NCBI GenBank assembly: GCA_014382705.1
Contig: JACNJE010000122.1
Coordinates: 1 to 38,948, forward strand
DNA: 38,948 nt
Direction of reading: 5' to 3'
Source: Verrucomicrobiota bacterium
GTDB lineage: Bacteria > Verrucomicrobiota > Verrucomicrobiia > Limisphaerales > UBA1096
A program made the position numbers and the translations under genes. The notes below the pieces were generated by a model, which was not told the DNA's origin, did not search any database, and worked only from the letters and a program-made list of their open reading frames with translations. Positions within the stretch are counted from its first letter, which is position 1, and every line of letters starts with the position of its first letter. Shown here piece by piece: positions 1 to 38,948 of this stretch.

Positions 1-122
1 CTCTCCTCTCAACCCTTTCCAACCCTTCGGTGTCCTTTTTTATGAGTCAACACGGAATCGGCGCGGGAGAGTTGACGCCGCTTGACCCGGCCCGCTTGGC
101 GGGCCTAGCATCCGTGCCGCCG

Positions 123-1106
123 ATGAGAAGGATTGTGAGCCGATTCCTTGTTGCCTGTGCCACCGTGCTGTTCGTATGCGAGGCCGTGGGGCAAACCCCG
201 CCCGCCCGCCGCAACAGTATCGTCGCTGAGGTCAACGACAAGATCATCACCCGCCAGATGGTGACCGAGGCCATGATGGAAGAGGCCGAACACCTCCGCC
301 GCCAGTACGGGCGGCAGCCGATTGTCTACGGCCAGAAATACACCCAGTTGCAGGCGGACACACTCGAGGCGCTGATCCGCCGCGAACTGATGCTGCGCGA
401 GTATCAGGAGAAGGGCTACAAGCTGCCCGAGGCCATCATCGAGCAGCGCATCCAGGAGGAAATCCGCGTCAAGGCCGGCAACCGTGCGACGCTAATCAAG
501 TCCCTTCAGGTCAGCAACATGACCTACGAGGAATACGCCCGGTTTCAGCGGGAGAAGATCATTCAGATGGTCATGCGCAACCAGTTCATCTCGAAGGCGA
601 ACATCGTCATTTCCCCCCGGCAGATCGAGAAACATTACGTGGCCAACAAGGATGCGTTTCGTGCCGGCATCGAGATCCGGCTGCGGATACTTTTTCTCGA
701 TGCCAAAAAGCACGGCGGCACGGAAGCCACCCGCAAACTGGCCGACGAGATTCACACGATCCTCCTGGCGGGCGAACCCTTTGCCGGGATCGCGTCGGTT
801 TACTCCGATCAAAACCGGGCATCGGGAGGGCTCAAGCCGGACTGGATCAAGCAGGGCGACCTGGCTCCGGAGCTGGACCAGGCGGCCTTCGCGCTTGGCC
901 AAGGGCAGTTCAGCCCCGTTGTGGAGTTGCCGCACGGGTGTTACCTGTTGCGATGTGAGGAAGTGAGCCAGGCCAAGCTCCGGAGCCTGTCCGAGGTGCG
1001 CGGCCAGATCGAGCAGACCCTGCTGGAGGCCGAGCAACAGGCCCGCCAGGACAAATGGTTCGAGCAGCTCAAGCGCAAGTCCCACATCCGGCAGTTTTCT
1101 TTTTGA
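123..1106 (+). CDS. SurA-like periplasmic peptidyl-prolyl cis-trans isomerase
   Basis: Predicted exported chaperone/foldase for envelope proteins. With the ATG at 123 the 327-residue product has a clean signal peptide (basic MRR, then a hydrophobic stretch ending near VGQ, residue 24). Starts further upstream in the same frame would put about 30 polar residues before it, so I reject them. Residues 35-170 resemble the SurA N-terminal helical domain (VAEVNDKIITRQMV start, then charged helices). Residues about 180-285 match a single parvulin rotamase domain (IRLRILFLD, FAGIASVYSD, GGLKPDWIKQGDL, FSPVVELPHG). E. coli SurA has two parvulin domains, so this is a shorter one-domain form. No good Shine-Dalgarno is visible. 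The next gene begins 35 nt downstream on the same strand. The family call is firm; the symbol surA is not justified without orthology. Confidence 0.85.
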   Translation: MRRIVSRFLVACATVLFVCEAVGQTPPARRNSIVAEVNDKIITRQMVTEAMMEEAEHLRRQYGRQPIVYGQKYTQLQADTLEALIRRELMLREYQEKGYKLPEAIIEQRIQEEIRVKAGNRATLIKSLQVSNMTYEEYARFQREKIIQMVMRNQFISKANIVISPRQIEKHYVANKDAFRAGIEIRLRILFLDAKKHGGTEATRKLADEIHTILLAGEPFAGIASVYSDQNRASGGLKPDWIKQGDLAPELDQAAFALGQGQFSPVVELPHGCYLLRCEEVSQAKLRSLSEVRGQIEQTLLEAEQQARQDKWFEQLKRKSHIRQFSF

Positions 1107-1141
1107 TCAATTCCGCCTGGCCAAGCGTCAGGCTACCAGCG

Positions 1142-2119
1142 ATGCAACAGATTCACCCCAACATACCGGCCGCCGGCCGGTGGCGTGCCGTCATTGTCGG
1201 CCTTCTGCTTGCGACGTTTGCCGCTGGCGCGCAGGCGCAGGTGAAAATGACGGTTGAGCTGGGGAAGAACCGGTTCCTGCCGCGCGAATCCCTGTTGGTT
1301 GAGCTCAAGATTGTCAATTTTTCCGGCCAGACACTGGTGTTTGGCGAGGACGACCATTGGCTGCAGTTCCGCATCCAGTCTGAAACCGGGGAGGAGATCA
1401 CCCCCATCTCCGACCCGCCGCCGGTGAAGGGGCGTTTCACGGTCGAGTCCTCCATCCGCGCCACCAAGAAGATCGACATCGCCCCGTATTATGCGCTCGA
1501 GCAGGCCGGCCGCTACACCGTGACCGCCAAGGTTGTCATCCGCCAATGGGGCAAGCAATTTAGTACCAAGCCGGTCAAGTTCGACGTCACCAACGGCACG
1601 ATTCTTTGGGAGCAGGCCTTCGGGCTGCCGCTCAAGAAGGGAGACCCCCCCGGCCAGCCGAGGCAGATCCGTCGCTACGTCCTCCAGCAGGCCAAGCGCC
1701 TCAAGGCGATGAGCCTCTACGCCCGCGTGGACGACGGCCCCGGCGGACGGGTGCACCGGGTGATGCCGGTCTGTGCCATGGTGTCGTTCAACCTGCCCAA
1801 GGCCCAGGTCGACCCGAGGGGCAACCTGCACGTGCTCTGCCAGACCGGCGGCAAGGAATACAACTACTCCGTGATCGACCCGGACGGACAACTCAAGGTC
1901 CGCCGCCACTATCTCATCGCTGCGACCCGTCCCCGGCTCGGTTTCAAGGACGGGGAGATCATCGTCGTCGGCGGCTTCAAGCTCACGCGGCCTAACGACC
2001 TGCCCCCAGTCAAAAAAAACGGCGGGAAGGCGGAACCGGTCGTGCCGGGCAACGCGCCCCGGCCCATCCCCGTCATCCAGCCGCCCGTGCCGGTCCCGGC
2101 CAAGCGCGACGGGGAATAA
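1142..2119 (+). CDS. Secreted protein, Ig-like N-terminal half, function unknown
   Basis: I do not recognise a named family. The ATG at 1142 gives 325 residues with a signal peptide (hydrophobic core VIVGLLLATFAAGAQA, predicted cleavage near residue 30). Residues about 31-150 look like a beta-sandwich: alternating hydrophobic strands beginning KMTVELGKNRFLPRESLLVELKIVN, the style of bacterial proteins that handle 'normal form of X' or inhibitor-like Ig folds. Residues 150-290 include a basic helix and further strands. The last 40 residues are Pro/Lys-rich and probably disordered. It lies between a parvulin-like foldase and a lipoprotein on the same strand with short gaps, so the three may be co-transcribed and share an envelope role. 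Coding status is well supported by length, the signal peptide and even codon use. Confidence 0.75.
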   Translation: MQQIHPNIPAAGRWRAVIVGLLLATFAAGAQAQVKMTVELGKNRFLPRESLLVELKIVNFSGQTLVFGEDDHWLQFRIQSETGEEITPISDPPPVKGRFTVESSIRATKKIDIAPYYALEQAGRYTVTAKVVIRQWGKQFSTKPVKFDVTNGTILWEQAFGLPLKKGDPPGQPRQIRRYVLQQAKRLKAMSLYARVDDGPGGRVHRVMPVCAMVSFNLPKAQVDPRGNLHVLCQTGGKEYNYSVIDPDGQLKVRRHYLIAATRPRLGFKDGEIIVVGGFKLTRPNDLPPVKKNGGKAEPVVPGNAPRPIPVIQPPVPVPAKRDGE

Positions 2120-2138
2120 CCCGCCGGCCCAGGGCACC

Positions 2139-3371
2139 ATGAAACCGGACTCGATCCCCTCCATCGCCATCGCTGCGGCGATGGCGCTTGGCCAAGCGGG
2201 CTGCACCGGATTAACCAAGCGCTTGGCCAAGACCGATTCCACTGAACAAGAAATGACATTCTCCGAAGACGTCGCCTTCCTCAAAAGACATGTCGAGGTC
2301 ATCACGCTTGGCCAAGGGGCGGGGCAACCTCAGGTTGCCGTTGTGCCGGCTTATCAGGGTCGCGTCATGACCAGCACCGTGGGCGGCGGCGAAGCACCCA
2401 GCCATGGCTGGATCAACTACGACCTCATCGCCTCCGGCAAAACCGGGCCGCACATCAACGCCTTCGGTGGTGAGGACCGTTTTTGGCTGGGACCGGAGGG
2501 AGGGCAGTTCTCCATCTTTTTCAAAAAAGGGGATTCGTTTGATCTGGAACATTGGCAGACGCCGGCACTCATCGACACCGTCCCGTACAAAGTCACCGCG
2601 AAAAGCGACAGCGAAGTGACCTTCCGCCACGAGGCGAAAATCAAAAACTACTCCGACACCGAATTTGGCATGCGGATCGATCGCACCGTGCGGTTGTTCG
2701 ACCGATCAAAGGTCGGCGAGCTACTCGGAACCGAGTTGCCCGAGGGCGTTCGCGTCGTGTGCTACGAGACGGAAAACGTGCTGACTAACACTGGTGAGAC
2801 CGCGTGGACCAAACAGGGCGGGTTGTTGTCGATCTGGATTCTCGGCATGTACAAGCACTCGGAGCGGACGACCGTGCTTGTGCCATACGTCGAAGGCGAC
2901 GAAGCCAAGCTTGGCCCGATCGTCAACGCCGACTACTTCGGCACCGTGCCGCCGGATCGCCTGAAGGCTGCGGACGGGGTGATCCGGTTTTCCGGGGATG
3001 GACAGTACCGCAGCAAGATCGGCCTCACGCCTCAACGCGCCAAACCGATCCTTGGCAGCTACGATGCCACCCGTCAATTGCTCACCCTCGTGCAGTACAC
3101 TAAACCGGAAGGCGCGACCGACTACGTCAACTCCATGTGGGAGTTGCAGGACGAACCGTTCAAGGGCGATGTGGTCAACAGCTACAACGACGGCCCGCCG
3201 AGTCCCGGAGCCAAGCCGCTTGGCCCGTTTTACGAGTTGGAATCCTCCTCACCCGCGCTCGCGCTCAAGCCGGGCGAATCGGCCACGCACATCCACCGCA
3301 CCCTTCATCTGCAGGGCGACGAGGCGACCGTCCGCCAACTCGGCAAAACCGTCCTCGGCGCTATCGAATAG
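2139..3371 (+). CDS. Predicted lipoprotein, about 410 aa, possibly DUF6786-like
   Basis: The N-terminus has a hydrophobic segment followed by the lipobox-like AMALGQAGC (Cys at residue 22), suggesting a lipid-anchored envelope protein. The rest is a beta-rich single domain with many aromatic and glycine residues (GGEDRFWLGPEGGQFSIFFKKG) and repeated strand-turn patterns. It resembles large uncharacterised secreted families (I think DUF6786, from memory) and has some likeness to galactose-mutarotase-type sandwiches, which I cannot confirm. Three copies of the iterated palindrome CTTGGCCAAG fall in the first 180 bp (2187, 2222, 2307), one of them coding the lipobox region. The 3' end overlaps the convergent sulfatase gene by 11 nt (3361-3371), so there is no room for a terminator between them. 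Confidence 0.7.
   Translation: MKPDSIPSIAIAAAMALGQAGCTGLTKRLAKTDSTEQEMTFSEDVAFLKRHVEVITLGQGAGQPQVAVVPAYQGRVMTSTVGGGEAPSHGWINYDLIASGKTGPHINAFGGEDRFWLGPEGGQFSIFFKKGDSFDLEHWQTPALIDTVPYKVTAKSDSEVTFRHEAKIKNYSDTEFGMRIDRTVRLFDRSKVGELLGTELPEGVRVVCYETENVLTNTGETAWTKQGGLLSIWILGMYKHSERTTVLVPYVEGDEAKLGPIVNADYFGTVPPDRLKAADGVIRFSGDGQYRSKIGLTPQRAKPILGSYDATRQLLTLVQYTKPEGATDYVNSMWELQDEPFKGDVVNSYNDGPPSPGAKPLGPFYELESSSPALALKPGESATHIHRTLHLQGDEATVRQLGKTVLGAIE
2185..2198. repeat. Representative full copy of the iterated palindrome CGCTTGGCCAAGCG
   Basis: The core CTTGGCCAAG occurs at start positions 894, 2187, 2222, 2307, 3496, 4624, 4729, 4749, 7236, 7591, 9042, 11447, 11541, 12087, 13004, 15701, 15713, 18723, 19353, 19694, 21349, 21659, 25452, 25621, 27235, 29583, 30984, 34272, 35590, 36559, 38777 and 38870 (hand count, 32). 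Base composition predicts about 0.05 copies. Most lie inside genes, where they read as Leu-Gly-Gln, Leu-Ala-Lys or Trp-Pro-Ser depending on phase. Many more near copies exist (for example TGGCCAAGCG at 1113, 7265, 15801). It contains GGCC and TGGCCA. Confidence 0.95.
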
Positions 3372-4794
3372 TTTTTGTGGTGGGTTGGCCGTGAAGGTGG
3401 TTGCCCTCTCTTGAGGCTTGGATGGCCTGCGTTGTGTCCACAGCGGCGCCGGGGTCGTTTTGAGCTTTCATCCAGCGGTCGAGTTCGGCGCGGAGCTTGG
3501 CCAAGCGATTGGCCCGGGATTTGTCCCCGATCAAATTGTTCATCTCGTAGGGGTCGTCGGTCACGCGGTAGAGTTGCTCGGCTGGCCGGTGCATGTAGCG
3601 TTTGACGAGGCGATAACTTCGCGGGGTGTTCCACGAGTCCCAAACCCACGTGGCCCAGTACGGGTTGTTGAGCGAGCCGTTGCCGCGCATGCCCATGAGG
3701 TGTTTTTCGATGTAAATTTCGTCCGGCAACAAGTTGCGAATGTAGTGGTACTCGCCGTCGCCGACGGAGCGGATGGGGTAGGGCGGGCCTTCGGGAATGT
3801 TGTTGTGCACGCCGTAGACGAACTGTCGGTGAGTCTGTTTTTTGCCGAGCAGGGCGTCGCGAAAACTGGCGCCGTCGTAGGGATGCGCGACTGGTTTTCC
3901 CCCGGCGAGATCGACGAGCGTGGGCAGGATGTCGGCGTATTGGACGAGCGCGTCGGTGCGTTTGCCGGCGGGGATGTGGCCGGGCCAACGCGCGACGAGC
4001 GCGGTCTGGATGCCAGTGTTCCAGTTGGTCCATTTGTTGCCGGGAAATTGCGAGCCCTGCTCAGAGGTAAACAGCACGACGGTGTTCGCCTCGCCGCCGG
4101 TGTCCTTTAGAGTGTCGACGACTTGGCCGACTTGCCCATCCATGTAGGTGATCTCGGCGAGGTAGTTGGCGAAGTCCTGCCGGGTGCGCGGGGTGTCGGC
4201 GATGTTCGGCGGAAGCTTGAGCTTGGCCGGCGGGTATTGGGATGCATCGCCCATGACCCACGGTACGTGCGGCTCGACGAGTGCCACGACGAGGCAGAAC
4301 GGCTGCTTGGAGTCGCGCTCCATGAAGTTGCGGATGCCGTCGAGTTCGTGCTCACGCGTGGGGTTGCGCACGCAGTTGGGGTCGAAGCCGCTGACGTTCT
4401 CAAACGGAAACGCCGCCGCCGGTTTGACGTGCACCTTGCCGGCGATGCCCACCCGGTAGCCAAGTGCTCCGAGATGGTGCGGCATGCTTTTCACGTCGGG
4501 CTGACTGGCGGAGTGATTCCACGCACAACCGTTGTGCAACGGGTACTGTCCGGTCATCAACTCGGCGCGGCACGGTTGGCACATGGCCTCGGCGAGGTAG
4601 GCGCGGTTGAACGTGAGGCCCTGCTTGGCCAAGCGATCGATGTTCGGGGTTTTGGCGTTTGGGCCGCCGTACAACGGGAGGTCGTTGTAGGTGCAGTCGT
4701 CGGCCATGATGATCAGGACGTTGGGCCGCTTGGCCAAGGCGTCGGCCGCTTGGCCAAGCGCAATGAACAGGAGCAACAGGCAGATGCGTTTCAT
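3361..4794 (-). CDS. Secreted sulfatase (formylglycine-dependent, S1-type)
   Basis: Hydrolyses sulfate esters outside the cytoplasm; the substrate cannot be read from sequence. The 477-residue product has a signal peptide ending near ALGQAADALA (residue 21). The alkaline-phosphatase superfamily start follows (RPNVLIIMADD, metal-binding Asp32/Asp33). The sulfatase signature CQPCR has Cys72 as the residue converted to formylglycine. Downstream are AGKVHVKP and FTSEQGSQFPGNKW motifs that supply further metal and substrate ligands, then a C-terminal subdomain with DDPYEMNNL. The length is normal for the family. It lies 38 nt downstream of the glycosidase-like gene on the same strand and is likely co-transcribed with it, which points to breakdown of a sulfated glycan. 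Two iterated palindromes (4729, 4749) lie in the signal-peptide coding region. Confidence 0.93.
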   Translation of the reverse strand: MKRICLLLLFIALGQAADALAKRPNVLIIMADDCTYNDLPLYGGPNAKTPNIDRLAKQGLTFNRAYLAEAMCQPCRAELMTGQYPLHNGCAWNHSASQPDVKSMPHHLGALGYRVGIAGKVHVKPAAAFPFENVSGFDPNCVRNPTREHELDGIRNFMERDSKQPFCLVVALVEPHVPWVMGDASQYPPAKLKLPPNIADTPRTRQDFANYLAEITYMDGQVGQVVDTLKDTGGEANTVVLFTSEQGSQFPGNKWTNWNTGIQTALVARWPGHIPAGKRTDALVQYADILPTLVDLAGGKPVAHPYDGASFRDALLGKKQTHRQFVYGVHNNIPEGPPYPIRSVGDGEYHYIRNLLPDEIYIEKHLMGMRGNGSLNNPYWATWVWDSWNTPRSYRLVKRYMHRPAEQLYRVTDDPYEMNNLIGDKSRANRLAKLRAELDRWMKAQNDPGAAVDTTQAIQASREGNHLHGQPTTKTIR

Positions 4795-4832
4795 GGGCGG
4801 GGAGCTTCCTGCCGGCGGGCTGCGGGGTCAAT

Positions 4833-7460
4833 TCATTCTCCTGCGTCGGCGTAATCCCGGCCCTTCGTTCGCTTGGTCTTGAAACGAGAACTGGTGGAGA
4901 AAAGCTTCACCTCGTACGGCTGCATTCGGGTGACGATGCGCCCGTTTTGAACGGTGGCACGTTCATCACCGTAAAGCCGGTGCAGCGTGCGCCCGTTCAG
5001 CGGTTTCAACCCGGTCACATCGACACCAAGGTGGCGGTGATCGTCCTCGTTGATCAGGATCAGCAAATGGTCGCCGCCGCTGCGTTTCAACAACCCGCGG
5101 ATGCCCAGCCCGGGTTCATCGAAAAGATCATCAATCACGGCCACCTCGACGGGGTGATCGTCTCCCACCAGGAACGGTTCCAGTCGGCTCAGCTCAGCGG
5201 TGAGGGCATGGAGCGATTCGCGGAAGAGCGGGTCGTCGATGGTCTGCGTTCCCCAGTAAAGAATGCCGCGTGCGCCATGCACGATACCGTCGTAGGCCAT
5301 GAACCGCGATTGATCGAACGACGGGTAGAGCCGCTCGCGGTCGGGGCGAATCTTGTGCCATGAGAATCCCTGCAGCACCATCCAGACCGGTCTGCCGTGG
5401 CCGATGGCGTCCCAGCGCTGCACCAGCCGTCCGATGCTTTGCAGGTCGGTGCCGGTCTTTCGCACGGCATAGTAGTCGCATCCGGTGATGTCGATCGAGT
5501 CGATGTAATCCCGGACGTACCTCACGTCGCTGTCCGCGGCTTCGTTGATCCAGAACGGAAGGTTGCGCCGATCCAGCTCGCGGACAAGCCGGATGCCCTC
5601 GTGCATGTTCGCGATCACCCGGCCGCCTTCCTTGCGGGCGTAGTTCACCGCCTTGGGAATCTGGTTGTTCCAGTCTTCACGGGTGAAGCCGGCTCGTTCC
5701 TTCAAAAAACTATACGCGGTAAATGTCCAAACGATCTCATCCGGTCCTTCCCAAACGGCGAGCGCGGGGTGGTTGCGCAGTTCCTCGACCTGTTTTCGCA
5801 ACGCCGGGGTGGCTCCCTGCTGCACGGCGAGTGGCACCCAGCCCATCAGCCCCTGTTTGTGTGCCGCGTCCAGTGTGTCTCGGTTGTCGCAACGGACGAG
5901 GTTGAAGCCGCTCCGGGCCATGCTCCGGAGTCTCTCCCCGTCGCTGGGGAATTCGTACGAACCGATTGGGAAACGCAGTCTGCCGTTATGATCCGTGAGG
6001 ATGCCGCGGTGGCGTGGTGCCTGCTCCACGGTGAGAATCTGCATCCCCCGCTTGGCGTCGACGGAGATTTCACCTCCTCCAGCCAAAGCCAACGTTACGT
6101 TGCCCGTCTCCGTCCCGAAATCGGTTCGCCGCGCCAACACCCGGTTGCCCAGGCGCAGCCCCGACACGACCGGGCCAGGCTCGGGGGGCACGCCGAACTG
6201 CACCGGCACACCGCGCCGGATGAAGCCGTTGTACTCGAGGCTTGTCCGGTAGACTTCATGGACGAGTTCAATTTCAATGGCCAGCTCCGGGCCGGTGCAC
6301 CAGAGGAAAAATGTGTCGTGCCCGCGCAGCAGCATGTGCCACAGCACCTCCTGGTATTTCTCCCGGCTGAATTGCTCCACCGCCGGATCCGGGTTTTTCG
6401 GCGGCGCCGTGGTGTGCCAGTGGACAAAGGGAATGATCGGAGTCTGCTGTGAGGTATGTTGGCCCGCATTCGAGGCGACCCGCATCATGTTGTAAAACCA
6501 GCGATAATCCTTCGGTTCAAAGTCGTACCAACCGAATGTGGGGTACCACGTGTAGACCACCGGCATCGCGAAGGTGTACCCGCACGCATCAAACTCATGC
6601 GCCCACTCGCGGTACTGCGCGCGTTGATCCATCAAGACCGGGGCGCCGGGCGTCTCCCGCTCGAAATAGTCGTACCAGTAGCGGTGACCGTCGTGGGGAT
6701 GGACGGCATAATTGCCGACGAGCGCCTCCGGAAAATAACGGGTGACGTTGTCGCCGAACGCCTCGCGCTGAAGCCGACTGCGAATCTCCCGCAGCGTGGT
6801 TTGGAACGACCGGAAGTCATCCATGTCCGGCACATGTTCGCGGCAACGGCGGCAGCGCTTGGAGCTTTCCCAGGCGTCGTTCCATTCGATAGGGCCATCA
6901 ATCTCCCAATCGGCAAAGATGAAATCGACATTAACCCCAGCGGACTTGTATTGCTTCAGGAACGCCTCGACGCGTTGCCGGATGACCGGGATGCGATGCT
7001 CGAGCGTGAACGGGCAGCCCATCGTGCCGCCAAACGACGTCTCGGCAAACGGCCTGCCGTTGTTGTCGAGGTGCTGGGTCTTGGCCGTTCCGTCAAAGAA
7101 GGAGTAGAGGCAGCCGGTGGCATGCACCGAGACCCTCCCGCCTTTTTGTTGCTGCAGCTTGCCGATGCGAAGACCTTCCTTCAGTGACGGTTCAAAATTG
7201 TTGTGGCTCCAGTTGACCGAGTAGCCGATGCCCCGCTTGGCCAAGCGCTCGAGCACCTGTTCCGCCTGGCCAAGCGAAAGCGGGGAGAGCGCCCCGCTGA
7301 TCGGCAGCACGAACATCGGCAGCCGCCCGTCCAGCGGGGCCGAAACCGGCTTGGTGTGCTCCAACACCACCCGAAGGCTGTTGGGCAGTTCCACTTGCGG
7401 CTGCGCGATCGTCACCTGGCCAAGCGCAACGCCCAGCAGCATCGGCAAATAACGGTTCAT
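4833..7460 (-). CDS. Large secreted glycosidase-like protein with two TIM-barrel-type regions
   Basis: The 875-residue product starts with a signal peptide (MNRYLPMLLGVALGQVTIAQ). Residues about 30-430 look like one alpha/beta barrel: VDFIFADWEIDGPIEWND carries acidic residues at a strand end, and a CRRC pair follows. Residues about 485-800 look like a second barrel of the GH2/GH5 style: GSYEFPSDGERLRSMARSGFNLVRCDN opens it, then HPALAVWEGPDE resembles the 'HPS-W-NE' strand of clan-A glycosidases, then FWINEAAD, and ILYWGTQTIDD near the end. A C-terminal beta-domain closes it. I cannot assign a CAZy family or confirm the catalytic pair. The neighbouring sulfatase in the same orientation supports a role in sulfated polysaccharide degradation. 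A starting ATG at 7458-7460 immediately precedes the signal peptide. Confidence 0.8.
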   Translation of the reverse strand: MNRYLPMLLGVALGQVTIAQPQVELPNSLRVVLEHTKPVSAPLDGRLPMFVLPISGALSPLSLGQAEQVLERLAKRGIGYSVNWSHNNFEPSLKEGLRIGKLQQQKGGRVSVHATGCLYSFFDGTAKTQHLDNNGRPFAETSFGGTMGCPFTLEHRIPVIRQRVEAFLKQYKSAGVNVDFIFADWEIDGPIEWNDAWESSKRCRRCREHVPDMDDFRSFQTTLREIRSRLQREAFGDNVTRYFPEALVGNYAVHPHDGHRYWYDYFERETPGAPVLMDQRAQYREWAHEFDACGYTFAMPVVYTWYPTFGWYDFEPKDYRWFYNMMRVASNAGQHTSQQTPIIPFVHWHTTAPPKNPDPAVEQFSREKYQEVLWHMLLRGHDTFFLWCTGPELAIEIELVHEVYRTSLEYNGFIRRGVPVQFGVPPEPGPVVSGLRLGNRVLARRTDFGTETGNVTLALAGGGEISVDAKRGMQILTVEQAPRHRGILTDHNGRLRFPIGSYEFPSDGERLRSMARSGFNLVRCDNRDTLDAAHKQGLMGWVPLAVQQGATPALRKQVEELRNHPALAVWEGPDEIVWTFTAYSFLKERAGFTREDWNNQIPKAVNYARKEGGRVIANMHEGIRLVRELDRRNLPFWINEAADSDVRYVRDYIDSIDITGCDYYAVRKTGTDLQSIGRLVQRWDAIGHGRPVWMVLQGFSWHKIRPDRERLYPSFDQSRFMAYDGIVHGARGILYWGTQTIDDPLFRESLHALTAELSRLEPFLVGDDHPVEVAVIDDLFDEPGLGIRGLLKRSGGDHLLILINEDDHRHLGVDVTGLKPLNGRTLHRLYGDERATVQNGRIVTRMQPYEVKLFSTSSRFKTKRTKGRDYADAGE

Positions 7461-7590
7461 GGGCAGGGGAGTCTCCGGCTCCGCCAGCGCGGGGTCAATA
7501 GCGCATCAGTCCCGCCCGCCGCGTGACAAGCCAAATTGAAGGCCGGGGCGGGGGGAACAAGGATGATCAGGATGGGCAATCGCCGTGCCG

Positions 7591-7600
7591 CTTGGCCAAG
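7591..7600. repeat. Intergenic copy of the iterated palindrome
   Basis: CTTGGCCAAG inside a longer match to CGCTTGGCCAAGCG, lying between the divergent glycosidase-like gene and the DUF1302 gene. The 289-nt gap 7461-7749 otherwise contains one A/T-armed inverted repeat (7689-7710) and no open frame that I would call a gene. Confidence 0.9.
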
Positions 7601-7688
7601 CGCAACATCACAGCCTGACAAACTCACCGAAAACCGGATTCCCCTATTACTCATAATTAGGGTACAAAAGGGTCGTCGAGTTGAGGGG

Positions 7689-7710
7689 GCAAAAAAGTTT
7701 CATTTTTTGC
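7689..7710. promoter_or_regulatory. Inverted repeat upstream of the DUF1302 gene
   Basis: Perfect 8-bp arms (GCAAAAAA and TTTTTTGC) separated by 6 nt (GTTTCA), centred about 50 nt upstream of the ATG at 7750. The symmetry suits a dimeric DNA-binding regulator, or it may shape the 5' untranslated RNA. It is weak as a terminator because the stem is nearly all A-T. The function is inferred only from symmetry and position. Confidence 0.4.
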
Positions 7711-7749
7711 GTGCAATCGGGCTGGGGGATGGTATGACGCCCCCGACCA

Positions 7750-9963
7750 ATGAGCAACCCAATCGCCCGAATCAATGGTGGATTCCCCGTGCCGTGCCGC
7801 TTGGCCTTGTCGGCCGCGGCCGCGGTGGCTGTGACGGCCACAGCTGTGGAGTTCGAGAACGACGTGGTCGAGGGCAGCCTCGACACGACCCTGAGCTACG
7901 GCGCCTCGGTTCGCACCTCGGACCCGGAGGCCGACACCATCGGCATTGCCAATGGCGGCACGCGCTATTCCGTGAACGGCGACGACGCCAACCTGAACTA
8001 CGGCTCGGGCCTGTTCTCGAGTGTGGCCAAGGGCACACACGACCTGGAGCTGGGGTTCAAGAAGCTGGAGGATGTGAGCCTGTTTTTGCGCGGCACGTAC
8101 TTTGTCGACTTTGAAAACATCCGTGGCGACAGCCCGCTGAGTGATGCGGCCAAGCGGGAGGTGGGCCGGGACATGGAGTTGCTGGATGCGTTTATCTCGT
8201 ACGACCTGCCGACGGCCATGCCGGTGAACATCCGCCTGGGCAACCAGGTGTTGAGCTGGGGCGAGAGCACGTTCATCCAGAACGGCATCAACGTCATCAA
8301 CCCGATCGACGTGACGAAGTTCCGCATCCCGGGCTCGGAGCTGCGCGAGGCGATGCGCCCGGTGCCGCTGGTGTCGGTGTCGCTGCAGGCGACGGACAAC
8401 CTGACGCTGGAGGGGTTTTACCAGTTCAAACAGGAGGAGATGGAGATTGACCCGGCGGGGAGTTACTTCAGCACGAAAGATTTTGTCGGGCCGGGCGGGC
8501 AGTTTGCGATGCTGGGCTTCGGCAGTTTCGGCCAGCCGAACATGGAGAGTTACATGGACAATCCGCTCTACGGCCTGCTCGAGGGTGAGCCGGCGCGGGT
8601 GCCGACGATCTCCAACCCGGGATTCAATCCGGCGCTGCCGCCAAGCGCGGCCAACGCGCCGTTCCTGCCGGCGGGCGCGGCGGCGATCCCGCGCGGCACG
8701 ACCAACCGTGCAAGCGACAGCGGGCAGTTCGGCTTGGCAGCGCGCTACTTTGCCGAGGGGCTGAACGACACGGAGTTTGGTTTTTACTTTATCAACTACC
8801 ACAGCCGTCTGCCGTTGGTCAGCGCGATCACGGGGCGCGACATTCTCGGCGAGTTGCAGCCAGCGATCAATCTGGTAAAGGGCGGCTTGGCTCAGGTGAG
8901 CGGCGGCTTGGCTCAGGCCGAGGCCGGGTTGGCGGAGGTCAACGGTGCCATCGCTCAACTTAAAGCGGCCGATCCGAGCAGCGACCAGTTGCCCGGCCTC
9001 CGGGCGCAGCAGGCGGGCATCCTTGGCCAACAGCAGGGGCTCTTGGCCAAGCAGGCAGAGCTGAACGGTCAATTGGCCGGTATGCAAACCAGCCTCCCGC
9101 GGCTTTATGCCGGAACGGCGCGGTACATATTCGAATATCCGGAAGACATCCAGTTGTACGGCGTCAGCTTCAACACCGAGATCGGCGCCACCGGCATCTC
9201 GCTGCAGGGCGAGGTGTCGTACCGGCGCGATGTGCCGCTGCAGGTGGACGATGTAGAGTTATTGCTCGCCGGCCTCACGCCGTCCAATCCAGCGCTCGGC
9301 AACATCGGCCTGATCCCAGTGGTGGACACCAACGGCGATGGCGTGCCGGACATGGGCAACCCGGCCTGGCAGGGTCGCAGCATGACGCAGCTTGGCCAGC
9401 AAGGCTTCAACAGCTACGTCCGTGGGTACCGTGATTTTGAGGTGTGGCAGCCGCAGTTCACCGTGACCAAGCTGTTTGGCCCGACGCTTGGCGCCTCGCA
9501 GTGGGTGCTTGTGGGCGAGGCAGCCGCGACGGTGGTTCCGGATCTGCCGAGCAAGGATGTGCTTCGCTTCGACGGCCCCGGCACCGCACTTAGTGGAGAT
9601 CCGCTGGCCCCGGCGATCCTCGCCACCAGTGGCCATGCGCCGGACCGCTTCGAGCCGGCCAGCGCCTTTGCGGATGACTTTTCGTGGGGTTACCGGCTGG
9701 CGGCGCGCATCGACTACACGGACGTGTTCGGCGGAGTGAACCTCTCCCCGGCCATCGCCTTCGCGCACGACGTCGAGGGCAACACGCCGCTGCCATTGGG
9801 CAATTTCCTGCACGACCGCAAGAGCGTGACGGTGGGTGTGACCGCCACGTACCAAAACTCATGGCAGGGCGCGATCAAGTACACCGAGTTCTTCGGGAAC
9901 GAGGAGTACAACCTCCTGCACGACCGCGATTTCCTTCAGGCGATGATTCAATACTCCTTCTAA
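7750..9963 (+). CDS. DUF1302 family outer-membrane barrel-like protein
   Basis: Predicted outer-membrane protein of the DUF1302 family, first gene of the DUF1302/DUF1329/Ycf48/MMPL set. The 737-residue product has a signal peptide (to about residue 32), then the family's opening EFENDVVEGSLDTTLSYGASVR, with alternating-residue strands throughout (LRLGNQVLSWGESTFIQNGINVINPID is typical) and a C-terminal Phe (IQYSF), as expected of a Bam-assembled beta-barrel. Residues about 375-447 are out of character: an Ala/Gln/Leu-rich heptad-like stretch with two GGLAQ repeats, predicted coiled coil, probably an extracellular or periplasmic loop insertion. The one iterated palindrome in this gene (9042) lies in that insertion. 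The DUF1329 gene follows after 18 nt, so the two are surely one transcript. The substrate is unknown. Confidence 0.88.
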   Translation: MSNPIARINGGFPVPCRLALSAAAAVAVTATAVEFENDVVEGSLDTTLSYGASVRTSDPEADTIGIANGGTRYSVNGDDANLNYGSGLFSSVAKGTHDLELGFKKLEDVSLFLRGTYFVDFENIRGDSPLSDAAKREVGRDMELLDAFISYDLPTAMPVNIRLGNQVLSWGESTFIQNGINVINPIDVTKFRIPGSELREAMRPVPLVSVSLQATDNLTLEGFYQFKQEEMEIDPAGSYFSTKDFVGPGGQFAMLGFGSFGQPNMESYMDNPLYGLLEGEPARVPTISNPGFNPALPPSAANAPFLPAGAAAIPRGTTNRASDSGQFGLAARYFAEGLNDTEFGFYFINYHSRLPLVSAITGRDILGELQPAINLVKGGLAQVSGGLAQAEAGLAEVNGAIAQLKAADPSSDQLPGLRAQQAGILGQQQGLLAKQAELNGQLAGMQTSLPRLYAGTARYIFEYPEDIQLYGVSFNTEIGATGISLQGEVSYRRDVPLQVDDVELLLAGLTPSNPALGNIGLIPVVDTNGDGVPDMGNPAWQGRSMTQLGQQGFNSYVRGYRDFEVWQPQFTVTKLFGPTLGASQWVLVGEAAATVVPDLPSKDVLRFDGPGTALSGDPLAPAILATSGHAPDRFEPASAFADDFSWGYRLAARIDYTDVFGGVNLSPAIAFAHDVEGNTPLPLGNFLHDRKSVTVGVTATYQNSWQGAIKYTEFFGNEEYNLLHDRDFLQAMIQYSF

Positions 9964-9981
9964 CCCAAACCTGATTTAACA

Positions 9982-11334
9982 ATGAAACGCAACACTGGTT
10001 TTTATCTGGTCACCGCCGCCGCACTGGCTGCGGCCCTGAGCACGGCTGTGGCCCAAGGCGCCTCGGACTTGGGCGGCAAACTGACTCCGCTCGGTGCCGA
10101 GAAGGCCGGCAATGCCGCCGGCACGATCCCTGCCTGGGAGGGGGGCATCACGGAGCCGCCTGCGGGATACAAGTCAGGCGATCATCACCCGGATCCATTT
10201 GCCGCCGACAAGCCAAGTGCAACCATCAGCGCGGCCAATGCCGAGCAATACGCCGACAAGCTGACTGAGGGTCACAAGGCGCTTCTTGCCGGGTACGCCT
10301 CCACCTACAAGATGCCGGTTTACCCCACACGCCGCAGCGCCTCCGCGCCGCAGGATATTTATGATGCCACCAAGGCCAACGTCGGGTCTGCCGAGTTGGC
10401 GGACGGCGGCAACGGTGTGTCGGGGGCTTCCCGGGGTATCCCGTTTCCGCTCCCGAATAACGGACAGGAAGTGATCTGGAATCATCTGCTTCGCTACCGC
10501 GGTCTTGGCGGGTTGCGCAAGGTCGCGCAGGTCGCCCCAACCCGCACCGGCGACTACACGCTGGTGCAGCTGCAGGAAAAATTCATGTGGAACTACCACC
10601 AGCCCGGTGCCGCCACGGACAGCGTCGGCAATGTGCTGGCGTACTTTGAGCAAAAAGTCACCGCGCCCGCCCGGTTGGCCGGGACGATCCTGATGGTGCA
10701 CGAGACGCTTGACCAGGTGAAGGAGTCACGTCGCGCCTGGGTTTACAACACCGGCCAACGCCGCGTGCGCCGCGCGCCGCAGGTCGCTTACGATAATCCC
10801 GGCACGGCGTCGGACGGTATGCGCACCAGCGACCAGCTCGATATGTTCAACGGTGGGATCGACCGCTACGACTGGAGTCTCGTCGGCAAACGGGAGGTCT
10901 ATGTGCCGTACAATTCCTACAAGCTGCACAGCGACAGTTTGAAAGTGGCCGACATCGTCACGCCGATGCACATCAATCAGGAGCACACCCGCTACGAGCT
11001 GCACCGCGTGTGGGTCGTCGAGGCCACGCTTAAGGAAGGCAAGCGCCACATTTATGCCAAACGCCGCTTTTATGTGGATGAGGACAGTTGGGCGGTACTG
11101 GTGGTGGACCAGTACGACAATCGGGGTCGCCTGTGGCGCGTCTCCGAGGGGCACAGCATCAACTACTACGACATCCAGAGTTTCTGGAGCACGCTCGAGG
11201 TGCACATGGACCTCCTATCCGGGCGCTACCTTGCGCACGGTCTGGACAACGAAAACGAGATGTACGATTTCTCGTACCGGTCCAAGCCGGGTGACTACAC
11301 GCCGGCGGCATTGCGGCGGCGGGGTCGCCGTTGA
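9982..11334 (+). CDS. DUF1329 family exported protein
   Basis: The 450-residue product has a signal peptide (MKRNTGFYLVTAAALAAALSTAVAQ) and the diagnostic DUF1329 opening LGAEKAGNAAGTIPAWEGGI, with the conserved aromatic-rich body (RRVRRAPQVAYDNPGTASDGM, DRYDWSLVGKREVYVPYN, YVDEDSWAVLVVDQYDNRG). From family knowledge, DUF1329 proteins are beta-rich and have been compared with LolB-like lipid-binding folds; they co-occur with DUF1302 proteins. A periplasmic carrier between the inner-membrane MMPL transporter and the DUF1302 barrel is a reasonable inference, not a demonstration. A strong intrinsic terminator lies 52 nt after the stop codon. Confidence 0.92.
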   Translation: MKRNTGFYLVTAAALAAALSTAVAQGASDLGGKLTPLGAEKAGNAAGTIPAWEGGITEPPAGYKSGDHHPDPFAADKPSATISAANAEQYADKLTEGHKALLAGYASTYKMPVYPTRRSASAPQDIYDATKANVGSAELADGGNGVSGASRGIPFPLPNNGQEVIWNHLLRYRGLGGLRKVAQVAPTRTGDYTLVQLQEKFMWNYHQPGAATDSVGNVLAYFEQKVTAPARLAGTILMVHETLDQVKESRRAWVYNTGQRRVRRAPQVAYDNPGTASDGMRTSDQLDMFNGGIDRYDWSLVGKREVYVPYNSYKLHSDSLKVADIVTPMHINQEHTRYELHRVWVVEATLKEGKRHIYAKRRFYVDEDSWAVLVVDQYDNRGRLWRVSEGHSINYYDIQSFWSTLEVHMDLLSGRYLAHGLDNENEMYDFSYRSKPGDYTPAALRRRGRR

Positions 11335-11386
11335 GCAGACCATCGTTTGGTGAGTTCACTCCCCAACCAACCCAACCAACCCGATG

Positions 11387-11416
11387 ACGGGCCGGGGTTC
11401 GCCCCGGCCCGTTTTT
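11387..11416 (+). terminator. Rho-independent terminator after the DUF1329 gene
   Basis: Perfect 11-bp G/C-rich stem (11387-11397 with 11402-11412), a TTCG tetraloop (11398-11401) and a T run (11412-11416). It ends the DUF1302-DUF1329 transcript at least partly, so that the Ycf48-like and MMPL genes are either read through at lower level or have their own promoter. It also argues against starting the Ycf48-like protein upstream at 11347. Confidence 0.85.
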
Positions 11417-11418
11417 CG

Positions 11419-12423
11419 TTGAAGCATCGTGACCACCGGTTCCCGGCTTGGCCAAGCGGCTGGGTTGCGCTGCTGCTCCTGTGCATCGGCTTGGCCGGGC
11501 CGGGCGGGCAGCCGGTCGATGGCGACGCCGTCATCGCGCCCTTGGCCAAGCGCTCGCTGCTGCTCGACGTCCATGGGCGGGGCGAACGCGCCTTGGCTGT
11601 CGGTGAGCACGGCCACATCCTGCTCTCGACCGACAGCGGCCGCAGTTGGCGGCAGGTTCCCGCGCCGACGCGGCGCATGCTCATGGGCGTTTACCTTGTT
11701 GACGACCGGGTTGCTTGGGCGGTTGGCCATCAGTCGGTGATTTTGAAATCCGGCGACGGTGGCGAGACGTGGGCCAAGGCCAACGCGGAACCTTCGGCCA
11801 AGGCCGATGCGGACGAGGCCGCCTATTTCGACATTCTGTTTTTGGATGGCCAAGCCGGTTTCATCGTCGGCTCGTACGGCAAAATACTGGCCACGGTGGA
11901 CGGTGGCGAAAACTGGACCGAGGCCAAGCAGGAGGACGACCCGCACTTCAGCCACATCACGCCTGCGCCGGACGGTGGCCTGTGGCTGTGCGGCGAATAC
12001 GGCACGGTGTGGCGCAGCACCGGCCGCGCCGGAAATTGGCAGCCCCGCATGACGCCGTATGAAGGCACCTTCTTCGGGTTGATCCCCTTGGCCAAGGGCG
12101 GGGCGGTGGTGTTCGGTCTGCGCGGCAATATCTTCCGCAGCGACGACGGGACGGAGTGGGAACAGGTCGAGTCGCCGACAAAGTCGCTGCTGCACGGCGG
12201 CTTGGCCTTGGCCGATGACCGGCTCCTGCTTGCCGCCGGTGCCGGCCAGTTGCTCGTCAGCGCCGACGGAGGGCGCACGTTCCGCTTGGCCTCCATCGCG
12301 GCGGATAAGACCGCCACGGTTACTGGCCTTTGGCAGGCCGCTGATGGAGGCGTGCTGTTGACCAGCGACAAGGGCGTGCTCCGGCTTGAGTTGGCCGATC
12401 TCAAAATGGAGGTGGTGAAATGA
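11419..12423 (+). CDS. Ycf48-like (BNR/sialidase-type) beta-propeller protein
   Basis: Exported propeller protein of the Ycf48/photosystem-II-stability-factor-like superfamily, found next to MMPL transporters in many bacteria. I take the TTG at 11419 as the start: it lies just past the terminator, gives a basic n-region (KHRDHR) and then a hydrophobic segment (WVALLLLCIGLAG), total 334 residues. Starts at 11347 or 11350 would place the terminator hairpin inside the gene. The repeats show the family pattern: LSTDSGRSWRQV, LKSGDGGETWAKA, ATVDGGENWTEA, FRSDDGTEWEQV and VSADGGRTFRLA. It overlaps the MMPL gene by 4 nt (ATGA, 12420-12423), implying translational coupling and a shared complex or pathway. 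The start codon choice is the least certain part. Confidence 0.85.
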   Translation: MKHRDHRFPAWPSGWVALLLLCIGLAGPGGQPVDGDAVIAPLAKRSLLLDVHGRGERALAVGEHGHILLSTDSGRSWRQVPAPTRRMLMGVYLVDDRVAWAVGHQSVILKSGDGGETWAKANAEPSAKADADEAAYFDILFLDGQAGFIVGSYGKILATVDGGENWTEAKQEDDPHFSHITPAPDGGLWLCGEYGTVWRSTGRAGNWQPRMTPYEGTFFGLIPLAKGGAVVFGLRGNIFRSDDGTEWEQVESPTKSLLHGGLALADDRLLLAAGAGQLLVSADGGRTFRLASIAADKTATVTGLWQAADGGVLLTSDKGVLRLELADLKMEVVK

Positions 12424-14744
12424 GCGGCACCGGATTCACGGCACGGGTGGAGGAGTGGGTGTTCGGCCGTCGTAACTTGATGCTGGCCGTTTTTCTGATG
12501 GCCACGGTGGTGTTGTTTGGGCTTGCCACGCAGACGCGGATCGACGCCGGCTTCGAGAAGCAACTCCCGGACGGGCATCCGTACATCAAGACGTTTACAA
12601 AATATCAGGCGGAGTTCGGCGGAGCCAATCGCGTGATGGTGGCGCTGATGGCGAGGGAGGGGGACATCTTCACGCCGGAATATTTCAAGACACTCGAGGC
12701 GGTGACCGACGCGGTGTCCGGCATGCCGGGTGTGGACCCGTCGAGTGTCATGTCGTTGTTCACGCCGAACGTCCGGTTCACCGAGGTCGTCGAGGACGGT
12801 TTCACCGGCGGGAATGTCATCCCGGATGATTTTCCGGCGGGTGAGGCGAATCCAACTCAGGAGGATTTGGCCTGGGTGCGGGAGAACGTACTCAAGTCGA
12901 ACTACATGGGCCGGCTCGTGACCGACTCGTTCAACGGTGCGATGGTGATGGCGAACCTGCTCGACATCGACCCCGACACCGGCAACCGGCTCGATACATT
13001 CGCCTTGGCCAAGCGGCTTGAGGCGTTGCGCGTGGAGTACGAGTCGGACGCAGTCAGCGTGCATATCATTGGCTTTGCCAAGGTGATGGGAGACGTCTCG
13101 GACGGGGCGCTCAACGTGGTGACCTTTTTTGGCATCACCGTGGTGCTGACTTCACTGCTGGTCTGGTTTTACGCGCAGTCGTTCTGGTTTGCGGCCCTGC
13201 CGCTTGGCTGCTCGATCGCGGCGGTGGCGTGGCAGCTTGGCCTGCTGAACCTCCTCGGCTACGGCATCGACCCGATGTCGATCCTCGTGCCGTTCCTCGT
13301 CTTTGCGATCGGCGTGAGCCACGGCGTTCAGATGGTGCGGGCGTTTCGCGCCGAGCTGTTTGCCGGCGGCGACCCGCTCCAGTCGGCGCGCGCCGCATTC
13401 CGGCAGTTGCTCGTGCCGGGAGGCGTGGCACTGATCACCGACACGATCGGGTTCGTCACCATCCTGCTCATCCCGGTGCCGACGATCCGGGAGTTGGCCA
13501 TCGCGGCCAGCATCGGCGTGGCGGTGATCATCCTGACGAACCTGCTGCTGCTGCCGCTGCTGATGTCGTACCAGTCACCGCGTGCCGGTTACCGCGATCG
13601 CGTGGCCCGGCGCAAAGTGTGGACGGCGAAGATCTGGCACGCGGTTGCGCAATGGTCGGGTCCCAAGGTCGCGGTTCCGCTGGTTGCTGTCTGCGCGGTG
13701 ATGTTTGGGCTTGGGTTCTCGAAGGCCATGCGCGTGGAGGTTGGCGACCTGCATCACGGTGTGCCGGAGTTGCGGCCCGATTCGCGTTACAACCGCGACA
13801 GCGCCACGATCACCGGCAATTTCAACCTGGGCGTGGACATCCTCATCGTGTTCACCGAGACGGTGAAGGGCGGCTCGGTGGATTACGGGGTGATGGAACG
13901 GCTTGATCGGTTCGAGTGGCATCTGGCCAATGTCGAGGGGGTGAAAAATGTCATGGGTCTCGCCGGCATCGCGCGCACGATCAACTCCGGATACAACGAG
14001 GGCAGCCTGAAATGGCGCGTGCTGCCGTACAACCGCGCCATGCGGGCGCAGGCTGTCGGGCCTGTGAAGACGGCGACCGGGTTGACCGACCCAGAAGGCA
14101 GCGTGCTGCCGGTGATGGTGTTTCTCGAGGATCACAAGGCGGAAACGTTGCGCCGCGTCGTCGCCGCCGTGAAGGCGTTTGACGAAAAACACGGCACCGA
14201 AAAAGCACGCTTCCGCCTGGCCGGCGGCAACGCCGGCGTGATGGCGGCGACCAATGAGGTGGTCGATGCGGCGCAGTTCCCGATTTTGATTTACGTGTAC
14301 GCCGCCGTGGTCCTGCTGTGCCTGGCCAGCTACCGCTCTTTCCGGGCGGTGTTGTGCATCGTGCTGCCGCTGGCGTTGGTCTCCGTGTTGGCGCACAGCC
14401 TGATGCATGCGATGGAGATCGGGCTGAAAACCTCAACGCTGCCGGTCGTGGCGCTGGGGGTCGGCGAGGGGGTGGATTACGGGATTTACCTGTTCAGTTG
14501 TTTCATCGCGCAGCGGCGCAAGGGGCTCTCGTTTTCCGAGTCGATGGACGCCACGATGACGCAGGTCGGCAGCGCAGTGGTGTTTACTGGCCTGACACTT
14601 TCGGTCGGCGTGGGCACGTGGGCGTTCTCGGCGCTCCAGTTTCAGGCCGACATGGGCATCCTGCTGATGTTCATGTTCCTGATGAACATGGTGTTCGCCA
14701 TCCTGCTGCTCCCGGCGATTGCCCGGCTGCTGTACCGCTCATGA
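12420..14744 (+). CDS. MMPL/RND family transporter
   Basis: The 774-residue inner-membrane exporter has RND topology: a first transmembrane helix (residues about 19-38), a periplasmic domain, a block of transmembrane helices from about 226 to 385 containing the sterol-sensing-like SSD region (LVPFLVFAIGVSHGVQMVRAF), a second half starting with a helix near 414, a second periplasmic domain and a second helix block from about 620 to 770 (VALGVGEGVDYGIYLFSCF). MMPL members move lipids and other hydrophobic compounds with proton drive. With the DUF1302, DUF1329 and Ycf48-like genes upstream this looks like a trans-envelope export line. The ATG overlaps the preceding stop (ATGA). The end overlaps the convergent esterase gene by 6 nt. 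Confidence 0.93.
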   Translation: MSGTGFTARVEEWVFGRRNLMLAVFLMATVVLFGLATQTRIDAGFEKQLPDGHPYIKTFTKYQAEFGGANRVMVALMAREGDIFTPEYFKTLEAVTDAVSGMPGVDPSSVMSLFTPNVRFTEVVEDGFTGGNVIPDDFPAGEANPTQEDLAWVRENVLKSNYMGRLVTDSFNGAMVMANLLDIDPDTGNRLDTFALAKRLEALRVEYESDAVSVHIIGFAKVMGDVSDGALNVVTFFGITVVLTSLLVWFYAQSFWFAALPLGCSIAAVAWQLGLLNLLGYGIDPMSILVPFLVFAIGVSHGVQMVRAFRAELFAGGDPLQSARAAFRQLLVPGGVALITDTIGFVTILLIPVPTIRELAIAASIGVAVIILTNLLLLPLLMSYQSPRAGYRDRVARRKVWTAKIWHAVAQWSGPKVAVPLVAVCAVMFGLGFSKAMRVEVGDLHHGVPELRPDSRYNRDSATITGNFNLGVDILIVFTETVKGGSVDYGVMERLDRFEWHLANVEGVKNVMGLAGIARTINSGYNEGSLKWRVLPYNRAMRAQAVGPVKTATGLTDPEGSVLPVMVFLEDHKAETLRRVVAAVKAFDEKHGTEKARFRLAGGNAGVMAATNEVVDAAQFPILIYVYAAVVLLCLASYRSFRAVLCIVLPLALVSVLAHSLMHAMEIGLKTSTLPVVALGVGEGVDYGIYLFSCFIAQRRKGLSFSESMDATMTQVGSAVVFTGLTLSVGVGTWAFSALQFQADMGILLMFMFLMNMVFAILLLPAIARLLYRS

Positions 14745-15362
14745 CCGGTTCATCCGTCCCTCGACAAACTTCCGGATCACCGTCACTTCGGCTTCGCCCT
14801 GAATCGTGTGCGCCTTCTCGAACACCTCCCACTGCATCCGGATGCCGCCGGCCTGCAGCTGCTCCATCTGCGCCCGGGTCCGGGCCAGCGGCAGCAGCGG
14901 GTCGGCCGTCCCGTGTGTGATGAGGAACGACTGCTCCGCCGCGACCGGCGACTGCTCGTCGACGAGGCTGCCCGGCTCGTGCGCGTAGCCGCTGATGCCG
15001 ATCAACCCGGCCAGGCGGTGCGGATAGCGCAGGCCGATTTCAACCGTCATCAGGCAGCCCTGCGAAAAACCGAACAGGAACGTCTGCTCCGGGGCAAAGC
15101 CGTCGGCGCGCTGCCGGTCGAGCAGGTCGAACAACAATCTGCGGCTGCGCTCCACCCCGGCGGCCGGTGCGGCGATGTCGTACCACGAGAAGCCGCCGAG
15201 ATAACCGTCCGGCGCGTTGACGAGCAGCGTGTTGAGCCTTGGGTTGTCCAGCGCGCTCGGCAGCCAGCGAAAGCCCTCCATGCTGTCGCCCAGCCCGTGC
15301 AGCACCACCATCAGCCATTTGGAGTCCGCCTCGGTGGCGGGAATCAATTCCGTGTCCAGCAC
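14739..15362 (-). CDS. Alpha/beta-hydrolase, phospholipase/carboxylesterase family
   Basis: Small cytoplasmic serine esterase of 207 residues, the usual length of the phospholipase/carboxylesterase (YpfH/lysophospholipase-like) family. The oxyanion loop LHGLGDS is at residues 21-27; the nucleophile elbow is GFSQG with Ser100; Asp154 (HGTADPLLP) and His185 (KAHTI) complete the triad at the expected spacing. No signal peptide is seen. It starts with GTG (15360-15362). It is divergent from a possible small gene at 15437 and convergent with the MMPL gene, whose 3' end it overlaps by 6 nt. The substrate, possibly short acyl esters or lysolipids, cannot be set from sequence. Confidence 0.9.
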   Translation of the reverse strand: MLDTELIPATEADSKWLMVVLHGLGDSMEGFRWLPSALDNPRLNTLLVNAPDGYLGGFSWYDIAAPAAGVERSRRLLFDLLDRQRADGFAPEQTFLFGFSQGCLMTVEIGLRYPHRLAGLIGISGYAHEPGSLVDEQSPVAAEQSFLITHGTADPLLPLARTRAQMEQLQAGGIRMQWEVFEKAHTIQGEAEVTVIRKFVEGRMNRS

Positions 15363-15436
15363 GGCGGCAGTGTAGCGGTCGGCCGCCGCGAACCAAGCCG
15401 CGAAAGCGACTCAAGTTTTTCCTGCTCGCGTCGATA

Positions 15437-15646
15437 ATGACAGTGATGATGCAGGTAGCTGCTGTCCAATATTCCGCGCAGAAGTTGTTCCAGTCCGCCT
15501 GGAGCGACCTGAGGCAGTCGTTGACGGCTGACCCGGCGGAGGCGGCGAAGTTGCGCCTCAGCTCCCGGGAGCAGTCGGCCGTTGCGGCCAAGCTCCTCCA
15601 GGTGGCTGACGAGAACGACCAGCACGTTCTCGACCTGGTGGCTTGA
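15437..15646 (+). CDS. Small hypothetical protein, 69 aa
   Basis: An unrecognised short open frame filling the gap between the divergent esterase gene and the convergent deacetylase gene. The product is predicted to be all helix with balanced composition (QKLFQSAWSDLRQSLTADPA, then a charged helix ending DENDQHVLDLVA), soluble and without signal peptide. Three closely spaced ATG codons (15437, 15446, 15449) leave the start uncertain, and no clear Shine-Dalgarno is seen. The alternative is a chance frame in GC-rich DNA, but the protein-like composition and exact fit to the gap favour a gene. Confidence 0.45.
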   Translation: MTVMMQVAAVQYSAQKLFQSAWSDLRQSLTADPAEAAKLRLSSREQSAVAAKLLQVADENDQHVLDLVA

Positions 15647-15659
15647 GGGGGGGTTGCCC

Positions 15660-16472
15660 CTAACCGAGACCGTCTTCGTAGTCTGCGTTTGCCAAGGCCG
15701 CTTGGCCAAGCGCTTGGCCAAGTGGGTCGATTTCCTTGGCGCTGAAGCCAAGGTGCGAGTGCCGGCGCCACCCCTCGGCATGCTGAAACTTCCCCGACGC
15801 CTGGCCAAGCGCCAGCGACATCGCCTCCATCGTCTGCAGGTATGAGTCCAGCCCCTGGCTCACGTCGAGCCATTCTTTCTGGCTGCGGTGCGCCGCAAGC
15901 GCCCTCCGCTTGGTTTCGAGCACGCTCGTCGTGTCAACAAACAGCCCGGGCACGACTCGCCGCCGCAGGCCGTCCCGCAGGCCGTGAGGCATCCCGTGGT
16001 ACACCGCCACGTCGCTCTCCACTGGCGCTCTCTCCGGCGCCACCCCGAAGTTCGGCATGCCGCGCGCAAAGGCGGCTGTCACGGCCAGACGCGAGGTGTT
16101 CATGTGGTCCTCCATGTAATCCTCCGGCGAGTGCGTCAGCACGATCGACGGGTCGACCTCGCGAACGATCGAGGCCAAGCGGCGAAGGTGAACTTCATCG
16201 TAAAAAACCTCGAGGTCACGCGAGAACGGCGGATGGAAGGTTGCCCCGAGGATCGTGGCCGCTTCCCCCGCCTCGGCCAGGCGCTTGGCCTCCGTCTCTT
16301 CCGCGCCCAGGCGGACGCTGCCGCAGTTGCCGCTGGAGAGGTTGAGGGAGTGTATTTCCCAGCCGGCCTCGCGCAGCAGCAGCAGCGTGCCGGCCATCAT
16401 GAACTCGATGTCGTCCGGGTGCGCGGCGATGGCGATGGCGACTCGCCGGGATTGGTCGGTCGGGTCAGGCAC
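15660..16472 (-). CDS. PIG-L/LmbE family zinc-dependent deacetylase
   Basis: The 270-residue member of the family that removes N-acetyl groups from sugars (as in GlcNAc-PI, mycothiol or bacillithiol precursors). The metal-binding AHPDD motif is at residues 17-21, and the later EDHMNTSR supplies the other histidine. It starts with GTG at 16472, overlapping the stop of the Gfo/Idh gene by 8 nt, so the two are translationally coupled and probably act on the same sugar compound. The C-terminus carries LGQALGQA, encoded by two tandem iterated palindromes (15701 and 15713), which looks like palindrome-driven rather than functional sequence. The exact substrate is unknown. Confidence 0.9.
   Translation of the reverse strand: MPDPTDQSRRVAIAIAAHPDDIEFMMAGTLLLLREAGWEIHSLNLSSGNCGSVRLGAEETEAKRLAEAGEAATILGATFHPPFSRDLEVFYDEVHLRRLASIVREVDPSIVLTHSPEDYMEDHMNTSRLAVTAAFARGMPNFGVAPERAPVESDVAVYHGMPHGLRDGLRRRVVPGLFVDTTSVLETKRRALAAHRSQKEWLDVSQGLDSYLQTMEAMSLALGQASGKFQHAEGWRRHSHLGFSAKEIDPLGQALGQAALANADYEDGLG
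15699..15724. repeat. Tandem pair of iterated palindromes
   Basis: Two copies of CTTGGCCAAG at 15701-15710 and 15713-15722, sharing flanking CG bases, inside the 3' end of the deacetylase gene. This is the closest spacing of two exact copies in the window. Confidence 0.9.
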
Positions 16473-17505
16473 GCAGCTCGGAAAGTTTTACCGGCCGGTT
16501 TTTCTTCGCGGACAGGTCGGCGGCGAAGATGACCTCATGCGTCCTGGCCGCCGTGGCGAGGTCGGTCAGCGGCATCGTTTTGCCCCTGGCCAGGGCGGTG
16601 AAAAACGCCTCGAATTGCGTCTGGAACGGGTGGTCGCTCACGTCGCCCGAGTCGACCAGCTTCATCGACAGTTCGCTCCACTTGTCCTTGTTGAGTCCGC
16701 CGATCTTGTTCGAGTGAAACTGGTTGTCCCTCAGGCTGCCCTCGCTGCCGACGAGGTGCGTGTGAAAATAATACGGCTGGATGCAGTCGATCACCGACGT
16801 GGTCTTGCCGATGCGGCCGTCCTTGAACTTGAGGATCGTCACGCTGCTCGTGTCGTACTCGTATTTCTTGAAATCCCGGTTGGCCGAGCCGGTGGAGTAG
16901 CTGCTGACACTCTCCACGTCGGTGCCCATGCAGAGCAGCAGCGCGTCCAGCGCGTGGCAGCCGGCCGAGAGCAGGCTGCTGCCGCCGGCGTTGCGCTTGG
17001 TGTTCCAGCGGAACTGCCCGTACCACGGCCCGATGCCGTGGTAGTAATCCACCTCGCCGTAATGGATGGTGCCCAGCAGCCCGCGGTCGATTACCGCCTT
17101 GGTGGCGAGGAACTGGCTGGAGTGGCGGCACTCAAAACAGACGCATGTCTTCACGCCGGCCTTGGCCACGGCCTTTTGCATCGCCCGCAGTTCCTTCAGG
17201 TTCAGCGCGAGCGGCTTTTCGATGATGAGGTGCTTGCCCGCCTCGGCGGCGGCGATGACCTGCCGTGCGTGCTGGTACGGATAACTGCACACCGAGATCA
17301 CGTCGATCGCCGGGTCGGCGAGCATTTTTTTGAGGCTGCCGTGGCATTGTATCTCGCTGCCATGTTTGGCGCTGAGTTCCGCCGCGTCCAGTTTGCGCGA
17401 CGAGCAGACTGCCGTGACTTGGCCCTGGCCGGTGGCGTTGATGGCGTCGATGTGCGCGCCGGCCACCCACCCGTAGCCAATCACGCCGACGTTGAATTTT
17501 TTCAT
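16465..17505 (-). CDS. Gfo/Idh/MocA family NAD(P)-dependent oxidoreductase
   Basis: The 346-residue sugar-type dehydrogenase has a Rossmann start VGVIGYGWVAGAHIDAI (dinucleotide-binding glycines), the family motif IIEKPLA with the catalytic Lys, and a C-terminal alpha/beta domain including WNTKRNAGGSSLLSAGCHALDALL, typical of the substrate-binding half. I start at the ATG 17505, where the Rossmann strand begins two residues later; an upstream start would add an unlikely 18-residue leader. No signal peptide is seen, so it is cytoplasmic. It is coupled to the LmbE-type deacetylase by an 8-nt overlap, consistent with successive steps on an amino sugar or inositol-like substrate. No copy of the iterated palindrome lies in this gene. 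Confidence 0.92.
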   Translation of the reverse strand: MKKFNVGVIGYGWVAGAHIDAINATGQGQVTAVCSSRKLDAAELSAKHGSEIQCHGSLKKMLADPAIDVISVCSYPYQHARQVIAAAEAGKHLIIEKPLALNLKELRAMQKAVAKAGVKTCVCFECRHSSQFLATKAVIDRGLLGTIHYGEVDYYHGIGPWYGQFRWNTKRNAGGSSLLSAGCHALDALLLCMGTDVESVSSYSTGSANRDFKKYEYDTSSVTILKFKDGRIGKTTSVIDCIQPYYFHTHLVGSEGSLRDNQFHSNKIGGLNKDKWSELSMKLVDSGDVSDHPFQTQFEAFFTALARGKTMPLTDLATAARTHEVIFAADLSAKKNRPVKLSELRA

Positions 17506-17612
17506 GAGTCCCGCATTCTCCGGAACCCCGATGCCACAACGAACCCGGCCCGTTGTCAACCTAAGCGTGAGCGCGATCGCAGGATGGGGCAGCGAGTGTT
17601 GGTGTCGTTCGA

Positions 17613-17939
17613 TTACAACTCATCCAGTTCATCCCGATGACTGTGCCAAAAACGCAACACGTTCACCGCGTTGTCGGATTCATGAACCAGATAAAGTATG
17701 CGATACACTCGCTTGAAGACCGGCAACTCTTGTACTTCGGGATAGGCCGTTTGGGTCAAATGACGGCCAGCGTTGGCAATTTCTGGCTGAGACTATTGGC
17801 GGATAGCCTCGGCTGACAAGGCGTGTGCGTATTTCACGCCTTGCTCAGGCTCACTTTCGTGTGCCCAGTACTCAACGATTTCCTCGAGATCGGTCCACGC
17901 ACTTTCCGCGAAAATCACGCGGTAGTTTTGCGCGGCCAT
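17613..17939 (-). pseudogene. RelE/ParE-like toxin gene interrupted by an amber codon
   Basis: Reading from the ATG at 17937-17939 gives 48 residues (start MAAQNYRVIFAESAWTDLEE), then TAG at 17793-17795, then 59 more residues in the same frame to a TAA at 17613-17615. Both halves fit a RelE/ParE toxin: the first has the N-terminal strand, the A-W-D-L pattern and two helices (EIVEYWAHES), the second has PVFKRVYRILYLVHE and ends VNVLRFWHSHRDELDEL, the usual C-terminal core. Without the stop it would be 108 residues, close to the family length. The upstream antitoxin gene overlaps it by 25 nt, the classic order. TAG serves as a normal stop elsewhere (3361-3363, 3369-3371, 15660-15662), so readthrough is unlikely. 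A base-call error remains possible. Confidence 0.8.
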
Positions 17940-18115
17940 CGATCCTCTATCCGTTTGGTGAACTCTCCCGCCTCGAACGTCCTGCCCTCTCGGACGTCAT
18001 CGAGTGCCTCGCCGATGCCTTGGTTCAGTCGCAGCGTTTCCGCCACTTCCGCCAACAGCGGCGAATCCTCCGGCAACTCATCGACAAGCTGATAGACTCG
18101 TTGCTTCAACGTCAT
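17915..18115 (-). CDS. Antitoxin of a type II toxin-antitoxin pair
   Basis: A 66-residue acidic, helical protein (start MTLKQRVYQLVDELPEDSPL, then LAEVAETLRLNQGIGEALDDV). This pattern, with a 'LPEDS' turn and a helix carrying a short acidic C-terminal tail region, resembles small antitoxins that precede RelE/ParE toxins, though the exact family is uncertain. Its 3' end overlaps the toxin reading frame by 25 nt. A short inverted repeat (GGAGC, 2 nt, GCTCC at 18122-18133) sits just before the start and could be an autoregulatory operator, but it is too short to insist on. With its toxin broken, the antitoxin may be free to neutralise another toxin or may be decaying. Confidence 0.65.
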   Translation of the reverse strand: MTLKQRVYQLVDELPEDSPLLAEVAETLRLNQGIGEALDDVREGRTFEAGEFTKRIEDRWPRKTTA

Positions 18116-18321
18116 ACCGGAGGAGCCTGCTCCAATCTGGGCGGTATCTCAACCACGAATCTTGCCTGTATTCGGGAAAGGGTTCCGCCCTGCTTTGGGT
18201 TCAGACGATTGCGTGGCAGGGCAAATCGTGGGATGTTTTCCGCTCGTCAGGCTGTGTGGTGTAACCGATTGGCGGTTTGCGCCGTCTTGGCCTGCGAACA
18301 CGGAAAGGACGAATCAGGCTT

Positions 18322-19299
18322 ATGTCAAACTCCAAAACAAACTCCCCCGACTGCGGTTGCCAGTCCGGCGACTGCCAGCCCTCCCGCCGCCAGTTTTTTA
18401 GCCGGGGCGCACAGTCCATCGCCGCCATCGGCGTGGCGGTGCAATCCGGCGCGACTGCCCGGGCGGCCCGCCCCAAGCCAGACGGCTGGCTGCCGACCGG
18501 CCTTGGGCAGACGCGCGACATGGCCGTGGCCGACGGCGTGGTTTACGTCGCCGGCGACTCGGCGGTGGCCGTGCTCAAGCCAAGCGGCGAGCCGGTCCGG
18601 CGGATTCCGTTTGCGGAAGCGCCGCGCTGCATCGCGGTGGCCAAGCGGCGGCTGATCGTCGGCCTGCGCGACCGGGTGTTGCGCTGCGATCTCGACGGCA
18701 AAACGGTTTCCGAGACCAAGCGCTTGGCCAAGGGTGCCGCGTTGACCAGTTTGGCCGTGGCGGCGGACGGGACGATCTTCGCGGCCGATGGCGGCAGCAG
18801 CTCCATTTGGCGCATCAGCCCCGACGGCGGTGTGCTCGACCGCCTCGCCGGCGGGAAGGGCGGGCGGTTCGCCGTGCCCAAGTCGTTCTTCCCGATCACA
18901 TGGGCCGGCGGCGGTTTGGTGGTCGCGCACCCGGGCCGGCACCGCGTCGAGCGTTACGATGCCGACGGTGAGTTGCTGGCGCGCTGGGGCAAACGCTCCC
19001 GCGGGCTCGACGGTTTCTCCGGTTGCTGCAACCCGGTGAGCGTGGCGGTGACCGGCAGCGGCGAGTTCGTGACTGCCGAGCGCGGCCAACCCCGCATCAA
19101 GCTGTTTGACAAGGCCGGGAATTTCCGCGCCGAGATCGCCGGGCCGGAGGCGTTCGACGCCACCGAGCACGAGCAGGTCGATACCGACGCCGAGTTGGCC
19201 ACCTGCCAAAACGGCGGCATCGAGGTGGCACTGCTCGGCGAACAAGTCGTGGCGCTCGACCACACCACCGCCTCCTTCCGGCTGTTCGACTTGGCGTGA
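18322..19299 (+). CDS. Tat-exported beta-propeller (NHL-like) protein with Cys-rich leader
   Basis: The 325-residue product starts at the ATG 18322. It opens with a short Cys-rich leader (Cys11, Cys13, Cys18), then a twin-arginine signal SRRQFFSRG (residues 21-29) and a modest hydrophobic segment. The mature part is a beta-propeller of NHL/SMP-30 style with repeats such as DMAVADGVVYVAGDSAVAVL and SLAVAADGTIFAADGGSSSI. A vicinal Cys pair occurs in FSGCCNPVSV (near residue 235), a block shared with the next protein (WGKR-R-G-GF--CCNPV). Tat export hints at folding or cofactor loading in the cytoplasm. The stop overlaps the GTG of the next gene (GTGA, 19296-19299). The function is unknown; a periplasmic sensor or redox role is my inference. 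Confidence 0.8.
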   Translation: MSNSKTNSPDCGCQSGDCQPSRRQFFSRGAQSIAAIGVAVQSGATARAARPKPDGWLPTGLGQTRDMAVADGVVYVAGDSAVAVLKPSGEPVRRIPFAEAPRCIAVAKRRLIVGLRDRVLRCDLDGKTVSETKRLAKGAALTSLAVAADGTIFAADGGSSSIWRISPDGGVLDRLAGGKGGRFAVPKSFFPITWAGGGLVVAHPGRHRVERYDADGELLARWGKRSRGLDGFSGCCNPVSVAVTGSGEFVTAERGQPRIKLFDKAGNFRAEIAGPEAFDATEHEQVDTDAELATCQNGGIEVALLGEQVVALDHTTASFRLFDLA

Positions 19300-20870
19300 A
19301 CTTTCGCACGAAATTTTCCGTGTGCCTCGCCGCACTTGGCCTCGGCATCACGCTTGGCCAAGCGGCGGAGGACGCCAGGCTGGAAGGCACGCACGCCGAG
19401 ATCGAGCCGATCCAGTTTGGCGCTCATTCCAGTGGCGAGGCGATCACCCTCAAGACGATCGCGATGAGCCGCGACGGCGATTTGCTCGTCGGCATCTCAT
19501 GGGGCGAAGGCAAAATGGAGTTTGCCGCGCCACGCAGTGCGGACGATCCCGGCCCCCGCGATCGGCGCTCGCGGGGCTCCGGCGGTGAACGCCGTCCCGG
19601 CGGAATGATGCGGGCGTTGCCGGTTTTGGTGGCGCTCGACGCGGACGGCGACGGCGAGCTTTCGACCGATGAAATCGAGAGAGCCGAGGCGGCCTTGGCC
19701 AAGCTCGACAAAAACGGCGACGGCAAATTGAGTGGCGACGAGGTGCGGCCCTCCCGTGGCGGCAGCCAGCGCGAACCCCGCCCCGGCGGCCAAGCGCAGG
19801 GCAGCGAAAAGTCGGGCGAAGAGATCACGCGCATTTTGGAGTTTGGCACCGAGGACGACATCGTCGGCTTGGCCCGTGAGGCGAGTCCGCGACAGTTCAT
19901 GGAGGCGTTGCGCGAGATGGGTTCCGACGACCGGCGCAAGATTATGAGTGCGTTGCCGCGTGAGTTGCGAAGCCAGTTGGGGCGGTCGCGCGGCCAGTCC
20001 GGCGGTCGGCGTCCCGGCGGTCGGGACCGTGGCGAAAGCGGTCGCGGCGGCGGCGGCGAGCGGCGGGGCAATCGTGGGCCGCTCGCGGTGGACGATCTGT
20101 TCGACCACACTTACGGCATTCGCGTCATCGGCCCGGACGGCAGCGTCAAGGCCGAGTGGCCGATGCCGGATGACGGGCCGCACCCGAAAATGATCCACGC
20201 CTGCGGCGACGGCACGGTGTACGTCGCCGGCCACGGCAAAATCGCCTCGTACGACAAGAGCGGCAAACGCCTCGCGATGGCCGACATTGACACGCTCAGC
20301 GGCGAAAAGTCACTCGCGGCCGGGATGTTCGTCAGCGACAAGCACGTGTTCCTTGCCGTCGGCATGGGCAACAGCATGCGGGCGACGGAGGACATCTACC
20401 GGTTCAACCGCGACCTGACCGGGGCGAAAAAAATCATCGAGCAACAGTACGGCTGCTGCAGCCATATCGACCTGCAGGTGATGAACGGCGAGCTGCTCAT
20501 CGCCGAGAACTCACGGCACCGCGTCAACCGTTTCGACCTCGACGGCAAGCCGCTCGGCAAGTGGGGCAAGCGCGACCGCACCGGCATCGAGGGCTTCGCC
20601 GCCTGCTGCAATCCGGTCAACATCGACATCGGCCCCGGCAACATCGTTTACACCGCCGAGTCCGGCATCGGCCGCATCAAGACTTACACGCCCGGCGGCA
20701 AGTTCCTCGGCGTCGTCGGCTATGTGGACACGACCGAGTTCGACCGCGGCAGCCGTCTCGCCGCGCAAACCTGCTACATTCCGATCGAGGTCAGCCCGGA
20801 CGCCAGCCGCGTTTACGTGATGGACGTCCGCGCCAACCTCATCCGCGTGCTCGCCCCAAAAGAGAAGTGA
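19296..20870 (+). CDS. EF-hand plus NHL-type beta-propeller secreted protein
   Basis: A GTG at 19296 overlaps the previous stop. The 524-residue product has a Sec signal peptide (LAALGLGITLGQAAED). Two EF-hand calcium loops, DADGDGELSTDE and DKNGDGKLSGDE, lie near residues 114-152. A Gly/Arg-rich low-complexity linker follows (about 232-262), then a beta-propeller (265-524). The propeller carries two vicinal Cys pairs, YGCCSHID and FAACCNPVNI, the second within a block shared with the preceding gene's product, so the two propellers are probably paralogues. Calcium binding by EF-hands is known; that it gates the propeller is inference. It overlaps the next gene by 4 nt (GTGA at 20867-20870), so all three are translationally coupled. 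Confidence 0.85.
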   Translation: MNFRTKFSVCLAALGLGITLGQAAEDARLEGTHAEIEPIQFGAHSSGEAITLKTIAMSRDGDLLVGISWGEGKMEFAAPRSADDPGPRDRRSRGSGGERRPGGMMRALPVLVALDADGDGELSTDEIERAEAALAKLDKNGDGKLSGDEVRPSRGGSQREPRPGGQAQGSEKSGEEITRILEFGTEDDIVGLAREASPRQFMEALREMGSDDRRKIMSALPRELRSQLGRSRGQSGGRRPGGRDRGESGRGGGGERRGNRGPLAVDDLFDHTYGIRVIGPDGSVKAEWPMPDDGPHPKMIHACGDGTVYVAGHGKIASYDKSGKRLAMADIDTLSGEKSLAAGMFVSDKHVFLAVGMGNSMRATEDIYRFNRDLTGAKKIIEQQYGCCSHIDLQVMNGELLIAENSRHRVNRFDLDGKPLGKWGKRDRTGIEGFAACCNPVNIDIGPGNIVYTAESGIGRIKTYTPGGKFLGVVGYVDTTEFDRGSRLAAQTCYIPIEVSPDASRVYVMDVRANLIRVLAPKEK

Positions 20871-22834
20871 TACGGCACGCCGGTTTTTTTCTCGCACTTG
20901 CGCTTGGCCAGGCGGCTGGCGAGCCGGTGCAGGTGGTCGTGATGGATCCACTCGCGCTGCCGCTTTCCTGCTCCTGCGTCGACGGCGTTGGCCAACGCCG
21001 CTACGACCCACTCGCCGCCCATCTCGAGCAAGCGACCGGCCGCCGCTTCAAGCTGACGTTTGAGGAAAGCCTCGACCTCGCGCTGCGCCGCCTCCGCTCC
21101 AAGCCGGACTTCATCATCGGCAAGGACGCGATGGTGCGCTTCGACGCCAAGCGACTTGAACTGACGGTCACGCCGCTCGCCGATCTCACCGATCGCGCCG
21201 GCCGCACGACCCAGCGCGGCGTGTTCCTCGTCCGCACCGGCGATCCCGCCAAGCGGCTCGCCGATCTCTCCGGCCGCGCCGTCATGCTTGGCCCGGCGGA
21301 GGAGGCCGAGACACATCAGGCCGCCAAGGCCGCGCTGCAACAGGCACGCTTGGCCAAGCCGGCCAAACTCGACTCGGCCGGGGCGATCGACTCCGGCGTG
21401 CTGGCGTTGGGCGACGGCGAGGTGGCTGCCGCCGTGGTGCCGGATTATTTGCCGCCGCTGCTCGTCGGCTGCGGCAAGGTGGAACCGGGCGCGGTGCGCG
21501 TACTGGCCAAGACGCCGCCCGTGCCCGGCGTGCGGCTGTTCCGCACCGGCGCGACCGACGACACGTTGGCCAAGCGCGTGGCGGCGGAGGTCACCGCGTT
21601 GGCCAAGCGGAACGAGTTGCTCGCCGCACTCGAGTCGGCCAACGGCTTCATAAAGCCGCTTGGCCAAGCGGCGGCGTGGGCGGATTGGCGCGGCCCGGGC
21701 CGCCTCGGCCAGGCGTCCAGTTTGCCGAAAAAACTACCCGATGCGCTGCGCAAGATTTGGTCGGCCAAGCTCACCGGCCCGGCCGTTGCCGGCCCGGCGG
21801 CCACGGCGACGCGCGTTATCATCCCCGACAAAAACAGCGACGCCACCCGCGACATTTTCCGCTGTCTCGACGCCGCCGACGGCAGCGAAGTTTGGCACCT
21901 GGACTACGCCGCCGCCGGCGACATGGATTACAGCAACTCGCCCCGCGCAACGCCGGTCATTCACGACGGCCTGGTTTATCTGCACGGCGCGCTGGGCGAT
22001 TTGCACTGTGTCCGGCTCGACACTGGCGCGGTCGTTTGGCGGACGAATTATTACCGCGACTACGGGGCCAAACTGCTGACGTGGGGCTCGAGTTCGCCGC
22101 CGCTGATCGTCGATGACAAACTCATCATCAACCCCGGCGCTCCCGCCGCCTCCGTGGTCGCGCTCGACCGAAAAACCGGCAGGCTAATTTGGAAAACACC
22201 CGGTCACGCCGCCGCCTACTCGGCGTTTGTCGTGGGGGAACTGGGCGGTCGGCGGCAGATTCTTGGCTACGACTCGGCGAGCCTCGGCGGCTGGGATCCG
22301 GCCACCGGCCAGCGGCTGTGGGAATTCGTGCCGCGCGAGGGGGCGGACTTCAACGTCACCACCCCGCTCATCCACGTCGGCCAACTGCTGCTCGCCACCG
22401 AGAACAACGCGACGCGGCTGCACGGTTTTTTGCCCGATGGAAAAATCAATCCCAAGCCGGCCTTGGCCAACGCCAGCCTCGCGCCGGACTCCTGCTCGCC
22501 GGTCATTGTTGGTGGCCGCCTGTTCGCCACCGCCTACGGCGAGATGTACTGCCTCGACTTGAAGGATGGATTGAAAACGGTGTGGGTGGCGGAGGACGAC
22601 ATGTTTTTCGACCACTCAAACGTGATTGGCGGCAACAGTCGCGTGCTGGCCTGGACAAACAGCGGCGACCTGCTCCTGCTTGACGCCGCTGCCGATGCAT
22701 TCGAGCCACTCAGCCGGTTGCGCCCCTTCGGCGAAGCCAGCGCCGACTCGATGTCCCACCCCGCCATCGTCGGCAATCGCCTCTACCTCCGAGGCCCCAA
22801 CGAATTCGCCTGCTTTGCGTTGGAGGAAAAATGA
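20867..22834 (+). CDS. PhnD-like substrate-binding domain fused to a PQQ-type beta-propeller
   Basis: The start is a GTG at 20867, in frame and overlapping the previous stop; 655 residues. Signal peptide GFFLALALGQAAG is followed by residues 20-265, which resemble the phosphate/phosphite/phosphonate ABC-transporter periplasmic binding family (YDPLAAHLEQATGRRFKLTFEESLDLALRRLRSKPDFIIG, later GVLALGDGEVAAAVVPDYL). A CSC motif (Cys35, Cys37) lies near the mature N-terminus. Residues about 270-655 are a PQQ/BamB-like propeller beginning WADWRGPGRLG and containing repeats such as CLDAADGSEVWHLDYAA and ALDRKTGRLIWKTPG. No permease or ATPase gene is nearby, so the binding domain probably serves sensing or scavenging rather than uptake. 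The fusion and operon position are what make it unusual. Whether PQQ is bound is not known. Confidence 0.85.
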   Translation: MIRHAGFFLALALGQAAGEPVQVVVMDPLALPLSCSCVDGVGQRRYDPLAAHLEQATGRRFKLTFEESLDLALRRLRSKPDFIIGKDAMVRFDAKRLELTVTPLADLTDRAGRTTQRGVFLVRTGDPAKRLADLSGRAVMLGPAEEAETHQAAKAALQQARLAKPAKLDSAGAIDSGVLALGDGEVAAAVVPDYLPPLLVGCGKVEPGAVRVLAKTPPVPGVRLFRTGATDDTLAKRVAAEVTALAKRNELLAALESANGFIKPLGQAAAWADWRGPGRLGQASSLPKKLPDALRKIWSAKLTGPAVAGPAATATRVIIPDKNSDATRDIFRCLDAADGSEVWHLDYAAAGDMDYSNSPRATPVIHDGLVYLHGALGDLHCVRLDTGAVVWRTNYYRDYGAKLLTWGSSSPPLIVDDKLIINPGAPAASVVALDRKTGRLIWKTPGHAAAYSAFVVGELGGRRQILGYDSASLGGWDPATGQRLWEFVPREGADFNVTTPLIHVGQLLLATENNATRLHGFLPDGKINPKPALANASLAPDSCSPVIVGGRLFATAYGEMYCLDLKDGLKTVWVAEDDMFFDHSNVIGGNSRVLAWTNSGDLLLLDAAADAFEPLSRLRPFGEASADSMSHPAIVGNRLYLRGPNEFACFALEEK

Positions 22835-22858
22835 TACGCTGTCGCGACCGAAGCGACT

Positions 22859-22879
22859 CCCTCTCCCAGCGGGAGAGGG
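22859..22879. repeat. REP-like hairpin just after the PhnD-propeller gene
   Basis: Perfect 9-bp arms (CCCTCTCCC with GGGAGAGGG) and a 3-nt loop, 25 nt past the stop. There is no T run, so it is a REP-like or RNA-stabilising hairpin rather than a clear terminator. It begins the 815-nt gene-free stretch 22835-23649, which holds repeats and one gene relic but no gene I can support. Confidence 0.8.
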
Positions 22880-22927
22880 GTGGGGAGAGGGAGAACGCAC
22901 TGCCTTTGAAAAAAAACTCGGGAGGTT

Positions 22928-22975
22928 TCACCCTCATCCGGCCTGCGGCCACCTTCTCCCTGAGGGAGAAGGAAT
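22928..22975 (+). repeat. 48-nt direct repeat, copy 1
   Basis: Identical over 48 nt to 23545-23592. It contains two hairpins: GGCC-TGC-GGCC (22940-22950) and a 9-bp stem with TGA loop (22952-22972). Similar sequence is common among intergenic REP-like repeats of GC-rich bacteria (recalled, not searched). Confidence 0.9.
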
Positions 22976-22985
22976 CAGGCGGGAT

Positions 22986-23085
22986 GCGCTTGGGCAAGCG
23001 CAAGATGGGGAAGGGGAATATCCAATGTCGAACAAGGAATGTACAAATTCCAAGTGTGCCATTCGGAGACGCACCAGCGTCTTGG
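22986..23085 (+). repeat. Mosaic intergenic repeat, copy A, first part
   Basis: Clearly homologous to 29580-29682: a near-palindrome GCGCTTGGGCAAGCGC at 22986-23001 (one mismatch from the iterated palindrome), a left inverted-repeat arm (23021-23056) and the run to GCGTCTTGG at 23085. About 270 nt of other sequence (23086-23355) then separate this from the second part, whereas the two parts are contiguous in copy B. Confidence 0.75.
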
Positions 23086-23355
23086 CGAGTTGTCCGACCA
23101 AAACCGAGTCCATCAATCGTTGTCCTCCTTTATTCATGTTTTTTTCAGTTTTTCTGTTTGACACCCCCGCAAACCAGCATTAGCTTGCTCTTGGAATGCC
23201 TGCTGGCGAGCATCACGGTGCGCCTGAGCCAGTGGGAGTCGGTGCGGGGTTCCCGTGAGATCGCTCGACACCGTTCTTCTCTCTCACCCAATCGATCACC
23301 ATCTCAAATTGCTTTCGGCTGCCACCGGGGAATTGCGCGATCAAGCTGCCGGTGG

Positions 23356-23500
23356 AGTGCATGCGCTGCGCGCCGCTCTAAAACAAACCTGAAAAGCCCA
23401 GCACCGCCCTCGCGCTGCTCCCCACCTCACACTTGGACATTCCTTGTTCGGTGTTCGACATTCACCCCCCCCCAATATCGAATAGAATACGGGCGGTTTT
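23356..23500 (+). repeat. Mosaic intergenic repeat, copy A, second part
   Basis: Homologous to 29682-29823. It includes the right inverted-repeat arm (23430-23462), whose reverse complement resembles the left arm at 23021-23056, so the whole element could fold into a long imperfect hairpin, as in MITE-like elements. A run of nine C residues lies at 23465-23473. Confidence 0.7.
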
Positions 23501-23536
23501 TTAGACTGTTCCGAAGATGGTTTTGCCGGTGCTGTT
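23501..23536 (-). pseudogene. Relic of the 3' end of a class II aldolase gene
   Basis: On the reverse strand this reads N-STGKTIFG-TV and then TAA (23501-23503). The intact aldolase at 29824 ends E-STGKTIFG-SA and TAA. A 23-nt block is identical (23511-23533 and 29834-29856), and the stop codon is at the same offset. The relic is cut off by the second copy of the 48-nt repeat at 23545. Either an ancient duplicate fba gene was lost leaving its tail, or the mobile mosaic repeat carried the tail with it. Confidence 0.65.
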
Positions 23537-23544
23537 GATACCGA

Positions 23545-23592
23545 TCACCCTCATCCGGCCTGCGGCCACCTTCTCCCTGAGGGAGAAGGAAT
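23545..23592 (+). repeat. 48-nt direct repeat, copy 2
   Basis: Identical to 22928-22975, same orientation. The two copies flank a 569-nt segment containing mosaic repeat copy A and the aldolase relic. Confidence 0.9.
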
Positions 23593-23649
23593 GCTCACAC
23601 CCCATTCGCGTTGCTTCGCGTCCATTTGCGGTTGAAAAACACCGGGCCT

Positions 23650-24390
23650 TCAGCCCAGGGACTTGAGGACTTCGGGGTCGCGGACGTCGATCCAGCGACC
23701 TTCGATTTTTGCGCCGGCGATCGGTTCGCCCGCGTCGATCATCGTCTCAATGGCGTCGGTCAACTCGTATTCGCCGCGCGGGGATTTTTGCAGCTTGGCC
23801 GTGTGGTCGAACACGACGGGGCGGAAGATGTAAATGCCGGCGTTGTACCACATTGGGTCACCCTCCTTCAGCCAGCCGTCGGCGCGGAGTTGGTCGAGTT
23901 GCTCGACGCTCGGTTTCTCGACGATTTTGCGGAGGCAAAATTGATCGTCGAAAAAGTTGATCGCGCCCTTGGTCACATCCTCGCCCGGCGTCACGGTGAT
24001 GAGGCCGGAAAACTCCCCTTGGCCAAAGCGTTCGACCATGGCCGCGTACGTCTCCGGGCGCACGAGTATGTCGCCGTACGTCAGCAGGAACGGGTCGTCG
24101 CCGACGAAGCGCTTGGCCAATTCCGGTGCCTTGCCGGTGCCGTCCTGCACCTCCTGCCGCGCGTAGTTGATCGAGAGGCCAAGCGCCGAGCCGTCGCCGA
24201 AATGTTGCTCGATCATCTCCGCCTTCCAGCCGGTGATGAGGCAGAACTCGCGCACGCCCTGCGCGGCGATGCCGCTGATGATGTGCTCGAGGATCGGCCG
24301 GCCCTCGACCGGCAACATCGGCTTGGGCAACGCGTCGGTGAGTGCGCCCATTCGGGTGCCTTTCCCGGCGGCAAGGATGACGGCTTTCAT
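23650..24390 (-). CDS. Sugar-phosphate nucleotidyltransferase
   Basis: The 246-residue NTP-transferase makes NDP-sugars from NTP and a sugar 1-phosphate. The signature MKAVILAAGKGTRMGALTDALPKPMLPV is at the N-terminus (nucleotide loop and the Lys-Pro motif). GDILV at the metal site, IVEKPS, YNAGIYIFRP and RWIDVRDPE follow. There is no left-handed beta-helix, so it is the short form like glucose-1-phosphate or mannose-1-phosphate nucleotidyltransferases; which sugar is unclear. I start at the ATG at 24390, directly before the conserved motif. That ATG overlaps the stop of the ApgM gene (ATGA), so it is the second gene of a coupled pair. Confidence 0.92.
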   Translation of the reverse strand: MKAVILAAGKGTRMGALTDALPKPMLPVEGRPILEHIISGIAAQGVREFCLITGWKAEMIEQHFGDGSALGLSINYARQEVQDGTGKAPELAKRFVGDDPFLLTYGDILVRPETYAAMVERFGQGEFSGLITVTPGEDVTKGAINFFDDQFCLRKIVEKPSVEQLDQLRADGWLKEGDPMWYNAGIYIFRPVVFDHTAKLQKSPRGEYELTDAIETMIDAGEPIAGAKIEGRWIDVRDPEVLKSLG

Positions 24391-25610
24391 GCGCCGAACT
24401 TGTCGAACATCAACGCATTGGCCTGCATGAGGCGGATGAGGTGCCTGGCCTCGATGATGCCGAGCGAGCCTCGATTGGCGTGTGTCTCGGTGAAGCGATC
24501 GAGCTTGTCGGAGCCGCTCGCGGCCGAGTGCAGCAACACCGGCTGCGGATGCCACGAGTGGCCCTTGAGCGCGCACGGCGTCGAGTGGTCGCCGGTGATG
24601 GCGATGACGTCCGGTTTTTTCTCGAGCAGGATCGGCAGCGCCTTGTCGAAGTCCTCGATCGCCTTGGTCTTGGCTTCGAAGTTTCCGTCTTCGCCGTACA
24701 TGTCGGTGTATTTGTAGTGGATGAAAAAATATTCGTAGTCGTCGTAAAGCTCTTTGTATTTTGCGAACTGCTCCCCGATCGTCTGCGGGCCTTCGTGCTT
24801 GGTCATGCCGACGAGTTGGGCGAGGCCCTTGTACATCGGGTATACGGCGAGGCAGGCGGGGCGCATGGCGTAGCGCTCGGCGAACATCGGGATGTCCGGC
24901 TGATGCGCGATGCCGCGCATGAGGAAGCCGTTGGCCGGCTCCATGCCGGCGAGCAGCGGCAGGGCGGCCTCGTAAAACTGGCCGATCAGCTTGGCCGCCT
25001 TTTGCGCCTTGGGGCAGTTGGGATCGTCCGGCTGCGACTCGGCGATCGGCAGGCCTTCGCGGTGCGGGTCGGTGTCGCTCAACGGCCCGGCCAGATCGGC
25101 CCCGCGAAAGAGGATGACAAAGCGATGGCCCTTGCCCGGTGTGATGACGATTTCCGCGTCGCCAATCTGCTTGATGTTCTCGGTAAGTTTAGCGCAACGC
25201 GCCTCGCACAGTTCGGTCTCGATGCGTCCGGCGCGCCGGTCGGTGACGAGGCCGTCGGCGTCGAGGGTGCAAAAATTGGCGCGGGCGGCGACATCGCCCG
25301 GCTGCAATTCCAACCCGAGGCCAAGCGCCTCGATGACGCCGCGGCCGACCTCGACTTCCAGCGGGTCGTAGCCGAACAGCCCGAGGTGGCCGGGGCCGCT
25401 GCCGGGCGTGATGCCGTGCGCGGCCGGGATCAACCGCCCCTGCGCCGACTCCTTGGCCAAGGCGTCAAGGTTGGGCGTCACCGCCGCCTCGAGCGGGGTC
25501 TTGTAATCCGTGGCGGCCGTGGCGATATCGCCGAGGCCGTCCATCACCAACAGGGCCATCTTGGCCCCATTCTTCAAAGTCAGGTCAGAGTATACCGAAT
25601 CGATGCTCAT
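24387..25610 (-). CDS. apgM: ApgM-type 2,3-bisphosphoglycerate-independent phosphoglycerate mutase
   Basis: The 407-residue cytoplasmic glycolytic enzyme interconverts 3- and 2-phosphoglycerate. Motifs of the archaeal-type iPGM branch of the alkaline-phosphatase superfamily are present: LLVMDGLGD (metal Asp24), THPNLDAL-like TPNLDALAKES, then GSGPGHLGLFGYDP with the phosphorylated Ser near residue 71, and the C-terminal metal block ITGDHSTPCALKGHSWHPQP. The length matches the family. It is the first gene of a coupled pair with the nucleotidyltransferase. The class II aldolase 4 kb away is another glycolytic gene. A related family of phosphonate metabolism enzymes shares this fold, but the motif order favours ApgM. 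Confidence 0.93.
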   Translation of the reverse strand: MSIDSVYSDLTLKNGAKMALLVMDGLGDIATAATDYKTPLEAAVTPNLDALAKESAQGRLIPAAHGITPGSGPGHLGLFGYDPLEVEVGRGVIEALGLGLELQPGDVAARANFCTLDADGLVTDRRAGRIETELCEARCAKLTENIKQIGDAEIVITPGKGHRFVILFRGADLAGPLSDTDPHREGLPIAESQPDDPNCPKAQKAAKLIGQFYEAALPLLAGMEPANGFLMRGIAHQPDIPMFAERYAMRPACLAVYPMYKGLAQLVGMTKHEGPQTIGEQFAKYKELYDDYEYFFIHYKYTDMYGEDGNFEAKTKAIEDFDKALPILLEKKPDVIAITGDHSTPCALKGHSWHPQPVLLHSAASGSDKLDRFTETHANRGSLGIIEARHLIRLMQANALMFDKFGA

Positions 25611-25620
25611 AAAAACTGCG

Positions 25621-25630
25621 CTTGGCCAAG
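25621..25630. repeat. Intergenic copy of the iterated palindrome
   Basis: CTTGGCCAAG with flanking GCG/CGCG, 11 nt upstream of the ApgM start codon. A half copy (TGGCCAAGCG) follows about 20 nt further. The gap 25611-25825 between the divergent ApgM and SMC genes shows nothing else I can name except a run of seven G residues at 25794-25800. Confidence 0.85.
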
Positions 25631-25825
25631 CGCGGCCGGAGTGTGCTGGCCAAGCGCCAATGGGTCAACCTGTTCGGGGGCTGTGGCTTAGATGGCGGTG
25701 AATAACTTGGGACAGGACGACCCATGGGGTAGCACAACCCGTTGTGGTTTAGTGGATATGATGACGCCTTATCTTGTGTTTTTGGCTTTACTCGGGGGGG
25801 TGAATTGGCTCTGATTCGCTGCGGT

Positions 25826-28800
25826 GTGTATTTAAAGAACCTCACGGCACTTGGGTTCAAGTCGTTTGCGGACAAGACCTCGCTTGATTTTCAGCCGGGC
25901 ATGACGGCGATTGTCGGCCCCAACGGCTGTGGGAAGTCCAACGTATCGGATGCGATTCGATGGGTCTTGGGGGAGCAATCGGCCAAGGCGCTCCGGGGCT
26001 CGGGGATGGCGGACGTGATCTTCACCGGCACCGATAAGCGCAAGGCGTTGGGCATGGCGGAGGTGTCGCTGACGGTTGGCGGGATTGACACCGATCAACT
26101 CAAGGCTGCAGGAGTTGATTTGCCGTACAACGAGGTCACGGTGACGCGCCGGATTTTCCGGGACGGCGCGAGCGAGTTTTTCATCAACAAGGTGTCGTGC
26201 CGGCTCAAGGACATCCAGCAATTGTTCATGGGCACTGGCATGGGCCGGGCCAGTTACGGCATCATGGCCCAGGGCAACATCACCCAGATCATTTCCAGCA
26301 AGCCGGACGACCGCCGGGCGGTGTTCGAGGAGGCCGCCGGCATCACGCGGTTCAAGTCGCAGAAAAAGGAGGCGCTGCGCAAGCTCGACTACACCGAGCA
26401 AAACCTGCTGCGCGCGTCGGACACCATCCGCGAGGTCAAGCGGCAGATCGGCTCGCTCCAGCGGCAGGCCGGGAAGGCGCGCCGCTACAAGGCGTTCATG
26501 GATGAACTGCTGCAACTGGAAACCCAGTTCGCCCGGCATCAGCTCGGGGAGATCCAGGAAACGATCCGGCAATGCGAGCAGGCCATCCGCGAGTTCAAGG
26601 GCAAGTCGGATGATTTCACCGGGACGATCGAGCGGGAGGAGGCGCTCATCAGCCAGGCGCGGCAACAGCGCGGTGCGATCGAGCGACAGGTGAACGAGGC
26701 GCAGGAAAAGGGCGCCAACCTGCAGGCCGAGCTGGAGCGGCTCGAGAGCCGGATTCAATTCAGCCACGAGCGCATCCGCGAACTGGACGAGCAGGAGGCC
26801 AAGGCACACGACGACATCGCGCAGGCCGAGCAGCGGCGCTGCGACACCGAGGCGGAGCTGGCCGGGATTCAGGCCAAGCTCGGCAACGCCGACAGCACCG
26901 TCGGTGACCAGCGCCGGGCCGTGGATGAAAAACAGGCCGCGTGCGATGCGCTGGAGGCGGAGCTTGGCCAACGGCAGGAGGCGTTGCGGCAGGCGCAGTC
27001 CGAGTCGTTCAGCGCGGCGCAGGAGCTGACCCGCGTACGCAACGAGATCAACTCGATCGACCTGCAGCAGCGCGGCAACACCGTTCGGCTCGAGAAACTG
27101 TCGTCGGAGAAAACGCAGCTAGAGGAGGAGGCGGCGAAATTGCGGGAGCGGCTTGGCCAGTTTTCCACCGACGTCGAGAGCCGCCGATCCACCGCCCAAG
27201 GGCATCGCGGCACGGTCGAGGAACGCCAGCAGCGCTTGGCCAAGCTGCAGGAGAGTCTGGCCGGGCTCACCGGCGAATTGGACGATTTGCTTAGGTTGCA
27301 GGCCGAAAAACGGTCGCGGCTCAATGTGCTTCAGCAGTTGCAGGCGTCCCACGAGGGCGTCAGCGCCGGGGCGCAGGCGGCCATTAGCGAGTCCGAGGCC
27401 GCGCTGGGTTTGTTGGCCGACCAGATTCGCGTGCCGGCGGAACTTGTCGCCGCCGTTGAGGCCGCGCTGGGCCGGCATTTGCAGCTGGTCATCACGCAGC
27501 AGGCCAACGACGCCAAGTCAATCTTGGCGTCGCTGGGCGAAGGCAAAAAAGGGCGCGCCGACATCGTCGCGCTCGATCTGGTTACCGGCGGCGCGCCGCC
27601 ATCGATTGACGCGGCCAAGCTGGACGACTTTGGTGGCGTGGCCGCGCTGGGCCAAGTGGGATGCGACGAATCGGTACAGCCGCTGCTCGACCGGTTGCTG
27701 GGCCGCTTGGTCATCGTGCCGGATCTCGACGCCGCGATGCGCGGCCGCGAGCGGCACGGCGATCTCGACTTTGTGACGCGCGCCGGCGAACTGCTGTCGC
27801 GCCACGGCGTGTTCAGCGGCGGCCGCGGCAACGGCAACGCGTCCGCGTCACTGCTGGCGCGGAAAAATGAAATCGCCGCGCTCGAGACGGAACTGGAGGG
27901 GCTTGGCGAAAACGCCGACAAGCTCAGCCGCGAGAAGGGGAACCTGCAGGGCGAGCAGACCGCGTTGCAGGCCGGATTGCAGCAGGAACAGGCCGAGCTG
28001 CGGCAGCAGGAGGTGTCCATCGCGTCAAGCGAGGGCGAGCTGAAGGCGCTGGAGAATTCGCAGCGCGTGCTGGCGCAGAAGATCGAGGGCGTGACGTTCG
28101 AGCTGGAGAGCCTCGCCGGCCAGGAATCGGAGGGCAGCGGCCGGCGTGACCAGCTCGCCGCCGAGCGGGTGTCCCTCGAGGAAAAGGAAAAAACCGGCAA
28201 CGCGCTCGTGGAGGAGGTCGGCGGGGTGGTCGAGGCGTTGCGCAGCAAGCGCGACGCCGCCAATGCGGAGCTGACCGAGGCCAAGGTCGGGCTGGCGTCG
28301 GAGGAACAGTTGCTGGCGTCTTTCCGGCGGCAGCTCGAGCCGCTCAACGTCCGCATCACCGAGCTGAAGCAGCTCGTCACCCAGCGCCGCGCCGACATCG
28401 AGTCGGGCGAAAACAAGAAGGCGCAGACCGAGAAGGAAATCGCCGACTCGACGCAGCGCATCGCGCAGGGACGCGTTGAGCGCGAACAATCCAGCGGCAA
28501 AATCGCGTCCCTGCTTTCGCAGAAGGCCGAGGCCGACCAAAAGGTGGAGGAACGCGAGGCCGCGCTGCGGGCTGTGCGCGAGGAGTTGAGCGCCTCGCAG
28601 GAGCGCCGCTCGAAGCTCGAGGTGGAGCTGGCCCAAGGCAACATGTCGGCCGAAAACCTGTGCGAGCGGATCCGGGAGAAGTACCAGGTCGAGCTGCAGG
28701 AGGCGGAGCCGGTATGCCTCAAGGTGACCGAGGATGACTCCGGCAGCCTCACAGTGGAGTCGGTCGACGGCGATGAAGCGGAGACCGATTGGGAACGGGT

Positions 28801-29563
28801 GGGGGAGAAGGTCGCCGAGCTGCAGGACCGGATCGACCGCATGGGGCCGGTAAATCTGGTCGCCATCGAGGAATATAAGGAGATCGAGGAACGCCACGCG
28901 GAATTGACCCGCCATCACGACGACCTCGTCCAAGCCAAGGAGCGGCTGCTGGAGATCATCGAACAGATCAACACCGAGACCACGGAGATGTTCCGCGCGA
29001 CCTTCGAGAAGATTCGCGCCAACTTCCGCGAGCTGTTCACCGAGGTGTTCGAGGGCGGCAAGGCCGACCTCGTGCTGGTGGACGAGGAGGATGTGCTCAG
29101 CAGCGGCATCGAGATCGTGGCGCGGCCCCCGGGCAAGAAGCTGCAGAGCATCACGCTGCTCTCCGGCGGCGAACAGACGATGACCGCTGTGTCGCTGCTG
29201 TTCTCGATTTACCAGGTCAGCCCGAGCCCGTTTTGCCTGCTGGACGAGCTGGACGCGCCGCTGGACGAGTCGAACATCAACCGGTTTGTCCGGGTGCTCA
29301 AGCGGTTCCTCGACCAGTCGCAGTTCCTCATCATCACCCATAACAAGCGCACCATCAGCATGGCTGATACGCTGTACGGGGTGACGATGGAGGAGCAGGG
29401 GGTCAGCAAGATCGTCTCGGTGAAATTTCAGGAGACGGAGCGGGAGGAGGACTCCGTGCGCGGGCGCGCGGCCAAGCCGGCCGACTCCCGCAGCCAAGCG
29501 GCCGAGCCGAAAAAAGCCGCCAATCCCGGCCAAGATGGCGACGTCATTTCAATGGGCAAATAA
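25826..29563 (+). CDS. smc: Chromosome segregation protein SMC
   Basis: The 1245-residue condensin subunit organises and segregates chromosomes. The N-terminal ATPase half has GFKSFADKT and Walker A GPNGCGKSN. A long coiled coil follows, then a hinge around residues 515-690 (LLADQIRVPAELVAAVEAALG onward), a second coiled coil, and the C-terminal half with signature LLSGGEQTMTAVSLLFSIY and Walker B FCLLDELDAPLD. The conserved start of SMC proteins corresponds to the GTG at 25826 (V-YLKNLTALGFKSF). A TTG at 25805 has a better G-rich upstream stretch (25794-25800) and would add seven residues, so the start is open. No ScpA/ScpB gene is in the window. The C-terminal 40 residues are Lys/Ala-rich and unconserved. 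Confidence 0.96.
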   Translation: MYLKNLTALGFKSFADKTSLDFQPGMTAIVGPNGCGKSNVSDAIRWVLGEQSAKALRGSGMADVIFTGTDKRKALGMAEVSLTVGGIDTDQLKAAGVDLPYNEVTVTRRIFRDGASEFFINKVSCRLKDIQQLFMGTGMGRASYGIMAQGNITQIISSKPDDRRAVFEEAAGITRFKSQKKEALRKLDYTEQNLLRASDTIREVKRQIGSLQRQAGKARRYKAFMDELLQLETQFARHQLGEIQETIRQCEQAIREFKGKSDDFTGTIEREEALISQARQQRGAIERQVNEAQEKGANLQAELERLESRIQFSHERIRELDEQEAKAHDDIAQAEQRRCDTEAELAGIQAKLGNADSTVGDQRRAVDEKQAACDALEAELGQRQEALRQAQSESFSAAQELTRVRNEINSIDLQQRGNTVRLEKLSSEKTQLEEEAAKLRERLGQFSTDVESRRSTAQGHRGTVEERQQRLAKLQESLAGLTGELDDLLRLQAEKRSRLNVLQQLQASHEGVSAGAQAAISESEAALGLLADQIRVPAELVAAVEAALGRHLQLVITQQANDAKSILASLGEGKKGRADIVALDLVTGGAPPSIDAAKLDDFGGVAALGQVGCDESVQPLLDRLLGRLVIVPDLDAAMRGRERHGDLDFVTRAGELLSRHGVFSGGRGNGNASASLLARKNEIAALETELEGLGENADKLSREKGNLQGEQTALQAGLQQEQAELRQQEVSIASSEGELKALENSQRVLAQKIEGVTFELESLAGQESEGSGRRDQLAAERVSLEEKEKTGNALVEEVGGVVEALRSKRDAANAELTEAKVGLASEEQLLASFRRQLEPLNVRITELKQLVTQRRADIESGENKKAQTEKEIADSTQRIAQGRVEREQSSGKIASLLSQKAEADQKVEEREAALRAVREELSASQERRSKLEVELAQGNMSAENLCERIREKYQVELQEAEPVCLKVTEDDSGSLTVESVDGDEAETDWERVGEKVAELQDRIDRMGPVNLVAIEEYKEIEERHAELTRHHDDLVQAKERLLEIIEQINTETTEMFRATFEKIRANFRELFTEVFEGGKADLVLVDEEDVLSSGIEIVARPPGKKLQSITLLSGGEQTMTAVSLLFSIYQVSPSPFCLLDELDAPLDESNINRFVRVLKRFLDQSQFLIITHNKRTISMADTLYGVTMEEQGVSKIVSVKFQETEREEDSVRGRAAKPADSRSQAAEPKKAANPGQDGDVISMGK

Positions 29564-29579
29564 CCCAGCGCTTGGCCCA

Positions 29580-29823
29580 GCGCTTGGCCAAGCGCGAGAT
29601 GGGAACCGGGGAACATCCAATGTCGAACAGGGAATATCCAAATCCCAAGTGGGCCATTGGGGAACGTGCCAGCGTCTTGGAGTGCGTGCGCTGTGCGCCG
29701 CTTTAAGAGAAAGCTGACAAGCCCGCCACCGCCCTTGCGCGGCCCCTCCATTCACACTTGGGCATGCCTTGTTCGGTGTTCGGCATTGATCCCGTCGATG
29801 TCGAACCGATTTCTAGCGGTCCT
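29580..29823 (+). repeat. Mosaic intergenic repeat, copy B
   Basis: It fills the gap between the convergent SMC and aldolase genes. It begins with an exact GCGCTTGGCCAAGCGC (29580-29595), preceded by a near copy at 29569-29582. Left arm 29617-29651 and right arm 29755-29787 are imperfect inverted repeats. Homology to copy A (22986-23085 and 23356-23500) continues past 29823 into the aldolase 3' coding end (to 29856). There is no convincing gene inside. Confidence 0.75.
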
Positions 29824-30858
<1,035 letters not shown>

Positions 30859-30983
30859 GATTAATCTTGGGTGGTTTTTCCGGTAAACCAAAATGGCCAA
30901 GCGGGCCAAGGGGCCGCGCATCATAGCGTGGTTTCCCCCTTTTGCAAGGTCGCAGAAAAGCCCCTGTTTCAGCCGGTTTTGCG

Positions 30984-30993
30984 CTTGGCCAAG
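30984..30993. repeat. Intergenic copy of the iterated palindrome
   Basis: GCGCTTGGCCAAGCGC between the divergent aldolase and ankyrin-lipoprotein genes; a half copy (TGGCCAAGCGGGCCAAG) lies at about 30894-30910. No promoter motif is clear enough to call in this gap. Confidence 0.85.
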
Positions 30994-31051
30994 CGCCAAA
31001 ACCCAAGCCGGCCTTGACAGGCCAAGCCGACCTCCTCAAAAACGGCGCTTC

Positions 31052-31759
31052 ATGAAAGTGCGCTCTCTTGGCCTGAACCTCCTGCTGGCGCTTGGCCTGG
31101 CCGGCTGTGGCTCCGATGCCCCGGAACAAACTCCAGTCTCCGAAACTTCCGACGACAACGGGAAATCACCAGTCGTCGTGCTGACCCCGACCCCCAAGCC
31201 CAAGCCACCCGCAACGGGAGGGACGAGTTCCACCTCGTCCCAAAACCAAGCCGATCCGAGACCCTCCCCCGAGCCGGTGACCGAAGTGACATCCGACCCG
31301 AAGCCAGCCGTCGAGCCGGTGGCGGTGGCAACTCCCGAGCCAACGCCTGTCGTCGAGCCCAAGCCGGAGCCGGAAAACACGACACCCAGGCGGGACATCT
31401 TCCGCAGCGCCGGCAGCGGCGACCTCGATGCCGTGAAACACCACCTGGCCAATGGCATCGAGGTCAATGCGCAGGATAAGACCGGCAAAACGCCGCTGCT
31501 GTGGGCCGTGCGCAGCCAGAAACACGCCGTCGTCTCCCACCTGCTCGCCCGCGGCGCGAACCCGAATCTCGCTGACAACTCCAACGTGACACCCCTCTTT
31601 TGGGCGGTACGGATGCGACGCCCCGAGCTGGTGAGCCAACTGCTCGCCAAGGGCGCGGACATCGCGCACAAGGACAGGAACGGCAGAACCGCCCTCGACT
31701 ATGCAAAGGATGAGACGGTCATCGCGATCCTGCGCCGCCATGCCAGCGGGAAGGAGTAG
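31052..31759 (+). CDS. Ankyrin-repeat lipoprotein
   Basis: The 235-residue lipoprotein starts with MKVRSLGLNLLLALGLAGC; Cys19 follows a good lipobox (GLAGC). Residues about 20-115 are a Pro/Thr/Val/Glu-rich, probably extended linker (repeated 'PEP' and 'EPV' stretches). Residues about 118-232 contain three ankyrin repeats, recognisable by GDLDAVKHHLANGIEVNAQD, GKTPLLWAVRSQKHAVVSHLLARGANPN and VTPLFWAVRMRRPELVSQLLAKGAD. Ankyrin repeats are protein-binding, so it may be an envelope-tethered adaptor. The linker would let it reach away from the membrane. The next gene follows after 23 nt on the same strand. Confidence 0.85.
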   Translation: MKVRSLGLNLLLALGLAGCGSDAPEQTPVSETSDDNGKSPVVVLTPTPKPKPPATGGTSSTSSQNQADPRPSPEPVTEVTSDPKPAVEPVAVATPEPTPVVEPKPEPENTTPRRDIFRSAGSGDLDAVKHHLANGIEVNAQDKTGKTPLLWAVRSQKHAVVSHLLARGANPNLADNSNVTPLFWAVRMRRPELVSQLLAKGADIAHKDRNGRTALDYAKDETVIAILRRHASGKE

Positions 31760-31782
31760 CCGCACCGGCTACGAGCCAAGCG

Positions 31783-32802
31783 ATGAGTGACGTGCGCGTG
31801 GGGATTGTCGGTGCGGGAGCCAACACGACAGCCAAGCACATTCCGCTGCTGCAGGCGATCGCAGGCGTGGAGATCGTCGGCGTGGCCAACCGCAGCGAGG
31901 GTTCGTCGGCCGCCGTGGCCGAGCGCTTCGGCATCCCGAAAACGTACGGGCATTGGGAGCAGGCGGTCGCCGACACGGACACCAATGCCATCGTCATCGG
32001 GACTTGGCCGTACTTGCATTGCCCGGTGACATTGGCTGCGCTCGACGCCGGCAAACACGTGCTGACCGAGGCGCGCATGGCGATGGATGCCGGTGAGGCC
32101 CGGCACATGCTCGACGCCAGCCTGGCCAACCCGGCGCTGGTCGCGCAGGTTGTGCCATCGCCGATCACGCTGTTTGCCGACGCCACGATCCAACGGCTCA
32201 TCACCGAGGGGTACCTTGGCCGACTGCTCGCGGTGGAAAGCCGCGTTCGCGGCGGCTTTCTCGACAGCCAGTCGCCGATGCATTGGCGTCAGAACAGGGA
32301 GTTGAGCGGCAACAACATTTTGGCGTTGGGTATTTACTACGAGGCGATCATGCGCTGGGTGGGTCGCGCGGCGAACGTGATGGCGCGGGCGAAGACCTTC
32401 ACCGGGAAGCGACTCAATGAAACGGGCGAGTTGCAACCGATCGAGGTGCCGGAGCATCTCGATATCGCCGCCGATCTCGAGTGCGGCGCGCAACTGCACC
32501 TGCAGCAGTCTGCCGTCGCCGCACTGCTGGAGGATGACGCGGTTTACCTGTTCGGCAGCGAGGGCACGCTGCGGCTCACCGGCGACAAGTTATTTGGCGG
32601 CCGCAAAGGCGACCGGGAGTTCACAGAAATTTCCATCACCGAGGGGGAGCGGGGCGAATGGCGGGTCGAGGCCGACTTCGTCGCCGCCATCCGGGGCGAG
32701 CACCGCGTGACCCACACGACATTCGCGGATGGGGTGCATTACATGGAATTCACCGACGCAGTCGCGCGGAGTATCCGCACCGGGCGGGTCGAGGCGGTCT
32801 GA
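31783..32802 (+). CDS. Gfo/Idh/MocA-family protein without the canonical EKP motif
   Basis: The 339-residue protein opens with a Rossmann fold (VRVGIVGAGANTTAKHIPLL) and has the GTWPYLHCPVTLAALDAGKHVLTEARMAMDAGEA region that aligns with the family. In most members this stretch ends in EKP, with Lys as catalytic acid; here it reads TEARMAM, so the usual Lys is missing. The C-terminal beta-sheet domain is present (VESRVRGGFLDS, LALGIYYEAIMRW). It may use another residue, bind nucleotide without redox catalysis, or belong to a subgroup with this variation. It is cytoplasmic. It shares orientation and short spacing with both neighbours. Confidence 0.88.
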   Translation: MSDVRVGIVGAGANTTAKHIPLLQAIAGVEIVGVANRSEGSSAAVAERFGIPKTYGHWEQAVADTDTNAIVIGTWPYLHCPVTLAALDAGKHVLTEARMAMDAGEARHMLDASLANPALVAQVVPSPITLFADATIQRLITEGYLGRLLAVESRVRGGFLDSQSPMHWRQNRELSGNNILALGIYYEAIMRWVGRAANVMARAKTFTGKRLNETGELQPIEVPEHLDIAADLECGAQLHLQQSAVAALLEDDAVYLFGSEGTLRLTGDKLFGGRKGDREFTEISITEGERGEWRVEADFVAAIRGEHRVTHTTFADGVHYMEFTDAVARSIRTGRVEAV

Positions 32803-32883
32803 AGCCCGCCTACTTGGTCAAGCGCAATGTTGCGCTTGATTTCAGGGCGCCGATCACCACAATCCCCCCCCGCTGTCCATTTG

Positions 32884-34059
32884 ATGACCGCCCCGGACGA
32901 CAACACAATCAACACGACTGCCGAGCTTTCGGAGGTTTATGACAAGAAAAACCCGTTTCTCTCTGCGCTCATGCGGCGCATACTGCTGAACGGGAAGGAC
33001 TCAGCCAAGGAGACACTCCATCTCGAGATGTGCCTGGCTGGTTCCGGGCTGGAATATCGCCCGGGCGACTCGCTGGCGATCATCCCGTCCAACTCTCCGC
33101 AGGTTGCCGGCCAAGTGCTCGAGGCGGGCGGGTTTGACGCGGGTGAGACGGTGGAACTCAAGGGCGGCGCGCCCAGGCCGCTCGGCGACGCGTTAGCGAC
33201 CGACCTCGATATTACCGGCGTCACCGGGAATGTCCTCAAGAAATACAACACCTTTGCGCAGTCAGGGAAACTCGAGTCGCTGCTCGCCAAGGAAAACAAG
33301 GCGGCACTCAACGACTACCTGTTGGGTCGCGAGGTGATTGACCTGCTCGCCGAGTTTCCCGTGCCGGGGCTGTCGGCGGCGGACTTTTGCGGCACACTCA
33401 GAAAGCTGCAGCCACGCCTGTACTCCATCGCCTCCAGTCCCAAGGCGCATCCGGGTGAGGTGCACCTGACCATCGCCGTGGTGCGTTACAACAGCCACGG
33501 CCGCGACCGCGAGGGCGTCTGCTCCACCCTCGTGGCCGACCGTGTGGAGATCGGCGGCACGTTGCCGGTGTTCCTTCATCACGACAAAAACTTCAAGCTG
33601 CCTGCGGATGGCAACACGCCGATCATCATGGTCGGGCCGGGCACCGGGATCGCGCCGTTCCGGGCGTTTGTCGAGGAGCGCGCCGCGATCGGCGCCACCG
33701 GCAAGAGCTGGCTCTTCTTCGGCGACCAGCACCACGCGACCGACTACCTCTACGGTGACGAGTGGGAACGCCACCTGGCCGACGCTCGGCTTTCGCGCAT
33801 CGACCACGCCTTCTCGCGCGACCAGGCGCACAAGGTATATGTGCAGCACCGCATGCTGGAGCACGCCGCGGAGATGTACTCATGGCTCAACGACGGCGCG
33901 GTGTTTTACGTCTGCGGCGACGCCTCGCGCATGGCCAAGGATGTCCACGAGGCGCTGATCACCATCGGCCAGCAGGCGGGCGGCAAGTCCCGCGAGGAGG
34001 CCGAGGCATGGGTCAAGCGACTCCAAGCCGACAAACGATACCTCAGGGACGTTTACTGA
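32884..34059 (+). CDS. CysJ-like flavin reductase lacking the flavodoxin domain
   Basis: The 391-residue FAD/NADPH-dependent reductase has the CPR/CysJ diflavin-reductase architecture minus the N-terminal FMN (flavodoxin) domain. Seen: a connecting helical region, FAD-binding RLYSIASSP, the GVCSTLVAD loop, NADPH-binding MVGPGTGIAPFRAFVEERAA, FFGDQHHATDYLYGDEWE, YVCGDASRMAKDVHEAL and the C-terminal YLRDVY whose final aromatic stacks on FAD. I start at the ATG 32884 with an acidic, non-conserved leader; an ATG at 32827 would add 19 unconserved residues read through a run of eight C (32864-32871). No CysI hemoprotein or separate flavodoxin is nearby, so the electron acceptor is unknown. Sulfite reductase subunit alpha is the likely database name. 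Confidence 0.9.
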   Translation: MTAPDDNTINTTAELSEVYDKKNPFLSALMRRILLNGKDSAKETLHLEMCLAGSGLEYRPGDSLAIIPSNSPQVAGQVLEAGGFDAGETVELKGGAPRPLGDALATDLDITGVTGNVLKKYNTFAQSGKLESLLAKENKAALNDYLLGREVIDLLAEFPVPGLSAADFCGTLRKLQPRLYSIASSPKAHPGEVHLTIAVVRYNSHGRDREGVCSTLVADRVEIGGTLPVFLHHDKNFKLPADGNTPIIMVGPGTGIAPFRAFVEERAAIGATGKSWLFFGDQHHATDYLYGDEWERHLADARLSRIDHAFSRDQAHKVYVQHRMLEHAAEMYSWLNDGAVFYVCGDASRMAKDVHEALITIGQQAGGKSREEAEAWVKRLQADKRYLRDVY

Positions 34060-34064
34060 TTTAC

Positions 34065-34287
34065 CAGGCTGCAAGCCTGAGTTTACGTAGCCGGGGGCAA
34101 CACCCCCGGAAGAGATCGCACACATCCAAGTGTGCCCTGAAGGGGCACTTCAACTGCTTGGGTCGTGGTTTTTTGAACACCCCTTTCAGGGTTGAGATTT
34201 GTTTTTTACGATGTTCCGAGGGCGTTGCCCTCGGCTACGGAGAAGTCGCCCTGCAGGCGACAGATGTCCCGCTTGGCCAAGCGGGAC
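34065..34287. repeat. Hairpin-rich intergenic cassette
   Basis: Six perfect or near-perfect inverted repeats in 223 nt between the convergent genes: 34065-34079 (6-bp arms), 34091-34109 (7-bp), 34132-34148 (6-bp), 34216-34234 (8-bp), 34245-34261 (6-bp) and a 22-nt perfect palindrome at 34266-34287 with CTTGGCCAAG at its centre. No hairpin is followed by a strong T run except around T-rich 34169-34174. It could be a REP-like array, a bidirectional terminator region or a structured RNA. Confidence 0.75.
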
Positions 34288-34331
34288 TCGGTCCATTTCG
34301 CACTCCAACACGGTTATCGACGATTGAAGCG

Positions 34332-35420
34332 TCAGCTTGCAGGTTCGCTTTCCCGGCCGCAGCCGCTGCAATGGGGGAGCAGGGTCTGGGTGACCTCCCC
34401 GCAGTCGCCGCATTTTTCGAACAACCGCTCGCCGCAGGCGGGGCAGGTGTAGGGGGACGACTCCGCCTGGCCAAGCGCATCGCCGTGGAGCTTCGGCCCG
34501 CGCTTGGTCCAGACCGCCTGCCGGAACGCCCCGCGCAAAATCGGGAAATCGCACGCCGGGCAGCGGTGGTTTTGGTACGCCTCGCGGTGGCGCTTGAGCA
34601 GCATGGCCCGGCGCGGCTGGGCCGACGAGCGGATCGCCCAAGCGAGGAACGCGCCGAGGGTGCCGATCGCCGCGAGGATGGCGATGTACTTGAAAAAGTC
34701 GCGCGGGAAGTGGTCCCACATCACGAGCCACGTCATCCAAAACGTCGCCGCCAACGCCGCGCCGTTAAACGGCTGATAAATGCTGCCGCGCTTTTTTTTC
34801 ACGAGCCACGCTGCCAGCAAAAGCAGCGGCACGACGAGCGCCAGTTTGTACGAGGCAATCTTTAGTTCGTGCGAGCGCTGGGCGGTGTAGTACTCGGCCC
34901 GTGCCTCGCTGCGGAACCGTTCCAGTTCCTTGTTGCGGCTGCTGAGCGATTCCTTGAGTTGGTGCCGCTCGCCGTTGAGCGAGGTGATCGTTTCGTTGGC
35001 CGATTCATACTCGTCCTGCGCCTTGTAAAACCGGCCGCGCGCATCCTCCATTGCCTGCCGGTCCACCTCACTTGGTTCGCCGCCGCTCTCGATGCTGAGC
35101 CGTTGCAGGTCGGCAATCTTGGTGAGCGCCGTCTCGGCGTTGCTCATGCTTTGGTTCAGCGTGGATTGGATTTCCTGTTGCCGCTTGATTTGTTTTTCGA
35201 CGCCGGAGAGTTGCGCGTTCAATTCGTTGGCTGCGTCCTGTTTCTCCTCCGGAATGTGCCGCTTTTCGATCGCGTAGCGATCCGGCCCCGGCAGGTCGCC
35301 GATGTCGTTGAGCAGGAAGCTCAGCAGCCAGATGAAAAACAGCGTGAGTAGCAGGCTCAAAAACCGGATCGCCCACCGAAGCGGCCCCGGTACGCTGCGT
35401 TTTTGTGAATCATTGGCCAT
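34332..35420 (-). CDS. Membrane protein with periplasmic-type coiled coil and C-terminal zinc ribbons
   Basis: I do not recognise this 362-residue protein. Visible parts in order: a transmembrane helix (about 17-37), a long charged coiled coil (about 55-180, many Glu/Lys/Gln heptads), a second transmembrane helix (about 188-208), two more (about 218-235 and 242-262), then a basic region and a zinc-ribbon-type tail with CPACDFPIL, CPACGERLFEKCGDC and CSGCGRE, giving four CxxC pairs. The layout suggests the coiled coil on one side of the inner membrane and the ribbons in the cytoplasm, linking a membrane sensor or scaffold to nucleic acid or protein. Function unknown. Its 5' end diverges from the downstream sulfatase gene. 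Confidence 0.8.
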   Translation of the reverse strand: MANDSQKRSVPGPLRWAIRFLSLLLTLFFIWLLSFLLNDIGDLPGPDRYAIEKRHIPEEKQDAANELNAQLSGVEKQIKRQQEIQSTLNQSMSNAETALTKIADLQRLSIESGGEPSEVDRQAMEDARGRFYKAQDEYESANETITSLNGERHQLKESLSSRNKELERFRSEARAEYYTAQRSHELKIASYKLALVVPLLLLAAWLVKKKRGSIYQPFNGAALAATFWMTWLVMWDHFPRDFFKYIAILAAIGTLGAFLAWAIRSSAQPRRAMLLKRHREAYQNHRCPACDFPILRGAFRQAVWTKRGPKLHGDALGQAESSPYTCPACGERLFEKCGDCGEVTQTLLPHCSGCGRESEPAS

Positions 35421-35539
35421 GCCGGACGTTCGCCCGCCACCCCCGTCCGGTCAAGCCGCCAGGCGTCTGGCCGGGCGGCGGCGGCTTGCAATCCCGGTGC
35501 GGGTGACGGATGTTGAGCGCGGTTCAACTCATCCGTTTC

Positions 35540-36985
35540 ATGACTCGCGTTTTTGTTTCCGCGCTCTTGTTTTCCGTGGCCGCGTTGCCCTTGGCCAAGC
35601 CGGTTGCCGTTGCTGCGGCGAAGAAGCCGAACATTGTCATCATCGTCGCCGACGACCTCGGCTGGGCCGATGTCGGCTTCCACTCCGACCGCATTCCGAC
35701 ACCGCACCTCGACCGGGTTGCCCGCGAGGGGGTGGAGCTGGATCGTTTTTACGTGTTCCCGATGTGCAGCCCGACGCGTGCTGGGTTGATGACCGGCCGC
35801 TACCCGATCCGGTTCGGCATGGCGCGGGCGGTCATCCCGCCGTGGCGGCATTTCGGCCTGGATCCCGCCGAGGTCACGTTGCCGGAGGCATTGGCCAAGG
35901 CGGGCTACCGGCACCGCGGCGTCTTCGGCAAATGGCACCTCGGCCACAACGACACAAAATGGCACCCGAACAACCAGGGGTTCACGCATTTTCACGGCCA
36001 TTACAACGGGGCGATCGACTATTTTGAACTGACCCGCGAGGGCGAGCGCGACTGGCACCTCAATGAAAAAACCAGCGGCGAGCAGGGGTACTCGACCGAG
36101 CTGATCGCCGGTGCGGCCAGCCGGTTCATTGCGCAGCAGGCGAAGGGTGCCGCGCCGTATTTCTGCTACGTCCCGTTCAACGCGCCGCACTCGCCGTTTC
36201 AGGCACCGGAAAAACAACTGAAAAAATTCGCCCATCTGGCCGGGGGAAGCGCGCAGGGCAAAAACAGAAACCTGCGGCAGAAGGTGGCGGCGATGGTGTC
36301 GTGCATGGACGACGGCATCGGCCGGATTCTCCGCGCGATCGACGACTCGGGCGAGGCGGACAACACGCTGGTTTGGTTCTTCAGCGACAACGGCGGCGTG
36401 TCGGCGATCGCCGACAACAACCTACCGTTGCGTGGCAACAAGCTCGACGTGTGGGAGGGCGGCATCCGCGTGGCGGCGGCTGTCCGTTGGTCAGGTGGAG
36501 GCATCCGCGGCGGCGGCAAAGTCAGCGTGCCGCTGTCGTGCATCGACGTGATGCCGACCTTGGCCAAGCTCACCGCCGCCGGGCCGTCCGGCGGCCTTGT
36601 CGGCAAGCCATTCGACGGGCGGGATGTGCTGGACGTGCTGCAGGCCAAGCGCGGACGGCTGGACCGCGAGTTGTACTTTTACCACGGCCAAGCGGGCGAG
36701 CAGCGGGAGAGGATCGCCATCCGCACGGCCCAGTGGAAGCTGGTCATCCACGGGCCGAACATTGCGGGCGGCGCGTGGCAAAGCGCGAAGCACGAGCGGT
36801 TCCTGTTCCGGATCGACCGCGATCCGCACGAGACGACCGACCTGTTGGCCGCGCATCCCGGCGTGGCCGGGCGGCTGGCGGAAAAACTGATCGCCCATCG
36901 GCGCCTGCAGCCGAAGGTGGGCGTGGAGGTCTACGGCGCGGGCCGCAACTCGTTCAAGGTTCCGCGTGACTGGATGATCCGTTGA
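35540..36985 (+). CDS. Secreted arylsulfatase-type sulfatase
   Basis: The 481-residue sulfatase has a signal peptide (MTRVFVSALLFSVAALPLAK, ending near AVAAA), then KPNIVIIVADDLGWADVGFHSD and the textbook signature CSPTR with Cys76 as the formylglycine residue, followed by AGLMTGRYP. GKWHLGHND and FFSDNGGVS supply active-site metal and substrate ligands, and DRDPHETTDLLA closes the C-terminal subdomain. It resembles arylsulfatase B/GALNS-like subfamilies. The start at 35540 gives a better leader than the ATG at 35510. It is distinct from the first sulfatase (different signature and spacing), so the two likely attack different sulfate esters. It follows the divergent zinc-ribbon gene. Confidence 0.94.
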   Translation: MTRVFVSALLFSVAALPLAKPVAVAAAKKPNIVIIVADDLGWADVGFHSDRIPTPHLDRVAREGVELDRFYVFPMCSPTRAGLMTGRYPIRFGMARAVIPPWRHFGLDPAEVTLPEALAKAGYRHRGVFGKWHLGHNDTKWHPNNQGFTHFHGHYNGAIDYFELTREGERDWHLNEKTSGEQGYSTELIAGAASRFIAQQAKGAAPYFCYVPFNAPHSPFQAPEKQLKKFAHLAGGSAQGKNRNLRQKVAAMVSCMDDGIGRILRAIDDSGEADNTLVWFFSDNGGVSAIADNNLPLRGNKLDVWEGGIRVAAAVRWSGGGIRGGGKVSVPLSCIDVMPTLAKLTAAGPSGGLVGKPFDGRDVLDVLQAKRGRLDRELYFYHGQAGEQRERIAIRTAQWKLVIHGPNIAGGAWQSAKHERFLFRIDRDPHETTDLLAAHPGVAGRLAEKLIAHRRLQPKVGVEVYGAGRNSFKVPRDWMIR

Positions 36986-37083
36986 CGGTGGGGCGTCGAT
37001 TTAGTGCGAGTTTAGCCTTGTTTTTGGGTCGTCTGGGCTTCAGTTTTCCCACCCGGTTTTCAGCCGCAACCAACCCGAAATCA

Positions 37084-37097
37084 CGGATAGCTATCCG
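37084..37097. promoter_or_regulatory. 14-bp perfect palindrome at a translation start
   Basis: CGGATAGCTATCCG sits 2 nt before the ATG at 37100, where a Shine-Dalgarno would normally be, and no SD is visible. It could be an operator or, in RNA, affect initiation. The 114-nt gap 36986-37099 shows no other clear signal. Confidence 0.45.
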
Positions 37098-37099
37098 CA

Positions 37100-38948
37100 A
37101 TGAGTGAAGCCAAGAACACCGATCCGCTCAAGGAGCTGGATTTGGATTTGGAGTTTCTCCCCGCATGGGCGCAGAAACCGAACGACGCCAAGCCGTACGC
37201 CGACTTTGCCGGCGAGGAAAGGCCCCGGGGCCGCGGACGCGGCGACTGGGGAGACCGCCCTCCGCGGCGGCGTGACGACAACCGCAGCCGCGACTTCAAG
37301 GGCCGCGACACGAAAGGCCGCGGCGACCGGGATCGCAACCGCGATGGCGACCGCCGGGATGACCGGCGTCCGAAATTTCAAAAGCGCGACGGCAAACGGC
37401 CGTTCGACAAAAAGGGAGGCGCCCGCCGGGACGCCCCGCCGCCGCGCCCGCCGCTGGAGCTGGACGTGGCGATTCAGCCGGAGAAGCAGGGCGTCGAGTC
37501 ACTCGCCCGGCAGATCAAGCACACCGGCCGCGCCTATCCTCTGTTCGACATCGCGCGGCTGATCCTCGCCAAGCCGGAGCGTTACCTCGTCCTCCTCAAG
37601 ACGCGAAAAAAAGAGGACGGCTCCGCCGCCCAGCCACTGTTCTTCTGCCAGGTGGACGAGACGGTTTGGCTCTCCGAGGACCAGGCGGTGGACCATGTTC
37701 TCGCCCGGCACTTCGACACGTTTTACAAGACCGACAAAACCGAGATCGATCCGCCCAAGGGCACCTACACGTTCGTGGCGCAGTGCGGCATGAGCGACGA
37801 AATTCTCGGGCCGCCGAACTACCACGGCTACCAGGACAAGCTGCGCGCCCTGCACGCGAGCCGGTTCGCGCGCCTGCCGTTCGACGTCTTCAAGTCCCGC
37901 GTCAAGATCGTCCACGACGAGGAGGTGGTGAAGCAGTGGCTCGACGAGCAGAGCTGGAAGACCGAGTACATCGCCATCAACCTGCCGGAGGAAGTCCGGC
38001 TCGAGTCGCGCGCGGCCGTCCGCGACCATTTCCGGCAGCACCACCTGGCCAATGTCGTCACCGGCGTGGATGACGTGGCGCTCAAGGCCAGCGTGTTCAG
38101 CAAAAAAACCCCGCCGCGCATGCAGAACCTCGTCCGCTACGAACTCGACGACCAGCGGCGCTTCCCGCTGAAGATCGTCAATCTGCTCAGTCAGGAGTTC
38201 AGCAGCCACGGCCTGCAATTTTTCAAGCGCAAGAAAAGCGTCACCCACGTCTCGGTGTCGCGCCCGCATCATTTGAACCTCGAACAAACCCCGGTGAGCG
38301 ACAGCATCCGTGACATCGTCACGTTCGTTGTCGAGAACCGGGACTGCACCCGCCGGATGATCCTCGACCGGTTCGCCCCCGAGCCGGACAAACCGGAAAG
38401 CGCCAAGGCAACCCCCGAGGGGGATGCGCCAGAGGCGGAGCCGCCGCTTTCCCCGGAGCGCACCGCTGTGCTAAGCGACCTGCATTGGCTCGTGCACCAG
38501 GGCCACGTGGTCGAGTACGCCAACGGCCAAATGGAGATCGCCCCCAAGCCGCAGCCGCCGCAGCCGAAAAAGAAAAAGCCGAAACCGGAGCAGAAGCCCA
38601 AGGCCAACAAACCCGAAACGCCCGAATCGGGAGGGGCGAGTTCCCCCTCGCCCCAAACCCCGGCGGATGCCCCCGCCGTCGAGGAAGCCAAGCCGGCCGA
38701 AACGCCGGAGCCAAGCCCCGAGCCCCCGGCCTCGGAGGTCAGCGATACGACCGAAGCGTCCGAGCCAGACCAAGCGCTTGGCCAAGAGCCCGAGCCAACC
38801 GAGCCAACCGAGCCCCCGGCCTCCGAGGCTAGCGACGCGACCGAAACTTCTTCCGAGTCGAGTCAAGCGCTTGGCCAAGCGGATGCGCCGACCGAGTCGA
38901 CCGAGTCGGCCGAGTCGGCCGAGCCGACAGAGACCGACGCTGCGGAGA
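37100..38948 (+). CDS. Large charged protein of unknown function (3' end outside the window)
   Basis: The frame is open from the ATG at 37100 to the last base, at least 616 residues, partial. Residues 1-40 are acidic; about 45-115 are Arg/Asp/Gly-rich and low-complexity (R-D repeats), typical of nucleic-acid-binding disordered regions. Residues about 125-440 are folded, with HTGRAYPLFDIARLILAKPERYLVLLK, CQVDETVWLSEDQAVDHVLARHFDTFY and an arginine-rich middle; a wing-like segment near 390-480 (RDIVTFVVENRDCTRRMILDRF, then LSDLHWLVHQGHVVEYANGQ) looks like a helix-turn/winged domain. The tail from 485 is Pro/Glu/Lys-rich with Glu-Ser repeats and two iterated palindromes coding QALGQ (38777, 38870). 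An RNA-binding role is inference from composition. Confidence 0.8.
   Translation, partial: MSEAKNTDPLKELDLDLEFLPAWAQKPNDAKPYADFAGEERPRGRGRGDWGDRPPRRRDDNRSRDFKGRDTKGRGDRDRNRDGDRRDDRRPKFQKRDGKRPFDKKGGARRDAPPPRPPLELDVAIQPEKQGVESLARQIKHTGRAYPLFDIARLILAKPERYLVLLKTRKKEDGSAAQPLFFCQVDETVWLSEDQAVDHVLARHFDTFYKTDKTEIDPPKGTYTFVAQCGMSDEILGPPNYHGYQDKLRALHASRFARLPFDVFKSRVKIVHDEEVVKQWLDEQSWKTEYIAINLPEEVRLESRAAVRDHFRQHHLANVVTGVDDVALKASVFSKKTPPRMQNLVRYELDDQRRFPLKIVNLLSQEFSSHGLQFFKRKKSVTHVSVSRPHHLNLEQTPVSDSIRDIVTFVVENRDCTRRMILDRFAPEPDKPESAKATPEGDAPEAEPPLSPERTAVLSDLHWLVHQGHVVEYANGQMEIAPKPQPPQPKKKKPKPEQKPKANKPETPESGGASSPSPQTPADAPAVEEAKPAETPEPSPEPPASEVSDTTEASEPDQALGQEPEPTEPTEPPASEASDATETSSESSQALGQADAPTESTESAESAEPTETDAAE

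Follow-up and report, generated by a model that had tools for sequence, protein, structure and literature searches.

A three-gene unit encoding two cysteine-rich NHL propellers and a PhnD-PQQ fusion protein in Verrucomicrobiota: a candidate exported metal- or redox-handling module

Results

Organization of the three-gene unit

The window, by which we mean the whole 38,948-nucleotide stretch of verrucomicrobial DNA analysed here, carries three co-directional genes (P1, P2 and P3) on the forward strand at positions 18322-22834, and open reading frame analysis showed both of their junctions to be GTGA overlaps, with P2 starting at 19296 and P3 at 20867. A sequence-only reading of this DNA had described the three genes together with their domains and cysteine motifs, all of which were recovered by sequence inspection and Pfam searches. 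Coordinates below are those of the window; propeller types A, B and C and the profile A5 are those used in the following sections.

18322..19299, +, P1, NHL propeller of 325 residues, predicted to be Tat-exported and related to the type-A CC-NHL propellers (open reading frame, Pfam, tree)
18352..18375, +, leader cysteines C11-x-C13...C18 of P1, ahead of the Tat motif and present in most genus orthologues too
18385..18399, +, twin-arginine motif RRQFF of P1, conserved in the genus
19024..19029, +, C235-C236 of P1 (GFSGCCNPV), pair found in 38 of 38 aligned propellers
19296..20870, +, P2, predicted exported NHL propeller of 524 residues with an EF-hand/low-complexity insert, GTGA overlap with P1
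19509..20081, +, P2 insert (residues 72-262) with two EF-hand loops, between two strands of blade 1 (Pfam, model)
20454..20459, +, C387-C388 of P2 (YGCCSH), loop before the inner strand of blade 4, 25 of 25 in types B, C and P2, 0 of 13 in type A and P1
20604..20609, +, C437-C438 of P2 (FAACCNPV), loop before the inner strand of blade 5, 38 of 38
20772..20774, +, C493 of P2, loop before the inner strand of blade 6, with a cysteine one alignment column away in 21 of 21 of types B and C
20867..22834, +, P3, fusion of a PhnD-like domain and a BamB/PQQ-type propeller, 655 residues, GTGA overlap with P2 (Pfam, fold)
20924..21658, +, PhnD-like domain of P3, residues 20-264 (Pfam PF12974, 1.2e-20; profile A5 matches PtxB/PhnD structures)
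20969..20977, +, C35-S-C37 of P3 at the mature N-terminus of the PhnD-like domain, invariant in A5
21470..21472, +, C202 of P3 (LLVGCG), invariant in A5
21674..22831, +, PQQ/BamB-type propeller domain of P3 (Pfam, fold), encoded separately at 11 planctomycete loci

The conserved genes bordering the unit (16465-17559 and 23650-24576) lie on the opposite strand, so that P1-P2-P3 forms a candidate self-contained three-gene transcript, and no transporter gene (permease or ATPase) occurs between them. The order P1-P2-P3 was identical in same-genus genomes wherever contigs reach. Of the two overlaps noted earlier, both of which are present in the window, that between P2 and P3 was retained at every genus locus spanning the junction, whereas that between P1 and P2 is missing at two loci (L065 and L067), where a TAA codon closes P1 and the P2 start lies about 20 nt beyond it. 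Because the genes around the unit are also syntenic throughout the genus, gene order at this level is weak functional evidence, and it was discarded as support for the unit.

Two minor features adjoin the genes. On the minus strand upstream of P1 (17590-17940), the raw sequence reads as a possible ParE/RelE-type toxin with partner remnants, and after P3 a short repeat, CTCTCCC...GGGAGAGG / CACCTTCTCCCTGAGGGAGAAGGA, occurs at 22850-23000 and again at 23550-23600 and looks REP-type.

Conserved cysteine loops of the NHL propellers

P1 gave Pfam matches to NHL, SGL and phytase-like families, and the structural model of P2 comprises 24 strands arranged as six four-stranded blades, with NHL domains as the top Foldseek matches. 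The P2 insert matched EF-hand_5 above the cut-off (2.4e-6), and its two loops, DADGDGELSTDE and DKNGDGKLSGDE, carry calcium ligands, so calcium binding is predicted by motif; NCBIfam matches of P2 to XopAW and lanmodulin were rejected as generic EF-hand matches far below the cut-off. Among the aligned P2 relatives the insert is confined to the genus, none outside it having an equivalent, and EF-hand repeats are also found in several other proteins of the same genome.

The vicinal cysteine pairs singled out in the sequence-only reading are indeed conserved. The CCxP pair occurs in all 38 aligned propellers, and the second (GCC) pair in all 25 of types B, C and P2, with none among the 13 of type A and P1; a third cysteine is found in 21 of 21 propellers of types B and C and is offset by one column in P2. 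According to the strand list of the P2 model, C387/388, C437/438 and C493 sit in the loops entering the inner strands of blades 4, 5 and 6, respectively. In standard propeller topology, these loops share one face with the b-c loop, and the model suggests that the cysteine loops and the b-c loop of the EF-hand insert lie on one face of P2. C103, C235, C236 and C295 of P1 occupy loops equivalent to the P2 cysteine loops, as judged from the P1 sequence only.

The PhnD-like domain and the PQQ-type propeller of P3

The N-terminal domain of P3 matched PF12974 (Phosphonate-bd) with an E-value of 1.2e-20 and a score of 74.4 against a cut-off of 27, and its profile matched the structures 5jvb and 5o2j of the same domain family. 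PtxB and PhnD bind their ligand through an STS motif, a histidine and tyrosine residues (PMC5700983). The STS motif aligns with E-A-E in profile A5, in which E148 (numbered as in the window's P3) is invariant, and the CxC motif is found at all 17 type-C planctomycete loci; one P3 homologue (L118) has no CxC. Most homologues outside the genus have an extra cysteine in this domain, at the column aligned with the motif histidine of PtxB. Glutamates at the STS position argue against an oxyanion ligand and would fit a cation or soft-metal site. Since E-A-E stands in place of STS, and since the CxC and the later cysteine are conserved instead, phosphonate binding is unlikely; the phosphonate/phosphate-type ligand read earlier from the domain is thus not upheld, and a phosphonate-binding annotation would mislead for a PF12974 protein that has lost this motif.

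The C-terminal domain of P3 matched PQQ_2 (2.5e-21), with Foldseek ranking BamB first, above dehydrogenases, and with the NCBIfam dehydrogenase model TIGR03075 scoring 41 bits against a cut-off of 480. No PqqE was found above the cut-off in 21 genus genomes, several of them incomplete. The simplest reading is that this propeller serves as a scaffold without PQQ. PhnD and PQQ are encoded by separate consecutive genes at 11 planctomycete loci (L209, L211, L213-L218 and L220-L222) and by a fused gene at six (L210, L212, L219 and L223-L225); because the two are adjacent where they are separate, P3 represents a fusion of two operon partners.

Conservation of the gene set beyond the genus

P3 homologues from outside the genus, drawn from a genome-collection scan and phylum samples, showed about 37-50% identity and came from Verrucomicrobiota, Planctomycetota and one record each named Kiritimatiellota and Armatimonadetes. 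A double-CC NHL gene lies directly upstream of PhnD-PQQ at 28 of the 31 loci outside the genus whose upstream sequence reached far enough (L081, L082, L108-L112, L114, L115, L119, L120, L126 and L209-L224; Verrucomicrobiota, Planctomycetota and Armatimonadota); the three exceptions are L107, L117 and L225, and L118, L122, L124 and L125 fall outside this count. At the non-genus loci the module has no obligate extra neighbour and no other family recurs widely, the biggest other group being a sulfatase-like gene at six loci (named by eye). Likewise, no transporter gene family recurs there, in agreement with the earlier remark that the PhnD-like domain comes without transporter genes. The NHL-PhnD-PQQ core is a real functional unit, because it is kept together across several phyla. 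The proposal that three families stay together therefore holds for the P2-type/P3-type pair; P1 is a lineage-specific addition that belongs to the unit in the window's genus only.

Relatives encoded with Fe-S partners

Propellers of the same kind occur in two further gene arrangements. Type A clusters (L083-L090 and L176) run from a PQQ propeller through a CC-NHL propeller, often with a Tat-like leader, a Tat-type 4Fe-4S protein and a NapH-like membrane protein to a PQQ membrane protein, and in some cases NuoE/NuoF-like genes follow. Type B operons (L167-L172 and L226) have the order CC-NHL, PhnD with CxC, Tat 4Fe-4S protein and NapH-like protein; near two of them, L171 and L172, reading the sequence by eye suggested ArsR-like, DsrE-like and HdrA-like genes. 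The arrangement in the window is that of type C plus P1. In a maximum-likelihood tree of the propellers, P2 falls inside type C (100/100), P1 groups with type A (98/96) and type B forms a single group (96/90). P1 is thus related to propellers whose gene neighbours encode a Tat 4Fe-4S protein and a NapH-like membrane protein.

Searches for ferredoxin (4Fe-4S) and NapH-like genes gave no match in G000, and of the 21 genus genomes 20 were without a match; the only genus genome with Fe-S genes (G017) has them accompanied by its own type-A propeller. A dependence of the unit on Fe-S partners in the window's genus was rejected because of the missing matches in 20 of 21 genomes.

Discussion

Comparison with known systems

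We found no description of this gene combination in the open-access papers searched, in keeping with the view that it is not a described system. The PhnD-like domain belongs to the same family as PhnD and PtxB but differs from them in having E-A-E for STS, in the gained CxC and later cysteine, and in being fused to, or encoded beside, a propeller without an ABC transporter. Similarly, P1 and P2 share fold and repeat pattern with the six-bladed NHL propellers of Thin, TRIM2/3/71 and PknD, whereas the propellers of the module are predicted to be exported and carry an invariant CCxP loop, to which the P2 type adds a second CC pair and P2 itself an EF-hand insert in blade 1. The C-terminal domain of P3 has the fold of the BamB/PQQ propellers (PF13360) but is fused to a PhnD-like domain and has no BAM context. 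As in NapG/NapH-type quinol-linked modules, genes for Tat 4Fe-4S and NapH-like proteins accompany those for relatives of P1, P2 and the PhnD-like domain; the window itself has no such genes, and searches for them came up empty in 20 of the 21 genus genomes.

Proposed function and alternative explanations

We propose, with a probability of roughly 0.4, that the unit acts as an exported module in which thiolates handle a metal or a redox group. P1, P2 and P3 would be exported and assembled as a complex in which each propeller brings its cysteine loops together on a single face. There the cysteines would bind either a soft metal ion or a cofactor (metal or Fe-S), or would form a reactive dithiol. 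The PhnD-like domain, its phosphonate pocket replaced by cysteine and acidic residues, may capture or pass on the same ligand, with the PQQ-type propeller acting as a docking scaffold without PQQ and the EF-hand insert of P2 as a calcium-dependent lid over the cysteine-loop face; in the relatives, electron exchange with quinone would fall to the Tat 4Fe-4S and NapH-like proteins. Support comes from the co-conservation of the genes, the fusion, the conserved cysteines, the lost phosphite motif and the Fe-S context of the relatives. Counting against the proposal are three P3 homologues without a CC-NHL gene upstream (L107, L117 and L225), the loss of the CxC in L118, a stand-alone PhnD without either partner (L174), and the window's genus itself, which is without the Fe-S partners and has no additional PhnD-domain cysteine at the PtxB histidine column. 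No transporter, kinase or PQQ synthesis gene accompanies the module. Of the periplasmic sensing or redox complex suggested by the sequence-only reading, the sensing role finds no support, as neither a kinase nor a regulator accompanies the module, and a redox or metal role appears favoured by the cysteine loops and by the relatives beside Tat 4Fe-4S and NapH-like proteins.

A purely structural role of the cysteines, with vicinal or interblade disulfides stabilizing exported propellers of a surface binding or adhesion complex to which the EF hands add calcium stability, seems somewhat doubtful to us. The predicted export, the position of the cysteines in loops, the EF-hand repeats in several other proteins of the genome and the lack of any recognised catalytic motif would all suit it, but the absolute conservation of the CC pairs and a CxC in a separate protein exceed the needs of stabilization, relatives are associated with Tat Fe-S proteins, and P1 is predicted to use Tat export, the route of proteins folded before export. 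It is also unlikely that the unit serves to scavenge or detoxify extracytoplasmic metals or metalloids that react with thiols (arsenite, mercury, copper or zinc), the PhnD-like domain being the metal binder: resistance genes, a permease and a regulator are absent beside the window unit and do not recur at type-C loci. This sets a limit on an idea to which the CxC and C202 of the PhnD-like domain, the CC pairs of the propellers, the acidic residues in place of STS and the ArsR-like regulator near the type-B operons of L171 and L172 (by eye) lend some weight, as does AioX, an arsenite-binding protein of the PhnD family.

Two further explanations were rejected. That P3 serves an orphan system for phosphonate/phosphate uptake as its substrate-binding protein, the propellers being accessory scaffolds, is highly improbable: the PF12974 match and the solved PhnD/PtxB structures as nearest neighbours point that way, but the ligand STS motif is replaced by E-A-E, the domain is fused to a propeller, and transporter genes do not recur near its copies. 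Equally remote is a PQQ-dependent dehydrogenase with P3 as quinoprotein and P1 and P2 as electron-transfer partners. Methanol dehydrogenase has a vicinal cysteine disulfide over PQQ and P3 has PQQ repeat matches, but BamB rather than dehydrogenases gave the best fold matches, the dehydrogenase model scored far below its cut-off, the 21 genus genomes yielded no PqqE above the cut-off, and the CC pairs lie outside the PQQ-type domain.

If the thiolate site of the proposed module is real, it would represent a new use of the beta-propeller as a metal or redox centre, and the unit is in any case a compact one from poorly characterised phyla in which a gene fusion ties three families together. As a tentative extension, the module might exemplify a new class of complexes in Planctomycetota, Verrucomicrobiota and relatives that are exported and handle cofactors or metals. 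In such complexes, the face of a dual-CC NHL propeller would bear a novel metal or Fe-S centre bound by thiolates, a PhnD-like protein repurposed from oxyanion to metal or cofactor binding would serve as supplier or sampler, and a ferredoxin/NapH-like pair would provide a quinone link in some lineages.

A highly iterated palindrome in the genome

Apart from the unit, the window contains 32 copies of a highly iterated palindrome, CTTGGCCAAG (for example at 894-903, 18723-18732 and 38870-38879), which we take to resemble the cyanobacterial HIP1 palindrome; none of the open-access papers searched pairs a highly iterated palindrome with Verrucomicrobia. For TTGGCCAA we counted 41 occurrences in the window, where 0.8 would be expected. 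The 10-mer CTTGGCCAAG is present in 3274 copies in the 4.0 Mb genome, compared with 19 for the reversed control, and in 41 to 2731 copies in the 20 other genomes of the genus.
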